Shown here: positions 1 through 50,823 of the stretch, piece by piece
How positions within the stretch are numbered: position 1 is the first letter of the stretch
Layout of the letters: every line of letters begins with the position of its first letter
Assembly: GCA_947625755.1 (NCBI GenBank)
Contig: CANQPJ010000014.1
Coordinates: 1 to 50,823, forward strand
Source: an uncultured Lachnospiraceae bacterium
Lineage (GTDB): Bacteria > Bacillota > Clostridia > Lachnospirales > Lachnospiraceae
DNA length: 50,823 bases
Reading direction: 5' to 3'
Position numbers and translations under genes: made by a program
Notes under the pieces: model-generated
The model's input: only the letters and a program-made list of their open reading frames with translations
Databases searched by the model: none
What the model was told of the DNA's origin: nothing

Positions 1-3000
1 ATCAGGAGTATGAAATCAAGCTAACTGGAACAGGCGGAAGCATTACAATCATTTTAAGAAAAGGTGATGTAGCAGGCGGCGGAGGCGGCGGTGAAACCCC
101 AACGCAGCCGGGTGTTGAAGACGGCACAGAAATTTTGAAGGGTACCCAGTTTACTCAAGATGATGTTGCTGCAAGTGATCAAGATATGACCGGCAAATGG
201 ATTGAGTATGGTGCTGATTCATGGACGAATAATGGAAATGGTTCTGTTACCGTATCAGTTCCTGCAAAAGATGGTGGAGATGATTGGTCAACACAGTTGA
301 AACAGAATAATGTTCAGCTGACACAGGGAAAATGGTACAAGATTACCTGTACAATTCAATCTAATGTTGCAAAACTTTTTGAAGTTCTGTTGCAGACAAA
401 TACAGATTATCGGGATTTGGTAAGACAGCAGGTATCAGTTACAGCAGGTGGGACGGAAACTTTTGAATATATTTACCACCATACAGAAGCTACAACCAAT
501 CAGGTTCTGTTTGGCATTATGATGGGATATATCGGTACTGCCAGTGCAGCTGCAACAGTAACTATCAGTGATGTCAGCATTACCGTGTATAATGAAGAGC
601 CGACAGCAGGCGGTGGCGGAGGCGACGGTTATCAGGCACCAAGCAGCGCAATCCTTTATAACCTGACTAATGGTAATCAGGATTATAAGGCAGTGATCAA
701 AGATGAAAATAATACATATGATGAGGGTGTAACACCATCTTACACACTCTATGTAAATGATGTTGAAGTAAAAAGCAATGTCACAGACCTTAACAATCTA
801 ACGATTAGTGCTGATGAAATGGCAGATGCGGGTCTGAAAGAAGGAATGAATACTTTTTCAGCAACAGTTACGGCAGACAAAGATGGAGAGTCAAAGACTT
901 CCGGAAAATCTTCGGCAACGACTTTCTACTATAAAGAAAATGAGGTAAACAGTTCTTACGATAATAAAGTGGCAAAGATTTTTGTTTCCACATCAAGAAC
1001 ATCAAGTACAAAGAATCATGATTTATATAACTCGACACAAAAGGAAAAGATAGCCGCAGGACTTGTTGCAACAAACGCTGACAACAGTGTCGAAAAAGTA
1101 GACAGCGGTTCTATCAAGTTGAGAGGAAATTCTACTGCACTGGCTGCAAAAAAGGCATATAACATTACCTTTGATAATGCGGTTGATTTGTTCGGATTTG
1201 GATTAGCGAAGAAGTACAGCCTGTTGGCAAATGCTTTTGACAAGACCCTGCTTCGAAACCAGATTGCCATGGATTTCCAGAGAGCTTTAGAGAAGGACAC
1301 AACTCCGGAACAGGTATATACAAGTAACTGTAAGACAGTAGATTTTTATCTGGATGGAAAATATATGGGAACCTATACTCTGATTGAATCTGTAGAAACA
1401 GGGGATAACAGAGTTGAGATTGATGATAATTATCTGGATGAGAACGATAACATTCAGGATGAAAACGACGGAAAAATGGGACCTAGTGGCATGCAGGTTC
1501 ATGATGCGCTCCTTGAAATTGCAAATGATATAAAAGATTTGCCAGACAGATACGATACAGAATCCTATTATTTTGAAACAGGCACAGACCATCAATATTT
1601 TGCAATTAACTCTCCTGCAAGAAACGAAAAATTAGGCAAGGGTTTTAAGGTCAATGATGGAAATAAACCGACATGGGTTAATGATGAAATCAAAGCATTT
1701 GTAGATGCGTTTGAAACTGCATTGGCAAGTCAGGAAGGGGACGCACAGACACGTCTAGATAAGATTGCAGAGTATATTGATGTGGATTCTTTTGTAGATT
1801 TCTATATCACTTCGGAATTCTTTAAGACAAAGGACATTGCTTTCAGTTCTACAAGATTTTACATTAAGGATGGCAAGATGTATGCCGGTCCGTTGTGGGA
1901 TTTGGATTTGTCCAGTGGTAATGCAAATGACGACAATGCGACTACCACAGATTTTTGGGCACAGAGACTGGTATGGTTCCAAAAACTGATGGCAAATGAC
2001 GCATTTAAGAAAAAGGTAAGTAATAAGTATCAATCCTTGCAGGAAACCATTAAAAAACTTTACAACGACGGTGGTACGGTGGATCAGGCTGTAAATGAGA
2101 TTGAATTATCAGCAAATGCAAACTATTCCGATAAAGCAGGATGGAATCTTGACACCAATTATGGCAGTTATAATGCGCAACCAATTGCTGGACATACATA
2201 TAAAGATTACATTACGGATTATAAGAACTGGTTAAAGGCAAGAAATGAATGGCTCTTATCCATGTTAGATTTTGAAGCAGATTATGAGACCAATGATAAT
2301 GGTGAGACTACAGAAGCATTGTTAGAGAATGAAAAAGAAGCAACCGGTGTTTCTGGTACTACATGGTATGATTATACCAATTACTTTAATGTATCTTCCA
2401 GTACGGATGAGGTGGATGCTGATTATGGTCCTAAGTTGGCATATGATGATAATCTTGAGACAAGATGGGGAACTGCTGCATCGGATAATCATTGGATACA
2501 GATTGATTTGGGAGCAACACGTGCAATCAGAGAAATTGATATTATCTGGGAGACAGCCAGCGCTGCAGGCTATACCATTGAGGGTTCTACAGACGGAGGT
2601 GTGTTTACACCGATTGCAGTGATAACAGGCAGAACAGAAGTAACTTATCCACAAAACAGATTGGATACAATTACATTTAATAATGATAAAGAGTATCAGT
2701 ACATACGAATCAACTGCCAGAGCAGGGCAACCGAATATGGATTCTCTATTCGTGAACTGGCAATCTATGGACCGGATGAACAGTTTGATGATGAAGTTGT
2801 GGATGACGGTGCCGGCGCACTTACAGCAGATAAGGCAGACCTTTCCGTAGAAGGATTCCAGATTCAGGCAAATGATGAGCATAATGATAGTTATGTCAAC
2901 TTCAGAACAGTCTGCAAGGCGCCGAATATCGGAGGAAGTATCAGCGCAGGCGGCAAACCATATACCGTAAGGGCATATGGAACCATTTATGCATTGGATT

Positions 3001-3515
3001 TCACCAATACATCCGGTGACCATAATAAAGATAATATTAAGGTATATCACACAATGCTGAAAGGGGACTTACAGGATATAGGAGACGGCGTTCAGGCGCA
3101 TCTTGGAGCAAATACGTTTGGTGGCAAGAACCGTACATACGGATATGAGGCTACCCCAATCGGTACAATCAACGGATGGGATCCTCTGGATGCAAACCAT
3201 ACTTATTATTCAAGAACCATGACAAATATGGACAAAAATATGGCAAATACCATCTATGTAAGGGCATTTGTTGTCACAGATGATAATCAGTTTATCTACA
3301 GCGAAGATACGGCAGAGATTTCCGTAGCAGAGATAGCAGATTATCTGTATGAGAACAGTATGTCAAAGAACGTTGTGGCACATGAATATCTGTTTAATAA
3401 CATTCTTCATAACACAATACTTCAGGAAGCAGGAAGTATGTATTGGAGAGAGCAAGCAAAAGAGTATGGCTGGAATGGAAGCCTTTATACACCACAGAAT
3501 TCTATGTTCTCGTAA
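1..3515 (+). CDS. CotH-kinase family exported protein with carbohydrate-binding and discoidin domains (5' end outside window)
   Basis: The reading frame is open from base 3 without a start, so the gene begins upstream; the TTG at 135 is internal. A Gly-rich linker near base 80 ends one module. Bases 130-600 resemble a CBM4/9-type beta-sandwich, followed by a second Gly-rich linker. Bases about 970-2270 match the CotH kinase fold: a KLRGNST-type motif near 1100 and GPLWDLDLSSGN at 1887-1922. Bases 2380-2790 read as an F5/8 type C (discoidin) domain, with WIQIDLG near 2495. The last 700 bases are unassigned and end in MFS, with no dockerin or sortase signal. CotH proteins are atypical extracellular kinases, known from spore coats and from clostridial surface or cellulosome proteins; with sugar-binding modules here, a cell-surface role is more likely than a coat role (inference). 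The next gene encodes a secreted glucanase, but each has its own control. Confidence 0.85.
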   Translation, partial: QEYEIKLTGTGGSITIILRKGDVAGGGGGGETPTQPGVEDGTEILKGTQFTQDDVAASDQDMTGKWIEYGADSWTNNGNGSVTVSVPAKDGGDDWSTQLKQNNVQLTQGKWYKITCTIQSNVAKLFEVLLQTNTDYRDLVRQQVSVTAGGTETFEYIYHHTEATTNQVLFGIMMGYIGTASAAATVTISDVSITVYNEEPTAGGGGGDGYQAPSSAILYNLTNGNQDYKAVIKDENNTYDEGVTPSYTLYVNDVEVKSNVTDLNNLTISADEMADAGLKEGMNTFSATVTADKDGESKTSGKSSATTFYYKENEVNSSYDNKVAKIFVSTSRTSSTKNHDLYNSTQKEKIAAGLVATNADNSVEKVDSGSIKLRGNSTALAAKKAYNITFDNAVDLFGFGLAKKYSLLANAFDKTLLRNQIAMDFQRALEKDTTPEQVYTSNCKTVDFYLDGKYMGTYTLIESVETGDNRVEIDDNYLDENDNIQDENDGKMGPSGMQVHDALLEIANDIKDLPDRYDTESYYFETGTDHQYFAINSPARNEKLGKGFKVNDGNKPTWVNDEIKAFVDAFETALASQEGDAQTRLDKIAEYIDVDSFVDFYITSEFFKTKDIAFSSTRFYIKDGKMYAGPLWDLDLSSGNANDDNATTTDFWAQRLVWFQKLMANDAFKKKVSNKYQSLQETIKKLYNDGGTVDQAVNEIELSANANYSDKAGWNLDTNYGSYNAQPIAGHTYKDYITDYKNWLKARNEWLLSMLDFEADYETNDNGETTEALLENEKEATGVSGTTWYDYTNYFNVSSSTDEVDADYGPKLAYDDNLETRWGTAASDNHWIQIDLGATRAIREIDIIWETASAAGYTIEGSTDGGVFTPIAVITGRTEVTYPQNRLDTITFNNDKEYQYIRINCQSRATEYGFSIRELAIYGPDEQFDDEVVDDGAGALTADKADLSVEGFQIQANDEHNDSYVNFRTVCKAPNIGGSISAGGKPYTVRAYGTIYALDFTNTSGDHNKDNIKVYHTMLKGDLQDIGDGVQAHLGANTFGGKNRTYGYEATPIGTINGWDPLDANHTYYSRTMTNMDKNMANTIYVRAFVVTDDNQFIYSEDTAEISVAEIADYLYENSMSKNVVAHEYLFNNILHNTILQEAGSMYWREQAKEYGWNGSLYTPQNSMFS

Positions 3516-3592
3516 AAAGTGAATGGTATAAATTTATAAATTAAATTGATAAAAAAGGCTCTTTGACAAGAGCGGGGGTAAAAAGAATACAG

Positions 3593-3630
3593 ACACAGTT
3601 GTGAAACATTCTTCACAACTGTGTTTTCTT
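3593..3630 (+). terminator. Rho-independent terminator after the CotH gene
   Basis: A perfect 13-bp stem (3593-3605 pairing with 3612-3624) with a 6-nt loop is followed by a T-rich run. It lies 78 bases after the CotH stop. Confidence 0.85.
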
Positions 3631-3910
3631 GTATAGGGTAAATACTTATCCACACCGCAGGAGTATGGATGGGGAGGAGCAGTCCAGCCATAAAAAAGTT
3701 GTACAGCCGGGTAAAAAAACAAAAAATATTTTTACTAAAAAACATACCGTAATAAAAAAAGAACGAAAAATATTTTTATTAAAAAATGTACCTTTTATAA
3801 AAAAACAAATCTTTTTTGAAAAATTTTTATAGTGTATAACAATAGCGTTGTGAGTTGAAACACTATGTGCGAATAAAAATTTTCAAGTAACAAAAAAACA
3901 GGAGGAATTT
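3631..3910 (+). other. AT-rich leader of the GH64 gene
   Basis: This stretch holds long A and T runs and no credible gene; a 67-codon Lys-rich frame here has no ribosome binding site. A strong site (AGGAGG at about 3900) precedes the ATG at 3911. I could not find a well-spaced promoter; the best boxes, TTGAAA at 3816 and TATAAC at 3835, are only 13 bp apart. Confidence 0.5.
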
Positions 3911-6418
3911 ATGAAAGGGAAATTTTTTAAGAAAATTTTAGCTTCGGTATTGGCAATCGCTCTGTGTGTAACAGGAATGAGCATTGCCGGCACAAAAGAC
4001 ACAAAGGCAGCTGCAAATGTAGGCAGCGCGGCAGATTACACAGTAACAGCAGAGGATATTTCCTCTGACACAACGAAATTAACATTCAATGCGACAAATT
4101 ATGCAGCTTATGCTATCGTTCATTACAAGGTAAATGACGGCAGTCAGCAGAATGTCGGAATGAATGGAAGCGACAGAAATTATACATATAATATTAATGG
4201 ATTGAAAAAGGGCGATAAAATAACATGCTCTTTTACATATAACAAAGGTGGTCTTCAGTATGACACAGAAGAGATGACATATGTTACGGGCAAACAGACT
4301 AGCGTGGATGCAGGTATTGAAGCACCTTTTGGTCTGGTGGTAAACAGTCCGAGAAATAACACCGTCAGTGTAGTATGGGGACGTGGAAAAATCGATACAT
4401 ATAATGTTTATATTGACAATAACCTTGTAGGAAATGGATTGGCATGTGGATATTATGAGTTTGATAATGTTGCATCAGGAAATCACACGGTAAGTGTTAC
4501 AACTGTTTCCGGCTCCAGTGAGTCTGCTAAAACATCATTAAATGTAACAGTAGCAGGTCAGACGCAGGTTGCACCAACTACTACAACAAAAAAAGCTGAA
4601 ACAGGTGTTGTGTACATTTATCAGGACATCAATTATGGTGGAAGAGTTGCTGCATTAAATGAAGGAAGATATAACCTTGCAGCACTTGAAGCAAAAGGAT
4701 TTAGAGACAATGACCTTTCTTCATTAAAAGTACAAAACGGATATGAAGCAGTGCTTTATGCTGATGATAATTTCCAAGGTGAGACAAGAACGATTACATC
4801 AGATACATCTTGGATTGGCGGAGATTATAATGATGTAATGTCATCTATTGTTGTACAGAAGAAAACTACACCAACTACAGCAAAACCGACAACACAGGCG
4901 CCAACTACAACAAAAGCGCCGGCAACAACAAAAGCGCCAAGTGTTGATTCAAACATTCCACAGCCATTTGGTTTGGTAGTAAGCAACCCGGCAGCAGGAA
5001 CAATCGGTGTTGTGTGGGGAAGAGGAAGCATTGATTCATACAATGTATATATAGACGGTAAGCAGGTTGCATCAAAGGTAGGATGCGCATATTATACATA
5101 TTCAGGATATGAGGCAGGAAACCACACAGTCGCTGTTACAACTGTTTCCGGTGACAGAGAGTCAGAACCTGCTACAATGACAGTCAATGTGGCAACAGGC
5201 GGAAGTCAGGAACCAACCACACAGAAGCCGGTAGAGAAGCCAACCATACCGGACAGTGGAAATGTTGGAACAGACATACCACAGCTTAGAACAGATATTC
5301 CGGTAAGAAGCGACAGAATGTTCTTACAGTTAAACAATAAGACAAATGGCAAATACAGAGATGACCAGATTTATTGGATTGTTATCGGCAGAGACAAAGA
5401 TCATCAGATTTGCTATCTGGATGCGCAAGGTAATTTAGTAAAAGCCAGTGCCGCATTAAACACGATTGAAAAGAATGGCAGAAAATGTGCAAACATTGCT
5501 CATTCATTAGCAGAAGCAAGCTATGTTTACCTTCCGGACATTGAATCAGGAAGAATGTATTTAAGTTACGGTGAACCGGTTTACATTACATTCAACAATG
5601 ATGCAGCTGGAAATGTAGGATATGCAGGACCGGATCTTAACAATCCTTCAGACCCTAACAGTGATGTATTATTTGAATTTGCAGAGTTTACAGTAACAAA
5701 TAAGGAATACTGGGGAAATACAACAAGAGTTGACTTTTTCAGCTTCCCGGTTGTAACAAGATTAGTTGGACAGGGTGGATTTGATAACAGACCTGGTGAT
5801 TATGATGTATATGATAAGACAGTAGGTGATGTTGGAACAAGAGATGAAATCTTTGCAGCTTACAAAGCATCTGCTCCGTCAGAATGGCAGACATTGGTAA
5901 ACAATGATAGAATTATGGCTCCATGCAAGAGTACATTTAATGAAGGTCAGATATATGGAAACTACTTTGATGCATATATTAATGAATTCTGGAACAAGTA
6001 TTCTAATGAGACATTAGTATTCAAGTGTGATGCAGGTACATTCCGTGGAAAAGTAAATGGCGACCATATGACATTTACAAAGGATGGCGACAACGGAACA
6101 TATAATGTTTACAAACCAACCACACAGGATGTATTGGAAGGAAAGGGCAACTTTAACAGAGGAAACTCAACAGAGTTAGTGATAGAAGCCCAGCTTTGCG
6201 CAGCATTCAACAGAGGTGTTGCTACAGACCCTGCAAACTATCAGAATCCAAGCGCATATTATAAGAATAATACATACAATTATTATTCAGCATTTTTACA
6301 TCAGCATTCGGTAAACAATTTATCCTATGGATTCTGCTATGATGATGTAAATGACCAAAGTACACTTCTTCATTATACAAATCCTACAGCTCTTGTACTT
6401 GATTTGAAGTGGAACTAA
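3911..6418 (+). CDS. Secreted multidomain beta-1,3-glucanase, GH64, with CBM56 and beta/gamma-crystallin modules
   Basis: Predicted to hydrolyse beta-1,3-glucan (laminarin, curdlan, yeast or fungal wall) outside the cell; GH64 enzymes release mainly laminaripentaose. A signal peptide with a Lys-rich start and hydrophobic core covers residues 1-32. Residues 35-130 resemble CBM56, a beta-1,3-glucan binder (VHYKVNDGSQQNVGM). Two near-identical Fn3-like modules (about 135-215 and 350-430, each with VVWGRG) flank a beta/gamma-crystallin domain (231-317) and Thr-rich linkers. Residues about 450-835 form the GH64 domain. E592 and D608 are 16 apart, the spacing of the catalytic Glu/Asp pair known in Streptomyces laminaripentaose-producing glucanase, in the TTRVDFFSFP context. 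The end (YGFCYDDV, then ALVLDL) is typical of the family. A terminator follows, so the gene is probably transcribed alone. No wall anchor is seen. Confidence 0.88.
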   Translation: MKGKFFKKILASVLAIALCVTGMSIAGTKDTKAAANVGSAADYTVTAEDISSDTTKLTFNATNYAAYAIVHYKVNDGSQQNVGMNGSDRNYTYNINGLKKGDKITCSFTYNKGGLQYDTEEMTYVTGKQTSVDAGIEAPFGLVVNSPRNNTVSVVWGRGKIDTYNVYIDNNLVGNGLACGYYEFDNVASGNHTVSVTTVSGSSESAKTSLNVTVAGQTQVAPTTTTKKAETGVVYIYQDINYGGRVAALNEGRYNLAALEAKGFRDNDLSSLKVQNGYEAVLYADDNFQGETRTITSDTSWIGGDYNDVMSSIVVQKKTTPTTAKPTTQAPTTTKAPATTKAPSVDSNIPQPFGLVVSNPAAGTIGVVWGRGSIDSYNVYIDGKQVASKVGCAYYTYSGYEAGNHTVAVTTVSGDRESEPATMTVNVATGGSQEPTTQKPVEKPTIPDSGNVGTDIPQLRTDIPVRSDRMFLQLNNKTNGKYRDDQIYWIVIGRDKDHQICYLDAQGNLVKASAALNTIEKNGRKCANIAHSLAEASYVYLPDIESGRMYLSYGEPVYITFNNDAAGNVGYAGPDLNNPSDPNSDVLFEFAEFTVTNKEYWGNTTRVDFFSFPVVTRLVGQGGFDNRPGDYDVYDKTVGDVGTRDEIFAAYKASAPSEWQTLVNNDRIMAPCKSTFNEGQIYGNYFDAYINEFWNKYSNETLVFKCDAGTFRGKVNGDHMTFTKDGDNGTYNVYKPTTQDVLEGKGNFNRGNSTELVIEAQLCAAFNRGVATDPANYQNPSAYYKNNTYNYYSAFLHQHSVNNLSYGFCYDDVNDQSTLLHYTNPTALVLDLKWN

Positions 6419-6462
6419 ATGAGAAATTTATAAATTTTCAAAGTTTTTCTCTATAAATTATG

Positions 6463-6506
6463 AAAGCGTCCCAAAGACCGAAAGGTTTTTGCGGGCGCTT
6501 TTTTTT
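6463..6506 (+). terminator. Terminator after the GH64 gene
   Basis: An imperfect GC-rich hairpin whose outer arms are AAAGCG at 6463 and CGCTTT ending near 6501, with inner pairing of ACC and GGT, leads into eight T. Confidence 0.75.
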
Positions 6507-6544
6507 GGATAGAATGTAAAATCAGACACAGAACAATGGAAATG

Positions 6545-6553
6545 TGTTATACT
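6545..6553 (+). promoter_or_regulatory. Extended -10 promoter of dnaE
   Basis: TGTTATACT (TG at 6545-6546, TATACT at 6548-6553) lies 53 bases before the dnaE ATG. No good -35 is visible, which is common for extended -10 promoters. Confidence 0.5.
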
Positions 6554-6605
6554 ATATAAAGTTAATATTCAATTATTTTTGTTTTATATCACAGAAGGTA
6601 TTATT

Positions 6606-9600
6606 ATGGCGTTTACACATTTACATGTCCACACGGAATATAGTTTGTTGGACGGTTCCAGTAAAATTAAAGAAATAACAAAGAGGGCAAAAGAGCTGGG
6701 AATGGACAGCCTTGCAATTACAGACCATGGTGTTATGTATGGAGCGATTGATTTTTACCGTGCGGCTTTGGCGAATGGTGTTAAACCGATTATCGGATGC
6801 GAGGTGTATGTGGCTCCGGGTTCCCGTTTTGATAAGGAGGCAAATGCAGGTGAGGATAGATATTATCACCTTATTTTGCTTGCAGAAAATAACAAAGGGT
6901 ATCAGAATCTTTGCCGTATTGTGTCAAAGGGGTTTGTCGAAGGATTTTATTATAAACCGAGAGTAGATTATGAGGTTCTGAAAGAGTTTTCAGAAGGTAT
7001 AATTTGTCTTAGCGCCTGTCTGGCTGGAGAGGTGCAGAGATTCCTTGCCAAAGGGGAGTACGAACAGGCAAAGGAAGCGGCAGCGCGCTATATAGATATT
7101 TATGGCAAAGAGAACTATTTTCTGGAATTGCAGGACCATGGGATACCGGTGCAGAAAACGGTAAATCAGTCACTGTTGCGGTTAAGTCAGGAACTGGGTG
7201 TGGAACTGGTGTGTACCAATGATGTTCATTATACATATGAAGATGATACAGAAGCGCATGATATTCTTTTATGTATTCAGACTGGTAAGAAAAAATCAGA
7301 TGAGGATAGAATGCGTTATGAGGAAGGAAAATTTTATTTAAAATCCGAAGAGGAAATGGCGTCCCTATTTCCGTATGCCCCGCAGGCTTTGGAGAATACG
7401 CATAAGATTGCCGAACGTTGTAATGTCAGCTTTGAATTTGGTGTGACAAAACTTCCTAATTATGAAGTGCCGGAAGGCTACACAGCTTGGAGTTATTTAA
7501 AAGAACTGTGCGAAAAGGGCTTATATAACAGGTATCCGGTTGTTCGTGGAGAAGAGGATGCCTCCTGCAGCTTTACAAAGGAAGAGTTAGAGGAACGACT
7601 GTATTATGAATTAAACATAATTAAAGATATGGGTTACATAGAGTATTTCCTGATTGTCTGGGATTTTATTCACTATGCAAAATCGAATGGGATTGCTGTA
7701 GGACCGGGGCGGGGTTCGGCAGCCGGCAGTATTGCCTCATATTGTCTGGAAATTACGGATATTGACCCAATGAGATACAATCTGCTCTTTGAGCGTTTTC
7801 TGAATCCGGAGCGTGTATCCATGCCCGATATTGATGTGGATTTTTGTATTGAGAGACGACAGGAAGTCATTGATTATGTAGGGAGAAAGTATGGAAAGGA
7901 CCATGTAGCGCAGATTGTAACGTTTGGTACACTGAAGGCAAAAGGTGTTGTGCGGGATGTGGGGCGTGTATTGGATATGCCATATGCCCAGTGCGACAGC
8001 ATTGCAAAGATGATTCCAAATGATTTGAATATGACATTAGAGAAAGCATTAAAACAAAACAGAGAATTGAAGGAACTTTATGATACAGATGACGAGGTGA
8101 AGAATTTAATTGATATGTCCATGAGGCTGGAAGGGCTGCCGCGCCATGCGTCCATGCATGCAGCCGGGGTGGTTATATGCGCAAAGCCGGTGGACGAGTA
8201 TGTCCCATTGTCAAGGGCAGCCGACGGTTCTATTACAACCCAGTATATAATGACGACTTTGGAAGAGTTGGGACTGCTGAAGATGGATTTTCTGGGACTT
8301 CGGAATTTGACGGTTATCCGAAATACCCAGAGTCATATCAGGAAAAACAGAGGTATTGAGTTAGATTTAGATAAAATAGATTATAATGACAAAAAAGTTT
8401 TAGATTATATTGGCACAGGAAATACGGAAGGTATTTTCCAGTTAGAAAGCGGTGGAATGAAAAACTTTATGAAAGAGCTGAAGCCACAGAGTCTGGAAGA
8501 TATTATTGCGGGGATTTCCCTGTACCGTCCGGGACCGATGGACTTTATTCCAAAATATATCGAAGGAAAAAATAATATTGACAGTGTTACATATGATTGT
8601 CCGCAGCTGGAACCGATTCTGGAGCCTACTTACGGTTGTATTGTATATCAGGAACAGGTTATGCAGATTGTCCGTGATTTGGCTGGATATACACTGGGCA
8701 GAAGTGATTTATTGCGCCGTGCCATGTCAAAGAAAAAGGCAGACGTTATGGCAAAGGAACGTCAGAAGTTTGTATATGGCGATGAGACAGAGGGGGTAAA
8801 AGGCTGCGTCAATAATGGTATCAGTGAAGAAATTGCAAATAAGATTTATGATGAGATGATAGATTTTGCAAAGTATGCTTTTAATAAATCCCATGCTGCC
8901 GCATATGCAGTGGTTGCCTATCAGACCGCTTATTTAAAGTATTACTATACAGAGGAATTTATGGCGGCAATGCTTACCTCTGTCATGGACACAATCGGCA
9001 AAGTATCGGAGTATGTCTATTCCTGTCGCGCGATGGGAATTAAAATTTTACCACCGGATATTAATGAGGGAGAAAGTGGATTTTCGGCAGGCAATCATTG
9101 TATCCGTTATGGACTTACCGCTATTAAGAGTGTGGGAAAGGCAGTTATTGACAATATTGTTGCAGAGCGGGAAGCTCACGGTAAATATAAAGATTTAGAA
9201 GATTTTATTACCAGAACAGCAGGGTTTGGAATCAATAAGAGAGCCATAGAGAATTTTATAAAAGCGGGCGCTTTTGACTCTCTGGGCGCGACCAGAAAGC
9301 AGATGATGATGGTTTATGTTCAAATTATGGACAGTTTAAATCAGGATAAAAAGGAAGCTATGGCAGGACAGACCACATTGCTGGACTTTATAGGTGAGGA
9401 GGAAAAGGAGACCTATAAGGTACAAATGCCGGATGTGGGAGAATACGATATTGATCAGAAACTGGAATTTGAGAAAGAAATTATTGGAATCTATGCCAGC
9501 GGGCATCCGCTGCAGGATCAGGAAGGCAAGTGGCGTAGAGTGATAACCAATATGACTTCGGATTTTGCGGAACCGGAGGAGGGCGAGGAAGCCAAGGTAG

Positions 9601-10091
9601 AGGATAAATCAAAGGTCACGGTGGGCGGCATTATTAGTACGGTTACAAGAAAATTTACGAAAAATGGCGCGCAAATGGCATTTATTACTTTGGAAGATTT
9701 GGTTGGAACCATTGAGGTTATTGTTTTCCCAAGGCAGTTTGAGCGCAACAGACATCTGCTCGTGGAAGGAAAGAAAATTTTTGTGGACGGAGAGGCGAAT
9801 ATCGAGGAAAATGCGGCAGGAAAGATTATCGCAAATCAAATCAGGGAATTTGATGACGTACCGTCTGAATTATGGATTGCCTTCAAAGATAAAGAAGACT
9901 ATTTACAGAAGAACGCTCAAATTATGCAGATACTGGCTGACAACAGAGGAAATGACAAGGTAGTGATTGTGCTGGCAAAAGAACGCCAGAGAAAAATGAT
10001 GCCGGTTCAGTATTCTGTCAGTATCACTCCGGGGCTGATAGAATTGATACAAGAAAAATGCGGGAAAGATTTTGTAAAGGTCAGAGATTAA
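6606..10091 (+). CDS. dnaE: DNA polymerase III subunit alpha, DnaE type
   Basis: This is a replicative polymerase catalytic subunit of the DnaE (not PolC) type, 1161 residues, full length for the family. The N-terminal PHP domain starts HLHVHTEYSLLDG. The palm carries GPGRGSAAGS near residue 367 and the metal-binding PDIDVDF, with catalytic D408 and D410. An OB-fold near residues 1000-1070 (VTVGGIISTVTRKF) precedes the C-terminal end. The frame extends nine codons upstream of the chosen ATG. I chose 6606 because AGAAGG lies seven bases before it and the product then begins MAFTHLHVH, as in relatives. In Firmicutes that also have PolC, DnaE extends primers on the lagging strand; whether PolC is present here cannot be seen. 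The RNA methyltransferase gene follows 24 bases later, probably in the same transcript. Confidence 0.96.
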   Translation: MAFTHLHVHTEYSLLDGSSKIKEITKRAKELGMDSLAITDHGVMYGAIDFYRAALANGVKPIIGCEVYVAPGSRFDKEANAGEDRYYHLILLAENNKGYQNLCRIVSKGFVEGFYYKPRVDYEVLKEFSEGIICLSACLAGEVQRFLAKGEYEQAKEAAARYIDIYGKENYFLELQDHGIPVQKTVNQSLLRLSQELGVELVCTNDVHYTYEDDTEAHDILLCIQTGKKKSDEDRMRYEEGKFYLKSEEEMASLFPYAPQALENTHKIAERCNVSFEFGVTKLPNYEVPEGYTAWSYLKELCEKGLYNRYPVVRGEEDASCSFTKEELEERLYYELNIIKDMGYIEYFLIVWDFIHYAKSNGIAVGPGRGSAAGSIASYCLEITDIDPMRYNLLFERFLNPERVSMPDIDVDFCIERRQEVIDYVGRKYGKDHVAQIVTFGTLKAKGVVRDVGRVLDMPYAQCDSIAKMIPNDLNMTLEKALKQNRELKELYDTDDEVKNLIDMSMRLEGLPRHASMHAAGVVICAKPVDEYVPLSRAADGSITTQYIMTTLEELGLLKMDFLGLRNLTVIRNTQSHIRKNRGIELDLDKIDYNDKKVLDYIGTGNTEGIFQLESGGMKNFMKELKPQSLEDIIAGISLYRPGPMDFIPKYIEGKNNIDSVTYDCPQLEPILEPTYGCIVYQEQVMQIVRDLAGYTLGRSDLLRRAMSKKKADVMAKERQKFVYGDETEGVKGCVNNGISEEIANKIYDEMIDFAKYAFNKSHAAAYAVVAYQTAYLKYYYTEEFMAAMLTSVMDTIGKVSEYVYSCRAMGIKILPPDINEGESGFSAGNHCIRYGLTAIKSVGKAVIDNIVAEREAHGKYKDLEDFITRTAGFGINKRAIENFIKAGAFDSLGATRKQMMMVYVQIMDSLNQDKKEAMAGQTTLLDFIGEEEKETYKVQMPDVGEYDIDQKLEFEKEIIGIYASGHPLQDQEGKWRRVITNMTSDFAEPEEGEEAKVEDKSKVTVGGIISTVTRKFTKNGAQMAFITLEDLVGTIEVIVFPRQFERNRHLLVEGKKIFVDGEANIEENAAGKIIANQIREFDDVPSELWIAFKDKEDYLQKNAQIMQILADNRGNDKVVIVLAKERQRKMMPVQYSVSITPGLIELIQEKCGKDFVKVRD

Positions 10092-10115
10092 ATTTAGCAA
10101 AGGTATTTAGGAAAT

Positions 10116-10883
10116 ATGATTATCACATCAGCATCCAATGAACAGATTAAAAATATCATACAGTTAAAAGAAAAGGCAAAAGCAAGGAAACAGAAAAAAC
10201 AGTTTGTTGTAGAAGGTATTAAAATGTTTTCAGAGGTTCCTCAAAAAGATTTGAAGGCAGTCTATGTGTCAGAGGATTTTTATAAGGAGAACGAAGAAAA
10301 AATACATGCGGTTAATCCACAGGTAGTCAGCAACAGTGTTTTTAAGAAAATATCGGATACGGTGACGCCGCAGGGTGTGCTGGCGGTTGTGGAACAGAAA
10401 AAATGCACACTGGAAGATATTTTAAATCATAGAAACAAAGAGAAAAGCTGTATCGTGGTACTTGACAGATTGCAGGACCCGGGTAATCTGGGAACAATTT
10501 TAAGAACAGGCGAGGGCGCAGGAATATCCGGAGTGGTTATGAGCAGTGACTGTGCAGATATTTATAATCCAAAGGTTATCCGTTCAACCATGGGTTCAAT
10601 TTTCAGAGTTCCGTTTACGGTAGTAGATGATTTGCCCGGGGCAATAGACAAAATCAAAGAAAATGGTATCGTTACTTATGCGGCGCATCTTCAGGGAGAA
10701 ATTTACAATAAAGGCGTGCTGGGGCATGATATTGCATTGCTGATTGGCAATGAAGCCCGGGGATTAAGTAAAGAAACGACAGATAAGGCGGATAAGTGGA
10801 TTCGGATTCCTATGCAGGGGAAAATTGAGTCGCTGAATGCGGCGGTAGCTGCGGCTATCTTAATGTATGAGGCAGGCTTTTAA
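10116..10883 (+). CDS. TrmH/SpoU-family RNA 2'-O-methyltransferase
   Basis: Predicted SPOUT-class methyltransferase placing a 2'-O-methyl group on rRNA or tRNA from S-adenosylmethionine. At 255 residues it has the N-terminal RNA-binding substrate domain (about 1-95, KQFVVEGIKMF) and the knotted catalytic domain. The three SpoU motifs are visible: LDRLQDPGNLGTILRTGEG with the conserved Asn and Arg; VIRSTMGSIFRVPF; and IPMQGKIESLNAAVAAAI. It resembles the YsgA/RlmB group; the exact target base cannot be read from the sequence. It probably shares a transcript with dnaE and ends at a terminator shared with the convergent mecA gene. Confidence 0.9.
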   Translation: MIITSASNEQIKNIIQLKEKAKARKQKKQFVVEGIKMFSEVPQKDLKAVYVSEDFYKENEEKIHAVNPQVVSNSVFKKISDTVTPQGVLAVVEQKKCTLEDILNHRNKEKSCIVVLDRLQDPGNLGTILRTGEGAGISGVVMSSDCADIYNPKVIRSTMGSIFRVPFTVVDDLPGAIDKIKENGIVTYAAHLQGEIYNKGVLGHDIALLIGNEARGLSKETTDKADKWIRIPMQGKIESLNAAVAAAILMYEAGF

Positions 10884-10892
10884 AATTTTTGT

Positions 10893-10953
10893 AAAAAAAA
10901 CAGATACATTTCTCACAAACCGAAAGGATTTGCTCTGAAATGTATCTGCTTTT
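10893..10953. terminator. Bidirectional terminator between the RNA methyltransferase and mecA genes
   Basis: An 11-bp stem (10901-10911 with 10938-10948), with further inner pairing around a GAAA loop, is flanked by an A run on the left and CTTTT on the right. It can stop transcription from both directions. It ends at the mecA stop codon. Confidence 0.85.
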
Positions 10954-11674
10954 ATATTTGTGCTAATTTTTCTATTGCTTTGTCAGCGATTATTTCTTCA
11001 AAGTGTTCCATATAGAATAATTCCTTGACATAAGTCGGTGTCTCGCGACGTCCGTTTTCAGTGAGAATACTGCATATTCTGTTGAGTGTTTTTTCTTCGG
11101 ATGCTTCCATGCATAATGATAGATAATATCTGTTATCATAAGGCGACTTGTAAATAGAACTGTCACCCTTGTATGAAGAAGCAATCATTTTTACAACAGA
11201 AATGAGTTTTCCTAATGAGTCAAAAGAATATATACTATAGAGTAATGAATCGTCTTCGCCAGCACTCTCTGCAGATGATTTGTTTTCATTTTGAAGATGC
11301 TCATCAATCTGTTCAATATCGTCCAGATTAACTTCAATGTCATCTAGATGTGAAAGAATACTGTCTCTGAATTTGTCTTTTAGTTCTTTTGAGAAAAATT
11401 TTGAAAGATGTCTTTCAGTTTCCTCAGGATCATCTACTTTGGTAATTACCAAAATAATACTTTCAGGAGAAAGCGGTATGGCTTCCACCATCAAAGGAAT
11501 GTCATTGACTTCGAAACCAAAATCGTCGTTGGCTTGCTGCATCATATCCTGAAAAAGTTGTCTGGTTTTGCCGGTGCCATAAGCCAATTCACTAATCTTA
11601 ATATTTCGGTCAGCTAAATCCTCTTTTGTTAAAGTGCAGCGAATCTGATTTTCATTGATTTTTTCAATTTTCAT
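10952..11674 (-). CDS. mecA: Adaptor protein MecA
   Basis: MecA is an adaptor that delivers substrates to the ClpCP protease; in Bacillus subtilis it targets ComK and so blocks competence. The product has 240 residues, the usual size. The N-terminal part starts MKIEKINENQIRCTLTKEDL, a typical MecA opening, and includes TRQLFQDMMQQAN. An acidic linker (about residues 100-145) joins it to the C-terminal ClpC-binding domain (FDSLGKLISV and, near the end, YVKELFYMEHFEEIIADKAI). The start is the ATG at 11674, preceded at five bases by AGGTGA; the GTG three codons upstream lies inside that ribosome binding site. The natural substrate in this organism is unknown. It is convergent with the RNA methyltransferase gene. 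Confidence 0.93.
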   Translation of the reverse strand: MKIEKINENQIRCTLTKEDLADRNIKISELAYGTGKTRQLFQDMMQQANDDFGFEVNDIPLMVEAIPLSPESIILVITKVDDPEETERHLSKFFSKELKDKFRDSILSHLDDIEVNLDDIEQIDEHLQNENKSSAESAGEDDSLLYSIYSFDSLGKLISVVKMIASSYKGDSSIYKSPYDNRYYLSLCMEASEEKTLNRICSILTENGRRETPTYVKELFYMEHFEEIIADKAIEKLAQI

Positions 11675-11705
11675 AAAAATCACCTCACATCATGTTCCTT
11701 CTAAT

Positions 11706-11734
11706 AGTATATCCAATAAAATCAGAAGTGTAAA
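11706..11734 (-). promoter_or_regulatory. Promoter of mecA
   Basis: On the minus strand TTTACA (11734-11729) and TATACT (11711-11706) are separated by 17 bp. The predicted start is about 25 bases upstream of the mecA ATG. Confidence 0.65.
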
Positions 11735-11846
11735 GTTTTTCGGCTTTTTTTCAACTAGTAATATATTACAATATAATATATATACGAAAAAAGTGTACAA
11801 ATTATTACATTTTTTTTAAAATATTTAAAAATCACATAATATTATA

Positions 11847-11874
11847 TTGAAATACAAAAACAATATGTTATAAT
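11847..11874 (+). promoter_or_regulatory. Promoter of the GH18 lipoprotein leader
   Basis: TTGAAA (11847-11852) and TATAAT (11869-11874) are 16 bp apart with an extended -10 TG. This predicts a transcript start near 11881 and a 5' leader of about 211 bases. Confidence 0.7.
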
Positions 11875-11894
11875 AATTAATAACTATAAACATA

Positions 11895-12042
11895 TTGGGG
11901 AACAGTATATCACGAAGGCATAGCCTGACATTGCTTGTGAGAAGTCACAAGACGGTTTGTATTAAAAGCAGAGTTTCCCCTGGAATGGATGGCAGGCGAT
12001 ACCTTAAATATCTGGGATGGAATGTGCCTTGGCACATTCTGT
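11895..12042 (+). promoter_or_regulatory. Structured 5' leader RNA of unknown class
   Basis: This non-coding leader shows nested pairings: GGGGAA (11897-11902) with TTCCCC (11975-11980) closes a domain holding AGGC/GCCT (11916-11926) and a 7-bp hairpin CTTGTGA-GAAG-TCACAAG (11934-11951). Downstream a 9-bp hairpin (12020-12028 with 12031-12039) lies about 50 bases before the start codon and is not followed by a T run. The layout looks like a riboswitch or protein-binding leader for the GH18 gene. I could not match it to c-di-GMP, c-di-AMP, SAM, lysine, cobalamin or T-box consensus motifs by eye. Confidence 0.45.
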
Positions 12043-12091
12043 CTTATATGTTATGATAGCAGTTAATGGAAACCAAAAGGAGGAAGCTCTT

Positions 12092-13915
12092 ATGAATCGA
12101 AAGATAAAAATTGCATTGATAGCGTGTACGATAGTGTTCTCTATGGTAGTTATTTGCGGGTGTGATTTATTTATAAAAACAAATGATGGAAAAGTTGACC
12201 TGAAATGGTATATGGGACTCACCTACGAGGACGAGGAGCAAAACGATATAGAGTATAAGACCTCGGTGGGCAGTCAGGTAGCAGCAGTCGCATTGGAAAC
12301 GGAATACAGTAAAGATTATGCGATTATAAAAGATGATGATGCCTATATTAATATAAACACTGTTAAAGAAAATATTGATAAAAGGTTTTATTGGGATAAA
12401 AAGGAAAATAAAGTATTATTTACGGATGCAGTTACGGTATATTCTGTCAACGAGGACGGTATGGCGACAAAGGAAGATCCGGCAGATACTTCCGCTTATT
12501 CGTTGATTCATGGAGATACGGACGAACAGGTAGAGTATAAAGTTTTTCTGGTTGAAAATGGCAAATGTTATTTGAATATCCGCTTTATAGAAAAATTTGT
12601 CGACATCAAGTGTACAGTATCAAAAGTAAAAGAAAAAACACCTTCTATTATCAGCCTTCAATATCAGAGTGGAGAAAAAACCGTATTAAAAACGGACAGC
12701 GATATTGAAATGCGTACCAAGGGAAATTATCAGAATCTGATTGTTACGGAAGTGCCGGAGGGCACGAAAGTGACACTCCTTGAAAAAGGAAAAAACTGGA
12801 ACAAAGTAAGGACAGATAACGGTTATATTGGATATATTCCTGTAAAAGAGCTGGTTGATGAGAAGAAAGAAAAAGCAGAATACAAAAATGATGATGACCG
12901 CTATATTCATACCACAATGGATAAAAAAGTAAGTCTTGCGTGGAATCAGATTTACAGTCAGTCCGCCAATGACAACATGAAAGAATTAATCAGAAACGTA
13001 AAAGGAGTCAATGTAATTTCTCCAACGTGGTTTTCCATTAAAGATAAAAAGGGAAATTTATCCACACTGGCAGATTTGAATTATGTAGAAAAGGCGCACA
13101 AAAACGGTATGCAGGTGTGGGCATTGTTTAATGATTTTGCTCATAAAAAACTGACAAAGACTGTTCTGACATCTACAGAACTCAGGAATAATTTAGAAAA
13201 AAATATTATGTTCTATGTCAGCAGTTATGATTTGGATGGAGTCAATATTGACTTTGAGTATATTGAAAAAAATATTGCTGATGATTATATGCAGTTTTTA
13301 CGTGAGCTTTCCATTCTGTGCCGAAAGACGGGTACCATTCTTTCGATTGACAATTATGCTCCGTCAGAGTGGAGTGGTTATTTTGACCGGGAACAGCAGT
13401 TGAAGCTGGCAGATTATATTATAATTATGAATTATGATGAACATACGGCAGGCAGTGACGAAGCAGGTTCTGTCTCCTCCCTGCCTTATGCAGAAAAGTC
13501 CATCAAGGATACCATAAAAGAAGCAAAAGATACATCAAGGATTATCAACGGAATGCCTTTCTATACCAGAGTCTGGAAAGAAACTCCGCAGGGCGACGGG
13601 GATGGAAAAGGTACATTGGTAGAAGATGCAATCAATGGAAATTATTATCTGACAACAGAAGCTGTCAGTATGGAAACTGCAGAAAAGGCATATAAAGATG
13701 CCGGTGTTAAACCTGCGTTTGACCAGCAGACAGGACAGAATTTTGTCACATATTCCAAAGGAAAGTCTACCTATTCTATCTGGTTGGAGGATAAGACGTC
13801 CGTGAAAGCCAGATTAGAGCTGATGAATAAATATCAGTTAGCCGGGGCAGCATACTGGGCTCTGGGACAGGAAAAAGATAACATTTGGGATGTGATTTCT
13901 GCATATTTTAAATAA
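12092..13915 (+). CDS. GH18-type lipoprotein with SH3 domain (YaaH/SleL-like glycosidase)
   Basis: A predicted surface-anchored glycoside hydrolase acting on peptidoglycan or chitin-like chains. Residues 1-24 form a lipoprotein signal ending in VICGC, with C24 the lipidated residue. Residues about 45-190 resemble a copper-amine-oxidase-N-like substrate-adhesion domain. A bacterial SH3 domain follows (about 210-260, MRTKGNYQNLIVTEVPEG). The GH18 barrel covers about 280-607, with catalytic motif DGVNIDFE and general acid E389; the Asn in place of the usual third Asp also occurs in spore-cortex enzymes of the YaaH group. The ATG at 12092 was chosen because AGGAGG lies eight bases before it and the signal peptide starts there; the upstream frame extension overlaps the leader RNA hairpin. 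A structured leader precedes it, suggesting control after initiation. tadA follows 12 bases later. Confidence 0.88.
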   Translation: MNRKIKIALIACTIVFSMVVICGCDLFIKTNDGKVDLKWYMGLTYEDEEQNDIEYKTSVGSQVAAVALETEYSKDYAIIKDDDAYININTVKENIDKRFYWDKKENKVLFTDAVTVYSVNEDGMATKEDPADTSAYSLIHGDTDEQVEYKVFLVENGKCYLNIRFIEKFVDIKCTVSKVKEKTPSIISLQYQSGEKTVLKTDSDIEMRTKGNYQNLIVTEVPEGTKVTLLEKGKNWNKVRTDNGYIGYIPVKELVDEKKEKAEYKNDDDRYIHTTMDKKVSLAWNQIYSQSANDNMKELIRNVKGVNVISPTWFSIKDKKGNLSTLADLNYVEKAHKNGMQVWALFNDFAHKKLTKTVLTSTELRNNLEKNIMFYVSSYDLDGVNIDFEYIEKNIADDYMQFLRELSILCRKTGTILSIDNYAPSEWSGYFDREQQLKLADYIIIMNYDEHTAGSDEAGSVSSLPYAEKSIKDTIKEAKDTSRIINGMPFYTRVWKETPQGDGDGKGTLVEDAINGNYYLTTEAVSMETAEKAYKDAGVKPAFDQQTGQNFVTYSKGKSTYSIWLEDKTSVKARLELMNKYQLAGAAYWALGQEKDNIWDVISAYFK

Positions 13916-13927
13916 TAGGAAACAGCT

Positions 13928-14377
13928 ATGAAAGAAAAATATATGCGACAGGCAATCGCACAGGCGAAAAAGGCACGCGACATGGGAGAAGTGCCAATCG
14001 GATGTGTTATTGTATATCAGGATAAAGTTATCGGGCGTGGGTACAATCGCAGGATGACAGATAAAAATACATTATCCCATGCAGAATTAAATGCAATCAA
14101 AAAAGCCAGTAAAAAGCTGGATGACTGGAGACTGGATGACTGCGAAATGTATGTTACCACAGAACCCTGTCAGATGTGCGCAGGCGCGATTGTACAGGCG
14201 AGAATTAAAAAAGTATATATCGGATGTATGAATCCAAAAGCAGGCTGCGCCGGCTCCATTATGAATCTCTTACAGGTGGAGCAGTTTAACCATCAGGTGG
14301 AAATAGAAAAAGGAATATTGGAAGACGAATGCAGCAGACTTTTAAAAGATTTTTTTGCTGATTTGAGGAAATCATAG
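13928..14377 (+). CDS. tadA: tRNA-specific adenosine-34 deaminase
   Basis: TadA converts A34 to inosine in the wobble position of tRNA-Arg(ACG), letting it read CGU, CGC and CGA. The product has 149 residues, normal for the family. Zinc ligands are H51 in HAELNA and C81 and C84 in PCQMCAGA; E53 is the proton shuttle. The N-terminal helix and GEVPIGCVIV are typical. It stands 12 bases after the GH18 gene and directly before the SRP RNA, the same order as yaaJ-scr in Bacillus subtilis. The SRP RNA promoter starts at the base after the tadA stop codon. Confidence 0.96.
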   Translation: MKEKYMRQAIAQAKKARDMGEVPIGCVIVYQDKVIGRGYNRRMTDKNTLSHAELNAIKKASKKLDDWRLDDCEMYVTTEPCQMCAGAIVQARIKKVYIGCMNPKAGCAGSIMNLLQVEQFNHQVEIEKGILEDECSRLLKDFFADLRKS

Positions 14378-14406
14378 TTGACAAAGAAAAGGCAGTAAGG
14401 TATGCT
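14378..14406 (+). promoter_or_regulatory. Promoter of the SRP RNA
   Basis: TTGACA (14378-14383), a 17-bp spacer and TATGCT (14401-14406) form a near-consensus sigma-A promoter immediately after the tadA stop. A second possible -10 lies near 14426, closer to the mature RNA end. Confidence 0.75.
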
Positions 14407-14436
14407 AACTTTCGGTCAATAAAATATGTTATAACA

Positions 14437-14702
14437 CTTCCGTGCAGCCGGGGAAGCAGCGGAGCCCTGTACCTGCAATCCGCTACAGCAGGGGTGATGA
14501 TTTGCCTCGGGTTTATTTTGTAGGGCTGCCCTTTATAAGTGGTGTTGACGTTTGGGTCTCATGCAACAGAATCCTGTGAACCGTGTCAGGTCAGGAATGA
14601 AGCAGCACTAAGCAGATCATTTTGGGTGACATGAGGGCGCCTAAGCCGAGCTAACTGTAAAGGTAACGCTTATGAAATACTCACAAAGCAAATCGCACGG
14701 AG
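14437..14702 (+). ncRNA. ffs: Signal recognition particle RNA, large (Bacillus/Clostridium) type
   Basis: The 5' part (CCCTGTACCTGCAATCCGCT near 14465) is the Alu domain with helices 2-4, and the S domain core GTCAGGTCAGGAATGAAGCA near 14587 is the helix 8 binding site for Ffh. The end pairs with the start (TTCCGTGC near 14438 with GCACGG at 14695-14700), giving about 266 nt. That is the size of the Bacillus scRNA rather than the short E. coli 4.5S RNA. It forms the particle that targets membrane and exported proteins to SecYEG. Confidence 0.95.
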
Positions 14703-14711
14703 ATTTACACA

Positions 14712-14857
14712 ATGGCAATGAGCCATGCATAAAAGAAAAAGAGTTTACACATTTGTGCTTGCACAAAAATGTGTGAAGTCTTTTTCTTTTATATGTGGCG
14801 AAGCCTGTGACCGAGATGAAACGAAGTGGAATCGAGGTACACATGGCTCATTGCCAT
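14712..14857. repeat. 16-bp perfect inverted repeat around the SRP RNA terminator
   Basis: The 16 bases at 14712-14727 are repeated exactly in inverse at 14842-14857. Between them lie the terminator hairpin and about 50 bases of GA-rich sequence. The right arm ends 21 bases before the MATE start codon and just before its ribosome binding site. It might mark the edge of inserted DNA or form a stem that influences MATE expression. Confidence 0.7.
14731..14790 (+). terminator. Long A/T-flanked terminator hairpin after the SRP RNA
   Basis: AAAAGAAAAAGA (from 14731) pairs with TCTTTTTCTTTT (to 14790), with inner stem ACACATTTGTGC/GCACAAAAATGTGT. It is a strong hairpin with a T-rich 3' arm and can also act in reverse. 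Confidence 0.75.
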
Positions 14858-14878
14858 GGGAAATGGAGAGGAAGGAAG

Positions 14879-16228
14879 ATGGATAAAAAAACAAAGCAAA
14901 TAGACATGTTACAAGGTTCTTTGGTAGATAAAATCATATTGTTTGCACTTCCATTAGCCGCTACAAGCATGCTGCAACAGTTATTTAATTCGGCAGATGT
15001 GGCTGTAGTTGGAAAATTTGCCGGAAGCGAGGCATTAGCAGCAGTAGGCGCCAATGGACCGGTGATTAATTTATTAGTCAATCTGTTCGTAGGATTGTCT
15101 ATGGGAGCCAATGTAGTTATCGCAACGTTTATCGGAAAAGGTGATGAGAAATCTATAAAAAAATCCGTACATACTTCTATTATTGTTGCGTTGATTAGTG
15201 GATTCTGTCTGGCGCTTATCGGATTAATTTTTGCAAAAACTATTCTGACTGCCATATCCACTCCCGACAATATAATTGATTTAGCAGTGCGGTATTTAAG
15301 AATATATTTTTCCGGTATGCCGTTTATCATGTTATATAATTTTGCCTCTTCGATTTTTAGAAGTAAGGGAGAAACAAAAAAGCCGTTAATTGCTCTGGCG
15401 ATTTCCGGGGTGATAAACATTGTGTTAAATCTTTTCTTTGTGGTTATATGTGGGATGAACGTCGAAGGTGTGGCAATCGCTACGGTTGTATCCAATGCGA
15501 TTAGTTCCTCCATTCTGATATACTGGCTGGTGAAAGAAGAAGGGGCTTTTCATCTTGAAATCAAACATCTTAAACTGAATTTATATATTGTTAAGAAGGT
15601 GGCAAAAATCGGCGTACCCGCAGGCATACAGGGAATGGTTTTTTCATTTTCCAATGTCATTATTCAGTCAGCTCTTAACAAGCTTGGTTCGACTGCTGTG
15701 GCAGGTTCAGCAGCGGCATTGAATTATGAATATTTAGCATATTTTATTTTAAGTGCATTCAGTCAGGCGGCAGTGACATTTATCAGTCAGAACTATGGCG
15801 CGGGGAAAATAGACAGATGTAAAAAGGTCGCAAGAAACTGCTGGATTCTTGCCGCCTTTTGTACCGTGGCTGTATGTACAACGGTTATTATTTTCGCACA
15901 TCCTCTGATTGCAGTTTTTACTTCTGACAGTGCAGTGGCACACCTGTCAGTCATAAGAATAAAATATATTTTAAGTTTTTATTTAGTTAATATGACCATA
16001 GAAATATTGTCCGGCTGTATGAGGGGATTGGGATATTCCTTTGTTCCCGCCAGCGTATGTGTTATAGGAATTTGTGGCATTCGTGTTTTGTGGATATTTA
16101 CTGCCTTCAAAAAAATTGCTACATTTGAGGGATTAATGATGGCTTATCCTATTAGTTGGATTGTTACCATGCTGGCGATTATTGTTTCATATCTGTTTGT
16201 GAAAAAGAAGGCATATGCGGAATTATAA
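14879..16228 (+). CDS. MATE-family multidrug efflux transporter
   Basis: A predicted Na+ or H+ driven exporter of drugs or metabolites in the cytoplasmic membrane. The product has 449 residues with about 12 hydrophobic segments in two homologous halves, as usual for MATE. The opening (MLQGSLVDKIILFALPLAATSMLQQLFNSADVAVVGKF, split here only by reading) is very typical of clostridial MATE proteins; the second half includes GVPAGIQGMVFSFSNVIIQ. The ATG at 14879 follows GAGAGGAAGG; the frame stays open upstream to 14795 but that part covers the inverted repeat and does not resemble the family. Gene position between the SRP RNA and dnaX is not the ancestral order. Substrate unknown. Confidence 0.92.
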   Translation: MDKKTKQIDMLQGSLVDKIILFALPLAATSMLQQLFNSADVAVVGKFAGSEALAAVGANGPVINLLVNLFVGLSMGANVVIATFIGKGDEKSIKKSVHTSIIVALISGFCLALIGLIFAKTILTAISTPDNIIDLAVRYLRIYFSGMPFIMLYNFASSIFRSKGETKKPLIALAISGVINIVLNLFFVVICGMNVEGVAIATVVSNAISSSILIYWLVKEEGAFHLEIKHLKLNLYIVKKVAKIGVPAGIQGMVFSFSNVIIQSALNKLGSTAVAGSAAALNYEYLAYFILSAFSQAAVTFISQNYGAGKIDRCKKVARNCWILAAFCTVAVCTTVIIFAHPLIAVFTSDSAVAHLSVIRIKYILSFYLVNMTIEILSGCMRGLGYSFVPASVCVIGICGIRVLWIFTAFKKIATFEGLMMAYPISWIVTMLAIIVSYLFVKKKAYAEL

Positions 16229-16242
16229 ATTATATTTATCTG

Positions 16243-16270
16243 TTTACCTATAGTCAAATTATGATATAAT
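16243..16270 (+). promoter_or_regulatory. Promoter of the toxin-antitoxin operon
   Basis: TTTACC (16243-16248), 16 bp, TATAAT (16265-16270) with extended TG. The following AT-rich near-palindromic bases up to 16283 could hold the antitoxin operator. Confidence 0.65.
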
Positions 16271-16298
16271 ATACATATATAAATTTGGAGGTGATTGT

Positions 16299-16571
16299 AT
16301 GCAGCTTTTGCAGGAAACGATAAGACCGTCAGCAGATTTGAGAAATCATTATAGTGAAATATCAAAACAGTGCAGAGAAAATGGGGAAGCAGTCATTATA
16401 ACTGTCAATGGGCGTGGAGACACAGTTTCCATTGGCTATGAAGAATATAAGAACCTGAAATCAAGAATTGAACTTCTTGAGATTTTGGCTGAAGCAGAGA
16501 ATGATGTTTTAAATGGAAGATTGGATGATATTGAAAGTACATTTAAGGATTTAAGGGAAATGTTAGGTTGA
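16299..16571 (+). CDS. Phd/YefM-family antitoxin
   Basis: A 90-residue protein with the Phd/YefM fold: an N-terminal DNA-binding half (RPSADLRNHYSEISKQC, VIITVNGRGDTVSIGYEEYKNL) and a C-terminal helix that would wrap and neutralise the toxin (LLEILAEAENDVLNGR). It is expected to repress its own operon together with the toxin. GGAGGTGA precedes the ATG. The downstream gene starts at or within nine bases of its stop, as in most toxin-antitoxin pairs. Confidence 0.9.
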   Translation: MQLLQETIRPSADLRNHYSEISKQCRENGEAVIITVNGRGDTVSIGYEEYKNLKSRIELLEILAEAENDVLNGRLDDIESTFKDLREMLG

Positions 16572-16576
16572 TACAA

Positions 16577-16897
16577 ATGGGAAAATACAGGCTTATACGA
16601 ACAGACACAGCAGATTTACAGATTAGAAAAATAATATTGCGGATTGCAGAAAATTTTGGCAGTAAAGTTGCTTTAGAAAAATTGGACGAGATAGAAGAAA
16701 AGATTGCCATGTTGGGAGATAATCCAAATATTGGAACGATACCGAAGTATCCTTTATTAAAAAGACAGGGATATAAAGTTTTAATTATAGAGAAAAATCT
16801 GGTTTTTTATAAGGTAAATGAAAATAAAAAGATTGTGATAGTGTATGCTGTTGTTGATCAGAGACAGGATTATGTGAATATTATCCGTGGAATTTAG
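16577..16897 (+). CDS. RelE/ParE-family toxin
   Basis: A small basic protein of 106 residues with the RelE/ParE fold: YRLIRTDTADLQIRKIILRI at the start, the NIGTIPKYPLLKRQGYKVLI centre and a final strand with YAVVDQRQDYVNII. Members either cut mRNA on the ribosome or poison DNA gyrase; which applies is not clear from the sequence. I chose the ATG at 16577. A TTG at 16568 that overlaps the antitoxin stop by four bases is an alternative and would add three residues. It is translationally coupled with the antitoxin. Confidence 0.88.
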   Translation: MGKYRLIRTDTADLQIRKIILRIAENFGSKVALEKLDEIEEKIAMLGDNPNIGTIPKYPLLKRQGYKVLIIEKNLVFYKVNENKKIVIVYAVVDQRQDYVNIIRGI

Positions 16898-16951
16898 TAA
16901 AAAAAGAGGATAAAAATGTTTATTCGTATATATAATTATTTTTAGAAAAAC

Positions 16952-16986
16952 AAAACTGTACCTTGTATGAGGTGCAGTTTTATTAT
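16952..16986 (+). terminator. Terminator after the toxin gene
   Basis: AAAACTG (16952) pairs with CAGTTTT (to 16981) with inner ACCT/AGGT pairs and a short loop, followed by TATTAT. Confidence 0.7.
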
Positions 16987-17000
16987 ATAATAAATCCAAA

Positions 17001-17031
17001 GGTTTAAATGGGATAGCTATGCCCAAAAACC
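17001..17031 (+). other. Small hairpin upstream of dnaX
   Basis: GGTTT (17001-17005) pairs with AAACC (17027-17031) and TGGG (17009-17012) with CCCA (17022-17025). It lies in the dnaX 5' region, 32 bases before the ATG, with no T run, so it is not a terminator. Role unknown; no clear dnaX promoter was found. Confidence 0.35.
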
Positions 17032-17062
17032 ATTACAGGAACCCATCAGGAAAGGAGCAGAC

Positions 17063-18622
17063 ATGTCTTATACAGCGTTGTACAGAAAGTTTCGACCATC
17101 TACTTTTGACGAAGTAAAGGGACAGGACCATATTGTACAGACATTGAAAAATCAGATTAATGCAAACAGAATCGGACATGCCTATCTTTTTTGTGGAACA
17201 AGGGGGACAGGAAAAACCAGCGTGGCAAAAATTTTTGCCAGAGCGGTGAACTGTGAACATCCTATGGATGGAAGCCCTTGTAATGAGTGTGACGTATGCC
17301 GGGGTATCAATTCCGGCAGTTTTATGAATGTTATTGAGATTGATGCAGCATCTAATAATGGTGTAGATAATATCCGACAGATAAGGGATGAAATTCAATA
17401 CACTCCCTCAAATGGAAAGTACACTGTCTATATTATAGATGAGGTGCATATGCTGTCTATTGGCGCCTTCAATGCGCTGCTCAAGACATTGGAAGAGCCT
17501 CCTTCATATGTTCTGTTTATTCTTGCCACCACAGAGCCTCATAAGATTCCCATTACGATATTGTCCAGATGTCAAAGATATGATTTTAAGAGAATATCTA
17601 TTGATACGATTGCGGACAGGCTGATGGAGCTGATGAAAAAAGAAAATATTGAGGTGGAAGACAAGGCAATCCGTTATGTGGCAAAGGCAGCAGACGGTTC
17701 TATGCGTGATGCATTGAGTCTGTTAGACCAGTGTATCGCATTTTATTTGGGACAGAAACTGACCTATGAAAATGTTTTAGAAGTATTGGGGGCAGTGGAT
17801 AATGAAATTTTCAGCCGTTTAATCAAAAGCGTTATACAGGGTGATGTAGTCGGCTGTATGAACTTATTGGATGAAATCGTGATGCAGGGAAGAGAGCTGG
17901 GACAGTTTGTCAATGATTTTATCTGGTATTTGCGTAACCTTATGCTTATCAGGACTTCCGATGGCGCAGCAGATGTGATAGATGCATCTGCTGAAAGAAT
18001 TCAGGCGTTAAAGGAAGAGGCTCAAATGATAGAGACAGATGTGATTATGAGATATATCCGCATTTTCTCTGAATTATCCGGTCAGATAAAATATTCATCT
18101 CAAAAGCGTGTACTTATTGAAATTGCCCTGATTAAACTTACCCAGCCGGCTATGGAACATGACATCAGTTCATTGAATAACAGAATGGCGATTATTGAGA
18201 AAAAAATAGAAAGTGGAGATATTGTCACCAAAGCCCAACCTGTCACGGAGGCAAAAAAAGAAAAACCGAAGCCAAAAAAGGTTTTTGCCAAACCGGTTCC
18301 TGCAGATATTCAGGAGGTTGTAAATAATTGGGGAAAAATCAAAAGGCATATATCTAATCCTTACAGGATTTATCTGGAAGATGCAAGGTTCAGTGTCAAA
18401 GGAGATGATACCCTGCTAATCGTATTCAATCCGGGTTCCATTGGATATGAGGGATGTAACAAACCGGAAGTTATTGATATGATTACAGATATTGTCCGTG
18501 AGGAAATAAAAAAACAGGTTAAGATTGAAATGACTATCTTGGAAAATAATCAGAATTTTGGAGATTATTATATGGAGGTAGTTTCAAAAATAAATATGGA
18601 AGTAGGAGAGGAGGATTTTTAG
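17063..18622 (+). CDS. dnaX: DNA polymerase III subunits gamma and tau
   Basis: DnaX is the AAA+ clamp-loader ATPase that holds the replisome together. The product has 519 residues. Walker A is GTRGTGKTS (residues 45-53). The zinc module uses C64, C73, C76 and C79. Walker B is DEVHML and the SRC motif is [10 protein letters not shown]. Domain III follows, then a Lys/Pro-rich linker (about 395-410) and a tau-type C-terminal domain. The start has GGAAAGGAG eight bases before it. Two slippery A runs lie in the linker, at 18253-18259 and 18274-18280; a -1 shift at the second would end at 18325-18327 and give a gamma-like product of about 421 residues. ebfC follows one base after the stop, then recR, the conserved Bacillus order. 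Confidence 0.95.
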
Positions 18623-18623
18623 A

Positions 18624-18974
18624 ATGGCAAAAAGAGGAGGTTTTCCGGGTGGAATGCCGGGTGGTATGCCGGGAAATATGAATAATATAATGAAGCAGGC
18701 GCAGAAAATGCAGAAGCAGATGGAAGAAGCGCAGGCAGAATTAGAGGAGTCGTCATATACAGCCACAGCCGGCGGCGGAGCTGTTGAGGTTACTATTTCC
18801 GGTAAAAAAGAAATCACAGCGATTAAGTTTGATTCTGAAGTTGTGGATCCTGATGATATAGAAATGTTAGAAGATTTGACAATGGCTGCGGTTAATGAGG
18901 CAATCAGAAAAATCGAAGATATTTCTACAGAAAAGATGTCAAAGATTACCGGAGGAATAGGTGGTTTATTCTAA
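18624..18974 (+). CDS. YbaB/EbfC-family nucleoid-associated protein
   Basis: A small DNA-binding protein of 116 residues that forms a dimeric tweezer. It starts with a Gly/Met-rich segment ([15 protein letters not shown]), then the family helix [20 protein letters not shown] and the conserved [16 protein letters not shown] and [21 protein letters not shown]. Its gene is nearly always between dnaX and recR, as here, which suggests a role in recombination or replication; the exact role is unknown in Firmicutes. It begins one base after dnaX and its stop overlaps the recR start. Confidence 0.95.
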
Positions 18975-19570
18975 TGGATTATTATAGTGGTTATATTACA
19001 AAGTTAATTGAAGAGTTGTCAGGGCTTCCCGGAATTGGTGCAAAAACAGCCGGAAGACTGGCTTTTCATATACTTGATATGCCTGGTGAGCAGGTACATG
19101 AGCTGGCAGACGCCATGGTTCATGCAAAAAATAATGTGAGGTATTGCAAGGTCTGCTGTACTCTCACAGATCAGGACATTTGTCCGATATGCAGTAGTCC
19201 GCAGAGAGACCACAAAACAATTATGGTGGTGGAGACTACAAAAGATATGGCAGCTTATGAAAAGACCGGTGAATATAATGGCGTTTATCATGTGCTTCAT
19301 GGAGCGATTAATCCGATGGCAGGCATTGGACAGAATGATATTAGATTAAAAGAATTGCTTGAGCGATTAAAAGATGATGTAAATGAAGTAATTATCGCAA
19401 CCAATTCCAGCGTGGAAGGTGAGGCGACTGCCATGTATATCAGTAAGATTGTAAAACCTTTGGGAATAAAGGTGACCAGAATAGCCAGCGGCGTTCCGGT
19501 TGGCGGAGATTTAGAGTGTATAGATAATGTTACATTGCTTCGTGCTTTAGAAGGTCGTGTAACAGTATAA
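18974..19570 (+). CDS. recR: Recombination protein RecR
   Basis: RecR acts with RecO and RecF to load RecA on gapped single-stranded DNA. The 198-residue product has the N-terminal helix-hairpin-helix ([20 protein letters not shown]), a four-Cys zinc motif ([16 protein letters not shown]) and a Toprim domain ([20 protein letters not shown], then the [12 protein letters not shown] core). The ATG shares a base with the ebfC stop (TAATG), implying translational coupling. Confidence 0.97.
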
Positions 19571-19605
19571 GAAACAGAGAAATAAGGATATAAAGAGGTA
19601 TTCAA

Positions 19606-22287
19606 ATGGACAAAAACGAGCAGTTATTGAAAATGGAAGAATTAAGAAGCGCAATGCGCGGCAGGGAGTTTGACAAGGCGGCAGAAATTGCTGATTCTTT
19701 GGATCTTAAAAAAATCAAAGACAACAATCTGCTGAATGTTGTGGCAGATGCATACGAAAGAACCCGCAACTATGAAGATGCGAAGAAGGCATTGGAAATA
19801 GCATATGAACAGACAAATGCGGGGAGATTAATCGCATACAAATTATGTCTGATTTGCGTAAAGACAAAAGAATTTGAAGATGCAAAAAAATATTACGAAG
19901 ATTTTATAGAGATGGCACCCCGCGATACTGCAAGATATATTTTAAAATATAGAATGGCAAAGGCTCAAGGGGAACCTTTAGAAGAACTGATAGCTATATT
20001 AGAGGAATATGTTAATCTGGATATGGAAGAAAAGTGGGCTTATGAGCTGGCTAAACTTTACCATAAGGCAGGGGAAGCAGATAAATGTATTGATATTTGT
20101 GATGAAATCAGTTTGTGGTTTTCTGAAGGCAAGTATGTCAATAAGGCGATGGAATTAAAGATGAAGCATGCTTCTTTGACAGCTTCCCAGCAGGAAAAAT
20201 ATGATGAGACAAAAATGCGCCGCGAAGAAAAACTGGAAAATGCGGAAGTAAAAGAAATACAGTTAGAAGAGAAAAAAGAAGAGAAAAAGAAAAAAAGACC
20301 ATTTGAAATAAATCCTGATATGATAAATAATATGACACACTCTGACAATGAAAAATCTGTTGACGGGGAATCCGATGAAGTGAAAATTGTCGGTGATATG
20401 GAAGAAATTGTTCTTTCAACCGAGACGGATGAGAGTGCGGCAGAAGAAACAGACACTGAAAATGCAACGGATACGGTAAGTGAAACGGTATCAGATGACG
20501 AAAAGCAAAGTGAAGATACACACGAGGAAGAAGTTATTCCTCAAACAGAAAAGCTGACAGGCATTAAGGATGTCAGCGATATATTAAAACAGCTTCAGAA
20601 GAGGGGAATTTTAAAAGCAGAAACCGTTCAACAGGCAGTTGAAATTATTGATGAGGCGGACAGTGCCCAATCCGGTGGAGAGGAGAAAATAAAAAACACA
20701 GAAGAACAAAAGGAAACCGAGACGCCGGATGCACAGCAGAGCGAGGAGAACCGGGGACCTGCTTTTGATGACAGTGACATTATTTATGAAGAGGATTTAG
20801 CGCCTGAAGAAAAGCAGGAAGAAACAGCGGTTATGAAAGAGCCGGATGATGTTGGAAGCACTCGTATTTTTGATAAAGTTCAGGTTATTGAAAATGGAGA
20901 GGTTGTTGAACAGCCAAAGGTAAGTAAAGTTGTCAAGCCTCCTGTGCAGAAAACGGATAAGAAAGAATACATAGCAAAGCATAATGAAGAAGATGCAGAC
21001 AGTGTTCCTGTACTGGATTTGGATTTCGAGACGCCGGAGCGTGACGAGAGCAATGACATAGGACAGAAAAACATGTATGAAAATATTGCGGCAAATTCTG
21101 ATTTGGGATACAAGACAGATAAACTTCCGACAAGAGAAGAACTGCAAGCTGCAATTAAAAAGGCAGAGCAGGCAGTAGCGAATAAAGAAACCGAAGAAGC
21201 CGTTCCGACAGAAGAGACAGAAAAGACGGATATACCGGAGGTAAGAGTGAAAGAAAATCCTACATCCAAGGTGGAGGTTTTAGCCGGAGCAGGTATTGTA
21301 GAAGAAGGGGAAGTGAAACAGAGCGAAGAACAACCTGAGGAAAAACCGGAAGAACAACCTGAAGTGAAACAGAGTGCGGCACCGGAAGAAGAACAGGTGG
21401 AAGCAAAGCAGGATGAGATACTTCCTGAAGTCAGAGAAGATGTGAAGCCGGCAAAAGGAAAGCAGAGTGAAACACATGCAAAAAAAGTAAAGCGCAGTGA
21501 AAAAAAGAAGAATAGTGTTGTCACAGAGGATATTTTATCCGAAGCAGAGCTTACGGAGTTTAAGAATTACCTGAATGTTGAGGGATTTGAATCAAATATT
21601 CGTGAGGTTTTGCAGGAGCTGATTGTAAATTATACACCAAACGGCAGGTCTGACGAAGGCAATGTCATTATCATGGGAAATGAAAAAACCGGAAAGACTA
21701 CATTAGCCATTGAAATGATTAAACTTGTCAATCGGAAGCGTGGAAGACGGAATAGAAGACTGGCAAAAGTAGATGCAGGAGCGTTAAATAGAAAAGGATT
21801 CCGATATGCTGTCACAAAACTGGTGGGTAGTGATTTGATTGTGGAAAATGCAGACCAGCTTGGAAAGATGACGGTCAGTGAATTGATAGATGTTTCAGGC
21901 ATGTTTACCGATGATATGTTGATTGTATTAGAGGGTGATACTGAAGGGATGGAAAAGTTAATAAAAGAATCCCCAAGGCTGGAAACTGTTTTTAATCATG
22001 TAATACGCATAAAAGAATATGATATTAAGGAATGGGTAGAATATGGAAGACAATATGCGGAAGAAAAAGGCTATACGGTAGATGAGCTGGCAAAACTGGC
22101 ATTCTACAAGGCGATTGATGATTTCTTTGGGGCAAATAAGGGAATTGGACAAGCAGATGTGGAAGGAATTATCGATGGAGCAATAGAAAAATCAGGACGG
22201 CTTGGACGAAAGGTAAAAGGAATTTTCGGTTCAAAGACAGATGATGAAGGTCTTATCGTGTTACAGGAATCAGATTTTGATATTTAA
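19606..22287 (+). CDS. Large TPR/acidic/P-loop protein of unknown function
   Basis: I do not recognise a named family. Of 893 residues, about 1-190 form TPR-like helical repeats (ADAYERTRNYEDAKKALEIAYEQT). Residues about 200-630 are low-complexity and rich in Glu and Lys, with several near repeats such as EEQPEEKPEEQPE, and are probably disordered. About 650-893 is a globular ATPase-like domain. Its Walker A is GNEKTGKTT (691-699), its probable Walker B MLIVLEGD, and the layout resembles CbxX/CfxQ (SpoVK-like) AAA+ proteins, though the arginine finger is not obvious. No signal peptide or membrane segment is seen. It starts 35 bases after recR and ends overlapping the transketolase frame, so it may share the dnaX-recR transcript. 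A scaffold or chaperone-like ATPase is a guess only. Confidence 0.8.
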   Translation: MDKNEQLLKMEELRSAMRGREFDKAAEIADSLDLKKIKDNNLLNVVADAYERTRNYEDAKKALEIAYEQTNAGRLIAYKLCLICVKTKEFEDAKKYYEDFIEMAPRDTARYILKYRMAKAQGEPLEELIAILEEYVNLDMEEKWAYELAKLYHKAGEADKCIDICDEISLWFSEGKYVNKAMELKMKHASLTASQQEKYDETKMRREEKLENAEVKEIQLEEKKEEKKKKRPFEINPDMINNMTHSDNEKSVDGESDEVKIVGDMEEIVLSTETDESAAEETDTENATDTVSETVSDDEKQSEDTHEEEVIPQTEKLTGIKDVSDILKQLQKRGILKAETVQQAVEIIDEADSAQSGGEEKIKNTEEQKETETPDAQQSEENRGPAFDDSDIIYEEDLAPEEKQEETAVMKEPDDVGSTRIFDKVQVIENGEVVEQPKVSKVVKPPVQKTDKKEYIAKHNEEDADSVPVLDLDFETPERDESNDIGQKNMYENIAANSDLGYKTDKLPTREELQAAIKKAEQAVANKETEEAVPTEETEKTDIPEVRVKENPTSKVEVLAGAGIVEEGEVKQSEEQPEEKPEEQPEVKQSAAPEEEQVEAKQDEILPEVREDVKPAKGKQSETHAKKVKRSEKKKNSVVTEDILSEAELTEFKNYLNVEGFESNIREVLQELIVNYTPNGRSDEGNVIIMGNEKTGKTTLAIEMIKLVNRKRGRRNRRLAKVDAGALNRKGFRYAVTKLVGSDLIVENADQLGKMTVSELIDVSGMFTDDMLIVLEGDTEGMEKLIKESPRLETVFNHVIRIKEYDIKEWVEYGRQYAEEKGYTVDELAKLAFYKAIDDFFGANKGIGQADVEGIIDGAIEKSGRLGRKVKGIFGSKTDDEGLIVLQESDFDI

Positions 22288-22304
22288 TGAGAAAGGAAGA
22301 AAGA

Positions 22305-23135
22305 ATGGAAAATTTGCAGCTTGCAAAAATTGCTAACGAGGTAAGAAAAAACATTATAACAGCATTGCACAGCGCCGGTTCAGGACATCCGGGCGGTTCG
22401 CTGTCGGCGGCAGATATGGTGACATTTTTGTATTATGAAGAAATGAATATCAATGATATAGAAAATCCTGACAGGGACAGATTTGTTTTGTCCAAAGGGC
22501 ATGCCGCTCCGGTTTTATATGGAGTGCTGGCAGAGAAGGGCTATATTCCGAAAGAAGATTTAATAAAACTTCGAAAAACCGATTCCTATTTACAGGGGCA
22601 TCCGGATATGAAGCACACACCGGGCGTAGAAATGTCAGCAGGCTCTCTCGGACAGGGAGTATCTACAGCTGTTGGTATGGCGCTGGCAGGAAAACTTGAC
22701 CATAAAAGCTACAGAGTATATACCATATTAGGAGATGGAGAGATTCAGGAAGGTCAGGTCTGGGAAGCAGCAATGTTTGCAGGTCATAGAAAGCTTGATA
22801 ACTTGGTAGTGATTGTAGATAATAACAATCTTCAGATTGATGGAACGCTGGAAGAGGTATGTTCCCCATATCCGATTGATGAAAAATTCAAAGCGTTTAA
22901 TTTTAATGTAATTACGATTGACGGACACGATTTTGATGAAATCAGGGAAGCACTATCAAATGCAAGAAATACAAAGGGAATGCCTACAGCCATTGTGATG
23001 AATACAATAAAAGGAAAAGGTGTTTCTTTTATGGAAAATAACGTAAATTGGCATGGTTCCGCACCAAATGATGAGCAGTACAAAGTGGCAATGGACGATT
23101 TAGAGAAAGTAGGTGAAGCATTATGTCAGAAGTAA
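22305..23135 (+). CDS. Transketolase, N-terminal (thiamine diphosphate-binding) subunit
   Basis: First half of a split transketolase of the non-oxidative pentose phosphate pathway; the two-gene form is common in Clostridia and archaea. The 276-residue product has the TPP pyrophosphate motif GDGEIQEGQVWEAAMFAG followed by DNNNLQIDG, and the active-site GSGHPGGSLSAADMV near the start. A frame extension to 22287 would overlap the previous stop, but AAAGGAAG lies six bases before the ATG at 22305 and the resulting N-terminus fits the family better. It overlaps the second subunit gene by 13 bases, so the two are made together. Confidence 0.93.
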   Translation: MENLQLAKIANEVRKNIITALHSAGSGHPGGSLSAADMVTFLYYEEMNINDIENPDRDRFVLSKGHAAPVLYGVLAEKGYIPKEDLIKLRKTDSYLQGHPDMKHTPGVEMSAGSLGQGVSTAVGMALAGKLDHKSYRVYTILGDGEIQEGQVWEAAMFAGHRKLDNLVVIVDNNNLQIDGTLEEVCSPYPIDEKFKAFNFNVITIDGHDFDEIREALSNARNTKGMPTAIVMNTIKGKGVSFMENNVNWHGSAPNDEQYKVAMDDLEKVGEALCQK

Positions 23136-24061
23136 AGAAGATAGCTACAAGGGAAAGTTATGGCAATGCTTTGGTTGAATTGGGAAAAGAGCATGACAAT
23201 CTCATCGTCCTTGATGCAGATCTTGCGGCAGCCACAAAGACCGGGATTTTCAGGAAGCAGTTTCCAGAAAGACATATCGACTGCGGCATTGCGGAAGCAA
23301 ATATGATGGGAATTGCGGCAGGTCTTTCTACCTGTGGAAAAGTTCCGTTTGCAAGTACTTTTGCCATGTTTGCAGCGGGCAGGGCTTTTGAACAGATAAG
23401 AAATACCATCGGATACCCACATCTGAATGTAAAAATCGGTGCAACACATGCGGGTATTTCTGTTGGAGAAGACGGCGCGACTCACCAGTGTAATGAGGAT
23501 ATTGCCCTGATGAGAACTATACCGGGCATGACAATCATAAATCCCTGTGATGATGTGGAAGCAAGAGCGGCAGTAAGGGCAGCTTATGCAATGGAAGGTC
23601 CGGTTTATTTGAGATTCGGCAGACTTGCGGTGCCTGTTATCAATAAAGAAGATTATCAATTTGAAATTGGCAAAGGCGTTATGATGAAAAGCGGCAGTGA
23701 TGTTACGATAATTGCAACCGGACTTATGGTAAGTCAGACGCTTGCGGCGGCAGAAAAACTTGCGGCGGATGGAATTGATGCCGAAGTTATTAATATTCAT
23801 ACAATTAAACCGATAGATGAAAAGATTATAATCAATTCTGCCCAAAAGACAGGTAAAGTCATTACCGTGGAAGAACACTCGGTAATCGGCGGATTGGGAA
23901 GCGCAGTGTGCGATGTATTGAGTGAGAATTATCCTGTTTCTGTTACAAAATTAGGTGTCAATGATACATTTGGACATTCCGGTCCGGCGGCAGAGCTATT
24001 AAAAGAATTCCGGCTGGACAGCGAGGGAATTTATAATCAGGTTAAGGAAATTTTGTCATAA
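23123..24061 (+). CDS. Transketolase, C-terminal (pyrimidine-binding and transketolase-C) subunit
   Basis: Second half of the split transketolase, 312 residues. It carries the pyrimidine-binding domain (DADLAAATKTGIFRKQFPER, CGIAEANMMGIAAGLS, where the conserved Glu activates the cofactor) and the C-terminal domain (KVITVEEHSVIGGLGSAVCD). Together with the upstream subunit it should interconvert sugar phosphates by two-carbon transfer. A DXS-like role is less likely because DXS is a single chain. The gene overlaps the first subunit gene; no convincing terminator follows. Confidence 0.93.
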   Translation: MSEVKKIATRESYGNALVELGKEHDNLIVLDADLAAATKTGIFRKQFPERHIDCGIAEANMMGIAAGLSTCGKVPFASTFAMFAAGRAFEQIRNTIGYPHLNVKIGATHAGISVGEDGATHQCNEDIALMRTIPGMTIINPCDDVEARAAVRAAYAMEGPVYLRFGRLAVPVINKEDYQFEIGKGVMMKSGSDVTIIATGLMVSQTLAAAEKLAADGIDAEVINIHTIKPIDEKIIINSAQKTGKVITVEEHSVIGGLGSAVCDVLSENYPVSVTKLGVNDTFGHSGPAAELLKEFRLDSEGIYNQVKEILS

Positions 24062-24186
24062 GCATATATGAAACATTTCAATAAGAATAGAACTTTATAT
24101 TATTAGCAAGAATATTTATATTGTTAATGTGAAAGTTAAACAAATTAAACTTTAAGTTATTTTTGTTAGGTAAGTGGTTAGATGGG

Positions 24187-24214
24187 TTGAAATTGAAAAA
24201 ATTAATGCTATACT
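24187..24214 (+). promoter_or_regulatory. Promoter of the ammonium transporter gene
   Basis: TTGAAA (24187-24192), 16 bp, TATACT (24209-24214) with extended -10 TG. Start predicted near 24221. The 125 bases before it, after the transketolase stop, are AT-rich and hold only an imperfect palindrome near 24131-24152. Confidence 0.7.
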
Positions 24215-24237
24215 AATCACTGTTGAACGAAATGCAA

Positions 24238-24272
24238 GGGAGCAGACGTAACAGTCCTGCTCTCTTTTTCTT
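24238..24272 (+). terminator. Leader terminator (possible attenuator) upstream of the ammonium transporter
   Basis: GGGAGCAG (24238-24245) pairs with CTGCTCTC (24257-24264) and is followed by TTTTTCTTTT. It lies between the predicted transcript start (about 24221) and the start codon (24364), so most transcripts would stop here unless read-through is allowed. Ammonium transporter leaders in Clostridia are known ANTAR-protein targets, but I do not see the two clear hexaloop hairpins expected for that. Confidence 0.65.
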
Positions 24273-24363
24273 TTGTTTTAGAAGAAGCAATGCAGTTCGT
24301 GAAAGGAAGACATTTTCCTTTTTAATGTTTTCCAAAAGGCTGAAAAGAATGGAGGAAGTTATT

Positions 24364-26100
24364 ATGACAGGAGAGATTCAAAATGCAATTGACAATGTAT
24401 CAGGAATACCTTTTGCGATTTGGTTTTTAGTTGGCGCAGCATTGGTATTTTTCATGCAGTGTGGATTTGCAATGGTAGAAACAGGATTTACCAGAGCAAA
24501 AAATGCAGGAAACATCATAATGAAAAACCTGATGGATTTCTGTATTGGTACGGTAACGTTTGTTTTATTAGGTTTTGGACTGATGATGTCCGAAGATTAT
24601 GTGGCAGGAATTATTGGAGTTCCAAATCTGGGAATTTTCTCGGATTACGGTAGTTTTGATTATTCCTCTTTTGTGTTCCAGTTAGTATTCTGTGCTACGG
24701 CGGCAACGATTGTTTCCGGCGCTATGGCAGAGAGAACAAAATTCAGCGCTTACTGTCTATATTCAGCACTAATCAGTGCAGTGGTTTATCCAATCGAAGC
24801 AGGCTGGGTATGGAATGCAGAAGGATGGCTTGCAAAACTGCACTTTGTCGATTTTGCAGGTTCTACGGTAATTCATATGGTAGGTGGTACAGCAGCTTTG
24901 GTTGGTGCAATTATTGTCGGACCACGTATCGGAAAGTACAGCAAGAGAAAAGACGGAAAGATAAAATCAAATGCGATTGCAGGACATTCCCTTACTTTGG
25001 GAGCTCTCGGATGCTTTATTCTCTGGTTTGGATGGTATGGATTTAACGGAGCAGCAACGACTACACCGGATAGTTTAGCATCAGTATTCCTTACCACAAC
25101 GATTGCTCCGGCGTTGGCAACGGTATCCTGTATGCTGTTTACATGGATTAAGGATGGAAAGCCGGATGTAGGCATGTGTTTGAATGCATCTCTTGCCGGA
25201 TTGGTTGCTATTACAGCGGGATGTGCTTCGGTAGATGCGCTGGGTGCAATCATTATCGGTGTTGTGGCAGGTATTCTGGTTGACGTAGTAGTAGAATTTT
25301 TAGACAAGACATTACATATTGACGATCCGGTTGGTGCGGTAGGCGTACATATGGCAAATGGTATCTGGGGTACATTGGCAGTTGGTCTTTTTGCAACAGG
25401 TACAGGAGAAGGCGCATTTACGGATGGCTCATATTATAAAGGTTTGTTCTATGGCGGTGGATTCAAATTACTGGGTATTCAGGCACTTGGTATGATTACG
25501 ATTGTAATATATGCGGCAATCATGATGACGATTGTATTCCAGATTATCAAACATACAATCGGACTTCGGGCTTCTGCAGAAGATGAAATTCTGGGTATGG
25601 ATATTTCAGAGCATGGTTTATCGTCAGCGTATGCTGATTTTGTGGCAACAGCACCTACATTTAACGGTGATGTGGGCGGTGCAGTAGATGTAACCGATGT
25701 TAAGCCGGTTGAACTTGCACTTGGCGCAAAATCGGAAGGAAAATTTACAAAACTTTCTATTATCTGTCCGGAAGACAAGTTTGGTGTACTTCGTGATACA
25801 ATGGCAGCTATCGGCGTAACCGGTATGACTGTCAGTCAGGTAATGGGCTGTGGTGTTGAGAAAGGTCACTTGGGAAGATACAGAGGTGTTCCTACAACAA
25901 TGAACTTATATCCAAAGGTACAGGTAGATATTGTTGTTTCTACAGTTGATCCGGGACTGGTTGTTGCGGCGGCTAAGAAGGCAATAGGAACAGAGCATAG
26001 AGGCTCCGGCAAGATTTTTGTAACTGATGTGGAAGATGTTATGAGAGTGAGAACCGGAGAGATGGGCTATGACGCTTTAGCCTATAAAGATAATAAATAA
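24364..26100 (+). CDS. Ammonium transporter fused to a C-terminal PII domain
   Basis: A membrane ammonium channel (Amt/AmtB) with a PII signal domain on the same chain; 578 residues. The Amt part (about 1-430) has about 11 membrane helices and the twin-His pair (IHMVGGTAALVGA and GVHMANGIWGT). Residues 460-578 are a PII (GlnB/GlnK) domain with the T-loop GHLGRYRGVPTTMNLYPKVQ. Tyr46 is kept (Y506), but the Tyr51 uridylylation site is Thr (T511). Free PII normally blocks the channel from the cytoplasm, so a tethered copy could give built-in sensing of ATP/ADP and 2-oxoglutarate. Such fusions are reported in some Clostridia. The ATG at 24364 follows GGAGG by eight bases; an open frame upstream runs through the leader terminator and is not translated in my view. 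Confidence 0.93.
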   Translation: MTGEIQNAIDNVSGIPFAIWFLVGAALVFFMQCGFAMVETGFTRAKNAGNIIMKNLMDFCIGTVTFVLLGFGLMMSEDYVAGIIGVPNLGIFSDYGSFDYSSFVFQLVFCATAATIVSGAMAERTKFSAYCLYSALISAVVYPIEAGWVWNAEGWLAKLHFVDFAGSTVIHMVGGTAALVGAIIVGPRIGKYSKRKDGKIKSNAIAGHSLTLGALGCFILWFGWYGFNGAATTTPDSLASVFLTTTIAPALATVSCMLFTWIKDGKPDVGMCLNASLAGLVAITAGCASVDALGAIIIGVVAGILVDVVVEFLDKTLHIDDPVGAVGVHMANGIWGTLAVGLFATGTGEGAFTDGSYYKGLFYGGGFKLLGIQALGMITIVIYAAIMMTIVFQIIKHTIGLRASAEDEILGMDISEHGLSSAYADFVATAPTFNGDVGGAVDVTDVKPVELALGAKSEGKFTKLSIICPEDKFGVLRDTMAAIGVTGMTVSQVMGCGVEKGHLGRYRGVPTTMNLYPKVQVDIVVSTVDPGLVVAAAKKAIGTEHRGSGKIFVTDVEDVMRVRTGEMGYDALAYKDNK

Positions 26101-26149
26101 GATTCCGGGAACTTGGTTCTTTGAATATATTTTACTTAATCTCATTAAA

Positions 26150-26216
26150 GGGGGCTTAAAAAGCCCCCGGTTAGCAGAACCTGCATCCGCTAATGCGGAT
26201 GTGGGTTCTGTCTTTC
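26150..26216 (+). terminator. Double terminator after the ammonium transporter gene
   Basis: Two hairpins follow the gene: GGGGGC/GCCCCC (26150-26168), and CAGAACC-GCATCCGC paired with GCGGATG-GGTTCTG (26175-26210), the latter followed by TCTTTCT. Confidence 0.85.
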
Positions 26217-26227
26217 TATGTTTACAA

Positions 26228-26690
26228 TTTACATATATATTTGTCTTTTTTTGTGAAGAATATATGTAATTGATTTTCTTTGATTATGGATATTCCAAGA
26301 ATTTACATATAGGACTTGTCTTGTTTTGCGAAAAATATATGTAATTGTTTTTCCCCACCATGAATTTCTCAAAATTTTACATATATATTTGGTTTGTTTT
26401 GCAAAGAATATATGTAATTGATTCTCCCCTATCATGAATTTCTTAACAATTTACATATAGGACTTTTCTTGTTTTGCAAAGAATATATGTAATTGATTCT
26501 CTCCCGTCATGGATTTCCCAACAATTTACATATATATTTGTCTGGTTTTGTGAAGAATATATGTAATTGATTCTCACCCGCCATAAATTTTACAAGAATT
26601 TACATATAGATTTGTTTTTTTGGCAAACAATATATGTAATTAATTCTCCCCCACCATGAATTTCCCATAGATTTTACACACATATCTGAC
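26228..26690. repeat. Tandem array of seven palindromic repeats of about 74 bp
   Basis: Units start at 26228, 26302, 26376, 26450, 26525, 26599 and 26673 (steps 74, 74, 74, 75, 74, 74). Each of the first six opens with TTTACATATA and carries TATATGTAAT 33 bases in, so each is an inverted repeat able to form a hairpin, with inner TTTG/CAAA pairing in several. The second half of the unit (TTGATTCTCCCC and CATGAATTTC) is not palindromic. Units 1, 3 and 5 share ATATATATTTG, while 2 and 4 share ATATAGGACTT, suggesting growth by 148-bp pairs; unit 6 is intermediate and unit 7 is decayed. There is no gene in this stretch. Confidence 0.92.
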
Positions 26691-26745
26691 GGATTGACAA
26701 AAATTTTTTTACAGTCCTTTTTTATATTGAAAAAATTGTTTTGTA

Positions 26746-26761
26746 TAGAAAACGTTTTTCA
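26746..26761. promoter_or_regulatory. LacI/CcpA-type operator before the maltodextrin importer
   Basis: TAGAAAACGTTTTTCA has the central AAAACGTTTT palindrome (26749-26758) around CG that is typical of LacI-family and cre-like operators. It lies about 95 bases before the binding-protein ATG, within the likely promoter region (TTGACA at 26694; TATAGA at 26744). It predicts sugar control of the operon; no LacI-family gene is in the window. Confidence 0.5.
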
Positions 26762-26855
26762 TGCGTACCATACTAGGAGTACCACATAATTTGTATTTGT
26801 TGGGAAAAAGAAAAAAGTCAGAGAATATCTTGAAATTTAGAAAAGGAGAAAGTTT

Positions 26856-28145
26856 ATGCGAAAAAAATTATTAGGAATTGCATTGTGTTTGACAATAGTA
26901 GCGGGATTATTTGTTGGATGTGGTGAAAGCAAAAAAGATTCTTCGAAAGAGACAAAGGGTTCTGTATATTGGCTGAATTTTAAGCCGGAAGCAGATGAAG
27001 CCTTACAGGGCATTGCAAAAACTTATAAAGATGAAACAGGTGTTGAGGTAAAAGTGGTTACAGCAGCCTCCGGAACTTACGAGCAGACATTGACGTCTGA
27101 AATGGAAAAGTCAGATGCGCCTACGTTGTTTGTAGTAGGAAGTCAGGCAGCAGTCAAGACATGGAAAGATTACTGTATTGACCTGAAAGATACAGATGTT
27201 TATAAAGAATTAACTACAGATTCCTTTAACCTGACAGATGAGAATGGAAAAATCTGCTCTATCGGTTACTGTTATGAAAGTTATGGAATTATTGTAAATA
27301 AAAAATTATTAAAAGAAGCAGGATATGAAGTGAAAGATATTAAAAATTTTTCATCATTGAAGCGTATCGCAGAAGATATTCATAAGAGAGCAGATAAACT
27401 TGGCTTTGATGCGTTTACATCATCCGGCATGGATGATTCTTCCTCCTGGAGATTTACAGGGCATCTGGCAAATATGGCATTGTTCTACGAAGCAAGAGAT
27501 GATAAATGGAAAGAGACTCCTGCAACAATCAAGGGAACGTATTTGGACAACTTTAAAAATGTCTGGGATTTATATATTAACAACAGCAAATATAACAAAA
27601 AGACTTTAGCAACCGGCGGATATGACGCACAGGCTGAATTTAAAAACGGTGAGGCTGTATTTTTCCAGAATGGTACATGGGAATATGCAGCAATCAGCGA
27701 AAGCATTCCGGATGAAGATTTAGAGATGATTCCTATTTACTGTGGGGTCAAAGGTGAAGAGAAAGCCGGACTTTGCTCCGGTACGGAAAACCGTTGGGCG
27801 GTAAATGCAAAGGCTTCTGAAGAAGACAGGAAAGCCACTCTTGATTTTATGAAATGGCTTGTGACATCAGAAAAAGGAACAAAAATGATGGCAGAGCAGT
27901 TTGGAGCAATTCCTTATAAGAGTGCAGCAGACAGTGGAAACGTATTTTTAAGAAATGCAAATGATTTAATTGAAAAAGGAAATTACAATGTTGACTGGAC
28001 ATTCAACTATACACCAAACGTAGAAAATTGGAGAGCAAGTCTTGTAGCAGCTATGAATAAATATGATGCAGGAGAATCTTGGGATGATGTAAAGACAGCA
28101 TTTGTAGAAGGATGGGCTACACAGTATAAGGCAGCAAATCAATAA
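26856..28145 (+). CDS. ABC sugar importer, solute-binding lipoprotein (maltodextrin type)
   Basis: The extracellular receptor of a carbohydrate ABC importer, 429 residues, of the family 1 (MalE-like) group. The lipoprotein signal ends in GLFVGC with C22 lipidated. The mature part begins with a Ser/Lys linker and GSVYWLNFKPEADEALQ, then the hinge pattern of binding proteins (VFFQNGTWEYAAI near residue 268, and WAVNAKASEEDRKATLDFMKW). Maltodextrin is inferred from malQ in the same operon. A LacI-type operator and a ribosome binding site (AAAGGAG) precede it. A hairpin follows its stop and can raise its relative amount over the permeases. Confidence 0.9.
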   Translation: MRKKLLGIALCLTIVAGLFVGCGESKKDSSKETKGSVYWLNFKPEADEALQGIAKTYKDETGVEVKVVTAASGTYEQTLTSEMEKSDAPTLFVVGSQAAVKTWKDYCIDLKDTDVYKELTTDSFNLTDENGKICSIGYCYESYGIIVNKKLLKEAGYEVKDIKNFSSLKRIAEDIHKRADKLGFDAFTSSGMDDSSSWRFTGHLANMALFYEARDDKWKETPATIKGTYLDNFKNVWDLYINNSKYNKKTLATGGYDAQAEFKNGEAVFFQNGTWEYAAISESIPDEDLEMIPIYCGVKGEEKAGLCSGTENRWAVNAKASEEDRKATLDFMKWLVTSEKGTKMMAEQFGAIPYKSAADSGNVFLRNANDLIEKGNYNVDWTFNYTPNVENWRASLVAAMNKYDAGESWDDVKTAFVEGWATQYKAANQ

Positions 28146-28165
28146 TATAGGAAAATGGAATTGAC

Positions 28166-28192
28166 AGGGCGGGCAAAGCTCGCCCTCATTTT
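28166..28192 (+). terminator. Intra-operon hairpin between binding protein and permease genes
   Basis: A 9-bp GC-rich stem (28166-28174 with 28178-28186) with an AAA loop is followed by CATTTTAAT. It is a weak terminator or mRNA-protecting structure, as is usual between binding-protein and permease genes. Confidence 0.65.
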
Positions 28193-28216
28193 AATAAAGG
28201 AGGAGGCATATAATTT

Positions 28217-29137
28217 ATGGCAAAGACAACAAAAAACGATAAATCAACGGTCAACTGTAATCTAATCCGCAGGCAGATACAGAGATGTATTGCGCTGTTT
28301 TTGCTTCCTACATTTGGGGCGTTTGCCATTGGATTTATATATCCATTTCTTAAAGGCGTATATTTATCCTTCTGTTCGTTTATTACGACAAGTGATGCAA
28401 CATGGAACGGAGTCGGTAATTATGTAAATGCATTCCGGGACGCTTCTTTTATCCATGCATTTTGGTATACCGCGCTGTATGCCATTGTATCATTGGTTTT
28501 AATTAATGTATTGGCATTTACGGTAGCATATCTTTTGACTTTGGGATTTAAGGGGTCTAATTTATTCCGGACAGCATTTTTCATGCCGAATCTTATTGGC
28601 GGTATTGTTCTTGGATATATTTGGACAATGATTTTTAATGGCATACTTGTGAAAGCAAATACCAGTATTTTAATGGAAACAAAATATGGATTTTGGGGAC
28701 TGGTTATTTTAATGTGCTGGCAGCAGATCGGTTATATGATGATTATATATATTGCCGGATTGCAGGCTGTTCCGGGAGATTTAGTTGAGGCGGCAAAAAT
28801 TGACGGTGCATCAAAATGGAAAACATTAATCTATGTTACTATTCCAAATATTATGCCGTCCATAACAATCTGTTTATTCTTAACATTAACGAATGCGTTT
28901 AAGCTGTTTGACCAGAACCTTGCACTGACAGGCGGACAGCCATTTACCCAGCAGGCGGACGGTTCTGTTATTAAGACAACAGAGATGCTGGCGTTAAATA
29001 TTTTTAATACCTTTTATGGACAAAATACTACTGCCAGAGGTGTGGCACAGGCAAAAGCAGTTATATTTTTTATTCTGGTAGCGGCAATTTCTTTGGTTCA
29101 GCTACGTGCAACAAGGTCAAAGGAGGTACAGCAATAG
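28217..29137 (+). CDS. ABC sugar importer permease, MalF type
   Basis: An integral membrane permease of 306 residues with about six helices. The EAA loop that contacts the ATPase reads EAAKIDGASKWKTLIYVTIPNI. The N-terminal signature (LFLLPTFGAFAIGFIYPFLKGVYLSF) is typical of MalF-like permeases. AAAGGAGGAG lies before the ATG. It overlaps the next permease gene by one base. No ATPase gene is present; carbohydrate importers of this type in Firmicutes commonly use a shared MsiK-type ATPase encoded elsewhere. Confidence 0.92.
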   Translation: MAKTTKNDKSTVNCNLIRRQIQRCIALFLLPTFGAFAIGFIYPFLKGVYLSFCSFITTSDATWNGVGNYVNAFRDASFIHAFWYTALYAIVSLVLINVLAFTVAYLLTLGFKGSNLFRTAFFMPNLIGGIVLGYIWTMIFNGILVKANTSILMETKYGFWGLVILMCWQQIGYMMIIYIAGLQAVPGDLVEAAKIDGASKWKTLIYVTIPNIMPSITICLFLTLTNAFKLFDQNLALTGGQPFTQQADGSVIKTTEMLALNIFNTFYGQNTTARGVAQAKAVIFFILVAAISLVQLRATRSKEVQQ

Positions 29138-30018
29138 TGGAACAGGGAAAATATTATAAAAAAAATAAAGATGCAGATGCTCAACCATTAAAGAATGGCA
29201 GAATACTAACGATAGTATTTACGGTTTTAACATTAATCTATATTAGTCCGATATTTATTGTGCTGATGAACTCCTTTAAGGCAAATACAAATGTAAAGAC
29301 GGATACTTTTGCATGGCCGTCCGGAAATATGTTTGTAGGATGGGCAAATTATTTAAAAGGTTTTACTTTTGGTAACTATCCGTTTTTAAAGTCTATATTG
29401 TTTAGTTTTGTTATTACCGTTCTTTCTACAGCATTGATTATTCTGTGTACATCTATGGCGGCATGGTTTATTGCCCGGGTAGATAATATAATGTGCAAAA
29501 TTGCATATTATTTATTTGTATTTTCAATGATAGTACCTTTTCAGATGGTAATGTTTACACTATCTAAAACAGCAGATACGTTAGGACTGAATACCCCGTG
29601 GACAATTCCGATTATTTATCTGGGATTTGGCGCAGGTATGGCTGTGTTTATGTTTACCGGATTTGTAAAAGGATTGCCAATAGAGATTGAAGAGGCGGCA
29701 GCGATTGATGGCTGCGGACCGATACGGACATTTTTCATTGTTGTTATTCCAATGTTAAAACCGACGTTGATTTCTGTTGGTATTCTGGAAATTATGTGGA
29801 TATGGAACGATTATCTTTTGCCGTATCTGATTTTAGACCGGACGGAGTATATGACAATACCAATTCATATTCAGTATTTGCAGGGAAGTTACGGTTCTGT
29901 TGATTTGGGAGCCATTATGGCATTGATTATTTTAAGTATTATACCGGTTATTATATTCTATCTGACTTGTCAGAAATATATTATCAAAGGCGTTGCTGCG
30001 GGTGCAGTAAAAGGTTAA
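29137..30018 (+). CDS. ABC sugar importer permease, MalG type
   Basis: Second permease of the importer, 293 residues, about six membrane helices, EAA loop EEAAAIDGCGPIRTFFIVVI. The start is GTG, sharing a base with the stop of the MalF-type gene (TAGTG), with AAAGGAGG about ten bases upstream. It pairs with the preceding permease to form the channel. malQ follows 18 bases later. Confidence 0.92.
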   Translation: MEQGKYYKKNKDADAQPLKNGRILTIVFTVLTLIYISPIFIVLMNSFKANTNVKTDTFAWPSGNMFVGWANYLKGFTFGNYPFLKSILFSFVITVLSTALIILCTSMAAWFIARVDNIMCKIAYYLFVFSMIVPFQMVMFTLSKTADTLGLNTPWTIPIIYLGFGAGMAVFMFTGFVKGLPIEIEEAAAIDGCGPIRTFFIVVIPMLKPTLISVGILEIMWIWNDYLLPYLILDRTEYMTIPIHIQYLQGSYGSVDLGAIMALIILSIIPVIIFYLTCQKYIIKGVAAGAVKG

Positions 30019-30036
30019 ATACAGCAGGGAGGCATT

Positions 30037-31539
30037 ATGAGAGCTAGTGGAATTTTATTACCAATTTTCAGCTTGCCGGGAAAGTATGGCATTGGTTGTT
30101 TTTCAAAGGAGGCATATAAATTTATAGACTTTTTAGAAGAGGCAAATCAGAGGTACTGGCAGATACTTCCAATAGGACCTACAAGTTATGGAGATTCTCC
30201 TTATCAGTCATTTTCTACTTTTGCGGGGAATCCATATTTTATCAGTCTGGAAGAGCTGATAGAAGAGGGATTGCTGACAAAAGAGGAGTGTGAGGAAATT
30301 GATTTTTGTACAAAAGCGGAAGAAATAGATTATGAAAAATTGTATAAAAACCGCCGTCAATTATTGCGGAAGGCTTATGAGAGAAGCGGAATATCGCAGA
30401 AGCAGGAATTTCACAAATTCCGGCAGGAAAATAGTTATTGGTTAAGGGACTATGCAATTTTTATGGCTGTAAAAGACAGATTTGGTGGAATAAGTTTTGA
30501 TAATTGGGCTGAAGATATTAGGAAGAGATGGGGCTATTCCATGGAGTACTATCAAAAGGAATTATATTTTGATATTGAATTTTATGAATTTGTTCAATAT
30601 GAATTTTTCCGACAATGGTTTCAGTTAAAGACCTATGCAAATCAAAAAGGCATTATGATTATTGGAGATATTCCGATATATGTTGCATATGACAGTGCGG
30701 ATGTCTGGTCTCATCCTGAACTGTTTCAGTTGGATGGTGAAGGCAGACCGCTGGCAGTGGCAGGCTGTCCTCCGGATGGTTTTTCCGAAAAGGGACAGTT
30801 GTGGGGACATCCATTATATCGGTGGGATTATCATAAAAATACAAATTATGATTGGTGGATTAAGCGAATAGAAAAATGTGTACAGCTCTATGATGTTGTA
30901 AGAATCGACCATTTCAGGGGATTTGATGAATATTATTCCATTCCGGCGGATTCCGAGGATGCCACAGCAGGGCACTGGGAAAAAGGACCGGGCATGGAGT
31001 TGTTTTATGCTGTAAAATATTGTCTGGGTGATATAAAAATTATTGCGGAAGATTTAGGCTATATCACAGATTCTGTTCGTCAGCTGGTAAAAGACTGCAG
31101 GTTTCCGAATATGAAGGTGCTGGAGTTGGCGTTTGATTCCAGAAGCTCTACCGATAGCAATGAATATTTACCGTATCATTATGATAAAAACTGTGTTGTC
31201 TATACAGGAACGCATGATAATGCAACAGTAAAAGGGTGGCTTGAAAATATTCCTCCAAAAGATATAAAGAATATACAGGAGTATCTGGGTACAGCACCAA
31301 AATCGGATGATGAAATGGTTGATGGAATCATAAGATTGGCACAGGCTTCCACTGCAGATACCTGTATTATTCCTATTCAGGATTATCTTTGTCTGGGGAA
31401 TGAGGCGAGAATAAATATTCCATCTACCCTTGGAAATAATTGGAAATGGCGTGTGCAATCTTTTCAGTTGAATAAAAAAGTAATTGAGAAAATTAAAAAA
31501 TATACGAAGGTATATGGAAGGACAATGGAAAAGGAATAA
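30037..31539 (+). CDS. malQ: 4-alpha-glucanotransferase (amylomaltase)
   Basis: A cytoplasmic GH77 enzyme that rearranges imported maltodextrins, releasing glucose and longer chains. 500 residues, normal length. The nucleophile is D291 in VRIDHFRGFDEYY, the acid/base is E338 in IIAEDLGYIT, and the third carboxylate is D394 in TGTHDNATVKGW. The opening RASGILLPIFSLPGKYGIGC is a clear GH77 start. Its place directly after the importer supports maltodextrin as the transported sugar. Confidence 0.96.
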   Translation: MRASGILLPIFSLPGKYGIGCFSKEAYKFIDFLEEANQRYWQILPIGPTSYGDSPYQSFSTFAGNPYFISLEELIEEGLLTKEECEEIDFCTKAEEIDYEKLYKNRRQLLRKAYERSGISQKQEFHKFRQENSYWLRDYAIFMAVKDRFGGISFDNWAEDIRKRWGYSMEYYQKELYFDIEFYEFVQYEFFRQWFQLKTYANQKGIMIIGDIPIYVAYDSADVWSHPELFQLDGEGRPLAVAGCPPDGFSEKGQLWGHPLYRWDYHKNTNYDWWIKRIEKCVQLYDVVRIDHFRGFDEYYSIPADSEDATAGHWEKGPGMELFYAVKYCLGDIKIIAEDLGYITDSVRQLVKDCRFPNMKVLELAFDSRSSTDSNEYLPYHYDKNCVVYTGTHDNATVKGWLENIPPKDIKNIQEYLGTAPKSDDEMVDGIIRLAQASTADTCIIPIQDYLCLGNEARINIPSTLGNNWKWRVQSFQLNKKVIEKIKKYTKVYGRTMEKE

Positions 31540-31557
31540 AAACAAAGGGGCAGCAGG

Positions 31558-32172
31558 GTGTTTTTTATTGAAGGAAAATTTTATGAAATTATATCAAAAC
31601 TGGCAGATTTGGCAATATTGAATCTTTTGTTTGCAATCTCTTGTATTCCGATTGTAACGATTGGAGCAGCCACTACAGCTTTGTATGGAGTGACAGGAAA
31701 GATGGCAGAGAACAGTGAAGGTTATATTGTGAAAACTTATTTCAAATTGTTTCGGGAAAATTTCAGACAGTCTACTATTATGTGGATGATATTATTGACA
31801 GCCGGAAGCATAGCAGCCACGGATTTGTATATTATCGGCAATATGCCAAAGGGCATGGGACAGACTGTGTTGAAAGGACTTGCAATGTTAGCAATTATAG
31901 TAGTGTCGTTTGTATTTTTGTATGCCATGGCATTGCAGAGTACCTTTGATAATACATTGAAAAACACGATAAAAAATGCCCTGCTTCTGGGAATAGGATA
32001 TTTTCCATGGACACTGCTGATAATGGTGGTGGCAGTATTACCGTTGATAACGCTGATGTTCATGGAAAATTTCAGATTTGCAGGCTGGATAATAATGATA
32101 CTCCTTTGGTTTTCAGGGAGCGCATATATTAACTCATATATATTTCATCATATTTTTAAAAAATACATGTAG
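31558..32172 (+). CDS. YesL-like (DUF624) membrane protein
   Basis: A membrane protein of 204 residues with four or five hydrophobic segments, of the YesL/DUF624 family. The start resembles the family pattern (FYEIISKLADLAILNLLFAISCIPIVTIGAATTALY). Family members sit beside sugar ABC importers in many Firmicutes; their function is unknown, and helping the importer is a guess. The start is GTG at 31558 with AAAGGGG upstream. It ends four bases from the stop of the convergent sigma-like gene, leaving no space for a terminator between them. Confidence 0.85.
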   Translation: MFFIEGKFYEIISKLADLAILNLLFAISCIPIVTIGAATTALYGVTGKMAENSEGYIVKTYFKLFRENFRQSTIMWMILLTAGSIAATDLYIIGNMPKGMGQTVLKGLAMLAIIVVSFVFLYAMALQSTFDNTLKNTIKNALLLGIGYFPWTLLIMVVAVLPLITLMFMENFRFAGWIIMILLWFSGSAYINSYIFHHIFKKYM

Positions 32173-32176
32173 TATT

Positions 32177-33004
32177 TTACCGGGTATGTTTTCTCCATTT
32201 CAGCGGATCACTTTGGGCGGATGCTGCAGGAGTGGTATCGGTTATATGTGTATCCTCGTTGACAGAGAGTGTATCCAGCGATGTCTTTAAGAGCAGCGAG
32301 GTTTCATCCTCCGAAATACCCATGGCTTCTGATAATTCTGACAGTTCCGGGACACGCCCCAGTTTTTGATTCAGTTCCTTTGTGACACGGTCCAAACGGT
32401 TTAGTTTGTCTGCCAGATGTTGTCCGATTCTATCTGAATTCATTTCATTATTTATGGTATTTACAATGGCATTTTCAACGCGCTGATAAATATATTGATG
32501 AAAATCACCTGAAGTTTCATGGTATTCAGAGATGGCAATCATCAGTTCCAGATTTCCTTCCTGAATTAAATCTCCAAAAGAAACGCCTCTGCCCCGATAC
32601 TTTTCTGCTATATCTGCTACCGTTTTAAGTTTTGATTCTACTAATTTTTCTGTACAGGAAATATCACCCGAAAGTAATTTTTCGATCAATGCGTTTTGTT
32701 CCCGCAAATCCATATTAGGAATCGTATCCATATCCGTCATATACATGTGGATAAATTCAAGTTCTTCTTTGGACTCATAATTCTTATCTTTTGTTTCAAC
32801 AAAGTTTTTATCTGATGGGGTGAATCCTTCCACTTCTATATTATTCCTTGACAAATAATCATAAATAAACGGATACTGGTTATTGTCATCTATTAATCCG
32901 TCAAAGTAAGTTTGTACTTCTTCCATGCTCACCTTATTTTTATTATTTGCGGCAGTGGAAACTAATTTTTCTAATGCTTCATTGAACAATGTTTTTTTAT
33001 CCAT
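32177..33004 (-). CDS. Sigma-70-like protein lacking region 4
   Basis: A 275-residue protein homologous to the N-terminal two thirds of a primary sigma factor. Residues 5-60 resemble region 1.1, 85-115 region 1.2, 117-185 region 2 and 195-255 region 3. The core-binding motif GDLIQEGNLELMIAISEY (144-161) is kept, but the aromatic DNA-melting segment of regions 2.3-2.4 (normally YATWWIRQAI) reads YIYQRVENAIV. The chain ends after SLDTLSVNEDTHITD, which matches the region 3.2 finger, so the -35 binding region 4 is absent. No remnant of region 4 follows, because the next DNA is the convergent YesL gene. It could be a divergent sigma factor for extended -10 promoters, or a protein that occupies core polymerase. 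Function unknown. Confidence 0.8.
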   Translation of the reverse strand: MDKKTLFNEALEKLVSTAANNKNKVSMEEVQTYFDGLIDDNNQYPFIYDYLSRNNIEVEGFTPSDKNFVETKDKNYESKEELEFIHMYMTDMDTIPNMDLREQNALIEKLLSGDISCTEKLVESKLKTVADIAEKYRGRGVSFGDLIQEGNLELMIAISEYHETSGDFHQYIYQRVENAIVNTINNEMNSDRIGQHLADKLNRLDRVTKELNQKLGRVPELSELSEAMGISEDETSLLLKTSLDTLSVNEDTHITDTTPAASAQSDPLKWRKHTR

Positions 33005-33021
33005 AACTTATACCCCTTTTT

Positions 33022-33050
33022 ATTATATCTGTAGGAATAAAGGGTGCCAA
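33022..33050 (-). promoter_or_regulatory. Promoter of the sigma-like gene
   Basis: On the minus strand TTGGCA (33050-33045), 17 bp, TATAAT (33027-33022). The predicted start (about 33015) leaves only about 11 bases before the ATG, beginning in the GGGG that would serve as ribosome binding site. Confidence 0.65.
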
Positions 33051-33208
33051 TTCTTTATCCTTTTCTTTATTAACGGCTACATAAATGATACATAAAAGCC
33101 TTGCAAAAATCAAGGATAATAGGTAACATTTAAGAGTAAGACACAGCAGTGGCAAAAGTGTACCTTGATTGCAGTCCGGGGAGATGGTTGCAGTGATTAG
33201 GAGGCAAA

Positions 33209-34345
33209 ATGAAAGAAGTATTAAAGAAGATTCAAAAAAGCAGAATTTTTTCACTTATATGTATTTTACTGTTTATAGGAGTATGTTTTGGAATCGGTTC
33301 CCTGATTGCATACATACAGCATGAGGCAGATCCTACCGATATGGCAGTGACATATTTCAGGGCATTCGTACAGCAGGATTACGATAAGATGTATGAATGT
33401 CTTTACACGGACGATGGATATTATATCGATAAAAATATATATACGGCAGAAATGAAAAAAATAAGAAAGGACTATACAATAGATTCTTATGAAATAAAGG
33501 AGCCGGAAAGAAAAGACGGCAGGAAGTTTGTGACGGTAAAATGTACAGATGATGCCGCAAAGAAAGTGAAAGATTTTGTAATATGGATAGAAAGCGCCCG
33601 GACGGGCATTCAGATTGTACCGGATTATTATGTAGAGCTTGAAAATATGATGGCAAAAGGGGTTGAAATAAAAATTCCCAAGACGGACAAGCTGGAAATA
33701 AATGGGAATGTCATAAATGAAAAAACAGCGCAGATTACGGAAAGTAAGGATAATAATATTTATCATCTTGAACGAATACTTACCGGCAAATACACCATAT
33801 CGGCAGCCAATGATATTTATGCAAGAAATAAAACGCTTTCTATCCGCGGTGAAGATGTAAAAATAGATATGACAAAAGAGCCGCTTACAGCAAATGAGGA
33901 ATATGGAAAACGCATTATCAGTCATGGCAAAAAAATAATCAATCAGTTTTATAAAGCGGTAAGAAACAGGGATGAAAAAAGTCCGGCTTTGTTAAAGATG
34001 TTTGCTTCGAAAAAATTAAAAAATAAAGTGTCGGATGCAGTTGAAAAATCCGAAGAAATTATTTTTTGGCCAGAGAAGAGAAATGCTGCGCTTTATAAAG
34101 TGCTGGATATGAAAATAAATAATTTAAAAACAGCAATCAGTTACAATCAATCAGATAAAAATTATGTTCTGACCTGCACATATAAGTACAAATATGTTTC
34201 TTCGACAGATACATCATTAGCGAACAGCTATGTGGACAAAATTTCAGGAACCTGCACCAGCAGGCTGACATTAACTTATAAAGCGGATGGAAATAAATTG
34301 ACAGTAGAAGACATCAGGCTGTCAAATAAAAATAAAAAGAATTAA
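33209..34345 (+). CDS. Membrane-anchored protein of unknown function
   Basis: I do not recognise a named family. One hydrophobic segment (about residues 13-35) follows a Lys-rich N-terminus, giving a type II anchor with the rest outside. Residues about 40-115 resemble an NTF2-like fold (DMAVTYFRAFVQQDYDKMYECL) of the kind found in MecA-type penicillin-binding proteins and TcaA-like proteins. The remainder (about 120-378) is Lys-rich, probably beta-rich, with a second domain from residue 230. AGGAGG precedes the ATG. It is divergent from the sigma-like gene, with 204 bases between them that include an 8-bp inverted repeat (AATCAAGG near 33109, CCTTGATT near 33163). A cell-envelope role is a guess. 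Confidence 0.75.
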   Translation: MKEVLKKIQKSRIFSLICILLFIGVCFGIGSLIAYIQHEADPTDMAVTYFRAFVQQDYDKMYECLYTDDGYYIDKNIYTAEMKKIRKDYTIDSYEIKEPERKDGRKFVTVKCTDDAAKKVKDFVIWIESARTGIQIVPDYYVELENMMAKGVEIKIPKTDKLEINGNVINEKTAQITESKDNNIYHLERILTGKYTISAANDIYARNKTLSIRGEDVKIDMTKEPLTANEEYGKRIISHGKKIINQFYKAVRNRDEKSPALLKMFASKKLKNKVSDAVEKSEEIIFWPEKRNAALYKVLDMKINNLKTAISYNQSDKNYVLTCTYKYKYVSSTDTSLANSYVDKISGTCTSRLTLTYKADGNKLTVEDIRLSNKNKKN

Positions 34346-34355
34346 TGGAGGGAAT

Positions 34356-34928
34356 ATGGCAAAAGAAATTTGGAAGCCGGGAAATATGTTATATCCATTG
34401 CCGGCAGTATTGGTTACAGCAGCAGATAAAAAGGGAAACAATAACGTGTTTACAGTGGCATGGACCGGAACCGTCTGTTCTGATCCCGCTATGGTTTACA
34501 TTTCTGTGCGTCCATCCAGATACTCTTATAACATGATTAAGGAAACAGGCGAGTTTGTAATTAATCTTACCACGGAAAAACTGGCAAAAGCCACCGACTA
34601 TTGTGGTGTTAGATCCGGCAGAGATGAAAATAAATTCGAAACAATGAAGCTGACGATGGAGAGAGCAAAATATGTGAAAGCGCCGCTTTTAAAAGAGAGC
34701 CCTGTCAATCTTGAGTGTGAAGTGGTCAGCATGACCCGCTTGGGAACACATGATATGTTTTTGGCAAAAGTATTGTGCGTACATGCCGATAAAAAATATA
34801 TTAACGATAAGGGTACATTTGACTTGGAAAAAGCACGTCCATTAGTTTATTCTCATGGAAAGTATTACAATATCGGCAAAAAGCTGGGTAAATTTGGGTT
34901 TACAGTGAAAAAGAAGAACACAAAGTAA
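34356..34928 (+). CDS. Flavin reductase-like FMN-binding protein
   Basis: A 190-residue protein of the flavin reductase (FMN-binding split-barrel) family. The family pattern includes VLVTAADKKGNNNVFTVAW, SDPAMVYISVRPSRYSYNMI, and ETGEFVINLT followed by a Cys in KATDYCGVRSGRDENKF. Such proteins bind FMN and act as NAD(P)H:flavin oxidoreductases or electron carriers in anaerobes. The start ATG has GGAGGG close upstream. It follows the membrane-anchored gene by ten bases, so they probably share a transcript. The partner is unknown. Confidence 0.88.
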   Translation: MAKEIWKPGNMLYPLPAVLVTAADKKGNNNVFTVAWTGTVCSDPAMVYISVRPSRYSYNMIKETGEFVINLTTEKLAKATDYCGVRSGRDENKFETMKLTMERAKYVKAPLLKESPVNLECEVVSMTRLGTHDMFLAKVLCVHADKKYINDKGTFDLEKARPLVYSHGKYYNIGKKLGKFGFTVKKKNTK

Positions 34929-34978
34929 GGGAAAAAAGGCGCATGGATACGCAGAGTGAAAAGGTCGTGAGATAAACT

Positions 34979-36232
34979 ATGAGCAGAAATGATAATATTA
35001 TTTTTCATATAGATGTTAATTCGGCGTATCTTAGCTGGACTGCTGTAAAAATGTTACAGGAAGGGTTTGGCAGGGATATTCGCCAGATACCTTGTATTGT
35101 GGGCGGCGACAAAAAAAGCCGTCATGGCATTGTACTGGCAAAATCAATTCCTGCAAAAAAATATGGCGTGGTGACAGGGGAACCGGTGGTAAACGCGCGA
35201 AAGAAATGTCCTAATCTGGAGATTGTACCCCCGGAGCATGACTATTATGAACAGATGAGCCACAAATTAATGAAGCTCTTGCAAAGTTACACTCCTGATA
35301 TAGAGCAGGTCAGTATTGATGAATGTTATATGGATTATTCCGGAATTCAAAAACAGTTTTCCTGTCCATATGAAGCCGCTGTTTCCATCAAAGATAAGGT
35401 GAAGAACGAACTGGGATTTACGGTCAATATTGGAATATCAGATGTTAAAGTATTGGCAAAGATGGCGTCAGATTTTGAAAAACCGGATAAGATACATACT
35501 TTATATCGGCATGAAATTCAGGAAAAGATGTGGAAATTACCGGTGAGTGACTTGTTTATGGCAGGAAAGTCCAGCGTGGATACATTACATAAGCTCGGAA
35601 TATTTACGATAGGACAATTAGCAAACAGTCCGCTCAATGTGTTGGAAGCCCATTTGAAAAGTCATGGCAAAACGTTATGGGAATATGCCAATGGTATTGA
35701 TGCAAGCGTTGTCAATAAAGAAAAAGAAGAATTGAAGGGTGTGGGGAATTCTGTTACGCTTCCAAAAGATTTGGATGATATAGAAGAGATTTTTAAGGTT
35801 TTACTTACCTTGTCAGAAAAAGTAGGGGGAAGATTAAGAGACGGAAAACAAAGAGCAAAAACAGTTGCTGTGGAAATCAAATATAATAATTTTACAAAAT
35901 GTTCGAGACAAACTACAGCTGAAACAGCAACAGATTCGGGAACGGAAATTTATAATATTGTAAAAATTCTGTTTAAGGAACTGTGGAACCAAACCCCGGT
36001 GAGACTGCTGGGAGTAAGGACAGCAAATCTGATAGAATGGGGAGAACCGGAACAGCTTTCTATCCTGGATATGGAAAACTGGGCAGATAGGGAAAAAGAA
36101 AGCAGTGTATCAGGAAAACCTTCGAGGGAGAAAATGAAAAAACTGGACCGGGCTTTGGACGCGATAAAAGATAAATATGGTAAGGATGCAGTCATGCGTG
36201 CCAGCCTGATGAACAGGAATAAATCAAAGTAA
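34979..36232 (+). CDS. dinB: DNA polymerase IV (Y family)
   Basis: A translesion polymerase of 417 residues, the usual length. The first metal site is D12 in HIDVNSAYLSW, and the second pair is D114 and E115 in SIDECYMDYS. The helix-hairpin-helix (MAGKSSVDTLHKLGIFTIGQLA) and little-finger domain follow. The ending has no obvious QLxLF-type clamp-binding motif, but a candidate EQLSIL lies near residue 360. The ATG at 34979 has only a weak ribosome binding site. It may be read with the flavin reductase gene 50 bases upstream. Confidence 0.92.
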   Translation: MSRNDNIIFHIDVNSAYLSWTAVKMLQEGFGRDIRQIPCIVGGDKKSRHGIVLAKSIPAKKYGVVTGEPVVNARKKCPNLEIVPPEHDYYEQMSHKLMKLLQSYTPDIEQVSIDECYMDYSGIQKQFSCPYEAAVSIKDKVKNELGFTVNIGISDVKVLAKMASDFEKPDKIHTLYRHEIQEKMWKLPVSDLFMAGKSSVDTLHKLGIFTIGQLANSPLNVLEAHLKSHGKTLWEYANGIDASVVNKEKEELKGVGNSVTLPKDLDDIEEIFKVLLTLSEKVGGRLRDGKQRAKTVAVEIKYNNFTKCSRQTTAETATDSGTEIYNIVKILFKELWNQTPVRLLGVRTANLIEWGEPEQLSILDMENWADREKESSVSGKPSREKMKKLDRALDAIKDKYGKDAVMRASLMNRNKSK

Positions 36233-36290
36233 AGCGTAAAAGAGTGTTTTGCTGAAAGAATGCCGATAAACAAATAAAAAGGAGAAGGAC

Positions 36291-36797
36291 ATGAAGAAAA
36301 AAGATAATATTGTTTTAATTGGTATGCCGGGAGTTGGAAAAAGTACAATCGGCGTAGTGCTGGCAAAAATATTAGGATATAAGTTTATAGATGCAGATTT
36401 AGTGATACAGGAAAAGACAGGCAGGCTGTTGAAAGATATTATTGCAGAAGATGGAATAGAGGAATTTATAAAAATTGAAAATGCAGTCAATGCATCCATT
36501 CATGCAAAAAAAACTGTCATTGCCACCGGAGGCAGTGTTATTTATGGAAAAGAGGCGATGGAGCATCTTTCAAAGATAGGAACGGTGGTATATCTTCAAT
36601 TAGAACTTCCGGCATTATCGAGAAGACTGGGTAGTCTGAAAAAAAGAGGAGTAGTTTTAAAAAAAGGACAAACTCTCAAAAATTTATATGATGAAAGAAT
36701 TCCGTTATATGAAAAATATGCGGATATAATAATAAATGAACATCACTGCAGTATTAAAAAAACAGTGAATAAAATTGTGGGAGAATTGGAGGAGTAG
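36291..36797 (+). CDS. aroK: Shikimate kinase
   Basis: Catalyses the fifth step of the shikimate pathway, phosphorylating shikimate at the 3-OH with ATP. 168 residues. Walker A is GMPGVGKST (11-19); the shikimate-binding DAD lies in FIDADLVIQ, and the GGS motif in VIATGGSVIYG. The lid segment (near residues 110-125) is Lys-rich. AAGGAGAAGG precedes the ATG. The M23 gene frame overlaps its last 23 bases. Confidence 0.92.
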   Translation: MKKKDNIVLIGMPGVGKSTIGVVLAKILGYKFIDADLVIQEKTGRLLKDIIAEDGIEEFIKIENAVNASIHAKKTVIATGGSVIYGKEAMEHLSKIGTVVYLQLELPALSRRLGSLKKRGVVLKKGQTLKNLYDERIPLYEKYADIIINEHHCSIKKTVNKIVGELEE

Positions 36798-37473
36798 AAA
36801 AATTAAACAATTAAGTCATTTGAGGAATGGCAGATATTTTGTTATTCCTATAGTATTTTTAATACTAATGATGACCCGTACTATTTTTACACAGGCTGTT
36901 ATGGAAATATATGCATATAAATATATGGTACAGTGTAAGGTAGAAAAAAGCAGTAGAAAAGATATACTGCAATTAAAAAGCAGACAAAACCAAACCATAG
37001 AAAATAAAACGAATGAAAATAAAACAAAAGAAAATAAGGAAAAAAACGGAAATGCCAAGGATAAGACACAGAATACACCTGTGAATCAGTCGTTGGTATT
37101 TTCTTTTATAAAGCCGGTAAGAGGGGGTATTACAAGTTCCTGTTTTGGAGATTCCATAGACAGAAACAGCGTCCATAAAGGTCATGACTGGGCAGTACCT
37201 ACCGGTACCCGTGTTAAGGCATCAGAAAAAGGGACTGTCGAACTGGCGTATTACAGTGAAAGTTATGGATATAATGTTTTAATCCGGCATAGCGATACGA
37301 TAGAGACCAGATATGCACATATGTCAAAACTTTATGTAAAACAGGGCGATAAGGTTAAAAAGGGGGAAACCTTGGGACTTAGCGGAAGCACCGGGGACAG
37401 TACGGGACCACATTTACATTTTGAAGTGATACAAAACGGCATAAAAATTAATCCCCTTTCCGTACTGGATTAA
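36775..37473 (+). CDS. M23-family (LytM) metallopeptidase, membrane-anchored
   Basis: A predicted zinc endopeptidase of the cell wall or forespore envelope, up to 232 residues. A membrane segment lies near residues 24-45, followed by a Lys/Asn-rich linker (about 55-95) and an LytM domain. Zinc ligands are the first His and the Asp of HKGHDW and the second His of HLHFE; the catalytic His is in YAHMS. All are intact, so it should be active, unlike the degenerate members of the family. One membrane helix plus LytM recalls SpoIIQ, but no sporulation partner is near. The start is uncertain: TTG at 36775 inside aroK gives the longest frame, and no ATG lies before the membrane segment. Confidence 0.85.
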   Translation: MWENWRSRKIKQLSHLRNGRYFVIPIVFLILMMTRTIFTQAVMEIYAYKYMVQCKVEKSSRKDILQLKSRQNQTIENKTNENKTKENKEKNGNAKDKTQNTPVNQSLVFSFIKPVRGGITSSCFGDSIDRNSVHKGHDWAVPTGTRVKASEKGTVELAYYSESYGYNVLIRHSDTIETRYAHMSKLYVKQGDKVKKGETLGLSGSTGDSTGPHLHFEVIQNGIKINPLSVLD

Positions 37474-37508
37474 AATGTAATACTTTTATATAAACACGCA
37501 GGAAAAAG

Positions 37509-37556
37509 CACACAATCTATAGAGAGTCATAAACTATAACTATAGATTGTGTGTTT
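37509..37556 (+). terminator. Terminator after the M23 gene
   Basis: A perfect 14-bp stem (37509-37522 with 37540-37553) is followed by TTTATT. The T run is short, so termination may be partial. Confidence 0.7.
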
Positions 37557-37563
37557 ATTATGG

Positions 37564-37591
37564 TTTACAAAGAATAACTTTGTGATATAAT
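37564..37591 (+). promoter_or_regulatory. Promoter of murA
   Basis: TTTACA (37564-37569), 16 bp, TATAAT (37586-37591) with extended TG. The leader to the murA ATG is about 120 bases and holds no clear riboswitch. Confidence 0.75.
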
Positions 37592-37718
37592 AATGAAAAG
37601 TATGCAAAATTTTTTGTGAAGCAGATTGCGATGCATTATTCTTCTATTTTGTGTATGCATGGCTGAATAATTATAACGAAAAAGAGATATTGATTTACAT
37701 ATAACCCGAGGTGGATAA

Positions 37719-39011
37719 ATGGAGAAGTATGTTATAAAAGGCGGAACACCGTTACATGGTGTTGTTGAGATTAGCGGGGCAAAGAATGCGGCTTTGGCTC
37801 TGATTGCTGCTGCTATTATGGCAGATGAGGATGTTACCATTGAAAATTTGCCGGATGTCAGTGATATTAATCAGTTAATAAACGCAATAGAAATGATTGG
37901 GGCAACGATTATTAGAAAAGACAGACACACAGTTGTTATTAATGGAAAGACGATATCTTCTCATGTTGTTGAAGAAGAACAGATGAGAAAAATCAGGGCT
38001 TCCTATTATTTGCTTGGAGCATTACTTGGTAAGTTTCATAAAGCAGAGGTAGCATTGCCGGGCGGATGCGTGATTGGTGCCCGTCCAATAGACCAGCATT
38101 TAAAAGGTTTTCGGGCATTAGGCGCTGAAGTGATTCAGGACCATGGTATGCTCAATGCATTTTCAGAACAGTTAGTGGGAAACCACATCTTTTTTGACGT
38201 GTCTTCGGTTGGCGCTACAATTAATGTCATGTTGGCAGCAGTCCGGGCAGAGGGAAGAACGGTTATTGAAAATGCGGCAAAAGAACCACATGTAGTAGAT
38301 GTGGCAAATATGCTAAACAGCATGGGTGCTGACATCAGGGGTGCCGGCACCGATAAAATCCGAATTATGGGAGTACCTTTCTTACATGGTACAGTTTATT
38401 CTACCATACCGGATCAGATTGAGGCGGGGACATTTATGTGCGCAGCCGCAGCTACCAACGGAGATGTACTGGTTAAAAATGTCATTCCAAGACATTTGGA
38501 ATGTATTACGTCAAAGCTCATTGAGATGGGCTGTAGTGTTGAGGAGTATGATGATGCAGTGAGAGTGAAGGCGGGTGATTTTATCAGAAGTGCTCATATT
38601 AAGACACTTCCATATCCGGGATTTCCTACGGATATGCAGCCGCAGATAGCAACTGTATTGTCTATGGCAAATGGCACGAGTACAGTTACAGAAAGTATTT
38701 TTGAAAACAGATTTAAATATATGGCAGAGTTGAGTAGAATGGGAGCCATCAATAAGGTGGAAGGAAACACTGCGATTATTACCGGTGTGGGAAGTCTTGA
38801 AGGTGCAAGGGTGTCAGCGCCGGATCTTCGGGCAGGTGCTGCTTTGGTGATTGCAGGTCTTGCAGCGGAAGGATTTACTACCGTGAATGATATTGTTTAT
38901 ATAAAAAGAGGTTATGAGAAGTTTGATGAAAAACTCTCAACTCTGGGTGCAGTAATTAAAAAGGTGGATACAGAAAAAGAGGAACAGACATTTAAGTTAA
39001 AAGTTGGATAA
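37719..39011 (+). CDS. murA: UDP-N-acetylglucosamine 1-carboxyvinyltransferase
   Basis: First committed step of peptidoglycan synthesis: it adds enolpyruvate from phosphoenolpyruvate to UDP-GlcNAc. 430 residues, in line with MurA. The active-site loop GGCVIGARPIDQHLKG holds C117, equivalent to E. coli Cys115 and the target of fosfomycin. The N-terminal ISGAKNAAL and the C-terminal RAGAALVIAGLAAEG are family marks. GAGGTGG precedes the ATG. Firmicutes often carry two copies (MurA and MurZ); which one this is cannot be told here. It is a single-gene unit between its promoter and terminator. Confidence 0.96.
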   Translation: MEKYVIKGGTPLHGVVEISGAKNAALALIAAAIMADEDVTIENLPDVSDINQLINAIEMIGATIIRKDRHTVVINGKTISSHVVEEEQMRKIRASYYLLGALLGKFHKAEVALPGGCVIGARPIDQHLKGFRALGAEVIQDHGMLNAFSEQLVGNHIFFDVSSVGATINVMLAAVRAEGRTVIENAAKEPHVVDVANMLNSMGADIRGAGTDKIRIMGVPFLHGTVYSTIPDQIEAGTFMCAAAATNGDVLVKNVIPRHLECITSKLIEMGCSVEEYDDAVRVKAGDFIRSAHIKTLPYPGFPTDMQPQIATVLSMANGTSTVTESIFENRFKYMAELSRMGAINKVEGNTAIITGVGSLEGARVSAPDLRAGAALVIAGLAAEGFTTVNDIVYIKRGYEKFDEKLSTLGAVIKKVDTEKEEQTFKLKVG

Positions 39012-39028
39012 AGCACAAGATGATTACA

Positions 39029-39064
39029 AGGTATATCGGCAATGGGGCTGATATGCCTTTTTTT
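39029..39064 (+). terminator. Terminator after murA
   Basis: A 10-bp stem (39029-39038 with 39051-39060, one G-U pair) is followed by TTTT. Confidence 0.8.
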
Positions 39065-39065
39065 A

Positions 39066-39097
39066 TTGACATGGGAAAACCTCTAGTGTAAATTTAC
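39066..39097 (+). promoter_or_regulatory. Promoter and palindromic operator of the beta-glucuronidase gene
   Basis: TTGACA (39066-39071), 17 bp, TAAATT (39089-39094). The -10 lies within the perfect palindrome GTAAATTTAC (39088-39097), a good position for a repressor. No regulator gene is adjacent. Confidence 0.6.
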
Positions 39098-39172
39098 TGT
39101 AAGTGTAAAAAAGGCAGGGTATCATATGATACTGTTTCTTATGGATAACGATGGAAAGTGAGGAGTGTAGAG

Positions 39173-40951
39173 ATGTTGTATCCGATAGAGAATAAAGTAA
39201 GGGAAGTAAAAAATTTAAGCGGCATATGGAATTTTAAAATGGATTACAATAATGTGGGAATACATGAGCAGTGGCAAAAGGAACCGTTAAAAGATGCGAT
39301 TCCTATGGCAGTACCGGCTAGCTACAACGATTTATTTACAGACGAGAAGGATAAAGAGCATGTGGGATATGTGTGGTATGAGAAAACTTTTATCATACCG
39401 GACAGCTGGAATGGGAAAAGAATTGTTTTGCGTTTTGGAAGTGCTACACATCATGCAACAGTCTGGGTAGATGGAGTAGAGGCTGCAAAACATAAAGGCG
39501 GTTTTTTACCATTTGAGGCAGATATTACGCAGCAGATGGAAGAATCCGAATTAGAGGAACATCGGGTAACGGTGGCGTTGAGTAACGTACTGGACTGGAC
39601 CTGCATTCCCTGCGGCGAGGTTATTCATAAGGAAGGTCCCGGCTATCCGGAAGGATTTCATTTTCAGGAAACCTATTTTGATTTCTATAATTATGCCGGA
39701 ATTCACAGACCGGTAAAAATATATACCACCCCAAAGAAATATATTGAAGATATTGTTATTAAAACAGAGACAGAAGGCGACAGGGCGGTGGTAAAAGCAT
39801 GGATTACTTCGAACGATATAATTGACACAGTGAAAGTCATAGATGAGAGCGGCGATGTGGTGTCCGAGAAAGCACCAAAACCGTGGAATGATGAGGATAA
39901 CAAATATTATGTGGAAATAGAAATGAATCAGCCTCACCTTTGGAATCCGAAGGCAGCTTATCTTTACAAATTAAAAGTAGTGGGAAAATGTGATAGTTAT
40001 ACAGAAACTTTTGGAATCAGAACCATAGAGGTAACGGACAAGGCATTTCTCATCAATGGAAAAGAATTTTATTTTCAGGGATTTGGAAAGCATGAGGACA
40101 GTGACATTCATGGAAAAGGTATGGATGAAGCGCTGAATATCCGTGATTTTAATTTATTGAAATGGATGGGAGCAAACTCTTTTAGAACATCTCATTATCC
40201 ATATTCTGAAGAGTTGATGAGGCTGGCAGATAGAGAGGGATTTGTGGTAATCGATGAAGTACCGGCTGTGGGAATGTGTTTCTGGGATGGAAACAGTGTT
40301 TTTGCCGGAAACAGAGTTAATAATGATACTTTGGCGCATCACAAAGATATGCTGGCGGATATGTACAATCGGGACAAAAATCATCCGTGTGTTGTGATGT
40401 GGAGTGTGGCAAATGAGGCGGCAACCCATGAAGAGGGAGCAGTATCTTATTTTAAAGAAGTAATAGAGACAATGAGAAATCTGGATGATACAAGACCGGT
40501 GACAATGGTTCACACTACAGGACCGGATGGAGATAAGGTAAGCCAGTGGCTTGATGTCATCTGCGTTAACCGTTATTACGCATGGTATAACGACCATGCC
40601 CATTTAGATGTTATCGGATTGCAACTGGAATATGAAATGGAAAAATGGTACAGAAAATACCATAAGCCAATTATTATGAGTGAATATGGTGCGGATACGA
40701 TTGCGGGATTTCACAAGATGCCGCCGGTAGCATTTACAGAAGAGTTTCAGTGTATGTACATGGAAGAGTACCACAAAATTTTTGATAAACTGGATTATAT
40801 GATTGGTGAGCACCCATGGGCATTTGCGGATTTTCAGACCAAGCAGGGATTAAACCGTGTAGATGGAAATAAGAAAGGAATATTTACGAGAAACAGACAG
40901 CCCAAAATGGCAGCGTATATGCTGAAAGAGAGATGGACAAAGAGAAAATAG
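39173..40951 (+). CDS. uidA: Beta-glucuronidase, GH2
   Basis: A cytoplasmic enzyme that frees glucuronic acid from glucuronide conjugates. The product is 592 residues; the E. coli enzyme has 603. Acid/base E415 (SVANEA) and nucleophile E504 (MSEYGADT) fit the GH2 pattern. The glucuronate-selective NxK motif is present as N566 and K568 in GNKKGIF. The region after DEVPAVGMCFWDGN is shorter than the E. coli loop 1 region, suggesting a mini-loop or no-loop type (inference). The ATG at 39173 was chosen because GAGGAG lies seven bases before it; the GTG at 39158 overlaps that site. There is no signal peptide. It stands alone, with no glucuronide transporter beside it. Confidence 0.93.
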   Translation: MLYPIENKVREVKNLSGIWNFKMDYNNVGIHEQWQKEPLKDAIPMAVPASYNDLFTDEKDKEHVGYVWYEKTFIIPDSWNGKRIVLRFGSATHHATVWVDGVEAAKHKGGFLPFEADITQQMEESELEEHRVTVALSNVLDWTCIPCGEVIHKEGPGYPEGFHFQETYFDFYNYAGIHRPVKIYTTPKKYIEDIVIKTETEGDRAVVKAWITSNDIIDTVKVIDESGDVVSEKAPKPWNDEDNKYYVEIEMNQPHLWNPKAAYLYKLKVVGKCDSYTETFGIRTIEVTDKAFLINGKEFYFQGFGKHEDSDIHGKGMDEALNIRDFNLLKWMGANSFRTSHYPYSEELMRLADREGFVVIDEVPAVGMCFWDGNSVFAGNRVNNDTLAHHKDMLADMYNRDKNHPCVVMWSVANEAATHEEGAVSYFKEVIETMRNLDDTRPVTMVHTTGPDGDKVSQWLDVICVNRYYAWYNDHAHLDVIGLQLEYEMEKWYRKYHKPIIMSEYGADTIAGFHKMPPVAFTEEFQCMYMEEYHKIFDKLDYMIGEHPWAFADFQTKQGLNRVDGNKKGIFTRNRQPKMAAYMLKERWTKRK

Positions 40952-41060
40952 AAAAATTCCGGCTGCTCAAATTAAAATAAATCAATAAAACTGATTAATT
41001 TTGTCACTACACAAAAAGAAAAACATATGATAATATATGGCTAACCTAAAAAATACAAAA

Positions 41061-41321
41061 GTGTTGAAGAGGAGTAGTAGTTAAGGCGCAGATTTCAGAG
41101 AACCGTTGGGTGGTGTGAAACGGCAGATGCAAATTAGTGAACTCGCCTCGGAGCTTCCGGCTGAAATGTCAGAACAGTAGGTCAGGACGGATTCCACCGT
41201 TACAGGGAATGGATGTCATAGGCATCTATAGAGAGCATGTATTACATGAAACAGAGTGGTACCGCGCAAGTAAAGCTTACGTCTCTGTGCTTCCGGCTGG
41301 GAGCACAGAGATATTTTTTTG
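41061..41321 (+). promoter_or_regulatory. T-box leader, leucine type, with terminator
   Basis: This RNA leader senses uncharged tRNA. Stem I features include GGAGTAG (41071), the AGAGA-containing distal part near 41096-41132, and a specifier region GTGAACTCGCC with Leu codon CTC at 41142-41144. A second CTC lies at 41147-41149. The T-box sequence AGAGTGGTACCGCG at 41253-41266 pairs with the tRNA CCA end. A terminator follows: CTCTGTGCT (41283) with GAGCACAGAG (41301-41310) and seven T. Leucine specificity agrees with the downstream isopropylmalate synthase. A promoter is likely near TTGTCA at 41001 and TATGAT at 41026, but the spacing (19 bp) is poor. Confidence 0.93.
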
Positions 41322-41349
41322 AAATTTTATTTAAAGGAGACGAACGGTT

Positions 41350-43335
41350 ATGAACTACAAGAAGTATAAGAGACAATATTTTATGCCCCCTGCATATACA
41401 CAGGACTGGGTAAAGAAAGAGTACATCGATAAAGCGCCTATTTGGTGCAGTGTAGACCTTAGGGACGGTAATCAGGCGTTAATTGAGCCGATGAGTCTTG
41501 ATGAAAAACTGGAGTTTTTCCAGATGCTTGTAGACATAGGATTTAAAGAAATAGAAGTAGGTTTTCCGGCAGCTTCAGAGACGGAATACAATTTTATGCG
41601 TACTTTAATTGAGAGAAATATGATACCGGATGACGTTACGGTACAGGTTTTAACTCAGGCGAGAGAGCATATTATTAAAAAAACTTTTGAGGCAGTGAAA
41701 GGGGCAAAACATGCAGTTGTCCATCTCTACAATTCCACATCTGTAGCCCAGCGTGAGCAGGTGTTTAAAAAGAATAAGGATGAGATTAAAAAGATTGCGG
41801 TAGATGGCGCCCGGTTGTTAATGGAACTGGCGGAACAGGTAGAGGGAAATTTCTCTTTTGAGTATAGCCCGGAAAGTTTCCACGGTACGGAAATGGAATA
41901 TGCATTAGAGGTGTGCAATGCGGTACTGGATGTGTGGAAACCAAAAAAGGATAATAAAGTTATTATCAATATTCCTGCAACGGTAGAGAACGCAATGCCT
42001 CATGTGTTTGCCACACAGGTGGAATATATGCATAAGAATTTAAAATATCGTGATGCGGTGACAATTTCCGTACATCCACACAATGACAGAGGATGCGGTG
42101 TGGCGACTGCGGAATTGAGTATTCTTGCGGGGGCAGACAGAATCGAAGGAACCTTGTTTGGCAATGGTGAGCGAACCGGCAACGTTGATATTGTAACGCT
42201 GGCAATGAATATGTTTTCTCATGGCATAGATCCAAAACTGGATTTCAGCAATATGCCGGAAATATGCAAAGTGTATGAGAGAGTTACAAGAATGCAGGTG
42301 AGTCCTCGTCAGCCATACGCCGGAGAACTGGTTTTTACTGCTTTTTCAGGCTCTCATCAGGATGCCATTGCAAAAGGAATGGCATGCAGGGAAGAGAGCA
42401 GGGATAAAACATGGACGGTTCCATATCTTCCAATTGACCCGGTTGATGTCGGACGGACTTATGATTCAGATGTTATCCGTATTAACAGTCAGTCCGGTAA
42501 AGGCGGCGTAAGTTATATTTTAAAGCAGAATTTTGGACTTTCTCTTCCGGAAAAAATGAGAGAAGAAGTAGGGTACTCTGTAAAAAATGTTTCGGATAGG
42601 GAACATAAAGAATTATCGCCGGAATGGGTATATCAGATATTTGAAGATAAATACATTAATAATTACAGTGTGTTCAATGTTCCGGAAGCACATTTCCAGC
42701 AGAAGAATGGAATTATAGCTGATGTGACCATTGCGCAAAATGATATTGTCCGTATTGTTAAAAGCACCGGAAATGGAAGACTTGATGCGGTGAGCAATGC
42801 ATTTAAGCAGTATTTTAATATCAGCTATGAACTGTCAGTATATGAGGAACATTCCCTGTCCCGCGGTTCTTCCTCCAAGGCAGTATCTTATGTGGGAATC
42901 AGCTGTAACGGTACGATGTACTGGGGTGTAGGATTGGATGCAGATATTATCAAATCTTCCATACACGCATTGACAGTAGCAGTGAACCAACTCGTAAAAG
43001 AGACCGGGGAAAAACATTGTAAAGATGAGAGACTAACAGACATTATTAATTATATTAACATAAATTATCTTACGGTTACACTAGACGAGTTAGCGGAACA
43101 ATTTCATTTGTCAAAGCCATATTTGTCCAAATATATTAAGGATAAATCAGGGAAAACTTTTGGCGAACTGGTAAAGAATGTCCGTATGAAAAAGGCAAGG
43201 ACGCTTTTAAAGAGCAGCAGCATGACGGTTGAAGCAATTTCTGATGCAGTGGGCTATCAGAATGTAGAGCATTTTACCAGATTGTTTAAACAGAAATACA
43301 AAATGACACCGGTACAGTTTAGAAATAATAATTAA
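41350..43335 (+). CDS. leuA: 2-isopropylmalate synthase fused to an AraC-type DNA-binding domain
   Basis: Predicted to condense acetyl-CoA and 2-oxoisovalerate in the first step of leucine synthesis. 661 residues, where enzymes of this type have about 560. The catalytic barrel carries DLRDGNQ (36-42), metal ligands H242 and H244 in HPHND, and GERTGN. Residues about 425-550 are the LeuA dimer domain that binds leucine for feedback. Residues about 557-661 are a complete AraC/XylS domain with two helix-turn-helix motifs (TLDELAEQFHLSKPYLSKYI and TVEAISDAVGYQNVEHFTRL), ending KMTPVQFRN. The frame is unbroken with no internal stop. AAAGGAG precedes the ATG, and a leucine T-box lies upstream. No leuB, leuC or leuD is near. 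The chain may be both enzyme and leucine-responsive regulator (inference). Confidence 0.95.
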   Translation: MNYKKYKRQYFMPPAYTQDWVKKEYIDKAPIWCSVDLRDGNQALIEPMSLDEKLEFFQMLVDIGFKEIEVGFPAASETEYNFMRTLIERNMIPDDVTVQVLTQAREHIIKKTFEAVKGAKHAVVHLYNSTSVAQREQVFKKNKDEIKKIAVDGARLLMELAEQVEGNFSFEYSPESFHGTEMEYALEVCNAVLDVWKPKKDNKVIINIPATVENAMPHVFATQVEYMHKNLKYRDAVTISVHPHNDRGCGVATAELSILAGADRIEGTLFGNGERTGNVDIVTLAMNMFSHGIDPKLDFSNMPEICKVYERVTRMQVSPRQPYAGELVFTAFSGSHQDAIAKGMACREESRDKTWTVPYLPIDPVDVGRTYDSDVIRINSQSGKGGVSYILKQNFGLSLPEKMREEVGYSVKNVSDREHKELSPEWVYQIFEDKYINNYSVFNVPEAHFQQKNGIIADVTIAQNDIVRIVKSTGNGRLDAVSNAFKQYFNISYELSVYEEHSLSRGSSSKAVSYVGISCNGTMYWGVGLDADIIKSSIHALTVAVNQLVKETGEKHCKDERLTDIINYININYLTVTLDELAEQFHLSKPYLSKYIKDKSGKTFGELVKNVRMKKARTLLKSSSMTVEAISDAVGYQNVEHFTRLFKQKYKMTPVQFRNNN

Positions 43336-43377
43336 CAATTATTTTCTTTAAAATTGCTATATCAAGGAGGTTGAAAA

Positions 43378-44316
43378 ATGAAAATTAAATTTGTATCTTT
43401 GGCATTAGTGGTGGCTCTTATTTTTTCCGGATGCTCTATAGACGTCGGAATGGTTATTCAGTCTGACAAAAAACTCACGATGTCAATGCAGATGGATATT
43501 GAAAAGGATGCTTTTGATCAGGTAATGGCGCAATCCGGCGAAAATCAGGCAGAGATGAATGAGATTTTAAAACAGATGAGTGTTGTTACCATTGATGGAA
43601 AACAGTACTATGAATTAAAGGAAGCAGAGGGTGTGCAGACAAAGGAAATAATGTCTGCCTACGAAGAAATAGGGCAAAAATGTTATATTACTAAAAATAC
43701 TTTCTATCTGAAAGCAGAAGTCCCCAAAAACGGAGACAGTCTGTCGGGCATGATAAGTCCGGGAGAACTGAATGAATTGACAGGTGGTGCGCTTTCTTCG
43801 ATAAATTTATCTGATATGAAAGAAACATTTACCATAGAATTTCCAAAAAAGGTTGTCTCTACTACAGGGGTGATAGATGCAAAAAATCCGCAAAAAGTTG
43901 TTTTCCATGTTCCGAATAATCCGAAGGTAACTTCGTTTACCATGTTTGCCACGACAGATTCCAAGATAACAATCAAGTCGGTACAGAATCTGATAAAACA
44001 ATCAAGTAAGATAAAACGCCCTGTGATTAAGTCCGTGAAGGCAGGAAAAGTAAAAAAGAAATCAAAGTATGCTTCCGCAACGGTAAAACTCAAAAAAATC
44101 AAGGATGCACGGAAATATTATGTAGAATACTCAACAAAACGTTCCTTTGCGGGTAAATTTGCTGAAGTATCTTCTAAAAAAACAACAATTAAATTAAAAA
44201 AACTGAAGAAAAACAAGAAATATTTTATTCGTGTTTATGCAGATAAGAAAGACTATAAAGGGGAAATTGTTATCAGTAAAGCCTCAAAAATAAAGAAAGT
44301 AAAAACGAAAAAATAA
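43378..44316 (+). CDS. Lipoprotein with LppM-like and Lys-rich Fn3-like domains
   Basis: A predicted surface lipoprotein of 312 residues. The signal peptide ends in IFSGC, lipidating C19. Residues about 20-195 resemble the LppM-type domain (SIDVGMVIQSDKKLTMSMQM near the start). Residues about 215-312 are an extremely Lys-rich Fn3-like domain (KKLKKNKKYFIRVYADKKDY), a form common in Lachnospiraceae surface proteins. AAGGAGG lies well placed before the ATG. It follows the leuA-AraC gene by 42 bases without a clear terminator, so it may be partly read from the T-box transcript; a functional link is not evident. Function unknown. Confidence 0.82.
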   Translation: MKIKFVSLALVVALIFSGCSIDVGMVIQSDKKLTMSMQMDIEKDAFDQVMAQSGENQAEMNEILKQMSVVTIDGKQYYELKEAEGVQTKEIMSAYEEIGQKCYITKNTFYLKAEVPKNGDSLSGMISPGELNELTGGALSSINLSDMKETFTIEFPKKVVSTTGVIDAKNPQKVVFHVPNNPKVTSFTMFATTDSKITIKSVQNLIKQSSKIKRPVIKSVKAGKVKKKSKYASATVKLKKIKDARKYYVEYSTKRSFAGKFAEVSSKKTTIKLKKLKKNKKYFIRVYADKKDYKGEIVISKASKIKKVKTKK

Positions 44317-44379
44317 CTTTAGGTGCCGTCGATAGGCGGTCAGCCGGAATATCATTTTTTCAAAATAACCGCTATACTG

Positions 44380-44408
44380 TTGACAATTTATGAAAACAAT
44401 AGTAAGTT
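44380..44408 (+). promoter_or_regulatory. Promoter of the metK riboswitch transcript
   Basis: TTGACA (44380-44385), 17 bp, weak -10 TAAGTT (44403-44408). The predicted start falls at about the first base of riboswitch helix P1. Confidence 0.5.
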
Positions 44409-44416
44409 AATTATGA

Positions 44417-44568
44417 CTCTTATTCAGAGTGGTGGAGGTACAAGGACCGATGAAGCCACGGCAACCCCGACAAGTGTCAGGAAGGTGCCCGCCTGAGCGA
44501 GTGAATCGATCAATAAGAGGACTTAATACATTGAAACTAAGTCCACATATTGATGTGGACTTTTTTTT
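44417..44568 (+). promoter_or_regulatory. SAM-I (S-box) riboswitch with terminator
   Basis: P1 pairs CTCTTATT (44417-44424) with AATAAGAG (44512-44519). The core is canonical: AGAGTGGTGGAGGTACAAGG, CCGATGAAGCCACGGCAACC and AAGGTGC. Past it GGACTTA and TAAGTCC form an antiterminator-like helix (44519-44544), which competes with the terminator stem 44539-44548 / 44553-44562 followed by eight T. High S-adenosylmethionine should stop transcription of metK. Confidence 0.96.
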
Positions 44569-44632
44569 CGGGTAATGAGCGGAAACATTCATATACCTGA
44601 ATCTTTGATTTATTTCCAGAGAGGAGTTTGTT

Positions 44633-45823
44633 ATGGAAAAGAGATTGTTTACTTCAGAATCAGTGACCGAGGGACATCCGGACAAAATGTGCGACCAGAT
44701 TTCTGATGCTATTTTGGATGAACTGATGCGGCAGGATCCGAATAGCCGTGTGGCATGTGAGACAGCTATCACGACCGGGCTGGTTCTGGTTATGGGTGAA
44801 ATCAGTACGGAAGGATATGTAGATATTCAGAAAATTGTGCGTGATACAATCCGTGAAATCGGATATGACAGAGCAAAGTATGGATTTGACTGTGATACCT
44901 GTGGTGTAATTACTGCGCTGGACGAGCAATCAGAAGATATTGCACTCGGTGTAGATAAGGCGATGGAAGCAAAAGAGCATCAAATGGATGAAGATGAGAT
45001 TGATGAGATTGGCGCCGGAGACCAGGGCATGATGTTTGGTTATGCCACGGATGAGACGGAGGAACTGATGCCTTATCCGATTGCGCTTGCGCATAAATTG
45101 GCAAAAAAACTGTCGGCGGTTCGGAAAAACGGAACACTGCCGTATCTGCGTCCTGACGGAAAAAGTCAGGTAACTGTGGAGTATGATGAGGAGGGCAGAC
45201 CTTCCCGAATTGATGCGGTTGTAATTTCCACCCAACATAATCCGGAGGTAACACAGGAACAAATCCATGAGGATATTCGCAGAGAAGTCATTGATGCAGT
45301 GATTCCGCAGACCATGACAGATGAAAATACAAAATATTTTATTAATCCGACCGGACGTTTTGTCATTGGCGGTCCTCAAGGGGATTCAGGACTTACCGGA
45401 CGAAAGATTATTGTAGATACTTACGGTGGATATGCAAGACATGGCGGCGGTGCATTTTCCGGAAAGGATTGTACCAAGGTAGACCGTTCCGCAGCTTATG
45501 CAGCCCGGTATGTGGCAAAAAATATTGTTGCGGCAGGTCTTGCAAAAAAATGCGAAATTCAATTATCCTATGCCATTGGAGTGGCGCATCCGACCTCCAT
45601 TATGGCAGATACTTTCGGCACCGGTAAAGTAAGTGATGAAAAACTGGTAGATATTATCAGAAAGCGTTTTGACCTCCGCCCGGCAGGTATTATTAAGATG
45701 CTTGACCTTCGCAGACCGATTTACAAACAGACTGCAGCATATGGACATTTTGGAAGAACTGACGTTGACCTGCCATGGGAGAAGACAGATAAAGCAGACG
45801 AGCTGAAGAAATATTTGGCATAA
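44633..45823 (+). CDS. metK: S-adenosylmethionine synthetase
   Basis: Makes S-adenosylmethionine from methionine and ATP. 396 residues, normal length. Family marks are [20 protein letters not shown] near the start, the [12 protein letters not shown] loop, and [18 protein letters not shown]. The later GGGAFSGKD motif is intact. GAGAGGAG precedes the ATG. It lies behind the SAM-I riboswitch, so the product feeds back on its own expression. Its stop is 14 bases from the stop of the convergent pyridoxal kinase gene, with no terminator between. Confidence 0.97.
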
Positions 45824-45837
45824 ATACTTTGCAGGTT

Positions 45838-46680
45838 TTATACCGTCTTCCCGACAAGTTTCAAAAGATACGGTATTTCTGCTTCAAAGTTTACTGCATA
45901 GTTAATGTGGTTCGGGTCTTCATAAGTATTTTTAATACAGGCGCAGGTATAATCGGCAGCGATTTTTAAGGCGTCAAATATTGAAAAATCATTCATCAGT
46001 GCACCGGTGAGTGCACTGGCGAAAACATCTCCGGTTCCATGAGATTTCATAGGAACCTTTTCCGTATAATACTCAAAGAAATTTTTTGTTTTGGTGTTGT
46101 ATCCCATAAAACCAAAATGATTATCTTCGAATGTCACACCTGTGATGACAACTGTTTCTGCGCCCAAAGAAGCTAAATCCAGCAGGAGTTTTTTAATTTC
46201 TTCCGGAGAGGCTTCTTCTCCTATATATTCTTTTCCCAGCATGAAACATGCTTCTGAAATATTGGGAAGAATAATATCTGCATTGGAACAAAGTTCTGCC
46301 ATTTCTAGGGCAAAGTCAGAAGTAAATCCTGTATAAAGTTTACCATTATCTGCCATGGCAGGATCTACAATAATGTAGTTATTTTCATTCTTAAATGTGT
46401 GGAAATAATCAGTTACAATGCGAATCTGCTCTTTGGAACCAAGATAACCTGTATAAATTGCATCAAAGGTAAACCCTTCATTTACCCAGTGATTTTTAAT
46501 CCCATTCATATCCTCTGTCAAATCTCTAAACGTGAAATTATTGAACATGGTGTGTGTGGACAGCACAGCTGTTGGAACAATGGATGTCTCCACGCCCATA
46601 GCAGAAATAATGGGCAATGCCACAGTCAGAGAGCATTTACCAATGCATGATAAGTCCTGAATACTTAAAACCCGTTTCAT
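45838..46680 (-). CDS. Pyridoxal/pyridoxamine kinase
   Basis: A vitamin B6 salvage kinase, PdxK/PdxY type of the ribokinase family, 280 residues. It opens KRVLSIQDLSCIGKCSLTVA, typical for the pyridoxal kinase group, and the catalytic anion hole HGTGDVFASALTG has D218 as base. It also has a YTGYLGS and VDPAMADNG motif of PLP kinases. CGGAGGT precedes the ATG. The PdxR/MocR-type regulator gene is divergent 163 bases away, which strongly supports a role in B6 salvage. Confidence 0.92.
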   Translation of the reverse strand: MKRVLSIQDLSCIGKCSLTVALPIISAMGVETSIVPTAVLSTHTMFNNFTFRDLTEDMNGIKNHWVNEGFTFDAIYTGYLGSKEQIRIVTDYFHTFKNENNYIIVDPAMADNGKLYTGFTSDFALEMAELCSNADIILPNISEACFMLGKEYIGEEASPEEIKKLLLDLASLGAETVVITGVTFEDNHFGFMGYNTKTKNFFEYYTEKVPMKSHGTGDVFASALTGALMNDFSIFDALKIAADYTCACIKNTYEDPNHINYAVNFEAEIPYLLKLVGKTV

Positions 46681-46702
46681 AGTAACCTCCGGTAAAAATA
46701 AA

Positions 46703-46790
46703 ATTATGTATTTTACATAATAGATAAAATAAAGTATAATTCCTGTATGGTATTATTAATATTGCCATAATGGAAATATAATATAATACC
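46703..46790. promoter_or_regulatory. Divergent operator region between pyridoxal kinase and PdxR-type genes
   Basis: A perfect inverted repeat ATTATGTA-TTT-TACATAAT covers 46703-46721. An imperfect palindrome TATGG...CCATA spans 46746-46769 around TATTAATA. GGTATTAT (46749) and ATAATACC (46783) form a further 8-bp inverted pair. TATAAT boxes for the regulator gene lie at 46777 and 46782, and TATACT (minus strand) near 46735 serves the kinase. These are the best candidate sites for the adjacent regulator. Confidence 0.6.
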
Positions 46791-46843
46791 AGATAACAAC
46801 AGTTAAAATATGTCTGATATACATTCGGAAAAAGGGGAACATT

Positions 46844-48289
46844 ATGCTGACATATGATTTTGAAAATAAGGGAAAACAGTCCCTATATGAGTATTTATAT
46901 AACTGCATCAAAAAAGATATATTATCAGGAAAAATCAAAGCAGGTGAAAAGCTGCCTTCCAAACGTGAGATGGCAAGAAATCATAACATTAGTGTCATTA
47001 CGGTTGAAAATGCGTATGCGCAGCTTATTGTGGAAGGATATATTTTCACACAGGAAAAGAAAGGGTATTTTGCGAGTGAAATCAGTGAGCAATATATGAA
47101 TGCAGATTTATATGATAAGATGCATACAAAAAACCATTGCATAAAACCGGAACATTCATTGCATGATAAGATTGGCAGGAATCAGGGAATAAATAAGAAT
47201 AGAGACTGGTTGGTGGATTTTAATTCCAATCATATAATGTATGACAGTTTTCCTTTTGCTACATGGTCCAGAATTATGCGGAGGACATTGCTGGATAAAG
47301 AAAATTCGTTTTTGGTCAGCCCGGCGCCAAATGGTGTTTGGGAATTAAGAGAAGCAATCGCAAACCATCTGTCCCAGTTTAGGGGAATGAGTATTAATGT
47401 AAATAATATTATTGTAGGTGCCGGAACAGAATATCTCTACAGTATTATTGTGCAGCTTCTCGGAAACGATAGCGTTATTGCAGTGGAGGATCCCGGTTAT
47501 CAGAAAATCAGTAAAGTATATGAGAGCAATGGGATAAAATGTCTGCATCTTCCGATTGATCAGTCGGGAATCCGGACAGAAGCCCTGGTAGGGAAGAAGA
47601 TAGACGCAGTGCACATTTCTCCATCGCATCATTTTCCAACAGGACGTGTGATGCCTGTCTCCCGGAGACAGCATTTATTAAACTGGGCAAGAGAAAATCA
47701 CGGATTTATTATAGAAGATGATTATGATAGTGAGTTTCGGTTTTCCGGACGCCCGATACCGGCTATGGCAGGAATGGACAGCAATCATGTGATTTACATG
47801 AATACATTTTCAAAAACGCTGGCGCCTTCTATCCGTATTGCATATATGGTGCTTCCGGATGAATTGATGGAGAAATATAGAAAAAGGTTAAATTTTTATT
47901 CCGGCACAGTTTCCAGTTTTGAGCAATACACATTGGCAAATTTTATTTTGGAAGGTTATTATGAGAGACACATTAACCGAATGAGAAATTACTATCGGGA
48001 TTACCGGAATACAATTATCAGTGCCATTAAGCAGTCTCCCATAGATTCAAAGGTGACCATTGAAGAAGACAATGCCGGACTTCATTTTATTTTGGGAATT
48101 AATAAAGAAATAGATGACGAAAAGTTTAAGCAGATTTTAAGAAATCACAACATAAATATTTCCAGTGTGTCGGATTATTGTTATAATGTATTGGAAGAAT
48201 TTAATCATAAATTCATTATTAATTATTCGGCGGTAACAAAGGATAAGCTGACAAAAGCATTGGAAATTATGGATAATGCATTAAAATAA
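46844..48289 (+). CDS. MocR/PdxR-family transcriptional regulator
   Basis: A GntR winged-helix domain joined to an aminotransferase-like PLP-binding domain, 481 residues. Residues about 10-80 form the DNA-binding part (ILSGKIKAGEKLPSKREMAR, ISVITVENAYAQLIVEGYI). The PLP lysine is K324 in NTFSKTLAPSIRIAYMVLP, with IIEDDYDSEFRF upstream. Members of the PdxR group sense PLP and regulate B6 synthesis or salvage genes. The divergent pyridoxal kinase gene is the obvious target. The ATG follows GGGGAA. The opening LTYDFENKGKQSLYEYLYNCIKKDI is typical. Confidence 0.92.
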   Translation: MLTYDFENKGKQSLYEYLYNCIKKDILSGKIKAGEKLPSKREMARNHNISVITVENAYAQLIVEGYIFTQEKKGYFASEISEQYMNADLYDKMHTKNHCIKPEHSLHDKIGRNQGINKNRDWLVDFNSNHIMYDSFPFATWSRIMRRTLLDKENSFLVSPAPNGVWELREAIANHLSQFRGMSINVNNIIVGAGTEYLYSIIVQLLGNDSVIAVEDPGYQKISKVYESNGIKCLHLPIDQSGIRTEALVGKKIDAVHISPSHHFPTGRVMPVSRRQHLLNWARENHGFIIEDDYDSEFRFSGRPIPAMAGMDSNHVIYMNTFSKTLAPSIRIAYMVLPDELMEKYRKRLNFYSGTVSSFEQYTLANFILEGYYERHINRMRNYYRDYRNTIISAIKQSPIDSKVTIEEDNAGLHFILGINKEIDDEKFKQILRNHNINISSVSDYCYNVLEEFNHKFIINYSAVTKDKLTKALEIMDNALK

Positions 48290-48314
48290 AAATAGAAACA
48301 GGCAGGAACAAATA

Positions 48315-49685
48315 TTGTACAGTTATCAGGGAACAAAAAAATTTAAAATTAATATACCAAAGTCGGTAAGGATGATTATTGGTCTTTTGGAACAGCATGG
48401 TTATGAAGCATTTGCAGTAGGCGGCTGCGTCAGGGATACCATATTGGGAAGAAAACCACAGGACTGGGATATAACTACATCTGCGCTGCCACGCCAGGTA
48501 AAGGAAATTTTTCACCGAACCATAGATACCGGGATACAGCATGGAACAGTTACCGTGATGCTGAAGGGAGTGGGTTACGAGGTAACCACATATAGAATCG
48601 ATGGAAAATACAATGACAGTCGCCATCCTGACAGTGTGGAATTTACTGCAGATTTGATTGACGATTTAAAACGTAGAGATTTTACCATTAATGCTATGGC
48701 ATACAACCCTGTGGTAGGATTGGTTGATGCTTTTGACGGTATGGGAGATATAGAAAGAAAACGGATTCAGTGTGTGGGAGATGCGGGAGAACGTTTTAAA
48801 GAGGACGCACTTCGTATTCTCCGTGCAGTCCGGTTTTCAGCCCAGCTGGGATTTGATATTGAAGAACAGACGATGACAGCAATTAGAAAAATGGCTTCTA
48901 CTCTCGAAAATATCAGCGCTGAACGGATACATGTGGAATTAGAAAAAATAATCATGTCAGATCATCCAAACAAATTGATTACAGCTTACAATTTGGGAAT
49001 TACAAAAGTCATACTTCCGGAATTTGACCGAATGATGGAATGTCCGCAAAATACACCGTATCATATGTATAATGTTGGAGAGCACACCATTAAAGTAATG
49101 GAAAATGTACCTGCAACAAAAGAAATGAGATGGGCGGCACTGCTTCATGATGTCGGGAAACCGGATTCTATTACATACGATAAAAACGATGCCGGCAGAA
49201 TGCATTTTTATGGGCATGCCCACGTGGGAGCCGAAATAGCATTGTCCGTTCTCCGGAGATTGAAATTAGATAACAAAACAATTAAAATTGTCACGAGACT
49301 GGTGGAATGTCATGACGACAGACCGGCATCAAAGGGAATGAAGCCGGCAAACATCAGAAGAAGCGTCCATAAAATAGGCAAAGATATTTATGAACAATAT
49401 CTGCAATTAGCTTACGCTGATTTTCAGGGAAAAAGCGATTACGGAAAAGAGAAAGGGTATGATGGATATTTATATGCAAAAGGGCAGTATCGCTACATTT
49501 TAGATAACAATATATGTACCAGTAAAGAAGAATTAGAAATTTCAGGCAAGGACTTAATTGCGGCAGGATGCGACACAGGTTCTATTATTGGTGATATTTT
49601 GAAAGAATTGCTGCAAAAGGTATTGGAGGAACCGGAATTAAATCATAAAGAGAAGTTGTTAGACATCGCAAAGACAATGTTCTAA
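48315..49685 (+). CDS. cca: CCA tRNA nucleotidyltransferase
   Basis: Adds or repairs the 3' CCA of tRNAs. 456 residues with a class II nucleotidyltransferase head: GGCVRD (36-41), metal-binding D50 and D52 in DWDI, RRDFTINAMAY, and EDALRILRAVRFSAQLGF. An HD domain follows (LLHDVGKPDSITYDK), as in many Firmicutes. The start is a TTG with a moderate GGCAGG site; a first ATG would cut into the fold. It starts 25 bases after the regulator gene. Confidence 0.93.
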   Translation: MYSYQGTKKFKINIPKSVRMIIGLLEQHGYEAFAVGGCVRDTILGRKPQDWDITTSALPRQVKEIFHRTIDTGIQHGTVTVMLKGVGYEVTTYRIDGKYNDSRHPDSVEFTADLIDDLKRRDFTINAMAYNPVVGLVDAFDGMGDIERKRIQCVGDAGERFKEDALRILRAVRFSAQLGFDIEEQTMTAIRKMASTLENISAERIHVELEKIIMSDHPNKLITAYNLGITKVILPEFDRMMECPQNTPYHMYNVGEHTIKVMENVPATKEMRWAALLHDVGKPDSITYDKNDAGRMHFYGHAHVGAEIALSVLRRLKLDNKTIKIVTRLVECHDDRPASKGMKPANIRRSVHKIGKDIYEQYLQLAYADFQGKSDYGKEKGYDGYLYAKGQYRYILDNNICTSKEELEISGKDLIAAGCDTGSIIGDILKELLQKVLEEPELNHKEKLLDIAKTMF

Positions 49686-49741
49686 TCTGAATATTCTCTT
49701 CATATTTTAGAATAATGCAAGTAAGGTATGGAGGGGATACA

Positions 49742-50722
49742 ATGAATGAAAAATCATTAACTGTTTTAGAACAGTATGAGTTGAATATCAAAGGCACTTA
49801 CAGGTCAAAAGGAAATTACGGCTGTATCACGGATGAGGGAAAATACATTTTACAGGAGTACAACCATAGTGATGAAAAGATGAAGACCATGAGTGTCTTT
49901 TATGATTTTTTGGAAAAGAATCATTTTGTTACAGACAGTGTTGTGGCAAATAAAGAGGGAAAGTATGTAACGATAAGCGAGGACGGCTATGCATATATAT
50001 TAAAAAAATGGTTTGATGCAGAGGATTGCAGCAACAACAATAAAAGACAGTTGTTACTGGCTGTAGAAAATTTGGCAAAGTTTCATAAATTGACGGAGAA
50101 TACTGTTGGTTTATTTCATGAGGGAGAATTTCATCCCGGTAAAAACATGCGGGAAGTGTTCAGCCGGCACAGTGCAGAAATTCTCAGGATTAAAAATTAT
50201 ATAAAAAAAAGAAAAAATAAGAATTATTTTGAAATGTCTCTCCATAATATTATCGAAGAATATTATGCACAAGCAATCGATGCAATAAGGCTGTTGGAAC
50301 AGTCGGCATATATGGAAATTTATGAAGAAAGTATAGAAAATAAGACAATTAATTATGGCTGCTACAACTATCATAATATTTTATTTCGTAACGACCAGGT
50401 TATTATGATAAATATGTTAAAGTTAAATTATGCCCCGGCAGTGCAGGATTTATATGATTTTTTGAGAAAAGTTATGGAAAAAAATAATTGGGATATTGGA
50501 CTTGGCAGCGACCTGTTGGAAGAGTATGGGAAAAACAGACCGGTTTCCGTAAGAGAATTCGAGGTATTAAAAGCATTACTCAGCTATCCGGAAAAGTTTT
50601 GGAAAATTATAAATTATTACTATAATTCTAATAAAGCATGGTATTCTGAAAAAAATGAAGATAAATTGAAACAGTTCAGAAAACAGGAAAAATTAAGGTG
50701 GAAATTTATTGACAATATGTAG
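49742..50722 (+). CDS. CotS-family protein, kinase-fold relative with missing catalytic residues
   Basis: A 326-residue protein of the CotS/YsxE group, spore-coat relatives of aminoglycoside phosphotransferases. It starts MNEKSLTVLEQYEL; a C-terminal signature QDLYDFLRKVMEKNNWDIGL is typical. Where active enzymes have HGDxHxxN it reads YGCYNYHNILF, and the later metal-binding Asp motif is replaced by INMLKLN, so catalysis looks lost. The ATG at 49742 follows GGAGGGG by five bases. It implies that the organism makes, or descends from cells that made, endospores. It follows cca by 56 bases. Confidence 0.82.
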   Translation: MNEKSLTVLEQYELNIKGTYRSKGNYGCITDEGKYILQEYNHSDEKMKTMSVFYDFLEKNHFVTDSVVANKEGKYVTISEDGYAYILKKWFDAEDCSNNNKRQLLLAVENLAKFHKLTENTVGLFHEGEFHPGKNMREVFSRHSAEILRIKNYIKKRKNKNYFEMSLHNIIEEYYAQAIDAIRLLEQSAYMEIYEESIENKTINYGCYNYHNILFRNDQVIMINMLKLNYAPAVQDLYDFLRKVMEKNNWDIGLGSDLLEEYGKNRPVSVREFEVLKALLSYPEKFWKIINYYYNSNKAWYSEKNEDKLKQFRKQEKLRWKFIDNM

Positions 50723-50823
50723 AAAATGGAAAAAAATTACAATAAAGCTGACTTGTAAAAGTAAATTCCGTGTGAAAGATTAAATTCCACTTACGTTAAA
50801 AAAACAGTTGAAATTTCTAAATT
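50723..50823 (+). other. AT-rich 3' flank
   Basis: The last 101 bases contain two copies of AAATTCC but no gene, clear terminator or promoter that I can support. Confidence 0.4.

Follow-up and report, generated by a model that had tools for sequence, protein, structure and literature searches.

A leucine-synthesis enzyme joined to an AraC-type DNA-binding domain, a predicted transcription factor of its own gene in Lachnospiraceae

Introduction

Regulators of the AraC/XylS family share a part of about 100 residues with a double helix-turn-helix, and this part is usually joined to a sugar-binding or response-regulator domain, and in Ada to alkyl-transfer domains. Ada is an AraC-type domain joined to an enzyme, and it controls its own operon. 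The protein considered here has in common with the family both this DNA-binding part and a predicted tandem site abutting the -35 position, but the usual partners differ: its partner is a biosynthetic allosteric enzyme, the synthase that opens the leucine pathway. Leucine genes have been linked to the state of the pathway in other ways. In yeast, Leu3, a separate transcription factor for leucine genes, senses 2-isopropylmalate; control is likewise transcriptional and pathway-driven, whereas in the present protein the synthase itself is the predicted factor. The T-box leader of leuA provides leucine-related control of the same gene, but as an RNA sensor of uncharged tRNA.

For the enzyme, the closest solved relative is LeuA of Mycobacterium tuberculosis (1sr9 and the leucine-bound 3fig), which has the same catalytic, linker and regulatory domains. 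In the excerpts of PMC2704214 drawn on here, leucine binds the regulatory domain, the signal passes through the linker to the active site, and the 644-residue chain ends at the regulatory domain, where our protein adds a DNA-binding domain. Trigger enzymes that combine enzyme activity and DNA binding are represented by PutA, BirA and NadR (PMC8249747 and PMC6978683, in excerpt). Like them, the present protein puts a metabolic enzyme and a DNA-binding domain in one chain; unlike it, they use another enzyme and another DNA-binding fold, and PutA and BirA are repressors where LeuA-AraC is a predicted activator. The enzyme-plus-DNA-binding kind is known, and no apparent description of a LeuA-AraC protein, or of any leucine synthase of such a kind, was found in the open-licence literature searched, judged from listings.

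The stretch analysed, called the window below, comprises 50,823 nucleotides of an uncultured Lachnospiraceae bacterium (assembly GCA_947625755.1, contig CANQPJ010000014.1). Genomes are labelled G and loci L.

Results

The gene that carries the fusion starts with ATG and runs for 661 codons with no internal stop. Its features and those of its upstream region, all on the + strand, are as follows, with sources.

40972..41008, +, 37-bp element, predicted operator of the AraC domain (comparison of upstream regions; letters checked)
41028..41036, +, extended -10 (TG-a-taatat), 19 nt past the element, without a -35 hexamer (promoter comparison)
41055..41289, +, T-box leader RF00230, putative leucine specifier codon CUC (covariance model)
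41281..41312, +, terminator-like hairpin at the T-box end
41350..43335, +, leuA-AraC fusion gene, 661 aa (ORF, Pfam, NCBIfam; frame intact and conserved among relatives)
41437..42264, +, catalytic TIM-barrel domain, HMGL-like, residues 30-305 (Pfam)
42325..42525, +, IPMS_D2 post-catalytic domain, residues 326-392 (Pfam)
42613..42993, +, LeuA_dimer leucine-binding regulatory domain, residues 422-548 (Pfam; solved-structure matches 1sr9, 3fig)
42994..43029, +, variable spacer, residues 549-560, about 12 residues (identity and pN/pS)
43030..43326, +, complete AraC-type DNA-binding domain with both helix-turn-helix motifs, residues 561-659 (Pfam, model, pN/pS)

By NCBIfam NF002991 (817.7 bits against a curated cut-off of 455), residues 3-547 are a complete type-2 2-isopropylmalate synthase of predicted activity, and the DLRDGNQ, HPHND and GERTGN motifs are all present in the translation. 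The regulatory domain scores 73.1 bits with PF08502 (cut-off 24.9), and the window gene is the sole locus with such a domain in its own genome, which is 99.5% complete. The C-terminal part is recognised, with all matches above cut-off, by HTH_18 (PF12833, residues 581-659, E 7e-21) and HTH_AraC (PF00165, residues 620-659). The structure model places seven helices across residues 560-660 (block pLDDT 79-90), and the modelled C-terminal domain matches the AraC-type domains 6swi, 3lsg and 3mkl at 1.5-1.9 A. The whole-protein model has a mean pLDDT of 72 and a pTM of 0.54, with a barrel that is partly poor, perhaps from an alignment that held fused relatives only, and its C-terminal domain alone was used. 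M. tuberculosis LeuA (1sr9, 3fig) is the best solved match both by sequence, with residues 1-548 as query, and by model. Enzyme and DNA-binding domain lie in a single chain, as in the trigger enzymes.

The sequence-only reading had described this fusion and had named a sequencing error joining two genes as one way in which it could fail. The fusion is real: the frame is single and open, both parts exceed their Pfam cut-offs, and the arrangement recurs in relatives. Among 60 relatives searched, stop-free fusions over the full length were found in 21 of the 22 other genomes of the window's genus (the 22nd, G001, gave a fragment match only) and in four further genera (G023, G027, G029, G031). Mapping of the domain pair in other genomes, which the same reading had proposed, gave matches that span both domains, regulatory and DNA-binding, in 90 of 397 genomes from an even sample of the family (rows counted by hand), in 50 of 392 from the order, every one within the same family, and in 4 of 398 from the phylum, one of them outside the family. 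Among named genomes, all of the best 80 of 589 confirmed relatives carry full-length fusions of 660-669 aa; Coprococcus comes, Butyrivibrio species and Mediterraneibacter species are among the matches listed. A joining error is refuted by these open full-length fusions in the genus (21/22), the four genera, the 80 named loci and the family (90/397).

Within the genus, the catalytic and dimer domains have pooled pN/pS values (10 pairs) of 0.035 and 0.070, the spacer 0.165 and the helix-turn-helix part 0.053. Identity to the window over spacer residues 549-560 ranges from 8 to 75% among fused relatives. By these ratios the AraC part is under strong purifying selection.

Some loci depart from the common form. 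In two split fusions, L354 (G124) and L299 (G107), the LeuA and AraC frames differ, and in G124 eight consecutive A immediately precede the break; such splits may stem from slippage, a mutation or an assembly error. The match outside the family, L365 (G1009), is a fused leuA with an element (45.3) and a T-box core string, and may reflect horizontal transfer or a mis-binned contig.

Comparison of the regions upstream of fused leuA genes yields the block TTAAAATAAATCAATAAAAnTGATTAAATTTrTCACT. Over 128 non-redundant sites, conservation is mostly confined to the 37 bp of the block, plus two weaker A immediately 5' of it, and the order is constant: element, poorly conserved gap, extended -10 (TnTGnTAnnAT). 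The 3' end of the element is where a -35 hexamer would be expected to start, and no -35 consensus is visible in the 128 sites. Of 60 cases, 48 have the sequence TGnTAnnWT beginning 19 nt past the element, 4 have it at 17, 18, 20 or 26, and 8 lack it; in the control it occurs anywhere in 92 of 1200 shuffled tails. The best direct-repeat offset in the element is 22 bp (similarity 0.49), a half-site layout that is uncertain since inverted-repeat similarity (0.56 and 0.63) also exists. AraC-type class II activators use sites of such length, with two tandem halves abutting the -35 position. Judged by its position and the missing -35 box, the element has the layout of a class II AraC-type activator site, and the missing -35 together with an extended -10 at fixed spacing suggests a promoter that needs an activator. 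This predicted activator sign is read from promoter geometry alone.

In one subclade of the genus (L015-L021) the repeats read GTCA..TGAC instead of ATCA..TGAT, recognition-helix residues are altered as well, and there is no T-box core string. Co-variation of helix and element was considered as a further line of argument and set aside, because the subclade amounts to a single event and because G262, which lacks those helix residues, has a similar element as well.

How closely the element goes with the fusion was assessed with a weight matrix built from 80 of 106 upstream regions (the minimum being 23 of 31 matches, where none of 525 shuffles exceeded 22). The test set comprised 76 newly fetched fused loci, and in one of them, G209, the contig stops within the AraC part. 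Scores exceed the null maximum of 7.1 at 68 of the 76 and exceed 15 at 60; among 43 loci listed as unfused, the corresponding numbers are 2 and 0. One of these two high-scoring loci, G124, is itself a split fusion, with the AraC part in another frame directly downstream, and the other known split, G107, also carries the element (37.3). Combined with further rows, the element is found at 81 of 89 fused or split leuA genes versus 1 of 45 unfused ones, where the fused rate is optimistic because some genomes in the test also served as matrix sources or are near to them, a bias that does not affect the unfused rate. The lone unfused locus above threshold, L313 (G140), has a minus-strand hit of 7.4 and bears a T-box.

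Shared ancestry was addressed with a careful tree of 133 LeuA proteins (all rows except the long branch G405; bootstrap unsettled), in which gain is not distinguishable from loss because the tree has no root. The fusion label requires 10 changes, and starred branches force 6 of these. In the 6 independent pairs on starred branches, the element follows the fusion in a mean of 5.8 and the opposite is never seen (median p 0.031); at a threshold of 15 the figure is 4.6 of 6 (median p 0.0625). A quick tree had offered 4 independent pairs only (p 0.125), and a careful 80-row tree, its rows picked from 134 after the quick tree, had given 6 pairs and is superseded by the 133-row figure. An example of such a contrast is unfused G158, with a T-box and no element, beside fused G355, with an element of 48.0 and a T-box.

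The 8 of 89 fused or split loci below threshold are of several kinds. In four (G181, G248, G295, G306) a weaker resemblance to the element can be seen by eye close to the promoter; G405 sits on an extremely long branch; and G286 fits the rule, because its recognition helices are degraded. G279, whose recognition helices are intact, does not fit, G337 is unexplained, and two named loci (L073, L077) likewise do not fit, having intact recognition helices and no element found. The sequence-only reading had proposed that the enzyme could act as a transcription factor. That proposal is now well supported by comparison, through a conserved element at the gene's own promoter that accompanies the fusion and is almost never seen without it.

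The T-box of the window scores 122.2 bits (Rfam gathering score 93), and the leucine codon CUC at the specifier position is a tentative reading from the alignment. The same reading had presented the T-box as a second leucine sensor on the gene, which holds for the window and is not the rule. For the Rfam scans, 60 of the 77 fused loci fetched and 40 of the 43 in the unfused list were taken, the latter with split G124 among them, which has no T-box. At gathering score a T-box was found at 8 of the 60 fused loci versus 31 of the 40 listed as unfused, so most fused lineages examined are without the RNA control of their unfused relatives. The two devices can coexist, since 13 of 22 members of the window's genus show the T-box core string (a string count, as distinct from an Rfam score) and the window's own T-box is confirmed by Rfam. 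Two unfused leuA loci have a Clostridiales-1 RNA between T-box and gene (L329, 1811-1974; L317, 1905-2063).

In the window's genome the pathway is split, with leuA-AraC here, leuC-leuD-thrC on contig C1 and leuB-ilvD-ilvB on contig C2 (NCBIfam), and none of the genome's 8 T-box matches lies at either of the latter units. Threonine synthase (thrC) follows leuC-leuD in this genome (L164, 1230-4529) and, by eye, in G015, G020 and G027 (L174, L175, L183), a pairing of leucine with threonine genes. In the best 80 of 589 named loci, 33 neighbour clusters recur at least four times, and by eye none is a leu or ilv gene; an operon link was accordingly rejected.

Further targets were sought with a 26-base core pattern, allowing at most 2 mismatches, in 49 genomes (35 fused, 14 unfused). 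The pattern lies upstream of fused leuA in 34 of the 35 fused genomes (G031 has none at this stringency), and every match with 0 or 1 mismatch is upstream of leuA. The fused genomes hold 7 further matches, each with 2 mismatches, one upstream of leuB (G386) and one a second match near leuA (G362); the 14 unfused genomes hold three 2-mismatch matches, none near leuA. A reversed control pattern gives 7 matches in the 49 genomes, so the extra matches are at about background, and the same scan rules out the element as a common genomic motif.

At leuB, weaker sites are seen within the window's genus. The gene was not located in 3 of 17 loci; in 6 of the 11 members with a recognisable promoter, a left half-element lies 58-59 bp before the -10 (59 at leuA), a match that in each of the 6 none of 300 null sequences equals, and the full matrix exceeds the null in G015 only (13.3). 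For other fused genomes, 30 leuB genes were taken and 29 scanned (G342 was not located); the full element is present in one, G386, with G308 and G114 about at the null limit, and leuB is rejected as a general target outside the genus apart from G386. The weight matrix finds no full element at leuC-leuD in any of 20 genomes. A left half in phase, sought in the 13 with a recognisable promoter, is clear in G020 alone (0/300 null) and weak in G000 (5/300) and G008 (9/300), and leuC was dropped as a target. The pattern, leuB and leuC scans together point to leuA itself as the general predicted target, with leuB-ilvD-ilvB a probable lineage-specific addition in part of the genus. A motif shared by the leu and ilv genes, which the sequence-only reading had suggested looking for, is thus found at leuA and, in part of the genus, at leuB-ilvD-ilvB, and in its full form not at leuC-leuD.

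The leucine-binding regulatory domain directly precedes the DNA-binding part, with the spacer of about 12 residues between them. In M. tuberculosis LeuA, residues tied to leucine feedback include G531, G533, L535, Y554, A567 and Y410 (PMC2704214, in excerpt). These align with G474, G476, L478, Y498, A511 and Y359 of our protein (pairs counted by hand), and none of the six varies across 41 fused proteins. Leucine binding is not certain, because the leucine-site residues A536, A558 and A565 are replaced by D479, S502 and S509 (hand-counted pairs). A leucine response of LeuA-AraC is plausible.

Elsewhere in the window, a SAM riboswitch (44417-44519) lies upstream of 44633-45823, by eye S-adenosylmethionine synthetase (metK), and an ordinary bacterial large SRP RNA is at 14440-14700. 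A divergent pair, also by eye, consists of a pyridoxal kinase (45838-46680, - strand) and a MocR-type regulator with GntR and aminotransferase folds (46844-48289, + strand), so that by eye another enzyme-derived regulator lies near leuA-AraC.

Discussion

We consider it likely that LeuA-AraC, besides catalysing the first step of leucine synthesis, is a transcription factor that activates its own promoter unless leucine fills the regulatory domain. DNA binding, ligand response and the sign of activation are predictions; domains, selection, element, co-occurrence and promoter geometry come from comparison. In the proposed mechanism, the LeuA dimer would set its two AraC domains on the two halves of the element, spaced by 22 bp. 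With leucine absent, the complex would recruit RNA polymerase and leuA would be transcribed. With leucine on the adjacent regulatory domain, the enzyme would be inhibited and the AraC domains released or misplaced, turning the gene down, and through this joint effect one leucine-binding event would govern both activity and synthesis. In most fused lineages examined, LeuA-AraC control would stand in place of the T-box, while many members of the window's genus would have both; in part of that genus, leuB-ilvD-ilvB would be a second target. An additional unlinked regulator of leuA may also act.

The main rival reading is that the fused protein is a leucine-dependent repressor, whose leucine-bound form on the same element blocks RNA polymerase. 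That the element borders the promoter would suit such a role, and the trigger enzymes PutA and BirA are repressors (excerpts of PMC8249747 and PMC6978683). However, the site lies upstream of the -10 and does not cover it, and the lack of a -35 hexamer with an extended -10 at fixed spacing suggests dependence on an activator, so that we regard repression as unlikely, if worth keeping in mind.

Improbable, in our judgement, is a separate transcription factor that binds the element while the AraC part of LeuA is passive or otherwise employed. Co-occurrence cannot identify the binding protein, and the three exceptional loci with intact recognition helices (G279, L073, L077) could be read in this way. 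But a separate factor sits poorly with the near absence of the element at unfused leuA, nested unfused lineages included, with the strong element matches that sit at leuA and with strong selection on the AraC domain itself.

We give still less credence to an AraC domain that acts mainly in trans on other genes, with autoregulation minor. The half-element at leuB in 6 of 11 genus members and the full one in G386 speak for some such action, but 28 of 29 leuB regions in other fused genomes are without the full element, and the closest pattern matches all lie upstream of leuA, although sites too weak for the pattern would escape. That the fusion is an artefact or a functionless decaying tail, as the two parts in different frames in G107 and G124 and the degraded recognition helices of G286 might hint, is next to impossible given a frame kept open in 90 of 397 genomes and a pN/pS of 0.053, and is ruled out for the window's genus.

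Returning to the activator, we lean towards a general picture in which a single leucine event stops both catalysis and the enzyme's own AraC-activated promoter, standing in for the T-box across much of Lachnospiraceae, with fusion and operator repeatedly gained or lost together. The predicted operator makes the LeuA-AraC system directly testable. If the picture is true, it would supply a defined operator and promoter for testing and possibly a compact leucine biosensor; it would also open to study a natural exchange of RNA and protein control at one gene, and feedback inhibition and gene control would share one chain and a single ligand site, and would do so in a common gut family.
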